From positions 248,001 to 312,000 of the forward strand of contig NADL03000471.1 of assembly GCA_002205965.3 (NCBI GenBank): a DNA stretch of 64,000 nt, read 5' to 3'. Below the pieces are notes generated by a model that saw nothing but the letters and a program-made list of their open reading frames with translations, had not been told where the DNA came from and ran no database searches. Made by a program: the position numbers and the translations under genes. The DNA is from Kappaphycus alvarezii. Its lineage: Eukaryota; Rhodophyta; Florideophyceae; Gigartinales; Solieriaceae. Of this stretch, positions 1 through 64,000 are shown one piece after another (within the stretch, counting starts at the first letter, position 1; every line of letters begins with the position of its first letter).

Positions 1-231
1 GAATCTATTTGGAACTCTTTTCTTGAGTGCTGGGCTACAAATTACACTGGATTTCCTGATAGAATGAAAGTGGACAAAGTTAGTCAATTCGTTACCAAAG
101 CGTGGAAAGATTTGGAAATATCGAATGGAATCAAACTCAGCCTATCCGGAGTTGAAAGTCATAATTATATTGGTTCCGGTAAACGTTACCATAATCCGGA
201 TTTACCATTTTTCGGGGAATTTAAGAAGTAA
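1..231 (+). pseudogene. Ty1/copia-type integrase fragment, cut by window edge
   Basis: An open frame enters from the left edge and runs 76 codons to TAA at 229-231. It contains W-A-x-x-Y-T-G-F-P-D, then V-D-K-V-S-Q-F (usual form V-D-Q-G-T-Q-F) and S-G-V-E-S-H-N (codons 49-55), typical of the second half of a retrotransposon integrase catalytic core. The nested copia element at 37.8-39.1 kb carries the same signature. The second catalytic Asp is codon 25. Exactly 35 residues later the expected catalytic Glu (usual G-E-R-Y-H) is Lys (G-K-R-Y-H, codon AAA at 181-183), so this copy should be inactive. The conserved continuation is lost immediately after, probably by a frameshift. Family assignment comes from recognised motifs. 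Confidence 0.75.
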
Positions 232-868
232 GTCTATTTGCTATTCGATAGTGAAAAAATACCTATTTGTTCTATTTCCGCGTTGATTAGAGCCACGTGT
301 AAGCCGGCAAATACTAACAATACGTATTTTTTTAATTCTTTTCGGACACTATCTAGTGGCCAACAAGAAACGCGATACGCTTGAAGTTCTACGTAGCCAG
401 CCTGGCCCAAGTGGATCAAGAACAAGACCGGAATTAAGATTAGCGCTCTGTAAGCTGACATCTACTGTACACTACGCCCCTACCCTACTGTCAGACATGT
501 AAATACGTCAGCCACACCGATTTCGCCAAGTACGCCGTCTACTGGGACCCACGAGGTATTGCTAAGTGGAAAACCCCCTAATCAGCCAATCAAAGTTCTA
601 CACGTAGCACCCAGAAATCGTCGATCCAGACCATTACGATGCCAACTTCGACAACCAATGAGAAAGTGACAGCTATACCTACGGTTTCAGATTCAGGTTG
701 TACCGACATCGTTTCAGTTCCTACTCAAGTTCGGGTTTCAGATCTACCTACTGTACCTCGCCGCCTACTGTAAGTTATTCACCTAACAGCCCCCTTGGCC
801 ATTACAGCTGCTGACAGTCAAGAAAAGGGTCCTCTACGGCTGCGCCACAAAGGCGACCGCCGACTGGC
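232..868. other. no gene seen
   Basis: Low-information sequence between the integrase fragment and the finger relic. It probably belongs to the same decayed element, because codon-like stretches appear in several frames, but none can be joined with confidence. Confidence 0.4.
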
Positions 869-871
869 TGA

Positions 872-1120
872 CGAGCGGGTGTTTTTGAGTCTAAAAAACA
901 CGCACCGCCGAAAAAAAAAATCACGTGTAAATTGTGCAACGTCACATGCAACGGTTCAAAGACGTTTTTTGACCATGTCAGGAGCAAAAAACACCTCAAC
1001 GGCGTCAAAACCAAAAAAGACCCCCCTGAATGTACAGATTGTAAGAGCAAATTTGACAGTCATTCGCATTTACAGCGCCGTCTAGCAAAAATCATCTCAA
1101 GGTTCTCAGTAATAACTTAG
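872..1120 (+). pseudogene. C2H2 zinc-finger relic
   Basis: This frame is open for 82 codons between an upstream TGA (869-871) and TAG (1118-1120), with no ATG near its start. It encodes C-K-L-C followed by F-F-D-H and K-K-H, a C2H2 finger of the U1/JAZ-like spacing. A second C-T-D-C with two downstream His follows in a poorer context. Basic K-rich stretches flank the first finger. It is probably the tail of a longer protein whose 5' part is degraded. Its position close to the integrase fragment suggests the same mobile element, but that is inference. A fragment of a host finger gene is the alternative. Confidence 0.45.
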
Positions 1121-1140
1121 AGCTAGTTTATACTAGCTCT
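1119..1140. repeat. perfect 9-bp stem, 4-nt loop hairpin
   Basis: AGAGCTAGT at 1119-1127 is followed by TTAT and then ACTAGCTCT at 1132-1140. The hairpin overlaps the stop codon of the finger relic. Confidence 0.7.
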
Positions 1141-2159
1141 TTATCTCCCCTCTTGTTCTGAGTAAATTGAATTATCAAATTAATTGTGATTCTTGCCTAA
1201 AAATTGAAAAAACAAATTGAAAAAACAAATTGAAAAAGTTTTACAGTGGGATTAAAATAAGCAAAAAGCGAGAAATAATAGGTCACCCATAACAAAGAGG
1301 ACGTACAGTAGTGCCAAAAATCCTAAAAACGGCCAAAATTTCGAAGCATTAAATCACAATTAATTTGCACTTGAAAAAGGGTATTTTGATATGGTTTTCG
1401 GTCAAGGCATTAGACAGGCCACAGAGTTGCAACAGTCTCTGGTGTAATGCGTCAAAGGTTATGTTGAGGATAGTTCCCTCGCTGGTGATGAATTATGGAC
1501 TTGGTTACTTAAGGACTTCCCTCCTCCAATGCTTTTCTCGGGTCATATTCTAAGTAATCCATCTATTATTCGCAAGTTGATTTTGTTTCTCGCGGAACGC
1601 AATGGGCCAACCGTCCACCATTAATCTGCTGTCCTTTCAAAGACCTTTGCGTCAACTATTCTCCGCAATGGTGACCCCAACAAAGCATTAACCAAATTGA
1701 TGCATATTTCAACTCTCTTGCGTCACCAATCGGATCACCGACTAGACTAGCCCTAAGCCCGATACTTTCCACTTCAGTGTCCACCCAACCCCCGGCACCA
1801 TTGGAAGAAAAGACCTCACATTAAATGTCTATGCGCTTCAGGGAAGATAGTAAGAAATTTTCTCGAAGCCTAGTTGAATGTTGAATGAGTGCCCGAGGCG
1901 GCTAGGCCTTTTATAGGCAGTAGATGCGCGGCCATCTCTAGCGCATCTACTGACTACTTACTAGATTCCCTAGTGGATCGTCCTGCGGACGGCCCTAGTG
2001 ACCCTTACACTACAGCAGTCCTAGCAGTCATCGCTAACAGTACAATACTATAGAGAAAATATAGACTACGTAGGATAAAAATAAAAGTAAGGGCAAAAAA
2101 CTAGATCACAGGACTGTAAATAGAACATAAATAAATTATGCGTATCCTGTACTTCAAAA
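1141..2159. other. no gene; small repeats
   Basis: No supportable gene. Three head-to-tail copies of AAATTGAAAAAAC lie at 1201-1238. A perfect 11-bp inverted repeat, AGTAGATGCGC at 1919-1929 and GCGCATCTACT at 1941-1951, lies in the middle of the stretch. Confidence 0.6.
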
Positions 2160-2305
2160 CTCCCTCTATCACCTGCGCGGCTCAGCACAGCGCTATATGT
2201 ACTGTACTTTGCCGTGCCTCAAACCCCCACCCCTCTCCTGGCATGCAGCGGGGAGATACGCCTGGAAAATTCCAGACGTATCTCCCCAGGGAGCGGCGCT
2301 GTACA
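2160..2305. repeat. 146-bp dispersed repeat, copy 1
   Basis: About 92% identical by eye to 9028-9173 and in the same orientation. The shared block starts CTCCCTCTATCA and ends GCGGCGCTGTACA. At 2250-2287 it contains an almost perfect 38-bp palindrome with 18-bp arms: GGGGAGATACGCCTGGAA and its complement with one mismatch, around a 2-bp centre. The two copies bracket the Ty3/gypsy coding region and the convergent H3-like frame. They could be short terminal repeats of that element or an independent small palindromic transposon. Similarity stops abruptly outside the block. Confidence 0.8.
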
Positions 2306-2980
2306 ATACTGTACGATTCGCATTGTGTGGCACGTGCAGTACTGTACTTGGAATACAGTAATCTACGTACCACACGCTCCCCCGCTGAGGGTGCGCTGCC
2401 GCCCCGGCCGTACCGCACAAATACAGTGCGCAGCCAAATTGTTTTTTTTCCTTCCCACCCAAGCCCCGCTCATGCCGCGCAGTCCTTCCCGGAGCCTTCT
2501 ACTTCCCACTACTGCACGCACCTACTCCGGCGCATTCTCCTCCCCACTACTGCATGCACCCACTCCGGCGCGTTCTCCTCCCCACTGTTGCACGCACCCA
2601 CTCCGGCGCCTTTTCCTCTCCCTTGCGTTTGTGTCAGAGTCCTTCCCCTTCGGCGAGCAAGCGAACGCTGAGACGTGCCTTGGTGCAATAAGATTGCCGG
2701 CATACTCGCGGGAGCGCGCGAGACGACGGCGAGGGGCAAATTCACGTAAGCAAGGGGTGGGGAAGGCCACCTGAGGTGGGAGAGGCGTGGCCTCCCGATC
2801 TCTGCTCTTTCTCGCCGCCTTCGCTCTCCTCTTGCAAACAGCATTTCCAACCCTAAATCTCCTGTTTTTTCCTCCTTCTTATTCTGTTCCGTCTCACTCT
2901 TTCCCCACTGCTTCTGTGTTTCCTTCCATCGTCATCTTTCCTTCGCAGACCCGACGAGCGTCGCGATCTACCTCCGCCGA
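2306..2980. other. GC-rich non-coding leader with minisatellite
   Basis: Overlapping open frames occur on both strands but reflect high GC rather than a recognisable protein. A 38-bp unit beginning CCCACTACTGCACGC is repeated three times (2505, 2543, 2581). From about 2860 to 2947 the plus strand is strongly pyrimidine-rich and ends in CAG, as before a splice acceptor or promoter-proximal leader. On the minus strand the same bases form a purine tract. Confidence 0.5.
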
Positions 2981-4261
2981 ATTTCACAAACACTACAGAC
3001 GGCCGCCAAGAGCAAAGGGGGTACGGCCTGTCGCGGTCAGCTGGCCGCGAAAGCGGCACGGATCTCCCCACTGACCGCCTCCCAGCTCACTTGCTCGGAG
3101 GCTGCCAGTCTAGTCGGACACCACGACTCCGTCAAAATTTCGTTCCGTGAAGGCTCTCCATTCCATTTCAAAGTATACTGCGAAAGATCGCCGACACCGA
3201 CTTCAGTGAGAGAGGATGAGTTCTGCCCCCTCTTCGGTCGGCAAATTGCGCCCTTTGTGCGCGCTTTCGACATAAAGGAGATGACGTTCGACGACGCGTA
3301 GGCTCTTGGTCTTAATGAGTCAACCGATGACCGCTGCTTGCACACGTCGATTCCCGAGGGTGCGTGGTCAATACTCGACGTTTGCTGGTGCAGTGAGGAC
3401 AAGGTCTACCGGGCGACCGACGAAGGGACAGGGGAGACCCACGGAATTCTCCTCTATACTCTGGCCTTCGAGGGTTATGCAGAAGAGTAGCACCACAACT
3501 TCGACTCCGATAGAATCGAGCTTAGTCATTCCGATCGGATTGGAGCAGTCCTGTGTATCCATTCCTGGTGTCAACGCCATCCGAACAGGAAATTGGTTCT
3601 CTCATTTACTCGATCTCGACAGCCTCGTTCGGTTCCACGGTCCCACCGTTTCCTACCCCTTTGTCGGGTACCATTCACTGGCAGTCATGAGGGTTGCATC
3701 GGCACGTCCATCGCCAACGGTCTGACCGAGCTCGGGGATAAAGACCAGGCGCAGAAGTGGTTCGGGACCTTTCGCACTTTGGCGGAAACCAACCGGCATG
3801 ATCCCTCTGCCGATAGTCGCGTACGTGACCTTCGCGACGCCCAGAAGCACCTCCCTCCGAGGAACTTGGTCCCGCAGAGGGTCTTGCCGCTGAACGCATC
3901 GGCGTCCTCCCTTCTTCGCCCTCTTGCGGGAGTCTACATCGCTACGTTAGCCGGTTCGATCGGTGTTAGCCACTATGTTGCGGTGAACGTCGGACTGAAA
4001 GGACTCCTAGACCCTTCCGTATCCCACGTGCTAGAACTCTATGTATAAGCTTTGAAAGAGTGCGTCGGCAGGATTTCGTAGTTCTACTCCATTCGCGAGG
4101 TAAGGAGGTTGGTGATCCTCTTGGGGCACACCTCTAAGCGCCCCTGTCACCGCGAAGGAGGAAACCGGACCAAGTGGAAGCGCGAGGCCCGTGAGGGGGC
4201 CATGCGGGACCCTTCATCTAGCACTCGACTTACCCTCCGGACGTGGGCGATATTCCAATAA
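2981..4261 (+). pseudogene. Broken ORF with histone H3 tail-like N-terminus, antisense to the gypsy element
   Basis: One frame runs from 2981 to TAA at 4259-4261 (about 426 codons) with only four internal stops (3299, 3488, 4046, 4079), far fewer than expected by chance. Codons 1-31 match the start of histone H3: the start codon position is ATT where ATG is expected, then 18 of 30 tail residues are identical, including Q5-T6-A7, K9-S10, G12-G13, R17, Q19-L20-A21, K23-A24-A25-R26 and S28. K4, K14, K18 and K27 are replaced. Beyond residue 30 the histone fold is not recognisable; the rest is a mixed-composition protein I cannot assign. The frame converges on the gypsy pol end (4333), leaving about 70 bp between them. 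That is the position of antisense ORFs known between pol and the 3' LTR in some Ty3 elements. It could also be an unrelated decayed gene. Confidence 0.6.
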
Positions 4262-4332
4262 GTTACATTGATTCTACTTCCATTCCTCCCATTTTTATGC
4301 TCCATTCTTCTACTTGCTCCTCCATGCTTCCT

Positions 4333-5531
4333 TTAATGAAATTCTGCCCTTCTGTAGTACCGGACCAGCCTGCGAGCGTGCATCGCCTTGCGTGTCACCC
4401 GACCAGTGGACAATAGGAGCTCGTAACGGAGCTGATTGGCCTTCGTTACTCTGCACGGCCCGTAAAGGAACGACTCAAACGCCGGCCACTTCTTATTCAT
4501 ACGGAAAGCCGTTCCATGGGCGACGAGAACTTCGTCTCTTACCGCGAACTTCTTCACGCGGCCCTTTGGCTCCCGTAAAGTATTGGGCCTTTCCACCATA
4601 ACGGCGCGCAGTCGCGATTCCCCCAAGATCTCCACGACTCTATTTGTCGCGCTGTCCTCATTCAGTAGGGCCACCGCGTCACTCGCGAACATCCTTGGCT
4701 TGATGCCGTACAGCATTTGGAAGGGAGAGGGGGCCGTCGGACGGTCGCGCCTCGGTAACCATACAACACTTTCGGGAGTGCCTCCGCTCAGTCCCCCCGT
4801 TCCCAACAATAGACCTCTCGATCGCGTGCTTGAGAGTTCCTACCATCCTTTCCACTCTCCTGTTAGCAATCGGGGCGTAAGGGAGAACAGCCTTTCACTC
4901 CACTCCATGTTCGTTCATAAAGCTCTGGACCGACGCGGCCAGAAATGCCGTCGCAATGTCAGACACGATCTTCTTCGGGGCCCGAATGTTCATATTATCT
5001 CATCCTTGACGAACTTGATCAAAATGTCCGAAGTGAAATTCATTGTCGCCCACGCAATCAACAAACCAGCCATGTGTTCCACTGCGATTAACGCGAACCT
5101 CTTTTCGACTTTCGACATCTTGAATGGCCCAGCAAAGCCAATTGAAAACGTTTCGAAGATTCCGGTGACGGGAGCCCTTAGTTTTTGTGGTAGGTCGGAA
5201 GCCTGTGAGCATATTGACAGCCATCTCATACCGGGACGTATTCCGTGATGTCGCGGTACACTCCTAGCCAACAGAAGCGATCTCTGACAAACTTTCGTGT
5301 TGATCCAACGTCCCAGTGTCCTATATCGGCGTGAAATGTTGCTAGAATCTCGGCGCGTTGCCCCAGCGGGGGCATGACGCGTAGCCCCTCCTTCTCCCGC
5401 CGGAACAGTGTGTCTTTCCAGAGCATAAACTTCTTCGCGTTCCTCTTTATCGCAGTCTTCTTCTTTTTATCCGTTTCTTGGATCGATTCCCCTGCCAAGA
5501 ACCTTGCCACATTTAGTAGCCCCGGTTCCAA
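4333..5531 (-). pseudogene. Gypsy integrase
   Basis: An H-A-D-I-G-H zinc-binding start (5226-5531) is followed by a catalytic core at 4830-5271. The first catalytic Asp (usual F-S-I-D-F) is Gly (F-S-I-G-F, codon at 5137-5139). The second Asp (I-V-S-D) and the Glu (R-R-V-E-R-M) remain. The C-terminal part (4333-4809) has the G-P-C-R-V segment of a GPY/F domain and a basic end (A-R-R-L-V-R-Y-Y-R-R). At least four breaks separate the pieces. The missing Asp should abolish strand transfer independently of the stops. Confidence 0.85.
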
Positions 5532-6960
5532 GCCGCGAGTCTGGGATCAGCCCAACATAAAGTGACTAGTAATCCTTCTGAGAGGTTCTCCGCCTTGTCT
5601 TCTCCATGCTTCCGGCCGCCAGTAGGCCTGCGCGAAAGATAATCGGCCGCCCCATTGGCGACACCAGGCCAATACTTCACCTCGAAATCGTACTCGGCCA
5701 TTAGATCCAACCACTTGGTGAGCCGCCCGTGAATTTCCTTCTTCTTAAACGCTGTCTGCAGGCATTGATGGTCCGTGTAAACCAAAAACGGCTTGTCAGA
5801 CAGGAGATACACTCGGAACTTCTTAACGGCAAACAGTACAGCGAGAGCCTCCCGCTCGCTCGTTGAATAGCGGCGCTCCTGTTACATCATCTTCCTTGAC
5901 GCGAATTGGATGGGTTGCCCCTTTCCGTCCTCCTTCGTATGGGAGAGTACCACTCCGAGTGCGGACGAAGACGCGTCTGTCTCCACTATGAAAGGGGAGT
6001 CGAAGTCCGGGAACAATAGAGCTGGTGGCGTAGTCAGCTTTTCCTTAAGGTACTCAAATGCCTCCTGCATCTCCGGAGTCTACTTGAAAGCATTCTTAAC
6101 TGATGTTACCGGGTGCAGCACAGCAGAACTATCTTCAAAGTTCTTGATGAAGCGCCGGTAGTACCCCACCAGCCCGAGAAAACTCCTCAACTCGGTCATA
6201 TTCTTCGCTTCGGTGGCTTCCATTATATCCTTAATCTTGTAGTTATCGACCTTTATACCCGTCCCGTTGACCACGTGACCAAGCAACTTGACCTCCAAGT
6301 GCGCAAAACTGCATTTTGTCACCTTAATCTTCAGTCCTGCCTCTTGAATTCTTTTGAAAACCTCCTGCCAATGGCCTACGTGTTCTTCCATTGTCTGCGA
6401 GAAGATGACCACGTCATCTAGATACACCATGGCGGAGGGTAGGTCTCGGAGAACTTCGTCCATCATTCGTTGGAACGTCGCAGGGGCGTTCGTTAGCCCG
6501 ACTGGCATGACCTCGAACTTGTACGTTCCATACCTAGAAACAAATTTAGTCTTCTCCTTGCAACTTTCGGCCACCCGTGCCTGCCAATATCATGTATACA
6601 GATCCAGAGTTGTAAAGACCTTCGAACCAGACAGATCGTCGAACAGCTCCTCGATCTTCGGTAGTGGCCAGCGGCCTGGTTACATCACCCTATTCAACTG
6701 TTAGTAATAGACGCAGAACCTGGGCCTCCCGTCCTTCTTTGTCGCTATGACCACAGGAAACGACCAAGCGGAGCTCGAAAGCGTAATGAGTCCCGCTTCT
6801 AGCAACTCCCCAACCTCCTTCTTGACGACAGCGTTGTGTTTCGGCGGCATCCGGCGAGCATTCATATGGATCGGGTGTCATCAATCAGATCGAAGTAGTG
6901 TACTACCGGGACCTTGGCAGATTCCAGGTGGTGGATGTCCCAGGTGATCACGTCGGTATC
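5513..6960 (-). pseudogene. Gypsy reverse transcriptase and RNase H
   Basis: The minus strand encodes R-M-P-P-K-H and A-G-L-I near 6800, then F-E-V-M-P-V-G-L-T-N-A-P-A-T-F-Q, an intact catalytic Y-L-D-D box (6413-6424) and L-R-S-F-L-G-L-V-G-Y-Y-R-R-F-I. The RNase H segment is at 5882-6070 (V-E-T-D-A-S-S-S-A-L-G) and 5513-5812 (Y-T-D-H-Q-C-L, W-P-G-V-A-N-G-A-A-D-Y-L-S-R). Stops at about 6680, 6580, 6080 and 5882 separate otherwise co-linear blocks. The frame is well preserved, but no full-length enzyme is possible. Confidence 0.9.
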
Positions 6961-6997
6961 CGTTAAGGACTTCACCAACAATCCTTGGTCCTTCTTC

Positions 6998-7441
6998 TCA
7001 AGGTGCTTCGCTCTGCCGTTCTGCTTCCTCATCCTCCACGGCGGAGTCCACCTCTGCATCATTGCCTTCCAGATCGGTCTCGTACGGCTCTTCATTCAAG
7101 ATCGGCAGCACGAGCTCTTGTTCTGCGTCCGATCCGTCGTCGCTACCTCCTGACTCCGAGGACGATGAAGTCTTAAACTGCTCACTCCCTGATTCCTCCA
7201 CGGATGTAAAATCCTCGCTATCGGTGCGAGATCTGTCTACCACCGGCGACTCGCAAGGAAGGGGCAGGAGGACCTTCTGCTTCCCTGCTGCCAAAGAAAC
7301 TTGTTGGTGACCGTAATCCAGTTTTGCCTGCATGGATTCCAGGGTGCGGCTGCCGACTATCGCGTCAAACCGCGCATTTCGTAGCACCAAGAAACGCAAG
7401 GGCACCACCAAAGTTCCAAAAGAGACTGGTACCTCCTGCAC
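6998..7441 (-). pseudogene. Protease C-terminal half and acidic linker
   Basis: 147 codons read on the minus strand. The first ~60 residues (R-F-D-A-I-V-G, D-Y-G-H-Q) look like the second lobe of the protease fold. A strongly acidic, serine-rich stretch of about 80 residues (S-E-D-F-T-S-V-E-E-S-G-S-E and S-E-S-G-G-S-D-D-G-S-D) joins the protease to the reverse transcriptase. Such a linker is common in this element type, and its role is unknown. Confidence 0.65.
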
Positions 7442-7483
7442 ACACCCAATAACTTGAGCAACCGTTCCACCGGCGACGGTGAC

Positions 7484-7915
7484 CTAACGGTCAGTGGCTG
7501 TCAGGTCGAGTGCCAGTCTCTCGCAGAAGTCCCAAGAGATCAAATTATGAACTGCACCCGTGTCCAACAAGGCATGCGTCTCCGTCCCATAAGCCTTCAC
7601 GGCTACAACCTTCAACCGAGGAGGGCCATCGGTCTGATTCGACGTGCAGGTTTGAATGACTGGGACAGTCTTGGAGACTAAACGCTTCAACTGTTTGCTC
7701 ACATCGTCAGCGTCCCCGCGGAGAAGCTGCCCAAAGTTAATTCCTGAAAAGGCCGAAGCCAACTCCGCAACCACATTGTACTTCCCAACATGGTCCTGGA
7801 GGGCGCCGGATGCCTTCTTGGTCTTCCTCATCTTGCATTTCTTCTTCTGAGAGGCCGGAATCACTATCAGCGGGCGGATGACAGGGGCCTTATTCTTCAG
7901 CGTGTCGATGTCCAT
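7484..7915 (-). pseudogene. Gypsy aspartic protease
   Basis: A minus-strand frame of 143 codons begins at an ATG at 7915. It has a lysine-rich linker, then L-L-D-T-G-A-V-H-N-L-I-S, the D-T-G-A active-site loop of retroviral-type aspartic proteases. It is in a different frame from gag. The protease would mature the Gag-Pol polyprotein. A stop directly follows the segment. Confidence 0.8.
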
Positions 7916-8970
7916 AACATTATCTCTACGCTATTTCCGAAGGGCTCGGACATCGGCACTCCTCTTCGCCGCGGCCACCACATCGCCCTTGCGAGACTCC
8001 TTAACGACAATAACAGGACCATCGCCGCCCTTCTCTTCCATTTGGAGTTCCTCTTTCGACTCCGAGCTTGCCCCTGCGATTCCAACGTGTCGGCCTTCAC
8101 TCTGACGCTCTTATGACCAGCACGTTGCCTCCGAGTGGCCTCTCATCCCACAGAAGGAGCAAAGGGTATTCCTGTGGGGATTTCGGGGCACCATGTGGCA
8201 CGGTGTCCCTTTTGCCGGCAGAAACTGCAACTATAGTCCTCGTCAATAGCTGCCGCCGGTCCTGCATTCCCGAACTATTTCTTCACAAAGAGGTAAAACT
8301 CCGCGACCTGACCTGCAAGCTGGTCGACCTTCTCTTCCAGCTGAGGCGGCTTCATGACGCGAGCTTTAGGCCTCTGCAGAATCCTTCTTGGGGCTATCGG
8401 CGGCTCCATAGCTGCAAATTGATCGGAGGGAAAAGCTTTCTTGCCAGCCTGAAAGTCTTCTATCGCCTTCTTGAGCCCATTATAGTCTTTGGGGGTCCGA
8501 AACATGAAAAATTGTGCCAAATCCGGTTGCCCCACCACTGCTTTTTGAAGAAGCCCGAACGATACCATGTCATTGAAGCCGACCCTCTTTTATAGAGCTT
8601 TAAGTCGCGCAAGAAACCCCCCTATGTCTCCGGCCTTGATTCCAGCGCTCAAAACCTCGTGAAGCTCTTCTTCCGGGCTTACCTTCTCACTGAATTCCGT
8701 GAGCAGCATCTTCTTCACAACATCATAATTCTTCGCCTCTTCGGTGAGCGACCCGTCGCTTGCAAAAGCGCCATAGTAGACGTCAAATGCAGCCCCATCC
8801 AAGTGGCAAAGGATCTAGAGGGCTTTCTCGTCGTCCGATTTACCTCTCGTCACGAAGTTCTCGAAAGCGAAAAGAAAACGGCGATGTCAGACGAGGGGAA
8901 CCATCGAAGGATAGTTAGGGATGATTTTTGTTGTCGTTTGTCATGTCGAACATTAGATGCGGTACCATGA
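7897..8970 (-). pseudogene. Gypsy gag with CCHC knuckle
   Basis: Capsid-like reading frame on the minus strand. It runs from roughly 8960 through S-D-D-E-K-A-L, H-L-D-G-A-A-F (near 8800) and the helical segment ending at about 8590. It resumes in the neighbouring frame at 8568 (M-V-S-F-G-L-L) with a K-A-F-P and proline-rich tail to 8275. A CCHC zinc knuckle, C-S-F-C-R-Q-K-G-H-R-A-T-W-C, lies at 8198-8229. A basic R/K-rich end follows. Stops lie at the start (near 8820 and 8900), after the helical part and around the knuckle. The family role is RNA packaging and particle assembly; this copy is not translatable as one protein. Confidence 0.75.
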
Positions 8971-9027
8971 AATGCTTGTAATTTTCCTTTATTCCTTCCT
9001 GTCCTGTTTAGGCCAAGCGTAACCTAC

Positions 9028-9173
9028 CTCCCTCTATCATGGGCGCGGCACAGCACCGCGCTATATGTACTGTACTTTGCCGTGCTTCAAACCCTCACCC
9101 CTCTCCTGGCATGCAGCACGGAGATACGCCTGGAAACTTCCAGACGTATCTTCCCAGGGTGCGGCGCTGTACA
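9028..9173. repeat. 146-bp dispersed repeat, copy 2
   Basis: Partner of 2160-2305 in the same orientation, lying about 60 bp upstream of the gypsy gag. Its central palindrome has weaker arms than copy 1 because of substitutions (CACGGAGATACG against TATCTTCCCAGG). A GTAC-rich stretch (9170-9215) follows directly. Confidence 0.8.
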
Positions 9174-9652
9174 GTACCCTACATACCATAAGTACTGTAC
9201 AGTATAGTACTGTATATTTATACGTTTATCCTTTCTAGAAACCCTCTGCACGCAGACGACGTGGAACTCCTGACTACGTAATTTTTATCAAGCAGAGTAA
9301 ATCTAAGAAATGTATTGATAGGTAACCTACCATTAACATACAGTAAACGATTGAAGACGGTACCTGTAGATTGTATAAAATTTATTCTTTCAATGGGGTT
9401 TTCAATTCGATTTCTCAGGTAACTGCGCCGTTTCAGCGATACACGCAGTTTTTAACAGAAGGGGCAGACTGCCAGCAACCTCTCATCGACATAGAAAAGT
9501 GCGCGTTTGATGGTTTTCAAATCTTTCTTTTCTATTGGGCAGAATGGGATTCATCCGAGCCGCCACCAAAGATTCATGGCCGTTCATTGACGAGAAAATT
9601 ATGGAAAGTGGGTTTGAAAGCGGCTCGGAACGAGCGAGAGCGAAATGTAAGG
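9174..9652. other. no recognised gene
   Basis: GTAC-rich at its left end. A 113-codon frame at 9371-9712 (plus) resembles nothing I recognise, and its 3' part overlaps the inverted repeat at 9662, so it is not called as a gene. Confidence 0.4.
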
Positions 9653-9661
9653 GCAATTTTT

Positions 9662-9685
9662 ACGTCGATAAAAGTATCTGAAATT
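9662..9685 (+). repeat. left imperfect terminal inverted repeat
   Basis: ACGTCGATAAAAGTATCTGAAATT pairs with the complement of 13438-13461, with two mismatches, one gap and small end differences. The true outer end is not defined, and no target duplication was recognised. Confidence 0.45.
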
Positions 9686-9820
9686 AACGATTTTGGACGC
9701 CACGTCACCTGAACCGCCCTGTAGGGGACAGATTTATTCATGCAAAAGCATATCTGCTACTAACTGCATCAGCTAGTCTTATTTTCAGTCCGTTCTGTTC
9801 AGTAATCTATCCCTTGCAAT

Positions 9821-10092
9821 ATGTCAGGCTGCGGTCACAAGCAGATGGCATGTGAGTCTTGCGGTTCTTGCCAGCGATGTCCCGAATGTGTCTGTAAAGG
9901 ACCAAAAAGTCCTCGAGTGCGGCCGCCCAAGAAGCCGCAGAGGCTGCCTCAACGCAATGCGAGGCACGCAGCCATAATCTCTGGGGTGCATATCAAATAG
10001 CAAACAGAGACTGTTGCTGCAGAAGACGTGGCTCAACTGGAGCCTCATAACAGATTATGCCGTACCACCAATTCTATTATTGAAGCTCTGGT
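9821..10092 (+). pseudogene. Cys-rich N-terminus of transposon protein
   Basis: ATG at 9821 opens 59 codons to TAG (9998-10000). The segment has paired cysteines (C-E-S-C-G-S-C-Q-R-C-P-E-C-V-C) and then a basic proline-rich stretch (R-P-P-K-K-P-Q-R), the usual head of this family. The frame continues past the stop to about 10092. A 40-bp segment GTATAC...TTTTTAG (10090-10129) looks like a very short intron, but the frame after it does not fit cleanly, so an indel is as likely. Confidence 0.55.
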
Positions 10093-10131
10093 ATACCTAA
10101 GTGGGTTCTGAAAAACGTCCTGATTTTTAGG

Positions 10132-10524
10132 CGGAACGCCCTCCTCGCGGAGCGATCACAGAGAGACCAAAAAGGTCTAAATAATGTTCCAAATATGTGC
10201 TTGATACCAGTTGCTAGCATTCTGGTACCTGAAGATGGTCAGACGTTATACCGGTTATTTGTGGAACACAACGTTTTGGATATTAAGTTGAAAGGGGCTA
10301 TCGCCGACGGCATTTGGGCATCTACGAAGAGGAGTATTGCGAGGAGAACTTTACAGAGTTTTTTATGTACCACATCGAGGGCAGAGGACGTCTATAATAT
10401 ATGTGGTGGGTCGTCTTTAGAGCTGCTTGATGATCCTAACGAAGTGCGTCAAGCGGATTTCAATAATTATAATCAGGAAACTGGGGCCCAAAGAATGCAG
10501 AACACAGTGTTAATCTCGCATTAA
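10132..10524 (+). pseudogene. Transposon protein, middle segment 1
   Basis: A frame open from about 10132 contains C-L-I-P-V-A-S-I-L, then a helical R-S-I-A-R-R-T-L-Q-S-F-L-C and an acidic end, stopping at 10524. It is co-linear with the family but has no recognised domain. No separate start codon is expected because it should be an internal part of a single long protein. Confidence 0.5.
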
Positions 10525-11251
10525 ACACCAGCTGTCATATAGATGACTGCCCGATTGACACTGACACTTCAAGTGTCACTGACACAGGACAAAATTGCTC
10601 CATTTTTCATGCACCTATCCATGCGTACTGCTGCGAACGTATTCTGGGTATACGTGTAGTTGATGAAACAACAAATTTGTTTTGTTCAAAATGTCATAAG
10701 CAACCTCGGTGGTCTGTAATGAGCGGGACCTTCTCTTCAGCAAAGAGGAAGGCAAACGAGTTTGATATTGAAGTTTTGCCCGCAGCTAAAAAAGGGCAAG
10801 TGGATATCTCTTCCGGGTTTTTCAACAATCGTGTAAGTAATGGGACATACTTTTATGTAGATGACGTATGCCGGAACATAATAGAACAGTGACTCGCGTT
10901 AGTTATGATATAATTAGGGTGAATTGCAGTATTTGTTTAGAAGTGAGAACATTCAACTCTTCTCTTAGGGCACAAATCGAATTAGAGTCAATGGGAACTG
11001 GGCTAACTTTCCAGCAGTGCTAAGGAGATCAAGGTCAGAAGATCTTCCGTGGTTACAAAACCGTGGCGGATGATAGTCTGCCAACTAGACAGAGTAACAC
11101 TCTAAGTAGATCATCATTTCTGGAGCTAGCCAATACTTTTACGAGGGAAGAGCAAAAGAGGAAGTCTATAGTCAACTGCGTGCTGGGCGCTCTCGTGTAT
11201 GATAATTTGAGGACAGCGAGAGATATTGTATCTAATGAAGGTGGGGATTAA
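10525..11251 (+). pseudogene. Transposon protein, middle segment 2
   Basis: A frame with C-x-x-C pairs (F-C-S-K-C-H-K near 10680) runs to TGA at 10890. A frame-disrupted stretch follows, and an open piece at 11063-11251 carries E-E-Q-K-R-K-S-I-V-N-C-V. Cys/His-rich content suggests metal binding. Several stops lie between 10890 and 11060. Function is not recognised. Confidence 0.45.
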
Positions 11252-12277
11252 AGTACGAAGAAATCTCTTGTACTACAGCTAGCTGCGGTTCAGGAGTATT
11301 TGACGTTTGTATATCTCGAGCATGTATCAAGTGACTGTGATCCAATTCATGATCAAACATATGCACTATCCAAGCCCTCAGGAAACGCCAATGAGCCCAA
11401 GTCAACGTCTTGTCTTACATATCTCAAGCCGTTTCAAGTAATTCAAAATGTGCAGTACGGACTGAGAGAGCAAAGAGAGGATATCATTGACTGCTTGAAA
11501 GAAGCTAGCCACAAAGTACATCTGTACGTGGGACATCAACATCGGTGCCCTAATCAAGAGCAGCGTATCTTGGCTTTGTTTCACGACCTGAAAAGAGGCC
11601 CAGACCGGCGATCAATCATTATTGTGATGGATTACAAAATGAAGTTCGAGGCAATACGCTATAGTTGGAAAACAACAGCGTTCTTTGGCAAGAAGGGTAC
11701 TTCCTGGCATGGCTCCATTATATCCTATATGAGCAATGTGACTGATCAGGCCGGAATGAACCAATGTTCACAATAAAACAGAGATGATGTATCGACTCTC
11801 TTCTTCGATCATCTACTAAGCAATGACATGACACATGATGAATCTGCAGTGTGTTCAATATTTGATGCAGTACTTGCACGGCTAACTACGGAGCTGTAAC
11901 ACATTACTAACGTCTCTATTATGTCCGATAGAGCACGTCGCTATCAAAATGACATTTTTCCATTCATGGCATCTTTTATTGCAAAGCATCATAAGCTTAC
12001 TTTGGAATACTTTGTGCATTCGGAAACACAAAGGGACAAGAGTCTATTTGATGCTCATTTCGCCATTGCGATGATGCACATCAAAAGATACTGTAATGAA
12101 ACGAGGCGTGATGTAACAACGCCGGGCGATGTGGTGGAAGCACTTAACAGTTCAGGAGGCGTGGCGAACTGTACCGCTGAGATGATACAAAATCACAGAG
12201 ACTATTCTAAGCTTTCAAGCTGTGTTGATGCGGTTAAGACTACTGATAAGTTGGCTATGCTTGGCTGTTTTAATTAG
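11252..12277 (+). pseudogene. Putative DDE/D catalytic core
   Basis: Two co-linear frames (to 11776, then 11777-12277). The first has S-D-C-D-P-I-H, H-Q-H-R-C-P-N-Q and I-I-I-V-M-D-Y-K-M-K-F-E with F-G-K-K-G-T-S-W-H-G, where the Asp of V-M-D-Y sits at the end of a hydrophobic strand. The second has I-M-S-D-R-A-R-R-Y-Q-N-D and S-L-F-D-A-H-F-A. I infer these Asp residues to be a D-D-D/E-type triad, as in RNase H-like transposases. This rests on pattern only. One stop (TAA, 11897-11899) lies inside the second part and TAA at 11774 separates the two. Confidence 0.5.
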
Positions 12278-12816
12278 TTTGCATATGCGTCGGTATCGGA
12301 GAGTGAGTTTGCTGTGGACAAGTACTCCACGTCGGGGCGAGATTTTGTGGAATACTTGTTCGGGTGGACATCCTCCACGATACGCAAAATGGATCAATTT
12401 CAAAGGGAGCAGATCAGCCCTGATCCAATTGAAGCAGATGAAATCACTCAAAAAGACCAGGAAAGGAAGAAGAATACATTGCAATAGTGATACAAGACGA
12501 CGTGGCGTACCGCAGCAAAGTTATAGTAGTATTAGTGTGGTCGATCTCGACTACCGTACCAACGAATTAAACGCCGTGTTACCGTAAGTAACATAATTGA
12601 AGAGACTGTACAGTCATTGCAAGAAGATATTGAAGGGAATGAAGACATCGATGAAGGCGTTAGTGGAATAATGCATGTTTGTGAGCAGTGTAGGAAAGCG
12701 TGTAGAGTTCTTGCCTATCTAGAGAAGCATTTATTGTCATGTTCTGGACGGCAAGGAAGCTCTTCACTGCTAAACGGGACAGTTAAATGGCTTTTGGTAT
12801 GCTAGGTACTGCGGCT
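12278..12816 (+). pseudogene. Linker and C2H2-like finger of transposon protein
   Basis: The frame continues after TAG (12275-12277) with F-A-Y-A-S-V-S-E-S-E-F, acidic and lysine-rich sequence and several stops near 12490-12530. It is open again at about 12570-12816, with C-E-Q-C-R-K-A-C and E-K-H-L-L-S-C, a C2H2/C2HC-like finger that usually precedes the terminal domain in this family. Confidence 0.5.
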
Positions 12817-13149
12817 GCGCCTTTGTATACAAGAAAAGAGGAGTCTAAACATCTAAATATGCCTGAGGCTGATGCAGCTGCTAACTGCGTTAAGCTGGAA
12901 ATGGGTTGGGCTCAACGGCCAAAGCACGGAGACACGCTTGGAAAGAATTTTGTAGACAAGTTCACAGAAGAAATTGAAGAGTGGTTCAACGTTGTAGAGC
13001 ATGACAAAGGCAAGATGATTAGCTCCGGCCTTATGATAGAGCTTCTGCGAAAAACGAATCCAAAACTATATGATATTCCTGGTGAACAAAGCATCATTTC
13101 GTTTATATCGGGTCTATTGAGAAGAAAAAGGCTGCTCAAAGCGGGTTGA
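12787..13149 (+). pseudogene. C-terminal G-W-A domain of transposon protein
   Basis: A 120-codon frame contains M-G-W-A-Q-R-P, F-V-D-K-F-T-E-E-I-E-E-W-F-N, an M-I-E-L-L-R-K segment and I-S-F-I-S-G-L-L-R-R-K-R before TGA (13147-13149). The pattern G-W-A...F...L...F...I-x-x-F-x-x-x-x-R-x-K-R is one I recognise from the ends of uncharacterised repeated zinc-finger proteins in animals and protists. It looks helical and basic, compatible with DNA binding. Confidence 0.55.
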
Positions 13150-13388
13150 AAAAGTCGGCGAGTAGCCGAAGAGCATCAAATGCAGCGTATAGGACAAAGC
13201 TGGCAGAACTGCTTGATTCCTCGCCTTATCTAATGCATCGCTATGGAATGGCTGCGCTCATTCAGGCGTGTAATCTAGACCCAAGTAGTCTGCCGGATGA
13301 CTCTCCGAAGGAGACGACAATCAACAGCAAGCTGTCATGTTTGCGCTCGCGTCGTGTAAGATCGCAAGGCGCATCATCAGCGCAGTAG
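13146..13388 (+). pseudogene. Frame-shifted tail after the G-W-A domain
   Basis: An 80-codon basic, serine-rich frame overlaps the preceding stop in another frame and ends at TAG 13386-13388. It may be the true C-terminus after a frameshift, or an unrelated small frame. Confidence 0.3.
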
Positions 13389-13437
13389 TTTCTATTGGAC
13401 GAAGCAGCAATGGCATCGTCACGGGTTTTTTTTCTGG

Positions 13438-13461
13438 AATTTTCAATACTTTTATAAACGT
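13438..13461 (-). repeat. right imperfect terminal inverted repeat
   Basis: Complement of the left end at 9662-9685, sharing ATAAAAGTAT and TGAAA. It lies 50 bp past the last coding block. Confidence 0.45.
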
Positions 13462-13657
13462 AATTGGGTTGAACGACCCCAAACTTTGACTAAGCGCCAT
13501 CGGGCGTGAAGCTGTCATTTCAGCAAATCATTTACAGAGCTGGGCTCTGCAGGTCAACAGCTTTCCAACAGTGTGCGTTTCATAGGTGTAACAGCTTTGC
13601 GCAATTTTCGAGGGTGCCCTGGAGGTTGCTAAAACGGCCGTTAATCTGCCCCTTGAC

Positions 13658-14356
13658 TCAAAAATTGCGTGCCAAAATGGCCGGTGGTCGTCTCCGTCCT
13701 CGCAATAACCTCACCTGCGCGCCCAGTTGACGTCTGCCCAAAGACGCCTTCGGGATATTTGTGATCGGTGCGGCTTCCAGGGAAGATAGGTGCTGCTCAT
13801 CACCAAATGGTGACGGGCGTGAGGGGTTGAGTAGACACGGATTGTTGACCTTGGGCTTATTAGTCTTGGGGACTGTGGGGCCCAGCTCGGGGTCTGAGCG
13901 CATTCCATCAAAGATGGTGAACAGGAGGCCGCGTAGGGACCGATTCAACTGACGAGAGGCAGCCTTCGATGTTTGGGAATGGGGAAGGACCCGCGATAAA
14001 ATCGCTGCCACTACATGTCCGAGCCCGTATCCCCGCCACACCGTAACGTTGTGGACACGGACAAAACGCAGTAGGTCCGACACAAGGTGTTGGACGTGTA
14101 TGTGCAGTTCTTTCATGTCGGGACGGGAGTTTCGGAGCTTCCTTTGTACTTCCTCTTCCAGCTCGAAGTATACCATTCTCAGGTAGAAGTACGATTGTCC
14201 GGGCGGTTTGAGATTATGCGGCAACCGAGACCACATGCAGAGTGCCTCCGCGAAGGGCTTTGCCGGATCAAAGCCTGCAATGTCGTCCGACCACTCGTCA
14301 TACTCTTTACACTCGTCGTAATCAGAATCTTCCATGCTTGCGTTCACTTGAGACAT
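13658..14356 (-). CDS. Hypothetical 232-residue protein, arm of inverted duplication
   Basis: Uninterrupted frame from ATG (complement of 14354-14356) to TGA at 13658. The N-terminus is acidic (E-D-S-D-Y-D-E-C-K-E-Y-D-E-W-S-D-D). A helical middle follows (E-L-E-E-E-V-Q-R-K-L) with F-V-R-V-H-N-V-T-V-W-R-G-Y-G-L-G-H-V-V, and the tail is proline/serine-rich and basic. No known domain is recognised. Its last ~65 codons lie in a ~200-bp inverted repeat shared with 14494-14694, where the related peptide is read on the opposite strand. It is unbroken, unlike neighbouring relics, so it may be a young gene or mobile-element protein. Real expression is unproven. Confidence 0.45.
   Translation of the reverse strand: MSQVNASMEDSDYDECKEYDEWSDDIAGFDPAKPFAEALCMWSRLPHNLKPPGQSYFYLRMVYFELEEEVQRKLRNSRPDMKELHIHVQHLVSDLLRFVRVHNVTVWRGYGLGHVVAAILSRVLPHSQTSKAASRQLNRSLRGLLFTIFDGMRSDPELGPTVPKTNKPKVNNPCLLNPSRPSPFGDEQHLSSLEAAPITNIPKASLGRRQLGAQVRLLRGRRRPPAILARNF
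13679..13876. repeat. left arm of ~200-bp inverted repeat
   Basis: The complement of this arm matches 14494-14694 at roughly 85-90% by eye, for example CCCCTCACGCCCGTCACCAT and GATGAGCAGC. The two arms enclose about 600 bp. Confidence 0.85.
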
Positions 14357-14453
14357 AAGACAGGTGGCCAAGTGAAGAGGAGCAAAGTGCCGTCTTGCGC
14401 GTTGTGCCGGTAGTGCCTTTTACTGGGCGCGCGGGCGAGGTTAGAGCTCGGAT

Positions 14454-14846
14454 TTGGTGACCAATTTGGACCTTTTGCATGTGGACTCTGCTCCGTCGGC
14501 TCCCAACAGAGACAAGCCCCCGGTCAACCCTTCGTCTCTACCGAACCCCTCACGCCCGTCACCATCTGGTGATGAGCAGCCCCTATCTTCCCTGGAAGCC
14601 GCCCCTATCACAAATAACCCCGAAGGCGTCTATGGGCAGAAGTCAACTGGGCGCGCGGGTGAGGTTATTACGAGGACGGAGATGGCCACCGGCCTGGCTC
14701 TAACGGGGCCATACGGAATTATGCATCTCTGGGTATCTCTGACATGGATGGATTGGTCTGACTTCAACTCTGAAGACGGCGACGGCGTCGATGACGCAGT
14801 TGACCAAGCAGAGGAGCTGGACCTTGCCGAGGCGGTTGTTCAGTAA
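14454..14846 (+). CDS. Hypothetical acidic-tailed peptide, opposite arm
   Basis: Open for 131 codons to TAA with a weak (GTG) start as drawn, so the real start is unknown; it may be an exon or a fragment. The first 60 codons repeat the tail of the 13658-14356 protein (N-P-S-R-P-S-P-S-G-D-E-Q and S-S-L-E-A-A-P-I-T-N). The final 40 are acidic (E-D-G-D-G-V-D-D-A-V-D-Q-A-E-E-L). After about codon 50 the two copies are read in different frames. No domain is recognised. Confidence 0.35.
   Translation: MVTNLDLLHVDSAPSAPNRDKPPVNPSSLPNPSRPSPSGDEQPLSSLEAAPITNNPEGVYGQKSTGRAGEVITRTEMATGLALTGPYGIMHLWVSLTWMDWSDFNSEDGDGVDDAVDQAEELDLAEAVVQ
14494..14694. repeat. right arm of ~200-bp inverted repeat
   Basis: Partner of 13679-13876. 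The similarity ends sharply at GGCCACCGGCC (14684-14694). Confidence 0.85.
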
Positions 14847-17800
14847 GTAGCGATGGTGCGTGGCGGTCTGTCACAAATGGTAACTCATGTTTACGACGTA
14901 GTCCCTATCTGGATAACTCCGGAACTTAGCCGTACGCATCTTCCCAATGTAAACCACCCAACATTTCCCCCCTTTAAAAGAGGGATAGACTCACTTGCGG
15001 TAATAAGCCTTCCTTCCAAATATACACGACCCAAACTTTTTCGCCTAGTGAAGAGTTTCAGCATTTCAAAGGCTTCAGGCTTGAAATATTGAGGTACTTC
15101 TCTTGATGTCGCCGCTACTACGGCCGTGATATCCAACGCAGCATGCCTGAAGGCTGGTCTTGAGCCGGCACTTTAGAGGAAGTGACGGTGTAGAAATCGC
15201 TGCTGAGATCAGCTACCCGCCGGAATAACCTGGGACACCACCACCCGCAACTTTCAAATATTAAAGAACCCAACCTTTTTCCCACCAAGGATGACACTGT
15301 GTTCAGCTTGTATCATATTTTACAGAAAGGCAACTGCTGTGAGACGAAAATAGGTGGTGTGTTTACTGCAAGACTTCGGAGTGCTGCAAACCGGGATGTC
15401 GTGGGGTGGGCATTGTGTAACGGAGAGAAAGGCAGACAGAAATGTCGTTCGCAACGTGTTTTATATGGAAAACATAAAAAAGTTTTTTTGTATTGGAAGG
15501 CATTCAATGAGTCGTTGAAATGAGAAAAGCTGAATGATGTGAATACTCGGTAACCAGTCGCATCGTGCTTTCGGAAAGCACTGCTAACACCTTTCCGTAG
15601 GTCTCCATCGCCCTCCTCGTGGCTACGCTCCGGGGGATGTCGGTTAGCACTGCGTAGGCATCCGGTTGCCAGTCTTCCAGGGTGGAAATGGGGATAGGTA
15701 CACGCGGGCCTCTTGCAGTGGTCGCAATAAAAGATTGATATCATTTTTTGCTTCGCGGATATCACAGCGCTGAGCGAGGTGATCGGGCTAAACGTAAGCT
15801 TTCTCCTGTTGGTGGACGCTGGAGAGGGTTGAAGAGCGTGGCGTCGAAGAAATCTGTTCCTCCATCGTTTAGAGTGACTATATTGATGTCTTGATTGCGT
15901 AGAAAATGAAGAAACGCATGCACAGACAGCAGGTGTCTGTTCAGTAATTGATTATTCTTCCTCGAGCACTCTCCGATCACCAGCTTCTTGATCGAACAAA
16001 ATAGTTTTATTTAGAGAGAAGCCTCGGTGTTGGAGGTAATTACAGTACATACACCTACAGTACCATAGTGGTGCGTCTTGACCCGGAGCATCATGGGATC
16101 ATTGCGTGGGACCGTGGTAGGGATGCCTTGTCAACAATTTACAGTTTCGTAAATCATGTACTGTAATGAAAAGACGTGGACAGATGGATTCTTGGCCCTG
16201 GTGAAGTATCAATTGTGCACGTATCTGTTGTAGAAATGCTGCTCTTCACTTACAGCTAACCTATTTTTCAATCATTAAAACACCCTAATTTTTTCCCTTA
16301 CAGAAATGTGCAACCGTAAAGTCTAGCCAATAGGAGCCATGCATATGACCACGATACAAATGTTGGTGGTACAGCAGCAACTTCTCTTATAGAAAAAGAC
16401 TAAATACTGTAGCAAGATGCCATAAAAATAACAATCAACCAACCTTACAGCACGTTTCGATTCTGGTGTGGTGAAAATTTATGCATGTCCTGTCTGGTGG
16501 AAAACAGAACCGTTGGAAGTTAAAAAAAAAATCACATTTATCGATAACACTTGTGTAGTATTCAAGTGAAAACGAACCGAAAATTTTTCCATGCTAGCAT
16601 CGTACAAATATCATCAGTTTGACGGCGTCGGGCGACTGGGGACGGTCGTCCGGTATCAGGAAGGACTAAGATTTGATCATCAAGCCTCCTTTTCACCCCC
16701 TTCACAACTCATCGCTGGCTAGAGTCTTGCCGAATGTTGAACATCCTCGCATACACCATGCCATTAAAACGTCATCAGTAGAATGCGACGCAAGGGAGGG
16801 TTGGCAGTGCATATCCATCACGGCCTTAAAATTAGACCTCTCGGCAATTACCCAACTTGTCATGTGACTCGGTCCATACTGCCGCAAAGTCTGACGAGGC
16901 ACCTGGCGAGCACGACCTGTTGAGGCCCTGACATACGGGGTATGAGAGCTGTGAACGGCGTGGAGGGGGACATCATGAGGTCCATGACAGATGTGGAGGC
17001 AACGGATCATCAAGCCGCCACCGATATGATCTTCGAGTACCGACCTTGCCGTTCCACTGCCCCTGATCCCATCTTACTCCGGAATATCGATTATCGTAAT
17101 GGCAGTAGACAACAGAAGTGAGAGCTGGTGAAAACATGGAAAGTTGTAAAATTTGATTTGCAGCCTGTAGAACACAGTGATGCACGTTGGATGCTTCAGC
17201 AGGGAATTCGCTTACCGCTTGAGAGGGGCTCAAAAGTGCGCTATGGATGTCTCACGTTGCTTGTGCAATACCACGGTAATGCCTTTGACGATGAGGACAC
17301 TGCCACTGCCTCATTTTGCTGAAGCAAACCCATCTAGGACACCGATTTGGTTAACTGTATCTGAAGCTTGTAACGAGTCACCTGACAGAGAAATCAACTT
17401 GTGAGTATCCTTGGGGTATGCTCGACTGGTCAGCAAGCCATACCGCTCGCACTATGCGACGTCTAGTGGAAGACGGAGTGGAATTCGGAGGAGAATGTTT
17501 GTGCTGTTGAGGACGTGAGACGCATGACACGGGCTTTGCAAGACATGTTGGAAATTGTCCACAACGATATAAGAGGAGGTGCGGAAGACCACTCAATGAA
17601 CCTTGAGAAGAGCAACTGAGGGAAGAATCTTTGCTTCAGAGTAGTGGAAATTGCCCTCAGGTTTAACAGAAACTGCACCGGTAGTGCCGAAATGAGATTG
17701 GATACGGTGGTTGCAAGCGACAACGCTTCCAACCTCATTGATATTGCTTCAAGTCGATTTTGGCCGTGCGAAGGAAAGGAGTATAAATCAAACCACTCGT

Positions 17801-20231
17801 GAGAGCACCGCTGGGAAGGGACGCGCATATACAGTAGTCCAGGTACTTGTATCACACTGCCAAAGGCACTGTAGGCGACCTAGGTGTTTTTGGATTTCTG
17901 TTAACGTTTTCTGTTGGAATTTGAGGAATTGTTTTGAATGCAATCCAGCACTCTGTGACGCTATCGCTCATCACTAGAGGCGCAATTGGCTGTACAGACG
18001 TTTTGGTTTGACCAGAAGCAGTTTCATCAGCGCTAATGGAGCTCGTGATCCCTTACAGATCAGACTACGAACGCCACTCTGAGAGGAAAGGTGACTGTGT
18101 ACAACGTACTGGCGGAGGCTCTCAGTGCAAGTTTGCATGTGTCAGAGGAAGTGCAACTTTGGGCTGAGACCAAGGACCGCGTTAACACGCTGTTTGTCCC
18201 GGAGTGTCATAATTGATCCCCAACTGAGGGGTCCGTTGGAGCTATGAGTAGCAGGGCCCGCCGCCGATTGTGATCCTATCGCTTGAGGGATCTCTCCAAA
18301 AGAAGACCGCAGCGGGACATTGAAGACAGCTGGGGACACAATTCACAGCTTGACCTCTCGCGATCTGATCAGGACAAAAGTTCATTCTTGTTCGTTTTTG
18401 CGGCAACAACGCAGGGGATATCATCCCCTGGTTTGGGACCCTAATTCAATCACGAGACTCATTTCGGCACCACAAATCAGAGACTGCTAGTATTTGGAGA
18501 TTTAACCAGACCCTCCGCCTGATCAACAAGTATATAATGCCGTCGAAGCTTTTCTGCAATCACGAAGTTCTTGTTGGCACCATTCGTGTGGACCCTACTT
18601 CAACTGCAGAAGTGATCTCCTAAAGGTGCCTGTGACGACATGCTCACCGGCTCTCCCGCAGGTGGGGGGGCTGCAAGCTACAATCACATCTGTTTTCCAA
18701 ATGGCGAGCGTAAACGCAAGCCCTTGAGACATCGAGGGTGTCGTCAACACAGCTCAAGATTTTCCTCGCTTCTCCCTTTGGAGGACGCACATTTCCCACT
18801 TCTTGCCACCTTGTTCTTTGATTCTAGGATCTCTTCTAGTGCTCTATTTTGAAGATGCAGACTTCTATTCATACAATGGGTTGAAATGGACAGGCGACCC
18901 TCGCCGCCCGCATAGAACCGTGTGATTCTGGACCTCTTGCCTCGTGGTGTCTTCCGTGGCCGAGACGCAGTGCATCCTGTCAATTAGGGCCGTCATGTTT
19001 GTGTTGCTTTGGTGTGAGACCCCAAGCGGCAGCGTATGTGCACCTTATCTGTGGGAACATACCGTGCATTTGCTATGGGTTTACCCTCATTCGCTGGATC
19101 ACATTTCTTGATGGATAACTTGGTCGTGACGATGTTGTCATGGGTTTGCCCCAGACGACTGAGCAACATGTCTCCGGACCGTAAGTGACAAGCACGGAAG
19201 TTTATCCGTTCTTGTTTAGGTGCAAGCCATGGGTTCATGGCTTCAAGTCTTCTACTTTTTGCCGACTCCGTATACATGTTGGTCAGTCGTCTAGTGTTGA
19301 CTTATGGCTTCTTGCAACGGCCTGATCCGTAGAACTTTTCGTTTCTGGGATGCAGTGCTACGTTTCTTCTCTTCGTGTGTTGTTTATCTGCCGTATCTGC
19401 TCTCCTTAGATGATGCAAAGTGAATTAGCAAGGACCTCATGTCGCCGTACGCCGCCCACAAATGATGTCTAATTGAAAATAAAAATTGGAACTGGTGGGG
19501 CGGGTTCACTTCAGCACCTACCGGTTACTTTTTTTGTCGAAACTGTCGGCTTATTAGAGTTCGTGCTTGCTCAAGGAGTAGCCTTTGCCGTCTACATCGG
19601 CGAGCTGAATTTTGCGACCACCTACAGTTTTACTGTTAGTAGACCTTTAAAGGCCTTACCTTCCCTTTAGCACCAAATCTGCGAAGGCAGGTAACCTGAA
19701 GAGCCACGTGAAAGTTACGGGACGACCAAAATCTCTTGCAAGGGGCAAAAGCTATTCTACAGACTGAACGTTCCTACTAGGTAGCGTATCACTGCCAATG
19801 AAGCATTACTTGCTGGTAATTGGACATGCATGCAGACAGTCAATTGCAGTCGCCAGACCACCCCTCAAAGGGCCAGGGTAAGACCGGCCATGAGGCTCCT
19901 CTGCATATCAAAAGTTGGGATACCAGCCACTAATGTACATATACGGCATCTTTCAATAGTAAACCACCCCACAATTTTCATCTATGCCCAGACTTGATTT
20001 GCTAGTCTCCTCTGCAAAATTTTTGACGGTTGGCTCTGTGCAATACCGGTTTAAAGGCCGTGGTCATTGCCACAGTTGACTACCCTTTTCCTTCTATCTA
20101 CATGCCCTCGGGGTCCCAGTGATGTACAAATTGGTACAAAGTATAAATCATTAAAAATCAAATTAAAGGTCTCCATTTCGTGTAAAGTTCCACACACAGA
20201 TACCGCACTGAGGGGTCGACACGCCTACAAG
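14847..20231. other. gene-poor stretch with four transposon-end-like motifs
   Basis: No protein family is recognised on either strand; open frames are short and unrelated. Four copies of a motif resembling the right end of the 53648-54754 element occur near 14937-14978, 15246-15280, 16262-16302 and 19944-19980 (TTTCAAATATTAAA...ACCC...TTTCCC type). The rest may be very old repeat sequence. Confidence 0.5.
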
Positions 20232-20309
20232 CGTACTGTACAGTACCCGTATTATCCCTGCAAAACCATTGCGGCGTCCATTATTGGACAGTACATACAG
20301 TACTGTACA
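20232..20309. repeat. GTAC-rich palindromic cluster
   Basis: Contains GTACTGTACAGTAC (20234-20247) and CAGTACATACAGTACTGTAC (20289-20308), just beyond the 3' end of the adjacent retrotransposon fragment. Confidence 0.7.
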
Positions 20310-20329
20310 TGAGAGAAATCTTTTACTCT

Positions 20330-21990
20330 TTTATCTTGAGTGTACACCGACTGACCGACTATTCAGTTAAGAGCTAACTGGATGGACCACATCGGTCACG
20401 TGCAGTGGGGCCCGCGATATGATGGCCATAGCCACCGACGACCACAAAGTGCAACTGATACGCTGGTAGATGCGTGTGCGAATCGTAGCGTCCGAGGTGT
20501 GGCATTTCGTGGCTACACGTGGCACAAACTCTTCGATAAATAATGCAGTATCCGGAGAAGGGGCACCGAGGGAGTCGAAAACCAGAGGTTGGAATCGGAA
20601 ACCTGGGTCCCGGGAGGGCAGAGAGGGGGGACCAGGCGCCTTGACAGCTTGTGCTGTAGGTCCTGGATCTTGCGATGGTGCATGAGGGCGGCAGCCCCAC
20701 CGGCGACTTGCGTCGCTTTGGTGATGGAGGTCTGCTTGAACGGAGACGTGACGGCGACGTCACATGCAATGGGTCGGTCTGGTAGGGCAGGTTCAGTGTC
20801 ACGGGGGGATGCACGAGGAGAATGTCAGCGGACCTGTAGTCCGTCCCGGGGAGGAGATTCTCAGCTTCGAACTCGTAGTCAAGGCCGGCGGCACGGAACA
20901 CGTGCCACGCGAATACATTGCGAACGGAGTTGTGGCGGTGAATGCGCCCGAACTCTGAGACGCAGCGGTCGGCGGCATGGTCACCGTGGACATCCATGTC
21001 CTGCTGGCAGTGGTGGCATTTCAATGGCACCGAGTCTGTGTAGACTGGGAGACCGAGGTGCCTGCGCAGCATGATGCTCCAGTGTGCTGATGACACCTTC
21101 GTCGCTGTGGTGGGGTGGGCCCATAAGAAAGCCGCCGCACCGGTGTTACGGAAGGCCAAGCCTCGAATCCGGCGACGTGTGGACGTGTCGGAGTGGCAGC
21201 TAGGATGTGGCACTCTCTTCCATAGTTCATCCTCCCAAAACTCCTTTGCCCTGGCTTCTTGCTGCGCCCGATTTAGATGAGATTGCAGGTTGACGGGCAT
21301 GGCGGCAAGGGAGGCGGGTTCAAAGGGGCCTAGGTCGGTGGCAAACGGGTCATCTTGGATCTGTCGGACGAAATCGCGCAGGGGCCGGCGTGCCTGGTTG
21401 ACGAGGAAATGTCGGTCACCCCGTGCCTGTTTCCCAAGGACGGCGACGGAGCGGGGTGTTGCATAGTCAGCGGTGCGTAGGCGGGCGGGGCAGCTTCCAG
21501 AATGCTGGCGGCGACAGCCGCGTGCAGTGCAGGGCCAATCCTTGAGAACCCGTGCCCCCCGAGACGGAGTGGGAGACAAGCTTGTTCCCATGCGTCGTCG
21601 GTGAGGGGGACCTTATGGAGCGTGGCGTAAGCGGCTCGCTGCACTGAGTCGAACTCCCTTGCAGGCTCCGCGGCATGCTGAGGGTCCGCAAGCCGAAAGG
21701 CGTGAAGCACCCGGCATGCGGATGCACATAAGCGGTGCATGTGGAAGCGGGCCCTGGGGTCTTGGACCCTTTCCAGCAGCGCCAGGGTGCGACGGCACCC
21801 CTCTATCTTGCTGCGTAAGAATGTTTTCGTGAAAGCAGCGTTACCCAACGGGGCCCCGAGGAGCTCGAAACCATCGCCTGCGCATTCTGCAAGCGGGAAC
21901 TCGGCCAGGAAAGCAGCGCGATCAGCTGGCGGAGTGTGCGGCCAGGAGATGCGTGTCTTGCGAGGGTTGTACAATATGTACTACCCCAGG
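20330..21990 (-). mobile_element. 3' part of a non-LTR retrotransposon
   Basis: The minus strand carries the end of a reverse transcriptase (P-R-K-T-R-I-S-W-P near 21965, F-E-L-L-G-A-P-L-G-N) and the long helical region after it. A Cys/His zinc-binding segment follows, then a possible PD-(D/E)xK-like R-S-A-D-I-L-L motif. The catalytic palm (Y-x-D-D) is not present, so the copy is 5'-truncated near 21990, where a GTAC cluster starts. A second copy of its last ~150 bp is at 42505-42660. Confidence 0.7.
20374..21974 (-). pseudogene. Non-LTR reverse transcriptase C-terminal region
   Basis: Two overlapping frames (21974 to 21330 and 21591 to 20374) need one frameshift near 21450-21480 to join. 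The zinc-binding part reads C-H-H-C-Q-Q-D-M-D-V-H-G-D-H-A-A-D-R-C near 21010, followed by R-H-N-S-V-R-N and G-T-D-Y-R-S-A-D-I-L-L. This order (RT thumb, CCHC-like finger, endonuclease-like fold) is typical of elements whose endonuclease lies after the RT. The last ~110 codons are out of frame; in another frame V-A-G-G-A-A-A-L-M-H and F-D-S-L-G-A-P are visible, as in relatives. The product would be non-functional. Confidence 0.7.
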
Positions 21991-22125
21991 GGTACTTGAT
22001 GTACAGTACTGTACAGTACTGTACGGTATCAGCGTACTGTACTAAATGTTTACCTGGTGCTGTACGCGCTGTACGGTATAGTCTGTATTGTACAGTACTG
22101 TACTGTATAGTCCGTACAGTAATCT
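21965..22125. repeat. GTAC-rich palindromic cluster
   Basis: About 160 bp with many overlapping GTACAGTAC/GTACTGTAC words, such as TGTACAGTACTGTACAGTAC at 22000-22019. It marks the 5' truncation point of the adjacent non-LTR element. Confidence 0.8.
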
Positions 22126-22172
22126 CACACTCCGCCGTACGAGTTTACAAGGAATTGTAGTGAGACACATGT

Positions 22173-22246
22173 ACCGTTTGGGCTTACCAGGAACTGTAAT
22201 GTGGAACATACCGTTTGGGCTTACCAGGTACTGTAATGCAGCATAT
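22173..22246. repeat. 37-bp tandem duplication
   Basis: ACCGTTTGGGCTTACCAGG...ACTGTAATG occurs twice in tandem (22173 and 22210). Confidence 0.7.
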
Positions 22247-23410
22247 AGTGTAAAAACTTTCCAGCGAAACGACGGAAGATGAGGGACTTTGCCACAAAGT
22301 CGCCGCCATTCCTGGCCAAGCTCTACCTAGAGGCCCGAAACTGGGTTGACATTTTGTGCCGCTAGCCTTTGACTCCCTGCGTTCCCCGTCTGCGACCATG
22401 CCAAAGCTACATAGTTGACAACTACGTGGCCGTTATCGCGGCCGCGATCGGAAGCTCCGAGGCGAACGCAACATTTCGGCTTCACAACTGGAGCTGTGCC
22501 ATCTGGTCCACGTGTCCAGCTTCAGTGATTGGTCGTGGTCCGCAACATGCAGATTTTTGCCTCTCCTTGAAAAGCAGGTTAATTTTTAGTGGCAGTTCAG
22601 GTTGCACTTGTTTAGCCTGTTGAAAAAGCACTGAATGTCATCTTATCATGAGGGAGAAACTGCGACCTTAAAGTTTAATGTGGGTATGTTAAACACGCAC
22701 ATCCCTACAAAATTGTTGCTGTCTGTTTTGGTACACACGGAAATGGAGCTGTTTGGTGACAATTCAGCAGCGACTTGAATGCAATGTAGGGCAAGCAACA
22801 AGCAACAATCAACAAATTTATAACCCAAATACAGAAATTCCTGGGGTCGGTTACACCCTAACCAGTTTCTTTTTTTGCAGCCTTCGCGAGGGCTGAGATA
22901 TGTAAGTGACTCCTAAGGTCGTGACCAGACGGGAACGATCTTAAAAATTTACGACAGTTTGGTGGACTCTAATGCTGTGCAGTTCGAGCGTATGGACTAG
23001 AACTGTAGTGAAATTACCTGTTCCGTAGGATATCAAAGACCTTGCTACACAATTTACACGTAAACTCTTTTTATATTTCTTCCTCTCTATCCTACAGTAA
23101 CTATCCGTCATTACCACCTGTGCGGTTCTAAAGCGCACTGCAGTCCGAGAATTCCCGCAATCGTCGAACCCGGTCATGTTTCATTTTTGTCCTTCCGTTT
23201 GAAATAGGATCCTTCGACTCTTTGTTTAAGGCCATATTTGACTTGCAACTGTGTTGTATCAGGCGAAAAAGGAGCTATCGGGACCTTATCGGGGCTCCCT
23301 TTAAATCTTTCTCCTCCGTGGATTTGAGATCTCCTTCCTTTTCTAGTTGCAAAATTGAGAGGGGGAGCCGTCAAATCTTTGTTTCTCTTTGAGCTCTTTC
23401 CTACACCTAG
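22247..23410. other. no gene seen
   Basis: No recognisable coding or repeat structure up to the 5' LTR of the next element. The last five bases, CCTAG, are its target-site duplication. Confidence 0.5.
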
Positions 23411-23838
23411 TGTAACAATGTCTCTGTTACACCACTGTGTAATAGAGACTTGTTCGCTGTCGCTATTCCAATTCTCTACTACACAGTGGTGTAACAGAGA
23501 AACTGCATCGTCTTGAATGAACTTAGAAGTTTTCTTTTCCTTCAATGTTTTTATTTGACGTGGAGCCCCACTTCATCGTATTATTTACATAGTTATATTC
23601 TGGATAGTACAATTCTATAGTTATACCTCTACTTTGTAGTACGTTCTACTCAGCTAATAAAGTATAGAATTTCTAGAGTCGAGCTACAGTATTATCTATA
23701 TATAAAGAGGGCTCATCTGGATTCTTGTGGGAATCCAGGTACAATCCATACACCCTTTGCCCCCAACTTTCTGAAACCCACTACTATCCTCCCTACAGTT
23801 CCTTTACCAGCGCCCCGGCTGCCTCACTCTCTGTTTCA
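23411..23838 (+). repeat. 5' LTR
   Basis: TGTAACAATG...CTGTTTCA. It contains a near-perfect 28-bp inverted repeat (23421-23448 and 23473-23500, one mismatch, 24-bp spacer) in the U3-like start. A TATATATAAAG box lies near 23697. Confidence 0.95.
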
Positions 23839-23839
23839 C

Positions 23840-23847
23840 TGGTAGCA
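23840..23847 (+). promoter_or_regulatory. primer-binding site, initiator tRNA-Met type
   Basis: TGGTAGCA starts one base after the LTR and complements the UGCUACCA 3' end common to eukaryotic initiator tRNA-Met. Ty1 and Ty3 use the same primer. Confidence 0.65.
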
Positions 23848-24694
23848 TCGCCTTCGCCGGTTCCGCTGCTTTTTCGCTTTCGACTTGCTCTAGTTCGAGG
23901 TTTTCTTACACGTGTATTTTTTTTGGGGGTTGTTGAATTTTGGAAACATTTGGCTGACAGGTGTTACTGTAAAGAACTTCGAATACTGTACTTGTGGGCT
24001 GGAGTGCCAAGTACAGGAGAGTACCCTTTGGGCGGAGTGCCAGGTACTCCAAACCCCATTGTTCTACACAGGATGCGGTTACTAATTGGAGAGCTAGGTA
24101 ACAGGGAACTTGGGGGTGCAGCATAGTCTGCGTTCTCTAGTTTGTTCTGTTCAGGTAGCGTGCAGGCGTTACGAAGCTGCGTGATACTGTTCAGAATACT
24201 TAGAATGGACAGTTGGGCCTCACTAAGTTGCCTTAGTAAAGCCGTACCTCTGACCAAGTCCCATTTGAGGGTCCCCTCACAGAATTCCAGTACAATCCGA
24301 TTGCACTCGCTGGCTGTTAGCCAGGTGCACCGACTGGGTCACCGGTTCAGGTAACGCTTTAAACGGTCGACTTGGACTGGACTTGGACTAAGGGGCATGT
24401 GCTCAGAAAAGGTGCAACTTGGTTGTTGACCAGCTTAAGGTCGGCTTGAGAGGCTTCCCGATAGGGTAAGTACACCGATCGCGGTCTAAATAGTGGACTG
24501 TCGGGGATATCCCGAACGGATTGCTGAGTCAGACCGGAGTGTAGGTGTGATCAAAGCTGCTGGTGAGTCACTCTCTCCGCGGGTAGGGAGCCAACCAGTC
24601 GTCCAGGGACGAACCCTTTGCAGATTTCAACTTCAAGTGCTTTTATTCAAGTTTAGGTGTTTGTGTAAGGCTCTAAGTAAGAGGTTTGTTGAAC

Positions 24695-25474
24695 ATGTCT
24701 TTCTTCAAACCAAATAAGCCTGTGTTGTTCGATGTGACTCGGGATGCGTTGACGGCTCGGTCATGGTTGCATTCAGTCGAAAAGTACCTGAGACTTATTC
24801 AGGTGGGCCATGAAGAAGTCATCAGTGCCCAGAATGCTATCGACTTTGCTTCGACATTCATGACCGGAACTGCCGCAGACTGGTGGTATACGCTTGTGTC
24901 CGAGAATGCTGTTCCGCCTACATTGGAAGCTTTCAAACTCCTGGTTGAGGCATACTTTTTCCCCAAGGACAGTGTCATTTGAGCTCGCGACAAGCTTACC
25001 AAGATCCGCCAGAAAACGAGTGTGGTAGCGTACCTCTCAGAGTTCAGGAATTTGGTTATCAATATTCCCGCTATCAGTGAGTCGGAAAAATTGGCGCGGC
25101 TCTGTGAAGGTCTCAAACCCCACATTCTGTTGGAGGTTCGTAAAGGGAACCCATCCAAGTTTGAAGCTGCGACTACCATTGCTCTTAACATTGATGGAGC
25201 ATTTTACAGTGCAGATTTCTTCACTGGCAGAGGTGCATTTACCACCAATCGAAATGCCTCAGGTCCTGTGCCGATGGAAATCGGAAACCTGGAACGTAGA
25301 AACGATGGACAGCGTCAGAAAGACTTGATGGAGAACCGATGCTTTACGTGCCATAAGGTGTGATGTGGACCTTGGAAACACAGAAAAGGAAACGGGAATA
25401 AAGGTAACAGGGGTAGTACTCGCATAGTAGCGAACAATACACAGACAGGACACAGTAATGATTTGAATGGGTTT
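24695..25474 (+). pseudogene. Ty3 gag with CCHC-like knuckle
   Basis: ATG at 24695 (F-F-K-P-N-K-P) opens a capsid-like protein with A-R-S-W-L-H-S-V-E-K-Y-L, D-W-W-Y and L-C-E-G-L-K-P-H-I. It is broken by TGA at 24980-24982 and again at 25361-25363, inside the knuckle C-F-T-C-H-K-V-stop-C-G-P-W-K-H. It reads to TAG at about 25472 in one continuous frame otherwise. Only two stops in 260 codons show recent decay. A leader of about 850 bp separates the LTR from gag. Confidence 0.85.
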
Positions 25475-25476
25475 GA

Positions 25477-25947
25477 GTGGGAAAACTAGTTGGTCCTCCA
25501 GACTTGGTGAATACTAAGGTGAGACCAGTAGTGAGTGTGAATAGATGTACCAATGAGCAGAGTGAAACTGTTGTGGAAATCACCGGAGTTAAATCATCAG
25601 AGGAGAGGAAAAAGTCGAGAATCTCCGAAGCCGAATCTAATGGAATCATGTCTAGTCATGATCACAGCATCCCCACTGATGGACCTATACCAGTGGAGAT
25701 TTTGTTAGTACTTGAAAATAGACTGAATGAAATAGCAGTCAAAGTACTAAAGGACGATGGATACAATACAAGCGTGGTTTCAGCCGATTTCCTGAAGCGA
25801 AATAGGAACTTGTTTGAGATTCGGCGTGAACGAGTCATTGTTTGTCATACACAGAACGGAGTTACTGAGGAGGTATCCGAGATCATTTACAACGGAGCTA
25901 TTAAGTTAGGCGAACATAATTATACTTCTAGTTGGGCTGTGTCCTAA
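25477..25947 (+). pseudogene. Ty3 protease region
   Basis: A 156-codon frame with I-A-V-K-V-L-K-D-D-G-Y-N-T-S-V-V-S. The position matches the active-site loop of the element's aspartic protease (usual V-L-I-D-S/T-G), but it reads D-D-G, so the conserved Ser/Thr is lost. It ends at TAA 25945-25947, and the rest of the domain continues in another frame. Confidence 0.65.
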
Positions 25948-25965
25948 ACCAGGCATGATGTTCGG

Positions 25966-26910
25966 TTGGGAATGCAGTGGCATTTTACCCAAAATCCACG
26001 TGTTGACTATCGGAAATGGATTGGGATGGTGAAAGGTGCTTCCATTCCAGTGATTTATCCCGATGACGAAAACCGTATTGATGTGTCCAATTCGGGAGTA
26101 AAGAAATTTAGACGAATGCTGAGGCATGGGGATGACTTCGAAGTGTTTCAGTTACTTGAAGTTCACTGTATGAGAGGAGTGACAGATTTAAAGTGCGATG
26201 GAAGACTGAGCAGATTACTGGATAATTTTAAAGAGCTCTTTCAGGATGAATTGCCAAGAGGTTTTCCTCCGATTCGACCAGTTGATCATGAGATTAAAGT
26301 GGAGGAAGGAGCAAAGGCACCTCATCGACTTTTGTTCCAGTTGTCTCCATCCGAACTTATGGCAACAAAAGAGTACGTCGAGTCTCTTTTGAGGAAAGGG
26401 AAGATCAGGTCCTTTAAATCATCATGTGGAGCAACCGCTTTTCTTTGTGAAAGAAAGGGATGGAAAACCTGAAGGTGTTGTCGATTATCGCGCTTTGAAT
26501 CACATCACCAAAAAGAATAATGCTCCACTCCCTCGTTCTGATGAAATACTCGATCGACTTGGAGATGCGAGATTTTCTCCAAGCTTGATCTGAAAACGGG
26601 ATTTCATCAGATAAGGGTGAAACCAGAGGACATCGAAAAGACTGCGTTCAATACAAAGTATGGGCAATTTGAATATCTTGTTATGCCAATGGGACTTTGC
26701 AACGCTCCTGCTCCGTTCCAAACTTTGATGAACCAGATCTTCTATGATTGCATCGATGTCTTCTTGGTTTTCTATATGGATGGTCTTCTTACATTCAGTA
26801 AGAATGAGGAAGAACATTACGAACATCTGGAAATTGTATTAATGAGACTTAAGGATCACAAGCTGTACATCTCTTCGAAGAAATGCTCCTTCTTTCAGAC
26901 TGAGCTGTAG
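25966..26910 (+). pseudogene. Ty3 reverse transcriptase
   Basis: Frame 25966-26472 has L-P-R-G-F-P-P-I-R-P-V-D-H-E-I, R-K-G-K-I-R and S-S-C-G-A-T-A-F. The next frame has V-V-D-Y-R-A-L-N and L-D-L-K-T-G-F-H-Q-I. From 26617 come F-E-Y-L-V-M-P-M-G-L-C-N-A-P and the active-site box F-Y-M-D-G-L-L (26773-26784), where the second Asp of Y-M-D-D is Gly (GGT at 26782). That substitution alone should abolish polymerase activity. A stop at 26908 follows, and the thumb and connection continue at 26913. Confidence 0.9.
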
Positions 26911-26912
26911 TT

Positions 26913-27657
26913 TTGGTTTTAATAGTCGAGAAGAACGGCATTCGTGTCAATGTCAATCCTGAGAAGCTCGAAGTCCTACAAACCTGGCCGAAACCTGAAT
27001 CTCTAACGAAGTTGAGAAGTTTTCTAGGTCTAATACAGTTTTTCCGTAGGTTCTTTCCGAAGTTCTCTGCAATTGCTGCACCTCTCACAGATCTGAAAAA
27101 GAAAGGTCGAAGTATTGGGAAATGGGATCAACATTGTGATAAAGCTTTCCAGAAGCTAAAGGATGCGATGGAATTGGCTCCAATCTTAGTTGCTCCTAAT
27201 TGGAAAAATCCATTTTGTGGACATGTAGATGCTTCACAGCTTGGTGTCGGTGGAACTCTAGCAGAGTTGGATGAAAATGGAAGGGATCGTGTAATTTCTT
27301 TCTATTCAAAGAAGTTTTCACCAACTGAGTCGGACTACACTGCAAATGACAGAGAGCTTCTCGCTTTGATTAATTTTCTGGGAAGATTCAGGTGCTATCT
27401 TGAAGGTTCTGAATTTGAGATTTTCACAGACAACCAGGTGCTTAAGAGCTTCTTCACAAAACTGTTCTGAGTTTGAGATTTTCACAGACAACCAGGTGCT
27501 TAAGAGCTTCCTCACAAAACCGAAACTGAGTCGGAAAGAAGAACGTTGGCTGGAAACTCCCGGTAACTTCGGAATCTTTCCCATCACACTGAAGCCTGGA
27601 AGAATTCACGTCTTGGGAGACGCATTATCCCGAGCTCCGCATGTGATGAGAGGAGAT
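26913..27657 (+). pseudogene. Ty3 RT connection and RNase H with tandem duplication
   Basis: L-R-S-F-L-G-L-I-Q-F-F-R-R-F, G-H-V-D-A-S-Q-L-G-V-G-G and N-D-R-E-L-L-A-L identify the RT tail and RNase H. The segment E-I-F-T-D-N-Q-V-L-K-S-F occurs twice because 58 bp are duplicated in tandem (27411-27468 and 27469-27526). Since 58 is not a multiple of three, the copy shifts the frame. It resumes as P-G-R-I-H-V-L-G-D-A-L-S-R, the conserved end of RNase H. Confidence 0.9.
27411..27526 (+). repeat. 58-bp tandem duplication in RNase H
   Basis: Two adjacent copies of GAATTTGAGATTTTCACAGA...CTGTTCT. The copies differ at only a few bases, so the duplication is younger than most of the element's decay. 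Confidence 0.9.
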
Positions 27658-28947
27658 CGTGAAGTCTCAGTAAATGACGTTGAATTTTCCTACCTTGATA
27701 TTGATCAGATCATTCCTCGGTATGCTGAAGACCAGTTCTTCGGTCCAGTGGTAAAAGCCATGGAAGGAGAGTGGCCAGAGGATATGTTTCAGAAGCAGCA
27801 ACTTAGAATTCTGCCGATGTTCCGAAAAGATGGTTCCAGGCTGTTTTATAGTGGAAAGTTGTGCGTACCAAGAAGTTCAGTTTCGGATATTTTGCAAATT
27901 GCTCACGACTCGAAAGTTGGTGGACATTTTAAATTTGCGAAGACACTGTCCAGATTAGATAACTTCCATTGGAAACGTAAGAGCCGGGATGTTCGAAAGT
28001 ATTGTGAAGGATGTCTCACGTGTCAGCAGTATAAGGGCTCTAATCAAAAAAAAATAGACTGATCCAATGTCACTGGAATTGCCTGACCGCAGATGGGGAT
28101 CATTAGCTACATATTTCATTTTGAGACTACCCCTGACGAAGAGCGGTCATGATGCGATCACGACTTGGGTTGATCAACTTACTCGTCGAGTCCATTTTCT
28201 GAAATCCAAAACATCAGATACTGCTGAGGACACGGCTCGAGACTCCTTCGCGAACATCTTCAAGAACCACGGGTTGCCGGAAGATTTGACCTCATATAGG
28301 GACAGCAAGTTCATTTCAAAGTTTTGGAAGACACTGATGAATCTTTGTGGGGTGAAATTAAAAATGTCTACAAGTAGACACCAAAAACAGATGGTGCTTC
28401 CGATATTATGAATAGGATGATCGAGAACTATCTCCTTTGCTATTGCTCGTATCATCAGGATGACTGGGATGAGCTGCTTCCTTCTGCAGAATTTGCATAC
28501 AACTCGGCTGTGAGCGATGATCTGGGTATGTCACCATTTGAGATGGACTTGGGATAGACACCTAAATCGCCATTGGACTTCTTGGCTAGCAGCAGCGTAC
28601 CTCTTCAGAGTTTGGAAGACTTTCGTGCCAAGCCCAAAGTTTCTCTTGAGGATGCGCAATTTGTCCAAAAAGTGGCAAAAGTTCAGCAAGCTGCATACGC
28701 TTCAAGGCGATACAAGGTTCCAGATTATAAAGTCGGTTCAAAGTCATGGATAAATCGTTCGTTGTTTACGGATGTTTATTCTAGGTCCCAGGATTCTAAA
28801 AGGCTTGGTGCGCGCAGATTTGGGCCATTTGTGGTTAAGGAGATAATTGGTAAGAATGCTGTTCGACTGGATCTCCCTGCTCATTTTAAAATCCACCGGG
28901 TCATTCATATCATTATATACCACGCCACATTTGGAGCAGCCCAATGA
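27658..28947 (+). pseudogene. Ty3 integrase
   Basis: The zinc-binding H-D-S-K-V-G-G-H and C-E-G-C-L-T-C motif ends at 28062. The core begins at 28067: the first catalytic Asp (usual A-T-D-F-I) is Tyr (L-A-T-Y-F-I), the second remains (Y-R-D-S-K-F), and the third reads D-G-A-S-D-I where D-G-A-S-E-I is usual. The C-terminal part has W-D-E-L-L-P-S-A-E-F-A-Y-N-S-A and G-A-R-R-F-G-P-F-V-V, the GPY/F domain, ending at TGA 28945-28947. Stops separate all blocks. Confidence 0.85.
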
Positions 28948-29208
28948 CATTGCTTTACCCATTCCTACTGCACCTGCACCGCTTGAACTGCCTGGTGGAC
29001 CAGAACAGAAAGTTGAGGATATCTTGGATCATAAAAGGTTGGACGCGGTTACAATTTATTGGTTTTAATGCGTTGTGTGCCACGTCATGAGGCGGAGTGG
29101 CAACCAACGAAGGACTTTGATGATGTTACGGAAGATGGATCTGCTGTAGTAACGGATTATTTCCAAGAGTATATTCGGAAACATAATATACTCCCGCAGT
29201 ATCATTGA
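28948..29208 (+). pseudogene. Chromodomain-like end of Ty3 Pol
   Basis: After the GPY/F domain, E-Q-K-V-E-D-I-L-D-H-K, then in the next frame R-H-E-A-E-W-Q-P-T-K-D-F-D-D-V, match the start and the W-x-P helix part of a chromodomain. TAA (29066-29068) and a frameshift fall between them. Chromodomains of chromoviruses bind methylated histone H3 and direct insertion. TGA at 29206 closes the reading. Confidence 0.65.
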
Positions 29209-29226
29209 CGAGGACGTCAATAATCC

Positions 29227-29237
29227 AGGGGAGGGAA
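29227..29237 (+). promoter_or_regulatory. polypurine tract
   Basis: AGGGGAGGGAA, three bases before the 3' LTR; primes plus-strand synthesis in LTR elements. Confidence 0.75.
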
Positions 29238-29240
29238 TAT

Positions 29241-29666
29241 TGTAACAATGTATCTGTTACACCACTGTGTAATAGAGACTTCTTCGCTGTCGCTATTCCA
29301 ATTCTCTATTACATAGTGATGTAACAGAGAAACTGCATCATCTTGAATGAACTTAGAAGTTTGCTTTTCCTTCAATGTTTTTATTTGACGTGGAGCCCCA
29401 CTTCATCGTATTATTTACATAGTTATATTCTGGATAGTACAATTCTATAGTTATACCTCTACTTTGTGGTACGTTCTACTCAGCTAATAAAGTATAGAAT
29501 TTCTAGAGTAGAGCTACAGTATTATCTATATAAAGAGGGCTCATCTGGATTCTTGTGGGAATCCAGGTACAATCCATGCACCCTTTGCCCCCAACTTTCT
29601 GAAACCCACTACCATCCTCCCTACAGTTCCTTTACCAGCGCCCCGGCTGCCTCACTCTCTGTTTCA
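29241..29666 (+). repeat. 3' LTR
   Basis: Same ends as the 5' LTR and about 97% identical. The 28-bp inverted repeat has more mismatches here than in the 5' copy. Confidence 0.95.
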
Positions 29667-30905
29667 CCTAGCACCATTTAGTGGGTCAGGGATATCGAAA
29701 AGCTTACTTGGGACAGCTGCAAGGTCCGTTGACGTGGGAGAACCTAATTTTGGAGCCGAAGGAGATGAAACTTCCAGATCAATCCAGACAATATTTTCTT
29801 ACTCTCACTACCATACTCCGAATCGCTATCTTTTTTAGCTTCGTCTTAGATGATATGATGTAGAGGATAACTGTAGTTATCAGAATTGTTTCCAGTATGC
29901 TGCTAGGCTTCGGTTGTTTTACCGGCCTTTCGCAGTGACCAAAGCGCAATCTATCCAAACCGCTCCTCATATATAATGGTGTTCCTCTGTTAATCGCTCA
30001 ATGTCCAAGTAGAGCAGAGATCTTCCCTGGATCCAGTCCAATTTTACCCTTATACAGTTCACGCTCAAATCTGGCCAGGTTTTCCCAGTATGTAGCAAAC
30101 CGAAGGCAGCTAGCTCAGTGTTTAAACATCAGTCCCAGAAGTGATAATCAAGCGGGACAGACTTTCCTATAAATTGAGCAGGATTTCCACGGTACCAGTC
30201 CCAGTTCACGGGTTTCTAAAGTTTAATGGACTGGATTTTCGTCCTTCTGGTTCCAATTTCACCACTTTATTCTCCAATTGGATTGATATACACTGCAAAA
30301 ACTGTCCTTTCTATTGTAAATTATACTATAGTTTGGGGAGGCTAAATCAAGTCCCTCTACAGGTCCTCCCATTGGAGTTATAAGCACGATCTTCAATAGC
30401 CTCTGTATCGCAAATGCCATTCAAGTGTGGCGTCGGCCTTGTCCAATTTCTACCAGCAACTCGAACAATAATAGAGATCAATATGGCGAGCAAAAGCCAT
30501 ATGGCGAAAAAAAGCCATACGCAAATAGCGACCAGTAGAGGGAAAATTTTGGTCTCGATGGTTTGTGAGGTGTCAGTTGTGGGATCATTGGTGTTCCCTC
30601 TCGACCCTTTCGCAGTCGACATAGGTTCGTTTATCTTTTTTGGCTTGCAAATCGGGTCCAGATTGCAGGTCAGAATAGAATTTTAATTGGTGTCGTTGAG
30701 ATCTAGCCCACAGTTAATGGTTGTGGGCCAAGAAGAAGGAAAAAATCAAAAGGCGATGGCCGGAATGGGCAAAGTCCAGTATATGAACCCTGTCAACAAA
30801 TATCGTAGGCTGGAAAGGCTTAACCGACGCCCCAACCAGCTAAAGGGACAGAAAAATTTCCTCAAATGAATTAAAGTCAAGCTAACGAAAAAGTAGTTGA
30901 CAAAC
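29667..30905. other. no recognised gene
   Basis: Starts with the CCTAG target duplication. A minus-strand frame at 30347-30622 (91 codons, true ATG) has one strongly hydrophobic segment of about 30 residues (P-L-L-V-A-I-C-V-W-L-F-F-A) that could cross a membrane. It has no family resemblance and is not called. Confidence 0.4.
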
Positions 30906-31234
30906 TGTTGGTACAAGCGTTGTGCTTACATGTGCCGTACAGGCAATTCATGCCACTAGAAAGAACCGATAAATACCCCAGTGTCAATTTATTTATATTT
31001 TTTATCAGAAATTGTACCTTTAATTTTCTTTTTTCATTAGATAGAATGTATTTCTACTACTTAGCCTGTATTTCACTCCTTGCGGTATACTAGTCTATGT
31101 AAACCAAACTGATCCCAACTTCTGGGTCAGCCAGTTACCAACTATCACATACCTCTATCGACCAGCGACTTCCGTGAATCAAAATGCAGCAGTATAAACT
31201 GCTCGCCGCGCGCAGTGAGTCGGTTGTATCAACA
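30906..31234 (+). repeat. 5' LTR (approximate)
   Basis: Shares blocks with the split 3' LTR, such as AGAATGTATTTCTACTACTT, GGGTCAGCCAGTTACCAAC and TCGACCAGCGACTT. The left end is uncertain. Confidence 0.7.
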
Positions 31235-31319
31235 TGGAGGAAACCGACAATGCAACTAGTACGTATTTTTTCGCATTAATTCAAAACTAAGAATCAACTT
31301 AATCTCACGCAAGGCCGCA

Positions 31320-32160
31320 CAGGACCTCCTAGTAAATCGTGAAGCATATGAAGATTTAATAGCTGCACGGCCTGGAATGCAAGCTGCAACTTATTGGTCT
31401 TGCTTTACTGCAACTTTCTTGAGATCGCTTGTTCGTTCTCGTGTATTTAGTGCTCAAGTTAAGCAGGCATCTGAGCTGACTGACGCACTCATCAAGGAAA
31501 ATCTTGAAGAAATTGTGGGTAAAACGAATTTTTTGTCAGTAGAAGCTGCATTTGCATATGTGAAGCGCTATGTGAAACTCGATTCAAACGATACTGATGG
31601 TTGATTGCGAATCTCCATGCTTTTAGCGTCATATTAGGAGCTCTGTGAAAAGAGAGGTTTGAAATTTGTCGAGAAATCGCAAAAAACTGCTATTCAGCGT
31701 ATTATTTATGTCTTATAGCCTCCTAGACTGAAAACCCGGAAAAAAGATGCACTACAGTTGGAACTTGCAGATATTAAGGATGCCTATTTTGCCTTCGTGT
31801 ATTTCCTGGCAGAGAAAGCAGGAATCTTCGAAGAAGTCATACCGCTCCGGGAATACCTATGGGACAAAGGGAAACATAGAGATGATCCGCGCCGGTCCAT
31901 CAAAGTAGTTGACTACAGTAAAAAACCAAAGAGCAAATAGCGACTTTTGAAAGCCGACTAATATCCTGGAAAGGGGGAAAAAGATTTACTTGAGTACTTA
32001 AATCCAATATTCCCTGAAAAGAACGCTGCAAAGGACTTTCCAATCACTAGCAGAGAATTAGAAAAGAAAATCATGGAGGAATACCGTGCAAAAAAGAAGA
32101 CTGAGGCAAAGCCTAGCTTTTTTTTCTTTAGTACCATCAAGATCATTTGAAACATCTGAA
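31320..32160 (+). pseudogene. Gag-like region of old Ty3 element
   Basis: Short plus-strand frames: A-A-R-P-G-M-Q-A-A-T-Y-W with a helical capsid-like stretch (31377-31604), then 31758-31940 (E-L-A-D-I-K-D-A-Y-F-A-F). Conserved capsid features are weak. Identity as gag is inferred from position between the LTR and the protease. Confidence 0.45.
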
Positions 32161-32189
32161 GAACAACTTCCATTTAGGTCAACCCCAAC

Positions 32190-32607
32190 CAATGATGCTG
32201 TAATGGTGCAAGCTGAAATTGATGGGTTCAAGTTTTCTTGCCGTATCGACTCCGGTGCTAATTGAGACGCTATCTCAGAAACCATAGTAAACTTCCTCGG
32301 CGAAAAAAAATTATTCTTACCAACTCGCTTACTATCGAGCCCTGAAAAATCAAAGGCTATTAGTGAGCACATTGTTCGCTCCATGGGTACTACCCAAATT
32401 AATCAGCTCATTCAAACGATGTCTGGACTATGTAGACTCCGAAATGTAAAGGTGAAGATCCTATGGTACAGTAACGGCCAAATTGTGCCTAGTAACTTAT
32501 GTAACCGAGAAATAATTCTGGGAAACTCATTCCTAGTTCCTTCTGGTTTGAATGTAAAAAAAATTCTGGCTGATAACCTTGAACTACTCGCTTCAATCGA
32601 CAACTGA
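32190..32607 (+). pseudogene. Ty3 aspartic protease
   Basis: F-S-C-R-I-D-S-G-A-N (32233-32262) is the active-site loop; TGA follows at 32263-32265. The remainder has N-F-L-G-E and N-R-E-I-I-L-G-N-S-F-L, the second conserved strand of retroviral-type proteases, ending at TGA 32605. Confidence 0.75.
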
Positions 32608-32889
32608 AATCTTCAAGTTGAAGAAAATCCTTCCAAAGTTGGAAAGTTAGGTTTGAAACTACTATCCAACGAAGTTGATATTGCCTAAAATGAGCTCTAA
32701 TCATCTCATGTGTTCTAGGATATCCAAAAGGAGCTTTTCTCTGAAGGAAGGCGATTACATCGACTACAGAGATGTTGAAATTGGGATCCAAGACGAAAAT
32801 GAACTCCAAGAAGCAATCAAAGACATGATACCTCGAGGTATAAAACATCTGCATAAGGACTCAAGAGTAACACTCCGAGAACTATGTTG

Positions 32890-34323
32890 CTGAGTTCAAA
32901 GATGTTTTCTACAAAAAACTAGGAAAAGATCTTCCTGTCAATATCGAGCCAATGTCTATTTAGTTCGAAGGGCCTCCTCGCCCAGTGAAAGTTCGAAAAC
33001 GCACTTACTCATTACAGCAACTTTCATTTCTCAAGAAGAAAGTTGAAGAACTCATCGACACTGGTTACATTTTTCATAACAATGCATCTAAATGGGCATG
33101 CACATCTCTCATCGTTCCCAAACCTGGAAGAGAAATATTTCGATTACTGTCGACTTAAGGCCAGTCAACTCGCAAACGAAAAGGGCCGTATGGCCCATTC
33201 TTCATGCTGATGTTATGCTCGCCAAACTCACTGGCTCTCAAACCATGGTTCAACTTGGATTTCCTACATGGATATTGGAAATTCCCTTTAGCGAAACAAT
33301 CTCGCGAATGCAATTCGTTTTATACACCATTCTGGGTTTTCTCCCCAAATCGAGTACTCCAGGGTTCAACCAATGATTTTAGCTTATTTCCGGTAGTCTC
33401 TAGAAGCAATCATTGGACATGAAGATCTACTCATATACCTTGATGACCTACTCGGGTATGCAACTAACTCAAGTGACCTGTTGAAAAGACTCTGTACCGT
33501 ATATGAGGTCTGCAAAAAGAGTGCCCTGAAACTGAAACCCGCTAAATGTCAAGTTTTAACCAATAAAGCGCAGTTACTTGGCAGGATTATCAACAAGAAA
33601 GGCATTTGGTTTCAGCATCTTCAATATGGAGTCCTTACTAGTATGACCGCACCTTTTACCGCAGGCGCACTAATATAACTTGCGCACGGTGAGAATAGGA
33701 TGAGAGCTGCCATTCCTAAGTTCTCTCAGCTCTTTGCTCCCCTTCACGATCTACTTGAGGAAGGTTACACACAGTACAACAACTGTATGGAAACTAGGCT
33801 TATCAATGGCCCTTTCTCAGCTTGAAGGGACGAAAATCAAGATGCATTCCACAACCTTGTTAAGGAGATTAAGGAACAAGCAAATTTGGCCACCTTCGAT
33901 CCCAAAAAGAGACTTTTTATCTTCACTGATGCATCCGAACCCTAATGGCCAGGTGTACTAACTCAAGTTACTTATCGTGAATTCAAATCTGGAATACCTC
34001 CGCAAGAATGGGATCATTGCCCCAAAGGCATGGTACCGGGTCATTCTGAGGTTCATCATGTAGTTTTATCATGGTTGAAAATGATTCATAGCCTATCTTT
34101 GCCTCGAGTACTCGTCTATCGCATAATTTACTCACATGTGGTGAGTACTCATGGTTACGCGACCACAAAAATCTGCTGTACATGCTTTCACCAAATCGAT
34201 TCAACTAAATTGTGTCGATTCATGTTACTAACAAAGTACAACGCTGGGCTCTATGACTTCAATTACACTATCTGGCACATATCTGGAGAAAGCAGTGTTC
34301 GGACCGGCATTTTAATACAATGA
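32890..34323 (+). pseudogene. Ty3 reverse transcriptase and RNase H
   Basis: V-R-K-R-T-Y-S-L-Q-Q and S-K-W-A-C-T-S-L-I-V-P-K-P-G (32990-33130), then N-L-D-F-L-H-G-Y-W-K-F-P-L and an intact Y-L-D-D box (33436-33447), L-L-G-R-I-I-N-K-K-G. RNase H is poorly preserved (D-A-S-E near 33928 is the best candidate) and ends in I-S-G-E-S-S-V. Many stops and frame changes indicate age greater than that of the 23.4-kb element. Confidence 0.8.
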
Positions 34324-34499
34324 GCAGCTCCATAATACGGTAAGTCATCCGAGAGACGTCTGCATGCAATCAAAGTCCCACTTTTGGCTAAAAATAAACC
34401 TGAACTCCCATCACTTGAGATAATCTCCACGTCACAGAATAAACCCCTCCTGCTGAAATCCGAGGCTTCACGAGTTCTTCTTTTGATCCGCCTTGATGG

Positions 34500-35130
34500 A
34501 ATCATACTAACAAAACACTTTTCATCCCAAAGGACAACCAAGATCTGCAATTACGAATTGCAGTATCCGCTCATTGTGGTCCAATAGGACATCGCAGATG
34601 CACTACTAATTCCGATATCATCAAAGAGAAGTTGTATTGGGATGGGATGGAAGGAGACGTTAATGATTTTGTGCAGGTCTTTATCATTTGCAAGGTATCT
34701 GCAAGTGGTGACAAAGCTCATCGCCCGTTAGTATCCCAAATCCACGCCGAGAGAATTAGAGAATTACTTCAATCCGATTATCTCTAAATTGGCGAATCAT
34801 CCAATAACAAAGAGTGTATTCTCTTATTTAAGGATCATTTCTCGGGTTACTGTTTTTTAAGAGCATGCAAAAAGGAAGACGCCGAAACTACTGCCAAATT
34901 ACTTACGTTATATTTCACTACCTTCGTTACAGTACTATTTTGGTTTTCTGACCAAGAAACTCACTTTAAAAATGAAGTAATGGAGATTCTCGCCACGTCT
35001 TTGGGAACATACCATAACTTCTCGACTCCCTATGTGTCGTGGTTGAATGTAATTGTTGAAGCACAATGCAAACAAGTCCTTCGTGTGATGCGCGCCTTTA
35101 GTGCTGGATTAAAGGCCTAAAAACGTTCTG
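34500..35130 (+). pseudogene. Ty3 integrase
   Basis: S-A-H-C-G-P-I-G-H and an F-I-I-C segment give the zinc-binding start. The catalytic residues look complete: D in S-D-Y-L (34776), D in F-S-D-Q-E-T-H-F-K-N and E in L-N-V-I-V-E-A-Q-C. TAA right after D-Y-L interrupts the frame. The triad survives although the protein cannot be read through. Confidence 0.8.
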
Positions 35131-35419
35131 GCTGTACAGAGTATCATCAAAAATACTACTCTCGTCGTCTTGTAGGTCGAGCCCCTATTATTGTGCATAC
35201 TGGAATAGAGACAGGCATTCCACTCAGTCTGGACTGTCTACCGTCGAATATCAAGATTTTGACTCAATTGAGTCAGCAGAGGGCTTCCAGAAATTTGGTA
35301 TCGAGGAACTACAGATATAACTTGAAAATATGCATCAGGAAGTCAATGAGAGCCTGTTGAAAAACATAAAATCTACAGTTAAACATTAAAATGATAGAAC
35401 TGTAGTTTCCGCTTGCAGT

Positions 35420-35870
35420 CCAGTAGTTGATGATTATTTTATCGTTGCTCCCACCAAGGGATCTCGCACTAAGATGTCAACTCACTTGGTAGGACCAAGA
35501 CGAATTACCTAAGTACTTTCCGACTTCCTCTTCCGAGTCGAGCACCTTCTTACCAAATAGACAGAAGATTCTAACATCTCCAGAGTCAAGCCATATGCAG
35601 ATTCACTTGTTGGGACCGAAGTCCAATCGAAAGAAATCGCGGACTATTCTGACCGCGTATAGTACTCCGTCGACAATCCCATGTACATACGCGAGACAAA
35701 CGGCTTTTTCGAAGTTCTCATCTCATGAAAAGGTCTATGTACTTCTGGAGACTCAGGGGAACCTCTGTGGACTACATTTGACGATGTTCCTACCAAATTT
35801 CGTTCTTTTTTCAAGCGTTGCAGGCTTAACGGTACAATGTATAGAGCCAAAGCACACTTCAAGATTTTAG
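35420..35870 (+). pseudogene. Integrase tail and chromodomain relic
   Basis: V-G-P-R-R-I-T and L-F-R-V-E-H-L resemble the module after the integrase core. About 35650-35830 reads Y-S-V-D-N-P-M-Y, then E-T-N-G-F-F-E-V-L-I-S-stop-K-G-L and G-E-P-L-W-T-T-F-D-D-V-P, the pattern of a chromodomain with the aromatic Trp codon turned into TGA. The second Ty3 element in the window with this end. Confidence 0.6.
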
Positions 35871-35887
35871 AATAAGCTATGGGGCAC

Positions 35888-36051
35888 TGTTCTGTGCTGG
35901 AAATGCTTGCCGGTAGCATGAAATAAAACTACCCCAATGTCAATTTTCAGATTTTTATTAGAAATTATACCTTTAAATTTCTTTTGTTTTTATTGGTTAG
36001 AATGTATTTCTACTACTTGCCAGTATTTTAAACTCCTGGCGGTATCCTAGT
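35888..36051 (+). repeat. 3' LTR, left part
   Basis: Corresponds to the first half of the 5' LTR. It stops at CTAGT (36047-36051), where the nested copia begins. Confidence 0.75.
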
Positions 36052-36342
36052 TGTGGTACAAAGCGCAAAACAAAAAGGGTCAATTTATTGTCGTCTGAGT
36101 GCTTCTGAACCTTCAACCGGTTCAGCACGATCGGCCCTACCTCGACGTCCGAGTTGGAAAAGCGGAGCCCTCGATGATGTGTGAAACACTCACTTGACGA
36201 CGGCTATCCGAGAGAGTAGAAGGGCTAGCACCGTAGTCGTGCAATAAATACACAAAAACAAATGGGCAAAAACTACAGTGTTCAGCATTACAACGCTGTA
36301 CACTCCCAAAAGGATCAGTCACCTGATTATTTTAGAACCACA
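36052..36342 (-). repeat. copia LTR (3' LTR of the minus-strand element)
   Basis: TGTGGTACAAAGCGCAAAAC...TTTTAGAACCACA, close match to 41373-41668 at roughly 88-90%. Confidence 0.92.
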
Positions 36343-36351
36343 CTCCCGGGA

Positions 36352-37805
36352 CTACTTTTTGGATTTTGTCACCGTGCGAACAATCCATTTATGTACTGGA
36401 AAAGAGCACTTTCCAGTATATATAACCTTCTCCAGCATTCCATTACTCTTAGCTTTGGTAAAGCCATCGGCGATATTATCTAATGAAAGAATAAAGCCCA
36501 AATTTTCTATTTCTCCGTTATTATACGCCTGCTGCGTGGCTGTAATGTCGATCACTAACCTGATTTCAGTAGTCAAGGACCCTTTTGTTATCACATCGAA
36601 CATTTGGAGAGAGTCTGTGAACATATGAAGAGGTACTTTTCTCTTAAACATGAGCTCAATGTCCGTCTTCAACATGAGCTCAATACCCTTCTTCAACATG
36701 AGAGCGCGATCAAATGCATCCGCGAAAGCATAAACTTCTCCAGCAAGAACCGACCTGACAACCATCTTTCTTTTCTTGCTACTGGACTACAGAATGTGAG
36801 CAGTATGATGACTGTCCGTCAGCATGGTAATGAAACCATTTTGGCTACTGAGGTCAATGTTGCTGCCGAGAGAGGAATCTGCAAAAACTTCGAGATGCAT
36901 AGTCTTGATGTCCAAGGTGATGTATTTAAGCAACCGCTCACGGGTCTTCTTTGTATGTCTAATCCAAAAATTAAATTCGGCGATTCTTTCCTTTTCAAAT
37001 CGATCTTCCGTGACTTGCGCACATCGATTTATGGAGAACGCCAAGTTGGGCCTTGTAATCCCCAACTAAGTAAAGGAAGCCCGATGAGAGCTAAATTATC
37101 TGAATCAGGAATCATCTGAGATTAGGCCAAGGGATTAAGTGTATCCAAGTTGACCTAAAGAGAAAAAGGAGTTTCCTAGGCTTTTGCGATTGGCAACAAA
37201 GAACTCGAAGTCGTCCCAAACCCTACGTTTACTTTCGAACCGCTCTCCAGTGAGGCTCTTGATCCTTTGCATCTCTTCATTGCCGCAAATAGCCACCTCA
37301 TCCACGTGCATAAATAGCAGCGACGCCGTGCAGGTCTTCGTAATTCGGCTTAAAGTAAAAGGAAGGACCTCCAATCAGCGGTTCTGGATTCAACTCCTCC
37401 AATCGTTGTGGCCCACTAGTCGCTGGCATCGGCAACACTGTACAGTGGACGAACGAGTTTGAAGGCGGAAGTCTCGTCAAAGAAAGAAGGAAGTTCAATG
37501 CGTTCAGTATCTACTGTAAGCCAAGAGTCACGCGATACTCTGGCTTTGGTATGAGGTACAGGTCCCTTTGAAGGTATGCTTGAGTAATCTCATAGGAGAA
37601 GATACTGAATTTCTTGATCGAAGCAATGGACACGACAAGTCTCGTTGAACTTTGCCTCAAGGTAAATACGTTGTGTACAAGACGCTTCTTCTCCTTTTAC
37701 TTAAATTCCTGAGCCTCATACCTCGCTTTAGCCATGGAATTCGTGGAACCACCATTTTTGTAGGCGAGAACGAACTTCCCGCTGATAACGTTAGCATTCT
37801 TCGGT
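36352..37805 (-). pseudogene. copia reverse transcriptase and RNase H
   Basis: Minus-strand blocks in order: N-V-I-S-G-K-F-V-L-A-Y-K (about 37800), A-R-Y-E-A-Q-E-F-K, E-I-T-Q-A-Y-L-Q, then M-H-V-D-E-V-A-I-C-G at 37135-37374 (usual Y-V-D-D-L: the catalytic second Asp is Glu), G-I-T-R-P-N-L-A-F-S, F-A-D-S-S-L-G-S and S-V-L-A-G-E-V-Y-A-F-A-D-A-F (RNase H), and I-A-D-G-F-T-K-A near the end. A 24-bp in-frame repeat (36647-36718) encodes E-L-M-L-K-T-D-I twice. Several stops and frame changes. Confidence 0.85.
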
Positions 37806-37821
37806 AGAGCGGACTTATCCA

Positions 37822-39093
37822 TTACGACCCACACACACACACACCGCGCTTTTTAATGCCGGTAACCTCTCGTCGTTTGCCCTCCTCGAACTCTTCGTCG
37901 GACCGACGGGGATCCTTTTCATCAAGTACCTCAGTTATATGAACAACAAGTGAGAAGTCAAGCTCAACCTCCAGATCCGAGAGGGGGGATGGATTTGAAG
38001 AAGAGATGCTTAGGTACTTCTGCACGAAATTCTCGTTCTCCAACGGGCTGTGGTCTTTATCTTCCTCGTGTTGATCACTGTTGTCATCAATAAGAGGGTC
38101 CAAAACGTCTGACGGAACCGAAACTGTCTCGGGATCTCCATGGGCCTCATCGTGAGCAGTTGGAGGGGATGGATCGGAGTCATCCATTTCATCGTGCACG
38201 GGCGATCTGTTGTAAATTTTCACTTTGTCCAATGAGAAGTGAACATGCTTCCCACTTATGTCCACAGTAACCTGCTTACAGGATATATCGAGTACACGAT
38301 ACGGACCGTGCCATTTTCCAGACCCACGCTTCAGCTTGTTCTCTCGATAGACAAGGACCTCGTCATCGATTCCGAGGTCGGCTTGTGTACAGAGACCGGA
38401 CGGTGGTGCTATATGGAGAGCCTTTCTAAGGTAGTACTGAGCCACGATGCGTGACGCTTCCTTACGGGCGGATGTTAGGGCCTTCATGCGTTCTACTTGC
38501 GGTGACAATTCACATAGGAGTAGAGGGATACGAGACAGTACACCAGAGACCAGGAGTGTGGGACCTAAGCGATTCGAGCGGGCAGCGGCATTGATTGCTT
38601 TCACAGTACAGGACAATAACTCCTCCTTATTCATTTGTGGATTGTCATCTCGGATCCTTGAGTACACCTTTTGCAGAAAATTGCGGTAGCATTCGCCGAC
38701 ATTAAGGGAGTTATTGCTCAAAACTCCATAAAACTTCAGCTCCGCCCCGATGATTTTGACCAACGAACCCCACTTTGCAGACCGAAATTGGGGGCCTCTA
38801 TCGCAGGATATAACGTCGGGATATCCAATGTAAACCCATATCCTGATATTACACAGTTTGTCCCATACCCCTTGGTTGCTCTCGTCGCCGAGAAATTCCG
38901 CAGCATTGAACTTGGTGTCTATTTCTGCGATTTGCAGGACCTCCTTGCCGTCTAAATTCATGAGATCAAGACACAGTTCCCTATTGAAAACTATGTCGCC
39001 AGTTGGCAGGGATACCTTGAACCGATGTGGAGCAGAGTCTTGTCGCTGGCATGTGTCAAAGGTTGCCGTAATCCTTTCCAGATCTTTGAGCAC
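37822..39093 (-). pseudogene. copia integrase, long open frame
   Basis: 423 uninterrupted codons as drawn, though the first is not ATG. D-T-C-Q-R is the end of the zinc motif. The catalytic residues are all present: D in E-L-C-L-D-L-M, D in V-I-S-C-D-R-G-P-Q-F and E in N-V-G-E-C-Y. A C-terminal segment reads G-K-W-H-G-P-Y-R-V-L and F-S-L-D-K-V-K-I-Y. The last ~130 residues are acidic and serine-rich. It is much better preserved than the flanking RT and protease. Upstream (to 39300) the HHCC finger is broken. Confidence 0.8.
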
Positions 39094-39336
39094 AGACAGA
39101 GATACCTTCTCTGGGTCAGCTCTCTTGAGGAATTTCTACATGCGCTCTGACTTGGGATGAAAGAAGTGCTTGTGTAATCGGCGCATTTCAACACTTGTGA
39201 ATAACACGTTGTAACTCCAGACATATTAAAGGTGTCTTTTCTTCCTTTGTAGAGGTATCCTCCAGCCATCGCTCTTCTAGTATATCTCTAAGTCCCCAGT
39301 GTTTATCAACATCGCGTACTGGGTCATCAGGTCCAG

Positions 39337-39762
39337 TCAAGAAAGGAAACGAACGTTGATCTCCACGACCTCAGGGCGTGCAGGAAGATACAGATCGTCG
39401 ACGATTGGTATGCGGATTCCAAGAGTTCCAATGCTCAGCTGTTTCTGCGTCCCAAACCGGAAACGAGTTATGACTGTGCTTTGCTTTGGCTTGAAAGGTA
39501 TGCCCTGAGACCAGCAGTAGGCTTTTGCCTGGGAAATTCCAATGGCAGTTTTTTCCGCGGCTGAATCAACGCATACTCCATTAAATGGCTCAGTATCTTC
39601 CATCACCAGATATTCAGACAATAAAAACACCTCTTCCTTGTTTATATCTTCATCCTTATTCTCTCTCACGTCCGCATGATTCAGAAGAATCTGCTCAAAG
39701 ATATCAAAGTCAGATGCCGGTTCAGCTTCTTCCACAAGAACTTCGTCACCATTTGATGACAA
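39337..39762 (-). pseudogene. copia protease
   Basis: 142-codon frame with V-C-V-D-S-A-A-E-K-T-A-I-G, the active-site region (usual D-S/T-G-A; here D-S-A-A), and L-S-I-G-T-L-G-I-R-I-P. The Gly of the active loop is replaced, so activity is doubtful. An acidic leader with D-I-F-E-Q-I-L precedes it. Confidence 0.6.
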
Positions 39763-39834
39763 GCCCAGCTGAATGACGGGGTCTAATACGGCGTGGTGAA
39801 TGGCAGAGCTTTTGATGGCATCTTTCTTCGAATA

Positions 39835-41185
39835 TTACTGGATCTTACGCGAGGCTGCACGGGCAACGTTCAGAGGCTTCGGGCATTCTTTCACAAATTG
39901 ATTCGGATCATCACAATTGTAACAGCCCTGGACCGTCAGGGTGCCGAACTTTTTTGACTGTGAAGGAGGCCTTATCTGCTTTCCACGGAAACCCCTGCCG
40001 CCTGTCTTTTTTGTAGAGACCTTGCCCCTGGTAAAATACAGAAGCGTCAGAGGGGGTCCCCGGAAGAGGAAAAGCGGCTGCCTTGTCGCGGAGAACGGAG
40101 ATCTTGGCTTCACCGTGGAGCTGTAGCGCAGCCTCGAGCTCACTGTAAAATATCTGGAAAGTCACATTGTGAGTCGCAATACGGCTTAGAGGATTACGAG
40201 ACCAGTCGTACACTACCACAGCGTTCCGCAGAAATTCGATCTTATGCGCATCACCTTGATGGAATCTCGGGACTTGACGAGAGTATTTCGTGATTATGCG
40301 ATAGATTTACGAAAGAGTGGCACTCGTTATAGTCCCCTTTGCAATAAAGGAGCTGAGTTTTAACCAGTTGAGTCAGTTTTTCACGCGAGTTTCCCGCACA
40401 GGAGAGTTGTAATTGTTGGTTATCATATCCACAGCCTGGTGATATTCTGTAGCGTATCCATCAATCTCGTCGAGGTAGTACCGCTTCGCGTCACCCCGCA
40501 GAATTTTTTGTGGATATTGGAGTTTCTGCTGCGGCGTAGGGCTATAGTCACGGGCAATTTGAGAGTATTCATCGACAAACGCCATCCAGTTCTCACCAAG
40601 ATCCCCAGTAAAATTATAGTGACTGTTATTCAGCCTCATAGCAACATTTTGAGCTATTTTCTCAGCTATAGCCCCCGCTGGGTGGGAAGAAGCACTTGCA
40701 GACAACTGTAAAATAACTAATGGTGCGGGATTCAGGTCGGAACATAACTAATGGTGCGGGATTCAGGTCGGAACGAGTGCGACTTCCTGCACCTATTATG
40801 TCCTTCGCCATCTCTGTTGCGGCTTCCGCGTCTTCAACTTCCTCGTACAGGTTACTAGCGAGCGTCATCATGATTCGGTGTGATGAGTGCTGAACCCGAT
40901 TAGCTCTCTTCGAGTCAAGGAAGTTTCTGAGTTCTGGGAAGAAAGCCGGAAGATCACAAATGTCCTTCGAGAAGAGGACTGCGGGGGCACCATTTCTGCA
41001 ACCATACGTTTAAGCTGAACACTAGTGTAGGAATCATCTTCCTGAACAGATCGAGTAGACGTGATCAGACCTCTTTGCGTGCTCGTCAACGCGGATGACT
41101 ATTCATTACTGACGCTCTTCATGAAGAGTTTCTGCAACGACGATGAAATGGACCTGGTCAAGTTAGAAGTAGAAGTTTCGGTCAT
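39835..41185 (-). pseudogene. copia gag
   Basis: Starts at ATG (complement of 41183-41185) with a Ser/Thr-rich head. The helical part is at 40373-40705 (F-T-G-D-L-G-E-N-W, D-E-Y). A zinc knuckle at about 39890-39930 reads C-Y-N-C-D-D-P-N-Q-F-V-K-E-C, where the usual His is Gln. A 31-bp tandem duplication (40713-40774) and stops break the frame. Confidence 0.7.
40713..40774. repeat. 31-bp tandem duplication in copia gag
   Basis: ATAACTAATGGTGCGGGATT...GGTCGGAAC occurs twice, at 40713 and 40744. Confidence 0.85.
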
Positions 41186-41344
41186 GTTGACGAGAATGCG
41201 CGCAGTCGAACACCAAACACAAACACAGATCTAGCACTGGATGGGTGAGAGAGAATGGATGATTTGGTATATGTATGGGGGTGTTGTACAGAAAAAAAGG
41301 AGAATGGGGGAAAGAAACAACGGGGAAGAAGAGGATGCGTGCGG

Positions 41345-41366
41345 AACGGTTGGATTGCACCAGATT
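41345..41366 (-). promoter_or_regulatory. possible copia primer-binding site
   Basis: On the minus strand, about ten bases inside the 5' LTR end, CTGGTGCAATCCAACC has the TGG start and could pair with a tRNA ending GGAUUGCACCA. The tRNA is not identified. Confidence 0.3.
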
Positions 41367-41372
41367 AATTAA

Positions 41373-41668
41373 TGTGGTACAAAGCGCAAAACAAAAGGGA
41401 TCAATTTACTGTCGTCGGAGTGCTTCTGAATCTTCAACCGGTTCAGCACGAGCGGCCCTAACTCAACGTCCGAGTTGGAAAAGCGGAGTGCTCGATGTTT
41501 GTGAAACACTCAGTTGACGAAGGCTAACCGAGAGAGTAGAAGGGTTTAGTGCTGTCGCCGTGCAATAAATACACAAAAACAAACGGACACAAACTTCAGT
41601 GTTCAGCATTACAACGCTGTACAGTACACGCCCCAAAAGATCAGTCATCTGATTATTTTAGAACCACA
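41373..41668 (-). repeat. copia LTR (5' LTR of the minus-strand element)
   Basis: Partner of 36052-36342. It has extra GTAC bases (GCTGTACAGTACACG) where the other copy reads GCTGTACACTCCC. Confidence 0.92.
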
Positions 41669-41820
41669 GGAGTCCATACAAACCAGACTGATTCCAACTT
41701 CCGGGTCAGCCAGTTACCAACCATCACATACCTCAATCGACCAGCGACTTTCGTGAATCAAGACGCAACATTACAGAATGCGAAAAGCGCGGCGACTAAT
41801 AGTCAAAACAGGCGATCTTA
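41669..41820 (+). repeat. 3' LTR of old Ty3 element, right part
   Basis: Resumes the old LTR exactly where the nested element ended (GTCCATACAAACCAGACTGA), matching 31094-31234 of the 5' LTR and ending CAAAACA. Confidence 0.75.
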
Positions 41821-42504
41821 AGTTTACCTGACAGGACATCAACAGCTAGGACCCTTTCTTTGTTGCGAAAAAGACATTCATTGTTCCGTCGATGATATGT
41901 ACTAATTATATATCTAAAAAGACATTCGTTGTTCCGTAGATGATATATACTAATCATATATCTAAAACGTGAACCGACTGATGAACATTTTAGGTAAGAG
42001 AAACTTGAATATTAGACGTCAGCAACGTTGATGACCGCAGGGTCCGCTGAGCATTCCTGAAGCTGATCGAGGAGGACCACACTCCTTACACGAATTCCTC
42101 AGATCAACCCAGTGGGCGGCGAGTGACTCGCTTTATCAGCTTTCTTTAATCATTCCTATCTGGTTATCAGCTGCCGTTTTGCCAAAGAGGTCATCATATT
42201 GCGTGGCTAGTAACGGCAAGCTACAGGAAGAAATTCGATGGATGAGGATATCAGCTTGTGAGCATCCGCAATCGCTTACCTGAATTGCATGATCTTGAAT
42301 GCTTATTTGAATAACATTGAATCAAGTTGAGCACCCATCTATCCGTCAATGTTAGCACTTGAAATGGTGGTGATTTCTGTGACTCAAACTGTTTACGACC
42401 TCCAACAAAGAATTCGTATCACAGCCATTTACTGTTTTGAATTTCCCTTTGGCTGTGATTGAATTGTCCGTATTGAGTGAAGAAGAAACTTTACTTCATT
42501 GAGT
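41821..42504. other. no gene; 48-bp tandem repeat
   Basis: Two copies of a 48-bp unit (41868-41915 and 41916-41963) beginning AAAAAGACATTC. Otherwise nothing recognised. Confidence 0.55.
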
Positions 42505-42660
42505 ATCTATCATGTACACTGCAGGACTGACTATACGGCTAAGAACTAACCGGATGTTCCACTTCAGGCACGTGTAGTGGGGCTCGCGATAGAATCGCCA
42601 TTGCAACAGAAGATCACAGTGTGCAACTAATGCGCTGATAAATACGTCTGCGGATCAAGT
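42505..42660 (-). mobile_element. second copy of the non-LTR element 3' tail
   Basis: Closely matches 20330-20480 in the same orientation, e.g. AGAACTAACCGGATG/AGAGCTAACTGGATG, CACGTGTAGTGGGGCTCGCG/CACGTGCAGTGGGGCCCGCG and GTGCAACTAATGCGCTG. It is a severely 5'-truncated copy, as expected from target-primed reverse transcription. Confidence 0.75.
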
Positions 42661-42696
42661 GACACAGTTATTGTACTTACTAGCATGGATATACAG

Positions 42697-42754
42697 TGTA
42701 TAGCCTGTTCTGGTGTCTGTAGAGATGTATAGCCTGTTCTGGTGTCTGTAGAGA
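42697..42754. repeat. 29-bp tandem duplication
   Basis: TGTATAGCCTGTTCTGGTGT...AGAGA is repeated twice with no difference seen. Confidence 0.9.
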
Positions 42755-44922
42755 TCTCAGGACAGCATCTGCATCAGAGCAATGAGCAGAAACAGAATCA
42801 CGTGCAGTAGCCTACAATACCTAAACTGGCATCATCACCTGGCCTTCCGCGACCACATCCCCGCCCTATACCCTTTTTTCGCCTCGTTCCAGCATCTGTC
42901 GCTGCGGTCGATATTGCACGAAACCGTGTCGGTCGGAATTTTAGTGCCACACCAGCGCCCAACTCGTGTTCCACCAACACCATGCAAACTTTGGCCTCCG
43001 TTTCTACCTAGAAATTTGCGTACGCTACGACGACCACGACTACTATGCTTCAAAGAAAATTCTAGGATTGTAAGATGAGACAATTAAGCGTGTCCCGGAA
43101 GGTGCCTGTCGAACTATGCTTTCTGAACTGTTTGGAAGGGATTGTGAGACGTTTGTGCTGGCCTTTTCCAAACCACTGTCATCATGGTGGCCTACTGGGA
43201 CTTGAAAGGGACCTTGATGGCTTCGTGATGGGGTTGGAATTGCGAAAAAGTCTTACGGAGGGATGTTGTTCACCTCTTGCTCTGTGATGTTCGTGGCTTG
43301 AGCGTTTTAGTGGGGTGGGTCAGAAATTAAGACCCACTCGAATTTCGATGACTGAACATCCTTTGTGCGTGGAGAGTGCTCTGCATTCCACCTGTGTAAA
43401 CCTTTGCTCACCTCAATCCCCAATGGAACATGTGGCCTCACTTCAGCTGACCATATTTTTCATGCATTAAAAACACCCCAAATTTCCCCTTCAGGAAATG
43501 ATATTACTTTCCAAATAATAAATTACCGAAAATTTTCCCCCTGTGTAATCAGATTCTAGATCTAATGAGAGAAACTGGAACCTTTATTTAAAGCTCTAAG
43601 TGGGCCTGCTACGGTAATCTAATGGGGCAACAGGACACAGTGCTTCAACCATGGGTTCGCGTCTGCTGATTCAAATATAGATCAGAAGCTATTTCTGAAC
43701 CAAAATTGGTTTTGATCAAAATACAGATCACTGTCGCCAGTAAGGATATTAATGAAAATCCGAATAACATTGCAGAAATGCACTGTACTGGAGTAAACAC
43801 TGTAAAGCAGTACAGTGTAGTACTGTACAGTACAGTGTAGTACGGTACATATTATACTGTACTGTACTGTACTGTACTTTATGTACATCCATGTGTGTCC
43901 TATTTCAAGATCTGCAGAAAATCCCTGTAGAGGATATAGCCTTTCGCAACTTCTTCACTGAGCCTGTACTGTACTGTAGTTGTGATCCAGAACAGGGCGA
44001 CCGCAACAGAGTGCGTCACTCCACTTTCGAATGAATCATGCGCTTTCGATGCTATTTACTTTCGTGCAATGCTCAAAAACAGAGCTAGCTTCAGATATCT
44101 GGGCGCGGATGAAAACCGCTTCTGCATGCTGAAAACACGTACAATCCCTAACGTGGCAGGTGCTAGACCAGGGCTAGCACATACCACACCAGGCGAAATC
44201 ATTTGCAATACAATCTATGCTGAGGTGTGACACCGCGAAGTCAGAAGAAAAAGAAGAAAAGGGGGTTTGACGCAGCAGGCTTTCTTACATAATTTGGAAA
44301 AACGCATTTATGATAAAGGGGACAGATTATCCTGGTGTCGTAGGAAATATTCTCATGTCAGTGAAGGAGAGCAATAAAAACTGGCTTTCAGCGAGAAAGC
44401 TTACAAAGGTCAAAATCAGTTCAGATCAGGACTTTTGATACCACCTTCTGCTCTCTAACAAACACGGCCGCGTGTTTGCATCAACAATGCCTCCGCAAAA
44501 GCATGAATCCGGTCGGAACCGAAGCCCCCCGACTGTTCGTAGGTGTCTAGTGTTAATCTGCTAACTTCTACAGTACATGAAGGCGATAAAATCTGGAACG
44601 TTGCAAACAAATTCTCGACGGGACGTAGGAAGCCAATTTTCATCCGCTCTCCACTCGAAAGCCAAGGCTCATCCCACGCGACACACAGCCAAGCCTGGTC
44701 TATTAAGTAGATGGGTGGTACCGCTATTTGAGACCAAAGCTAGTTCCCTCATGGCAGAGCGGAATGGACGCTCTCCTGCCGCTTTGACTTTCGGAGGAAA
44801 ACGCCATCGTGTGAAATTGAGTTGAGCCAATGAGGTAGGCGGTGTCCTTGGAATCAATCAAAAGAAAAACTGTGATCGTAAAGGCTTCGTTTGACATCGA
44901 GACCCCATCATCTAAACCAGAC
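42755..44922. other. no recognised gene; GTAC cluster and end-like motif
   Basis: Short unrelated frames only. A motif like the right end of the 53648-54754 element lies at 43451-43494 (ATTTTTCATGCATTAAAAAC...CCCCTTC). A GTAC-rich cluster (43785-43980, e.g. TACTGTACTGTACTGTAC) may form alternative hairpins. Confidence 0.5.
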
Positions 44923-46329
44923 CTACATCTGTGACCCAGATGTAACAGTGACTCGGATGGGCGATATAGAGTTAGATCTGGCAATCGTCATCATCACCTC
45001 TAGTTCTAAATTTGAAGAAACTGTTACGTTATCCCCTTCATCATCCTCGTAAGTTATGTCAAGTGAACCAGTAAGTTTGAACAATTCACGTATCTGATCT
45101 GCGAAATTCTCATACACCAGTCCATTAGATATTGTAAAGCGGCGAACCAGAAAGACTCCTTCCTCTGATTTGAAACATGCCTTAACAGAATATGCCTTCG
45201 GCCCATTTCCAGTGTCCGGTTCCGCTTTTGCAGTCTTCCTTACAACCGTATCATTCCTTTCGAGGTCCAGCAGAGCCTCACAAGCCTCATTTTCGTTTGC
45301 ATCAATGACCCAATGAAGTGTGCGGGAAGTTTCACTCAAAAGGAGCTTGTTCTCCACCTTGGCTGCGGGTCCTTCGCCTTCGTTTCGCGTTGCAGCCTCT
45401 TGCCTTGCTATGTTCAAAGATATGGATGGCGACGTTCTCGACTCAGACTGCTGCGGTGATATCACGGCTTGGGATGGCGGAGCTGGGACATACTCAATAC
45501 AAGTGTCCGGACTCGTCGACACCTCCGTGATAGTCATGGGGCGTACGTCAGGCGTACTCAGAATTCTCGTACTATCCTTCTCTGAGGTTTTAAACCCGGT
45601 AACCGCGACCGGTTTCCAACCCGGCTTCGCCTCTGCAGACACACAGCCATCCTCACTCTGAAACAAAACCAACTGATGGCGTACATATCGCTTCGAGCAG
45701 GGGGTGCAAAGAGTTTTGAACCCATCCGGCCCAGTCCGCCATCGTGAAGACTCCCTTGCGCCGCACTTTCTGCACCACTGGCTTTCATCTTGTTTGGGAT
45801 CTTCGCGCGCATCATTCCCGGCGTCATGTTCGGCCTCTGGTTCCACTGCTGTAGGCAAAAGCGGCGCAACAACAGGTCGCAACAAGTTACGCTTTCCATC
45901 CGGATGCATCTCAAAGCCAATAACCGCAACTGCAGCGCTGCCCTCTTTGTTCGTTGCCGATATGTTACCGTCTTTGTCCCTGAATAAGGTCAGATTCATC
46001 TCTGCATAACTAAAGGCACAACGTGAGCACAAAGTCCGAAGGCCATCTGGACCTGTACGCCAGCGGGAGGTGCTTTTTGTTCGACATTTCCGGCACCAGT
46101 TTTCCACCTCCATGCGTCTACGCTTCCTGCCCTTGGAGGCGCTGGCATCATGTTGACGTTCCGAGGCAGCAACTGTGTTGCGCTTGCCTGCACTTGATCC
46201 TGTGCGATTATCCGTAGAACGCGACTCCTGCCTTTTATGCTCAAGGGACCCCGTCGGATTCTGCGCAGGTGCAAGGGAAGAATGTACTGAATTTCTTCTC
46301 GCGTGACGATGACGCACTTTTCGCGCCAT
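44923..46329 (-). CDS. GATA-type zinc-finger protein with PB1 domain
   Basis: An unbroken 468-residue protein starts at ATG (complement of 46327-46329; the open frame extends 22 codons upstream without an ATG) and ends at TAG (44923). The N-terminus is basic (R-K-R-R-R near 69-73, a possible nuclear signal). Two C-x2-C-x18-C-x2-C fingers follow: C79/C82/C101/C104 and C186/C189/C208/C211, both with S-x-R-W-R-T-G-P-D-G. Each is followed by a similar 45-residue segment (L-x-L-F-x-x-x-D-G-x-x-S-A and V-A-V-x-G-F), so the finger module is duplicated. Residues 379-466 form a PB1 domain with a basic K383 region and an acidic OPCA-like D-I-T-Y-E-D-D-E-G-D. PB1 domains pair in head-to-tail complexes. 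It is probably a nuclear transcription regulator that oligomerises. Individual partners and targets are unknown. No intron is evident, and there are no frame breaks, unlike every neighbour. Confidence 0.85.
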   Translation of the reverse strand: MARKVRHRHARRNSVHSSLAPAQNPTGSLEHKRQESRSTDNRTGSSAGKRNTVAASERQHDASASKGRKRRRMEVENWCRKCRTKSTSRWRTGPDGLRTLCSRCAFSYAEMNLTLFRDKDGNISATNKEGSAAVAVIGFEMHPDGKRNLLRPVVAPLLPTAVEPEAEHDAGNDAREDPKQDESQWCRKCGARESSRWRTGPDGFKTLCTPCSKRYVRHQLVLFQSEDGCVSAEAKPGWKPVAVTGFKTSEKDSTRILSTPDVRPMTITEVSTSPDTCIEYVPAPPSQAVISPQQSESRTSPSISLNIARQEAATRNEGEGPAAKVENKLLLSETSRTLHWVIDANENEACEALLDLERNDTVVRKTAKAEPDTGNGPKAYSVKACFKSEEGVFLVRRFTISNGLVYENFADQIRELFKLTGSLDITYEDDEGDNVTVSSNLELEVMMTIARSNSISPIRVTVTSGSQM

Positions 46330-49300
46330 GGAGAAAGATGCGTTTGCTCGTTTGCTCAATCTGGTTGGGGTGAAGGAGAGGGAGTCTTTGATCAAAGGGT
46401 CGGAATCGGGCAGGGAGGGCTACTGGCACGACGGATGGTGGTGGGGTCTTGGCAACTACACGAAGAAACGAAGCGCTGAAGTAGAGCGGTGGTTTGGAGT
46501 CCGGGGCTATAGAAATCCTGGCTTCCAGTAAACTACAGTCAAGCCCCGTCGAGCATAATTACGGCAATAAAAGATATTTCGGAATTGAAAGATTTGTTCC
46601 ACTGCGATTATTTGGTTTCATAAAAATTTGCTTAAAAGTTTTATACTTTTCACTCTCCTAATTTTTAATTTGGACAGCTGCAAATGTCTACGTTCGAATT
46701 GAATCTGTGATCATTTACCAACGGAAGCGAGAACATTTTCGGTACGGCGTCAGAGACAGTTGCGATGATCTTTTCCTTTTGCAATTCAAAGCGGCCAAAG
46801 CTTGAAATTGTCTTCATGAACTAGTTTCTTGGACGGATAAGGCTTTAGATTCCACGGGTGGTCTCTGTAATGAGGTTACAGCTTTTGTACATCTTTACAG
46901 CTTCACAGCCACTTTCGGGGAAAGATGCTTTACAACCACCAATATTTATCACCTAGGCATGGTAAACATTGCTCTGGCGCCTGACCGCACGCTCGCTACT
47001 TCAAGCTTTACTCAAACCCAAGAGTAGCACATCTTGGAGGCTTACACATTGATTATAAGCTACGGTAAACCATAGTGGCCAAAAAGTCATACTCACGGAC
47101 AATTAATCTTATCGATTGTACAGTACTTTATACAGCTTATTAAGGCCATGAATATACACAGCTATAATATGCTGATACAGTTCTTCATAAAAATCTCGAC
47201 TCATCAGGGTGAGGCATCAAGCTGTGGAGAACGAAAACACTCAACTCGTTGCAGTCCTAAACTGTGCGTTCCTGTCACGAATTGCATCAGATACATGCAG
47301 ATAGCCTAATGATCGTCCCAATCCAGATTCCTACAGGAAAATCACGCATGACTCCATGGAAACAAAAAGACTACCTATTCTGTGAAATCGATTATTGGCT
47401 AGTTGCTCCCCGCGGGACATATTGGTGTACAAAGCAGAAAGAGACGATGGAATTAACCGGGACGCAAAGAAAGAATCGTACATTGGGCCTTGTCTTGTAA
47501 TGTCATCTCATACTTGTTTGCACCATTTCTTTCAACTTACCATTGTGCACTTGCTCGGCAACACACAAGTGTTGGAAAGACGTGCCTGTAAAATTGGGGG
47601 ATAGAACCGGTTCTCTCTGTATCTATTAATGTTTTTGCTGCATCTCTCCTTCCCTGTTTCCTCCTGATTCATTTGCCTGGTCATCGAAATAGTTGCATGC
47701 AGAGAATGTGATTGTTAAGAACTCCCCGGGCAGAAACCTTGGCGCTGGTGGCACAATTAATCGGTAGCCATCACAAGGAGGTCTACTAATTCAAGCTAGA
47801 GGGTCGTCCTATGTAACATGTACAGTACGCAGTTGCAGTCGGGGTTTCGATCGAGTGTTTCTCAGTTTGAAGCACTGTATTCTGCGTTTCTCAGGTGGTT
47901 CATGTAAATCACCGTGCAAGGTTCATACTGTTTCTCTGAGAGGCACTTACCTTGGTAAACTCCTTCTCTCAAGGGTAATGATTGTTTCTCGCTTCATGGG
48001 CTCGGGTCAATGCACTGAATGATGGTCAATATCACGAGACGTATCGCAAGATCAGCGGTGCAAATATACAGGACTGAGCATCGAGTACACATCTATTCGT
48101 ACAATGGTGATAGCGCGTTGCACCTGTTACAATCGAAAGAACGTTTTTTTCGAAAAACTCTTCTGAAGCTACCTTGAATCGTAAACTGGGGTTTTCTTGC
48201 GACGGCTAGTGTCACAGAGAACTGGAAATGATGTTCAGGCTTACCACGCGACAGCGATCTTAAACGAAACAAAGGGAATGGGAGACCAGCAGGATGAGGT
48301 TCGAACTTTGGCAAAGTGTGATTGCAGTAAAGGCGATTGCTGCATTTTCAAAATTGTGGTGATTACTCTCAGAGGAGTTGATCCTGCGCACAAGAATTGT
48401 CATATTCAATCGTTCTTACAGGTATGTTGTCGCAACCGTACGACGATTCGCCTATTTTAAGCAACCCTTCGCGCTAAGTCTACTCAAATTGCTGGGAGTG
48501 CTGCCAAGATGGGCGGCAGTAAAATGGCCCGCGATTTCGAGCGCAAACAGCACCGCCGCCAACCCGCCCCGAATTTCACCCTCTACCCCACTGTTTACAA
48601 CTCCCTTGGCATCCCTTTCCATGCTGCAACTCGTCTCTTGACGACTTCATCCGCTGTGTTTTCGCTGGATTGTTTCACGGACCTACGGTCATCTAATGCG
48701 ATAGCTTGCCAGTCTGGCCTCCTCCCGCCGAGTGGTGACACGACAGATTCGGTTCCCGGAGTGCGTGGCCGCAACACCCCGTTGTGTCGATGCGCTATAC
48801 AAGACAACCCTAGAAATTAAAATTAATGAATTTTTTTGCACGCTGTACATTGCTGGTACAGTACAGTATATTGCGGAATTTTACAGTACGGACATGTGGA
48901 TCAATGAAGAAATTACAGAAAATTATTTTCACAGTCCCGTACGTCCAGTACTGTACGATAATGTTGCTGTCCGTATTGTGCCTTTTTACTCCTTATACTG
49001 TACGGTACACTATTGAACCGTCCACTGTACCAACACAAGATGTGGTTTGAAGGCGTTCTAACTGTAAGCACATGCAAGGCAGAACCAATTAGAAATTGTC
49101 ATGTACACACCACAAACCAGTAGAGTTCCCTTCAAACCTACGTATTGTAAAATATCATATCATACTCAAAAAAATTTATGGCATGGTAGAGGTACGAGTG
49201 CGGCCCATTCTGTACACTCAAGATAAGTAAAAAGAGTAAAAGATTCTCTCTTCTCTTGAGACCCTGCACTAAGTGTTGATACTGTACAGTATACATATTC

Positions 49301-49419
49301 GGCACTATTGAGGTTACAAATTACAGTAACAACTGTAATGTTTAGGTTCTCGCTCGCGGGTACTTTATCAGCGTCCGCGGATGCGCTGAGCCCCGCTTTC
49401 TCTTCTTCGACACACCTCA
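46330..49419. other. intergenic, no recognised gene
   Basis: Presumably includes the promoter of the GATA/PB1 gene in its first few hundred bases, but no element was recognised. Short frames near 47264-47500 and 48509-48820 match nothing known. A GTAC-rich cluster occurs at 48840-49020. The right edge carries the TCA target site of the next transposon. Confidence 0.5.
48840..49020. repeat. GTAC-rich cluster
   Basis: Repeated GTACAGTA/CAGTACTGTACG/TACTGTACGGTAC words. Confidence 0.65.
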
Positions 49420-49445
49420 GGGGCGTTTTATGACCTTTTGAAACG
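49420..49445 (+). repeat. Harbinger left inverted repeat
   Basis: GGGGCGTTTTATGACCTTTT... pairs with 53070-53095. Confidence 0.8.
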
Positions 49446-50022
49446 TGAAACATTGAAAAAGTGAAAAATGATGAGCCAATCATCACAGCCCAGCTGGCCA
49501 CGTTCATTTCACCTTTTCAACACCTGACTGGGAAGTCTCGAATTTCCCGGTCACTCCTTGAAACGAGAAGCGAAACAAAATCAATGGAAATGAAAATAAT
49601 TCCACCCATACAACTGTCGTTCCAACTCTCACAACCAGCATCCTACTAAGCCTGTCTTCCCACTTCCCGACCGCTCCGGAGTCCCACCCAAAATGCATCA
49701 CCCGACTCCCTCCCCGCCCCCACACGGGTTTGCATGCCACCCAACCTGTCTCTCTATTCGTCGGCACTGCTGCACCATCCCTCCAAAACCGACTATACCT
49801 CCGTCGCGAGCGCTTCGGTTTCCCGACCATCTCCTAGTCGCCGCCTTTTCTGCATCCCACCCAGTAATACTCCCTTAACGTCAGCAAGAAATCTGCATCC
49901 CATCCGACAAGACTCGATACCCGACGTAACCTATCCTGTGTCCCAACCAAACCCTTCTTCCTCTAACTCAACTTTTGCCACCGGCCCGTCAGCTCCATCA
50001 GTACTAGCCGCTCTTATTTTCG

Positions 50023-51431
50023 ATGGAAGACCCGGAGAATGAGGGGTCTGCCAGCGATGGCTTTATTGATTCAAATCATAATACAGATGCTGCTACTCAT
50101 ACATTTGCATTTGGTGGACCTCGACTACAATCAAATGAGCCAAGTGCGGCGGTTGTAAAATCTCAAGCGCTAAGCGGTGTACAGGTACTAGGTGCCGACG
50201 CACAGGTTGATCTGAGAAGAGTTGTTCCTTTGGATTTGGAATCAGCGAAGACCACAGTCAAAAAGGCAATGTTGTGCAATACCAAATGCAAGGAAATAAT
50301 TAGTGCGCTCAGAATAACTGGGGCAAGACACGCAAAGCTTTCAACTATGATAGACATAATTGCTGTGAAACTAACACAGAGACGCTTTTGCCTCAACGAG
50401 GCTCTTTCGCTAGTAGACTACAAAAGATGCGGGGAGCAGGGGGAAGCACCAGCAATTCTGGAATGCATTAAGCCGACAACCGTGAGGGTAGTCAAACTGA
50501 CCAATGGTGAGGAAACCATAGAGTGGATAAAGGGGGACTGTCCTATTTTCGAGAATTGCAATGTCAAAGTAGGGCAGCCTGCATTCCTCAATGGAGATGT
50601 ATCAGCTTGCGTACTCTAGCCTGATTTTGAGGCGTCTAAGTACTGTCGATTATTCCATATGTTGGCTGACGCCCGCATGAACGTGGCCAGAACACAACTA
50701 AAGGAGCCGAGGACAATGGAAGAATTGGACATTACAGTTATTGACCGTGAACGGAGCATATTGCAACGCTCTGCAATGATGAAGAGTTCACTCCCGACCC
50801 AATACATACATTAAGTGGGGGAATTACCGCAAGTGATATCGAAGGGCTTGATCCCAAACGTTGTTTACATCAAAGGGATGGGGGCGTCTTGAAAAGGAAA
50901 ATAGCCGAGTTTCAGAGTTTATACGACACATGCCTATGCAAGTACGAGGCGAGCGGAAACGGGGATAGTGAGTCATTTATGCACTTTAGCGGTGGCAAAT
51001 CATACATATTATGTGCGCATTGCTTCTTAAAGAGCTTTCCGCTGCTTACACCTCTAGCTACCCGAGCCATGCAGAGCGACGCTCAAAGGGAGGAGGCGAT
51101 TGGAGATGGTGCTCATCCCAATCAAGAGTCAAGACCCCCAAGTAAGAAGCAAAAGCAAGGGCGACAAGAAATCAGCATTCTTGGTATGGATGCCTTGTCC
51201 TCTGCTTTTAAACCAATTAAACCCGAAACTGCTAAACAGACGGAAGAGGCTGAACGCGAAAAAGCACGTTTCGACGCTGCAGACGCTAAGGGAACATCGT
51301 TACAGTCTGTACTGGCTGCCATTAAGCAAACCAAAGAGATGCTTTTACTCGCGGAAGAAGATGCCGAAAAGCAAACATACAATGACAATCTAAGCATTCT
51401 CTACGAAAGTACAAGAAAAAAAGCGTCCTGA
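50023..51431 (+). pseudogene. Harbinger accessory protein (ORF2-like)
   Basis: ATG at 50023 follows a noncoding leader. A first block (198 codons) stops at TAG 50617-50619, and reading continues in the same frame to TAA near 50812. A frameshift there joins the frame to L-S-G-G-I-T-A-S-D-I and L-K-R-K-I-A-E-F-Q-S-L-Y. This ends with K-K-Q-K-Q-G-R, a possible nuclear signal, a coiled-coil-like E/K-rich stretch (T-E-E-A-E-R-E-K-A-R-F) and TGA at 51429. Harbinger elements normally have a second, DNA-binding accessory protein needed with the transposase; a Myb/SANT domain is not evident here. About 469 residues if both breaks are bridged. Confidence 0.65.
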
Positions 51432-51437
51432 GGAATG

Positions 51438-52488
51438 CTAGGACTGGATACTGCGGAAAGGCATTGGAAGAATATACCCAAGTTGTTGGAATCTAGTAGC
51501 AATTCTATTACGTACCGTAGACTGCTCTCTAGAACGGTTCAAGTTCCTCTCGTATTCTTGATCTGTGTGCAAAGCGTTTTGTAAGTGCACAAAAGGTTGC
51601 CCTTGCACCCTGTTCTCATATGCCATATCGATACTGTTCTCAGTATCAAGCCCATCAGTTGATTGATCGATGATGAAGTTGTGAATTTTGCACGCAACGA
51701 TAACAACTAAGGCATCCTTTGCCAGTCCAAAGCGCAAAGGAGACCAAAATATTCCGAATCGTGTTACTAGAATTCCGAAAGCCTGTTCAACCGCAATTCG
51801 ACTTGAAGACAAAAAATAGTTAAAAGAGTCCTGCAACTGGGTAAGTCTCCTTCCACTGTACGGTGTAACGATATGACCACCATTTCTGTATGCATCATCC
51901 GCAGAAATTGCAGCCCAACTTGGTAAATCATTAGAAGACAGAAGGTCATGCAATTTAGTCGACTGAAAAGCAGTAGAGTCGTGAGTAGACCCGGCATTTC
52001 TTGCCGAAACAAACAGAAACTTTTAGTTCGCCCCAACGGCAGCATGTACACAAACTGCGAAAAAACCCTTCCAGTTGTAGTATTTCTCTTCGATCCGGGG
52101 TGTCCGACAACCTGGGCTGTTGGATAGCAATCGCTATTCCATCTAATGCGGCAATGATTCCGTACATCGGACTGCTCCTATTACGGCAAAAACGAGCAGT
52201 TTACTCCTGACACTCAGTCTCAGATTGCGGAAATGAAATAGGATCTAAACTCCTATTAAGTGCGCGGAGAGTCTGCGTGAATACCAGGTAAGCGGTTGTA
52301 GATCCAATTCCATACGGCCATCCGACGTCGAGACAGCTCGTTCCCGCAAGTATTTGTAAAGTGACGCACATCATTACCTCGACGGAAACGATAGATGCCT
52401 TCCTCGTATTTCTATTCAGACGACGTTGCAGTAAAGGGGATAGGAGGCGACACAACTTCGCAGACTGCTGTGTCGTTACAAGGTACAA
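51438..52488 (-). pseudogene. PIF/Harbinger DDE transposase
   Basis: Minus-strand pieces: N-terminal R-N-T-R-K-A-S-I-V-S-V-E (52201-52488), then I-I-A-A-L-D-G-I-A-I (first Asp, 51955-52167). Separated by a frameshift and a TAA near 52025, the third piece has S-A-D-D-A-Y-R-N-G-G-H-I-V-T-P-Y (second Asp) and S-R-I-A-V-E-Q-A-F-G-I-L (Glu). All three catalytic positions of a DDE_Tnp_4-type enzyme are retained. The protein would cut and join the ends. It ends tail-to-tail with the accessory ORF, only about 6 bp apart. Confidence 0.85.
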
Positions 52489-52828
52489 GCGCTCGAAATG
52501 ACTTACTCCTATAGATTGAACATGTTTGTGGAAATCAAAAGTCTCACGCTGTCAACGGCTCGGATTCTTCCCTCATCAGGCCTATTCAATGCTGCATGGG
52601 CGAGAGTGGACACAACGGCGACAGCTCCTAAAGCAATAACGCCCATTTGCCTCGTGGAATCCCCTCTTTTTTTGATTCATCTATATCATACAGAACACAC
52701 GCGGTTTCGTTTCGAAGAGGTTTGGATGTTGAGAAGGGAAAGATTGCCTGCCTTTATTGAGATCATTTTCGTGGTACTGGATAGAGAGGTCTCGTGATTT
52801 TGAGGGCACTGGCAGTGATGGATCGGGT

Positions 52829-52865
52829 TGTGATGTCGACGACAACCGTGGTGGTCGACATCACA
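52829..52865. repeat. 12-bp perfect inverted repeat in Harbinger
   Basis: TGTGATGTCGAC (52829-52840) and GTCGACATCACA (52854-52865), 13-bp spacer; in the non-coding right arm. Confidence 0.8.
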
Positions 52866-53069
52866 CTTTGGGCCGTACCAGGGTCGAATTTCATCACCTA
52901 AAAATTATCAAAAAATACATCTGAACATCCCCAGAAATTTACAGAAAAGTCCACATCAACCTGTTCCACCGTTTTTTCTTTCATTTTTTCCCCGGACTTA
53001 TAAAAAGGATTCACCAAGTGAAACAATGGAAAAGGTATGATATTCTGTTTCACTTTTTCACTTTTTCAG

Positions 53070-53095
53070 AATTTCAAGAAGTTATAAAACGCCCA
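53070..53095 (-). repeat. Harbinger right inverted repeat
   Basis: Complement of the left end; ends ...ATAAAACGCCCA, then TCA. Confidence 0.8.
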
Positions 53096-53098
53096 TCA

Positions 53099-53647
53099 GT
53101 ACTATCAAGAAATATTTCAACCGCGTCTACTAAGACCGATTGGAGCCGCGCTAGTCTGCTAGCGCCCTTCTTGCTCCAAGTAAATTTCTTCTGTACCTAC
53201 TCTACTGTTTCTGTGTTTCCAAGCGCCTGTGGTTGTCAGAGGACACAGAAAACATTTTGGGCAATACAGTATACACAACACTAAGACTGTGGTCGCCCTC
53301 CGCGAGGTCTAAACAGAGCAATTTATTGAGCAAAATACTGCACTGTACACTACTTCACTGTTGTTTTGTCAAAATTCGTGGACAGCACGGAAATAAACTG
53401 TGTGTCGTTAGGACTGTCCTTAGCACGCGGCTTACTGTTCAATTGTCGATCATAGTACTGAATCAGCAGCCCACAGAGCGCAAGGATAGTGAGAATGGCG
53501 ATGGATTTGTTTACAGAGAAGGGCCGGGGTGGGAGACCACTGCGAGGCTACGGAAAAAGACGTCTACGCAGCTAAAGCTTCTCTCGTTCTTTTTCTCCTT
53601 TTGCGCGCCGGTGCTAGCGATGTCGGCCGGGTATTTATACTGCAGGC
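53099..53647. other. no recognised gene
   Basis: A 145-codon plus frame spanning 53233-53670 resembles nothing known and runs into the next element's end, so it is not called. Confidence 0.4.
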
Positions 53648-54754
53648 GGGGAAAATGTGGGATGATTTAATATTTGAAAGATATAGTCGGTTGTAGCCCG
53701 GAATATCCTACAGGGAGCCCAGTAATACCTCTGAAATTACTGCAGGCCGACGCTGCTGTAATGCAGCTTTAATTTAATTGTGCAGTAGCTTGACAACCAC
53801 AGTGTTGCTGTCGGACACTGTGTACTGAAAATTTAACTTGAGCCAAGAAGTATTGCAGGGCTACAGTACGGACGATGGCACGGGAGAAATGTTGGGGGCT
53901 TTACTACTGTTGAGAATATTTTTAATCCACCGGGAAAGAGGAGAGGAGGGGTAACCACAATTCTTTGGGAACCCCGCGAACATCGAATACACAAGGCAAT
54001 CGAGTAGTGCATCAAGCCTCGCCGTGGACCACGACTGCAGGTGGAAAAAATTTAAGCAGAGGCCTTAAAGAGCCCTCGAATTGCAGGCCACTAATCCGAG
54101 AAGTCTCATCGCAAAATACACCTCCGTAACCTTCTAAACTGAAGCTCCGTAGGTCACCCGGAAAAAAAGGACAGGAGTTGGACTCGTCGAAGGAAAAAAT
54201 GTAGGACGACAGGGATAGGAAACGAGGCCCTGCAACTACCTCATAATCTCAGGGATATCCAGGAAGTTTTCGTAGTATTTTGGTGGGATAACAGTTTCAC
54301 CAATTAAAAGAGGTGACTGCGAAAAAAAATAATCAAAATTTCACGAAAAGTGACCCTTCCGAGTCGAACATTTGCTACACCCACAACTGTACTACAGTAC
54401 ACTGCGTATTATAGTATACTGTATACAGTACTATAGGACCCAGAACTTTGAAAGGGCCGGCTTATGTGAGGTGCTACGTGGTGTAAGATAACGCCCCAGG
54501 AGGGGCAAGCCGGTCAAGCTGTAAGGGACCATCAAAGAGTTTGAATAATGTGCTCAACATAACATACTATGTATGGTTACTATGCAGTAGGCTATTGTGA
54601 AGTAAGTTCTGTTCGAATTTGGCTAACGCTGTACAGTATTTCGGAATTACAATTACGCGCGGTACGAATCAGTGCCACATACTTTACCCTGTAGGATCTT
54701 ACGGGCCTCAACAGACCATATCTTTCAAATATTAAATAACCGCAAATTAACCAC
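53648..54754. mobile_element. 1.1-kb non-autonomous transposon with long inverted ends
   Basis: Left end 53648-53715 and right end 54687-54754 are complementary over about 65 bp; the inner 50 bp, including ATTTAATATTTGAAAGATAT and CCTACAGGG, match with few differences. The outermost ~18 bp are more diverged. No long coding frame lies inside. Autonomous partner and target duplication are not identified. Confidence 0.7.
54385..54435. repeat. GTAC/TATAC-rich palindromic cluster
   Basis: ACTACAGTACACTG...TATACTGTATACAGTAC inside the 1.1-kb element. Confidence 0.6.
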
Positions 54755-56760
54755 TTTATCCTTTGGCGCCAAGAATTAAAATTTAATTACTCGAATTACT
54801 CGAATACAGTGCAATATGTGCCAAGCACAACGAAAATTGTGATTTGGTATTGCAGAAGATACCTTTTCCTGACTAACGTGATTAATTGAATATTTTAGTC
54901 GCCTATATAAACGGTAGTCGAGATGAGTTGTGGCCTCAATCTTGCCTCCTCTCGACTAAAAACAAAAGGCATCACTACCACCACCCCGATATCTCCAAAT
55001 CACCAAACAAAGAATCAGAAACCCAACCACAAGAAGACCAAACCAGTAACATCGCCTTTACTTCCGTCATGTGAAGCAGTGGCGTCCCTTGTCTCCTTGG
55101 ACTGAAGGTGTGTGTACCAAAATTTAAGATGAAATATCCAGTGAGCTGCAAGTGTGCCTGGTCTCTGTGGACGGGTGGCGTTTAGCTGACGGGCTGCTCT
55201 TCGCCTGTGTTTGGCACCACTGGAAGAATAGCCTATACGAAATCGTAGAGCTGTGCTTAGTTTTACGCGTATCTAGCAGTTGAGTTAGTAAAAATGAAAA
55301 AAGAAAAAAAGAAGAAAAGAAAAAGCTAAAAAACGAATAAAAACCCGTGAAGCCCCCCAAGCTATCTTCCTTCCAGTATACGAAGAAAAAGTGCTATTAA
55401 AGTACTTAACGAGAACCGCAGTATGCATTATACGCGCGGGATATTGGAAAATGTGCCTCGGCGTTGGTTCTGCCATGTTTCTGTACGTGCACTGGTCGGT
55501 TTGAGATGAGACTGCTCAGAGTCAATAAATACAGAGCCGCTGCGCTCGGACGGGATAAAGCACAGTAACACGACATCGATCCTTTTTCGCAATGGACACA
55601 TCACCTGGAATTAATCAACCCTATTAAGCACAGTAAGCAGAATATTCATGAACATATTCACAATGATGCTGTGCCGTAAGTAGCAATTAATTAAAGCTTT
55701 CGAGTATATTGAAGCCTATTATACTTTCATATCATGCGTGGAATCAACTAGGGGTATCTTACGATAGCTAATGAATCAAAGGATGCACCAATACTACAAA
55801 AATAGAGAGATGAAAATAAAATTCGGAAAATGTGGGGGGAAAGTGGGTTAAAGCTCATAAATGGTGTCAAATCTGGTTCAAGTCAGCCATGGTCTAATTT
55901 CATGACCAGTTTTGGAAAATATAAAATATAAAGATGAAATTGGGCTCAATAAATGCCGGAATAGATAAAAAGCTTGACAAAAAATACTTCGAGAAATGCT
56001 CTTTTCAAATTTCTAAAATTGGCCAGGTTTTTGTTCTCAGCACTGTACTTGTCTCAGACAGAGAGATTGAGAACTTAAACCAAAGATCCGCGTAGGCTTT
56101 TTAAGGAAGTTTTACACCACTTCTGGAGTTTTGACATAAGGAATATCACCGGAAATACCAGATCGACAAGCTTCCAAGGTGTGCCCGAAGGTACTTTAAG
56201 GCAAGCATAATATAAACTGATGGAAAAATTGGTGTAAAAGGATGTCAGTTGATAAGAAGCCTGATTTCTTAGAGTTGTTCTTGATGTTCAAGAGCATAAA
56301 GAAAGGAATTGGTACTTGATTATTTTCCGGTACATTAACAGTTTCAGTCCCCTTCGTAGGGTCTTTAATCTTGAGATTATCGTAAACCAAGCAGAAGCAG
56401 ACCTATGAAATGTACTTTACCAGAATTTAATCCAAGCAGGATACATTAGAATTATTAGAAATTTTACTGCGTGATAAAACCGTAGTAGGCTTTATGTTAA
56501 GCTGAAATTAGCAAGAAATGTATCGAAACTGGTTAATTCGATATTTGTTTAACGTAAAAATAAATGTAGTCATACTAATCTCATAAAAGTACCATTTTAG
56601 GTGTTAAGGCCTCGGAGATACCATAAGCAAATAATTTTTTCAGATGGAGCGTATTTCAGTTTTTCCACCTCCGTTGCCACTGCATATGGAATACAATGAT
56701 TGGGATAGCGATATGTTTTGAAAAATCGTTGGGGATTATTGGAAAGCGCTATAGTTCCTC
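54755..56760. other. AT-rich, no recognised gene
   Basis: The base composition becomes clearly AT-rich here. Short frames at 54886-55105 and 56196-56390 match nothing. Confidence 0.45.
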
Positions 56761-56784
56761 TCTTTTCAAACCTATGATTGTCAG

Positions 56785-56965
56785 GTCGTACTAAGAAAAT
56801 CCCTAATCATCTCGAAAATATCGTAATAAAACTGCCTCCTTCATTGCAGCGCTTAAAGCCATGTACTCAGCCTCTCAGCTCCTCCAGTAGACAGGACCGC
56901 TGTGATATACTTCTCAGATCTCCTACTTACACGCGATGTATGCAGCATAAAAATGAATTCAGATT
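56785..56965 (-). pseudogene. copia RNase H fragment
   Basis: E-F-I-F-M-L-H, then after a ~10-bp insertion E-A-E-Y-M-A-L-S-A-A-M-K-E-A-V, the diagnostic S-T-E-A-E-Y-x-A-L block of copia RNase H, followed by R-Y-F-R-D-D-stop. Confidence 0.7.
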
Positions 56966-58499
56966 TCGAGCGACGGTTACTGTGATCTACGGACGGGTAA
57001 GAATCGAAACCACTCTCCAAACTAATAGTAGTCGGTTTATACTCCTTGGATCTCAGAAACAGTTTCAGTCCAACAGTTACATGTAGATACCTGCATATGT
57101 GCTTACGTGATGTCCAGTTTTACTATGAGAAGTTTGACTCTTGTAGCCTGAGGGCGCCTATTGGGAATGAAATATCAGGCATTGTGCAAATAGTTGCATA
57201 CATTGACGAACCAAAACACTCTAATATCGGCTTTGAAGAGAACTATTCTTTTATTCGCGTTTTAAGCCATCGAGAAGGACAAAATAGGGGATTCAATAGG
57301 CTTACAGGTTCCCATATTGAATCTCTCTAGACTTTTCTGGAGATATTTACGGTATTGCAATGCGCAACGGGGAGCCGTTTCTGTTTAGTTACAGCATTTC
57401 CTCATTTTAGAGCAAAAAAAAATGCACAGAAACTAAGACTTACAGGGTATCCACTAACCATATTTATCTCTGAGAAACCTGAAATGATGTTGCAAAGCTC
57501 ACCGATGGCAAGGAGAAGGATGATTTATTTGACAACTGAGTGGTGTAATTTTCTCCGGGTTGTAAGGCTGGACCGAGATCAAGGGAATGTTAGAATCTTG
57601 CGAGGAATAGATTTAAAAGAACCGAGGATACCAGGGCAAAACCTATAAAATGATATATAGAAATGAACCAGAAGCGGTGAGTATTTCCTCTGGAGAGTAG
57701 GGTGTTTCACGAACTACAACTTTTAAGGTCTTATTTGTATGCAGGTCAAGTAAATATCACAGAAGAACAACAAAGAGGGTAATATAATAACAGGTAGAGA
57801 ATGAAAAAATAGGTGGGACACAGGGGATTAAATATGACTGTATTCAAAGAGTTTTCAAGGAGCTGAAGAATCGTAAGTTGGGAGTCAAGTTCGGAGCCGT
57901 TGTCGGGGTGGCTTTTTAATCAGGGCCGTAGTGATCAGATAGATATGAATGCTGGTAAGCTAGTTTAGCAATATGGACGACTCGAAGGGTAACTAATTGT
58001 TAGCCAGGAATAAATATAAAAGTTAGAGATGAGTTCGGTCGACAATTGGCCCAATGAGTGACTTTCGCATGCAAAAATATTGGATTCAAGTTGGAGGCAG
58101 AGTGATACCGACCACACGCCATTTAGCCGACTCAGTTAAGTGAGAGTACTAAGATCATTGCTAGTTGACTTTCAAAAAAATTCATTTCCTTTAAAGTACA
58201 TTACAGGACCTGGTGCTAGCAGTGAGCGAACTTTTCTAAAACTTTGATAAAGAAAAGACCATAAAAATCAGCTCTAACTGTAGCAGCACAGTACGAGTAC
58301 TGATTGTGCTACAAGTTAGTGCGTTTGTGACAGTGAAAAGGAACGATTGTCTCGATTACAACTAATAATCAGCCAGGAAAATGACGAAATGATTCTGTTT
58401 GAGTTATATAGAATCTGGAACCGAGTTCTTTATTGGAATTTGACGCCTCTTGTGCAGATCAAGTCGTTATTTATTTGATAGAAACAAACTCCAAAATTA

Positions 58500-58600
58500 A
58501 AAGAAATCATAAACTTTAGAGTAGTACCAGACCTTTTGAACCTGCTTTAACCCGAACAGAGCATTTCTCAAACGGCACGTACTGTGTTAACGCATCATTG
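58500..58600 (-). pseudogene. copia reverse transcriptase fragment
   Basis: C-R-L-R-N-A-L-F-G-L-K-Q then V-W-Y-Y-S-K-V-Y-D-F-F on one frame, matching the conserved S-L-Y-G-L-K-Q-A-P-R-x-W motif. Confidence 0.7.
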
Positions 58601-59599
58601 AACGTATTTCTCTGGCTATATCACATAAAGCCGCTCACCGTATTACCCATTTCAAAATGTCTACTTAAAATCTTCGTGATGAACCACCAAACGCGACTGA
58701 GCACCAACAGCAAAATGGAACCTAAGCGACCCAAATCTGCAAACAGGTACAAAAGTTTACAAAAAATTTAACCTTTTGGTTTCAGGAAATCCTTTGCTGA
58801 GATATTTGGCACTAGGACGGTCAATTGAGCTGCGAAAAATCCGCATTATGCGTTGTAAGAGACATCTACTGTGAAACAATTATTTTTTACCAGGAAAATC
58901 TTCTGTATGATCCCACAGGTTAATTTGAGGCAACTATTCCATTTCATTACATTTAGTGTCCTTAAAATCTCTGCAATTTGGCAAAGATAAGGATTGTTAT
59001 GTATTTTAATCCTCTCCACACGACGCAATTTTGACATGTGCATGTCAAATAGGTGGTTTGAACCAATCGGGACTGTTCTGCTACATTTTGGGTATTTGTA
59101 ACCATCAAATCCTGAATTTCATCACCACTGCTGGTCTCGTCACCATTAATGTTATCTACAATATTATTGTGTTCAGAAAAATGAAAATGATCTATAAATA
59201 ATCCTGAGTGAGTTGTGGTGCTGGTTTCTTTCATGTAGATGAGTCTCTGAGAATATCATAGTGCTGTGTCTGCTTGAGGAAGATTGGATTGAACGTTTAC
59301 TTATAAAAATGTCCGAAATGGAATTGACTCAATAGTTCCATTTCTGTCGAAGGATCAAACAAGATAAACCTTTGACACCATAATGTACGGCATTAATAGG
59401 CAATTTTTAGATTTGGAGTTAAAATTTTGAGCTGGGCATTCAATTTACGCTGGCGTATGCGATGGATCCAAACGTATTGACATTTGCAAGTGTCCGAATA
59501 ATTTTAGTGAACGGAGTCTCGTTCGAAACGAATTTACTGAGACAACTGTTGCGAATTCAAACGGCTGAATTAAAGGATTATGCCCAGAAATACCGGTTC

Positions 59600-59965
59600 A
59601 ATTGTACTCGAAATAACATAGTTGTGGCCATTTAAACGATGTTACGATTCTTTGGCTTTGCGATTATCAATTTAAGAGGTGTAAAGAATGCTGATATGAT
59701 GTACTATACCATCCATGTGCGAAAACTTCTCTACTTTCTGACCTCTTTATTCAACTGCATTTTCACCAAGCAGGTTTCTGAGCTTAGTGTTGAACTGGTT
59801 TTACACTATGATCCTGAACTCCGTAAATTTCTCTACAATTGTGCTCTTTCTTTTCAAGAATTAAAAGAAGGGACTTGCGCGGTACTCAATAAAAAAGGTT
59901 AAAGTAAGACGCCACTCCCTTGTAAAAATTGGTGTGCACATGTAATGTGGACCAATTAGAGCAGT
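59600..59965 (-). pseudogene. copia integrase fragments
   Basis: K-R-T-S-K-L-L-stop-L-V-H-I-T-C-A-H (59930-59970) corresponds to the usual L-x-L-V-H-x-D-V-C-G-P, with the catalytic Asp replaced by Thr. G-I-V-H-H-I-S-I-L-Y-T-S at 59650-59700 corresponds to the G-I-x-H-x-x-S-x-P-Y-T-P stretch before the catalytic Glu. Confidence 0.55.
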
Positions 59966-60016
59966 TTTGAGGTTCTTTTGATAATTCAGGGGAATTAAAA
60001 ACAGTCATTTCCATCT

Positions 60017-60271
60017 TCATTTTACATGGCATGAGTCCAATAGAGGATTCACAGTGTACCCTTCTTTTGTTAGCTTTTTGACGGATAATATATTACAAGA
60101 TACCTCTTGGACATTACATAAATACCTAATTTCTGTAGGGATCATGATGAAATCATTCTGTAGCAATACAATTACTGTACCTATATTATTACAGGTTACA
60201 ATTCTCCCGTCAGCCAATCGGAACACATGTTGAGTGGCTTTATGTAGAGCATAAAACATGTCAAGATTCAT
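60017..60271 (-). pseudogene. copia protease / pre-integrase segment
   Basis: R-L-A-D-G-R-I-V, G-T-V-I-V-L-L, Y-L-C-N-V-Q-E-V-S-C-N-I-L-S-V-K-K-L-T and K-E-G-Y-T-V match the conserved stretch between protease and integrase in copia polyproteins. It is open for 85 codons, unlike its surroundings. The active-site loop upstream is not seen. Confidence 0.75.
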
Positions 60272-60619
60272 GCTCAGGTGGTTCGAGAAGCTGGGATAAG
60301 TAACTCGATGAGAATTTATTGTCTTGGATCTACACCTATGCCCCTCCCTGTTGACAAGAAATATATGCCCTGTTCCTAGACCACTACTTTCCTGCTTAGT
60401 ACTTTCAGTTTCAAAATTTACGGAGTTTCTACTCGGCGCAAGCTTACGGCACCTCCTTCCCTAGTACCTTGATTATAAACAATAAAGACAGGCACCATGC
60501 ACTTTTATCTTTCCAGTGCCTCCATTTCCTTCAGGAGCAGCGAATGTAGCTTTTTCCGTGTCCCGTATCCACGTGTACCTGCTATCATTGCTCTTTTGAT
60601 GAGCGTTCTCTTGAAGCGG

Positions 60620-63600
60620 TTTGTTTTTGACTTCTACCAACGATAGTTTCCATTCTCAGACTTCTAAAACAGCAAAAAAAGTTATTGAGCAATTTAAAAA
60701 GCTTTCAAGCAATGCAAATACAACATATTCGCTCCTAATCCTTGAACTAACCTCCTAAGGTTTTATGGCGATGATCTCAGATTGGGATACATGCTCAAGC
60801 ATGAAATCTCTTTAATTTATTCGAATGAGAAATAATTGGTTTCATAGAAATAATTTTTTCGAATTCGCAGACTCCTCGTTGATTGTTTCAAGCAGATGGA
60901 ATATTTAAGAGGCTGAACTAAACCACATATGAGGACCAAACAATCACTGCTGAGACAAGAAGTGATGATTCTACTAGCTTGTACGTCTTGCGTATCCGGG
61001 TTGACAGCTCGTTCCTCACAGCCTCCTGACTCAGTAGCATAGGAAGTTTGAGATGTCAGATTTCTCTCAAAAGAAGTATCACACGCAAGCTTTTTTCAGA
61101 ATTAGAAACAAAAAGTATTCCAAAATCGGATTTTTTTGCAATAAAACTTTGGAGTAAGGACTAGCTTGTATCCCTTGCAGTCGGCTGAAGCTATGAAGCT
61201 AGGTCGGCCCATAAAATAACATAAATTGAGTTTAAAATTGGTGTCAAGTGGTCCTCACCGGAGTGAGGGACTGATTTTCAAGGAGTCTATCTTGATGTAA
61301 GTAGCCTGTCATTGGATTTCTGCATTTTTATTTTCGGGTAAATCACCATGTTCAGTCCCTTTAATTAGTTGGACGATAAATTAAAGTACGGCTTATACAT
61401 ATGCAATGCATTATAAAACTAAATTTTGGCCTCATTCAAAACTGACATGAGCAAGGATCAAATAAAATCAGAGAAGACATACTCGGAGCTTAAGACCGCA
61501 CGGCACTTTTCTGTATTAAAAATTTTCCAATAGGTACCGGATATATTGCCGCATTTTCAATTCAAGAAAATGATAACTTTAATACCTCAAACGCACGAGG
61601 ATGGTAAACTAATTTGGGCCCAGTTAAAAGAAGAATGTAGTGCTTCAAACGAGAAGATGTTAAACCGGGATGGACTGAATTATTGAGCGTATTGATGGTA
61701 TTAAATTTTAAATGAAAAATAGATGTTACAAATAAGACAGAAGAAATAATAACTTAAACAATATTGGGTTTCATTTATTATCAATAATTTTTTCGGTGGC
61801 CTCAAAATTATCTGTATATTTATGGTTAATTGAGAGATAACGGACGTTAAACTGATTTCATTTGCAACTGGTAACATTGGTGAGAAAATTTCTCCCAAAA
61901 GACGGTGATAAAGGCCATAGCAATTTATATACCTAACAGTGCTTCAGCGAGCATGATGTTGTAAAATATAGTCTTGGAATAAGTTTCTAGACTTTAAGAT
62001 TACTATGAATGTATGAATGTTGATAAAGCAGCCTGTTGATTGCTGAAAAAAGAAATTTAATGACTTGGACGAAAACTTTGCCAAGATATTGGAATTATGA
62101 GATTGAATAAACTTATGTGGCAGTCGTGTTTTACAGAAATCTAATATTAGAAAGATATAAGAGCTTAAAAGTGATTTCATCACATTTTAATATCGCATTT
62201 ATATTCTAATTTATTTCATTATCGAGTGGGAATACAATATTTTTGGTTCAATTTTGTAAACAGTCATCCTTTTTTTATTTATCTCAACATTATTCATTAG
62301 AACGGGATTCCAATCACTCTATAGTTATAGAAGAATCATGCTTAGGGAATTGAGGCTCTGATTATTTATGAATATTTAGTGTATTGTACAATGGTCACTG
62401 TGAGTGCCGAAAACATTGGGCCCGAAATGATGCTAGTCTAGGTTCTTTACAGAAGACAGTGTATCATGCCGAATCTGCGCATAATTTTTGAGAGAGAATG
62501 AAATATTTTTTAGTGAAGGAGAAAGAGAAAATCGAAAACGGTGCAAAATGAGTTAGGCGGCGTGCTTTTCTGCATAGATAAACGCCAATTAAATCGTTTT
62601 ATAGGGAGGTTACTAGGTGTAAAGAGGCAGAAGAAGGTCTTCGAGGAGAGATAGATTCGAAGGTTTGGTTCAAATGTTCGCGAACATGTTAAGATATGGA
62701 ACTTATTCGAGAAGATGACAGAACAGGAGTAAATGTGGTAATGAGATTATTTGGTCTCATTGAAATTTTCTATGGGGGCGACTGCAAGATTTCAAACGCC
62801 ACAGAATCTAATTGAATCAAGTAATCATTATGCAGAGGCTGAAGTCTGATCATAAAAATCAAATTTAGCCCAAGACCTCTTCTTCGCACTTATTATACAA
62901 TGTATAGATCATCTCGGCTCGTGTAAATAATAAATGCCTCGCAATATGTAGTAGTATTAGTAGTACCCTCTCGGACTGCTGTGCTGCCGAAAAATACCTC
63001 CCCTGGTAAACTCCGCACCATCTCCACCAATACCTACGAAGAAAAATAGTACAACCTCGACACATCTACCGTCTACAACAGCAGTTGCGCAGTTCTTTTC
63101 GGGCACAAAACACACAGGAACGGTCCAAAATAGCTCTCTTCACAACCACTTCACATATATACCATTCCAGGTCTGCTATTGCAAACTACCTATCGCTCTA
63201 TCTCCTTTACTGAACAGGAAACCATGTTCTCCAAAACATCTATTTGTACGCAATATCAACATTTTCGAGCACTACGCAAATCCCTTACAAGGCTTTTCAA
63301 ACTCGGGCTTAAATGCTACCGCTACAGTGAGGAGGGAAGTGCACGTAATGGGTTTTTTGAATCTTTGCATAATGGGTTTACATTGTGCAAACATTCAAAC
63401 TCCCTGACTTCGTGTAGACTTTGATTTGAGCCCTAACCTTCTTGAATTCGTTATAAAAAGAGCTTAGGTCGTATATGAATGAGAGTTGTATTGCAATTGG
63501 GAGTAATACCGTACTGCCACCGAGAGATCTAATTTTATCCATCTTTCCTCGATCTGATTTTTTTACATGGAAGCCCATTGTAAAGAGCAGGTATAGTGAG

Positions 63601-64000
63601 GGAAATATTAAAGAATGTCAAGTGGAATTGATCTCTGCACTGTATCAACACCTCAAACGCCCAAGGGCTTGTTGCCCGCACCGGTTGGCCCGCAACAAGG
63701 ACATGCTATTTTCATATTTGAAGACCACAAAATGGCCCAAATGTCAACCTAAGTCGTCTCTAACTTCGATTTTAACTATTTTGATGAAAACTAAGTTAAA
63801 AACCACACCTTAATAAGTAGTATAGACATAACTGACTACTATTTCTATCTAAATGGTCATTGGGGCCCAAGAATAAACGGCCACCCCAGTTTTGGCTCTG
63901 AAAATGACTTCTAAAACTCGCTTCTGTATTTGTCTGCCAGAGAAAGCTTTGGTGATCCCCAATATTATCTTCTAGGGTTCTACCTGTTTCACTTTCTGGC
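60620..64000. other. AT-rich, no recognised gene
   Basis: Only short frames. 63179-63424 and 63475-63813 (plus) are the longest, and neither resembles a known family. It probably continues as old repeat-derived DNA. Confidence 0.45.

Follow-up and report, generated by a model that had tools for sequence, protein, structure and literature searches.

The plus-strand frame at positions 2981–4261 of the window (the whole 64,000-nucleotide stretch of Kappaphycus alvarezii DNA analysed here) is a decayed copy of a gene that a Ty3/gypsy element carries on the strand opposite to pol, in the interval separating pol from the 3′ LTR, and the product of this gene resembles a histone mimic: it opens with a counterpart of the N-terminal tail of histone H3 and is not itself a histone, the fold being absent. 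At the sequence level, the tail, its presence in most of the copies examined, its linkage to the element, the constraint on its amino acids and the pattern of replacement at K9 and K27 are established. This antisense accessory ORF (aORF) may encode an accessory protein that displays an H3-tail decoy to silencing methyltransferases, a reading to which we assign a probability of about 0.45; we infer that the protein would be expressed, located in the nucleus, bound by these enzymes and beneficial to the element.

The frame and its H3-like tail

The aORF is a single reading frame, free of frameshifts, in which four internal stops (TAG at 3299, TAG at 3488, TAA at 4046 and TAG at 4079) precede a terminal TAA at 4259. 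A protein search returned a 399-residue relative, P0001 (E = 1e-39), the name of which looks like a transcriptome accession. The H3-like stretch occupies 2981–3067 (+) and extends from the position of the H3 Met to that of S28; aligned without gaps, 18 of 30 positions are identical to H3, with K9, S10, K23 and S28 retained and Ile in place of K27. The codon at the Met position is ATT (2981), and ATG stands at the same position in L009 (the same locus as L001), the nearest copy by DNA among the first eight. Both the four-stop plus-strand frame and the 18-of-30 match described in the original prediction were recovered when recounted in the sequence; its account of a stretch that keeps K9–S10, K23 and S28 and lacks the H3 fold was borne out by the alignment and by the histone-family searches, and the change from ATG to ATT that it had proposed for the start agrees with the codon found in L009. 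The observation of an H3 tail in the window is confirmed.

Searched against PDB sequences with phmmer, the window frame matches H3 at E = 0.0029. The BLOSUM62 score of the tail against H3 is 69. The best score reached was 42 when the window was dinucleotide-shuffled 200 times and 47 when the local region was shuffled 1000 times; permuting the 30-mer 200,000 times gave a maximum of 56, and shuffling the residues of the frame 3,000 times one of 39. For the tails of H4, H2A and H2B, no stretch of the window scores above 30. Profile searches gave no histone-family match for the window frame, nor for the naturally open frames of other copies, and no histone fold was found after the tail. G+C at codon position 2 is lower from about 3150 onwards, and this codon-position base composition suggests that the window frame was once coding; the H3-like stretch itself has no such dip at position 2 (0.60, 0.67, 0.60).

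The aORF protein, of about 400–475 residues, consists of Met-Ala at the head of an H3-tail mimic of about 29 residues, followed by a domain in which a Cys, a His and an Asp are conserved. These three residues form a candidate triad, encoded in the window copy at 3695–3697, 3971–3973 and 4010–4012 (all +): of 41 loci, 36 have Cys at the position of P0001 C221, 32 have His at that of H313 and 38 have Asp at that of D326; Asn occupies the position of N228 in 37. The order of the residues suggests that the domain following the tail is a candidate papain-like cysteine protease. The suggestion is drawn from the residues because the structure models failed: the mean pLDDT of the two predicted structures was 38 and 34.5, too poor to use, and Foldseek returned nothing from the PDB at E ≤ 0.001, an outcome given no weight here. 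Besides the H3 tail, no family match was found for the domain in Pfam, NCBIfam or the PDB, four naturally open frames being included in the Pfam set.

The Ty3/gypsy element and its relatives in the genome

Pfam matches on the minus strand reveal protease (a weak match), reverse transcriptase, RNase H and the H2C2 region of integrase, in the Ty3 order (PR–RT–RH–IN). An open piece at the gag position (8278–8589, placed by position only, with no Pfam match) is followed by two open pieces of the protease region at 7001–7930 (PF13650, E = 0.0014, and PF09668, E = 0.0031, both below the curated cut-off), by a reverse transcriptase piece at 6083–6589 (PF00078, E = 2.1e-24), by an RNase H piece at 5516–5881 (PF17917, E = 5.6e-18) and by integrase pieces at 4993–5546, which comprise the H2C2 zinc-binding region (PF17921, E = 5.7e-8) and a core region assigned by position only. 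The last piece on this strand, at 4336–4839, lies where the integrase C terminus is expected by position and matched neither a Pfam family nor a chromodomain; it is convergent with the aORF, and of the 40 other loci, 34 have relatives of it next to the aORF. Convergence on the minus-strand pol at a distance of about 70 bp had been predicted, and the last pol stop codon indeed starts at 4333, leaving a gap of 71 bp.

Two LTR-like direct repeats of about 200 bp each, about 6.9 kb apart and 91% identical over a 150-bp core, lie at about 2137–2345, on the 3′ LTR side of the minus-strand element, and at about 9014–9213, on the 5′ LTR side. Since they enclose the frame 2981–4261, the frame is inside the element. 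The leader between the LTR and the aORF contains three 38-bp tandem repeats (2489–2602) and, judging by motif (GTAAG at one end, a pyrimidine-rich stretch with CAG at the other), a possible intron of the antisense transcript at 2746–2948 (+). Both LTR-like repeats contain a near-perfect palindrome of about 36–38 bp (2250–2287 and 9120–9155), which could serve transcription in the sense as well as the antisense direction.

The layout proposed in the original prediction, an antisense ORF between gypsy pol and the 3′ LTR, is that of the window element, and its pol arrangement recurs in the family: pol is antisense to the ORF, beyond the 3′ end of the ORF and convergent with it in 35 of 41 loci, all found through the ORF itself and not through pol, with a gap to the integrase piece of 17–1017 bp (median 287). 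The stretches fetched for five of the 41 (L011, L022, L024, L025 and L033) contain no pol match. Another locus, L017, is mixed, its pol pieces being oriented in the same way as an antisense ORF that has no tail, and is probably rearranged. The LTR-like repeat of the window is found about 550–830 bp upstream of the tail in four of the 40 other loci (L009, L012, L014 and L044), all from the window's clade; sought with the window's repeat only, it was unmatched in the other 36.

The genome from which the window comes (336 Mb in 884 contigs) contains at least 107 matches to P0001 (104 of 733 candidates scored); these are matches rather than copies, since the window copy is among them and some represent neighbouring pieces of one copy (for example on C837, C122, C826 and C53). 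Sixty-one loci were examined: besides the window copy, 60 were taken from the remaining 106 matches, comprising the best 40 and 20 of 37 further ones aligned from P0001 residue 110 or earlier. With a score against H3 of at least 40 as the threshold for a tail and of at least 60 for a strong tail, an H3-like N-terminus, in register with H3 from its first residue, was found in 54 of the 61, with ATG at the position of the H3 Met in 39 of these 54. The threshold was reached on the ORF strand in 36 of the 41 loci made up of the window and the best 40, and in 18 of the 20 from the further set, the best tail score elsewhere in the same loci being 26.8 on average (one locus, L033, has a second, inverted tail). 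The two inverted tail regions of L033 lie near 2290 (+) and 2768 (−). In 26 of the 40 loci scored, the H3 match is better than that of the window copy, and a comparison of L013 with PDB sequences finds H3 at E = 2e-7. The 46 strong tails, whose DNAs are all distinct, are identical to H3 at 13–23 of 29 positions (median 19). Seven loci have no tail above the threshold (L015, L017, L028, L037, L041, L052 and L053), and remnants of one are present in L015, where they are in frame, and in L053. The genome search that had been proposed with the translated frame, here made with its relative, thus yielded copies of which most of those examined carry the tail, and the family-wide H3-tail ORF that had been envisaged was borne out by the loci examined in this genome.

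P0001, the only protein-search relative that covers the N-terminal part, begins without an H3 tail, so that not every member of the protein family has one. P0002, 223 residues long and derived from a public contig of 975 bases, matches the leader (2466–2762) and the C-terminal portion of the frame (3809–4280); it looks like an internal-deletion copy of the same repetitive element, since the leader is joined to the C-terminal part and the middle is missing. A third protein search found no relative besides P0001, and the viral and prokaryote contigs scanned yielded none.

Replacement and constraint in the tail

Among the 54 tails, the H3 residue is kept at A1 in 41, R2 in 37, T3 in 39, K4 in 39, Q5 in 48, A7 in 44 and R8 in 31; at S10 in 46, T11 in 48, G12 in 47, G13 in 46, A15 in 44, P16 in 47 and R17 in 39; and at A21 in 46, T22 in 36, K23 in 52, A24 in 48, A25 in 45 and R26 in 41. 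Substitutions at these kept sites include Arg for K4 (7) and Ser (9) or Ala (8) for R8. Elsewhere T6 has become Leu in 32 tails and L20 Ile in 41, position 14 is Arg in 26 and Lys in 18, and position 18 is Lys in 26 and Glu in 11. Residue 9 is Leu in 42 tails, Lys in 7, Phe in 2 and Met, Glu or Asn in one each, and residue 27 is Val in 21, Met in 16, Ile in 4, Phe in 4, Ala in 2, Thr in 2 and Asp, Ser, Asn, Gly or Lys in one each, so that most of the 54 tails have hydrophobic residues at the K9 and K27 positions, as inhibitors of the K-to-M type do. When retention of K4 and K23 is set against that of K9 and K27 in the 46 strong tails, Fisher's test gives p = 4e-29, a value that is only descriptive because the copies are related. 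The window's clade (the window, L009, L012, L014, L027 and L044) keeps K9 and has R8 changed to Ala; in a FastTree phylogeny of 41 copies, rooted on P0001 by a long branch and bearing no support values, it is nested inside K9L clades, which implies either repeated gains of K9L or a return to K9.

For 30 tails, comparison of all 435 pairs gave a pN of 0.255 against a pS of 0.651, with pN below pS in 423 pairs. Between subfamilies, for which nine naturally open frames from subfamilies A–E (letters of this analysis) were compared, the tails are 55% identical with a pN/pS of 0.39 and the bodies 33% identical with a pN/pS of 0.63, the ratios being ordinal because pS is near saturation. Since the tail has remained so much more similar than the rest while synonymous sites are near-saturated, selection has kept it, and the comparison of tail and rest for which the original prediction had called came out accordingly. 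In two of four pairs within subfamilies pN exceeds pS in the tail, as dead copies would give, so that the constraint is visible only in the deeper comparisons. The tail residues are spelled with many synonymous codons, and G12 uses all four. The codon distance of the tail mismatches to the H3 codons was also considered as evidence and rejected, since by permutation it is not lower than chance (6147 of 20,000 as low); under other nulls, 4 of 329 offsets were as low, an unfair comparison because mismatches are more numerous there, as were 475 of 20,000 draws of random frame codons.

Most copies are decayed; frames open from the tail ATG are found in L018 (475 codons) and L025 (421 codons). In nine of 27 ATG tails an in-frame stop lies 6–8 codons upstream of the ATG, and in these the protein therefore begins with the tail, unless splicing intervenes; four of the 27 have no in-frame stop within 100 codons. 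No preference in start context was seen among the 27, the base at −3 being G in 8, A in 8, T in 8 and C in 3. Removal of Met from a Met-Ala terminus exposes Ala1.

Possible roles of the tail and comparison with known systems

If the aORF product is a decoy, a large Ty3/gypsy family would carry, antisense between pol and the 3′ LTR, an accessory gene whose H3-like tail would enter the substrate site of H3-tail methyltransferases. In most copies this decoy would be unmethylatable at K9 (Leu) or at K27 (Val, Met, Ile or Phe), and its action is modelled on that of K-to-M histones with PRC2-type and K9-type SET enzymes; H3K9 and H3K27 methylation on the element would be lowered, and the element would escape silencing. 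That K9 and K27 are mostly replaced, and K4 and K23 mostly kept, points to decoying of the writers of silencing marks. K27I has been found in H3 in leukaemia. The SET domain of EZH2 is described as binding with high affinity to side chains that are linear and hydrophobic, those of Met and norleucine among them, and the H3K27M peptide as binding EZH2 16-fold better than the wild type and inhibiting it (PMC6562757); in Paramecium, transposons are repressed by a single Ez-type enzyme that makes the methyl marks at both K9 and K27 (PMC6586856). Against a decoy count the prevalence at residue 27 of Val, which is not a linear side chain, the retention of K9 in the window's own clade (with R8 changed to Ala), and the lack of a tail in P0001 and, above threshold, in seven of the 61 loci. 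It is tempting to speculate, at somewhat less than even odds, that the protein is an oncohistone-like weapon, in which the tail with hydrophobic residues at K9 and K27 would poison or decoy H3K9 and H3K27 methyltransferases and so shield the element, the protease-like domain forming a second arm.

Alternatively, the tail may be a bait for proteins that bind the extreme N terminus of H3 (PHD fingers, WDR5-like or LSD1-like proteins), which would be recruited or titrated. Such a bait might open chromatin at the element or tether the integration complex, with K9 and K27 replaced merely to avoid silencing marks of its own. Recruitment or titration of chromatin readers by the tail is possible, and SNAG–LSD1 offers a precedent for a bait resembling the H3 N terminus. 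The frequent Met (39 of 54) and Ala1 (41 of 54) would yield a free Ala1 as in H3, K4 (39 of 54) and Q5 (48 of 54) are kept, and another chromatin tether would be useful because the integrase end in the window lacks a chromodomain match. We nevertheless regard a bait as rather unlikely, as it fails to account for the retention, beyond the K4 end, of T11 (48), G12 (47), P16 (47), K23 (52) and A24 (48 of 54) and leaves unexplained the prevalence of hydrophobic residues over Arg among the replacements. Less probable still is that the tail serves as a self-substrate or propeptide of the linked protease-like domain, an enzyme that would clip host H3 and regulate itself through the mimic. Papain-like proteases clip H3 within residues 20–26, a block well kept in the tail, and the conservation of Cys, Asn, His and Asp (36, 37, 32 and 38 of 41 loci) would fit such an enzyme, but the domain has no family match in Pfam, NCBIfam or the PDB, its predicted models are unusable and the K9/K27 pattern is left unexplained.

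A fragment of the host H3 gene, captured once and inert, would explain why the histone fold is missing and why, in the copies displayed, the resemblance ends near residue 28. It would not explain why the tail residues are kept across subfamilies better than the body when synonymous sites are near-saturated, and we consider it very improbable; a host H3 pseudogene was rejected for the family on the grounds of this constraint. The original view of the tail as more than an isolated fragment of that gene stands for the family, in which an ORF of about 400 residues is headed by it in 54 of 61 loci and synonymous sites have diverged while the residues are kept. As for chance resemblance of an N-terminus rich in Ala and Lys, the window copy alone gives p of about 3e-6 per window (Gumbel fit), a value that leaves other motifs and windows uncounted, and the explanation was weighed seriously once P0001 proved to be tail-less. 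It was ruled out by the tails of the other copies, 54 of 61, many of them with ATG and with up to 23 of 29 identities, which reduce its likelihood to almost nothing.

Returning to a decoy of silencing methyltransferases, its nearest counterparts are of several kinds. The oncohistones H3K27M and H3K9M likewise have hydrophobic residues at K9 and/or K27; they are complete histones, whereas here the tail heads a non-histone protein and residue 27 is mostly Val and residue 9 mostly Leu. Pathogen mimics of the influenza NS1 type also place an H3-like stretch in the protein of a parasite. The NS1 mimic is a short C-terminal motif, in contrast to the approximately 29 residues that run in register from the initiator Met here, in a retrotransposon. 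An N-terminal, H3-like decoy is also present in SNAG-domain proteins, SNAIL1 for example; they are pseudo-substrates of LSD1 and host regulators, and their resemblance to H3 is much shorter. Chromoviruses are Ty3 elements that engage H3-tail biology too, but they read marked H3, whereas the present family carries the tail itself.

In genomic arrangement, the plant Ty3/gypsy elements Retand, Grande and RIRE2 (aORF-3R) are comparable, with the same antisense position and a long region between pol and the 3′ LTR (PMC7264820, PMC11963269). About half of recently active Retand elements have tandem repeats in that region, as is the case here, and Retand aORFs mostly encode TRP28 while that of PvRetro13 has an SMC domain, in contrast to the present domain, which has no Pfam match (PMC7264820, PMC11963269). 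TRP28 (PF04195), the mark of the Retand lineage, had no match in four naturally open frames. The word ‘histone’ occurs 0 times in PMC7264820 and PMC11963269 and is absent from the text of PMC5408684, which deals with bdelloid LTR elements with extra ORFs; a search of PMC6317226 for antisense ORFs found nothing. Among the matches listed from searches of open-access PMC full texts, none described an H3-tail mimic encoded by a transposon.

A review of plant LTR elements describes antisense accessory ORFs as having no known function (PMC7264820). Here such an ORF bears a readable signature, an H3 tail that selection has preserved and in which two silencing lysines are changed, which makes it testable whether transposons counter chromatin silencing with unmethylatable histone decoys. 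The natural variation at K9 and K27 is also a resource for the study of SET-domain specificity.

Across the whole window, neither a tRNA nor an Rfam family reaching the gathering score was found. A second, different gypsy element lies at 25477–28062 (+), with an RNase H match and no significant match to P0001. At 44923–46395 (−), a 490-codon open frame encodes a protein with two GATA zinc fingers and, at its C terminus, a PB1 domain; this protein is probably a host regulator. A fragment of a DDE_Tnp_4 (Harbinger-type) transposase is found at 51438–51953 (−).
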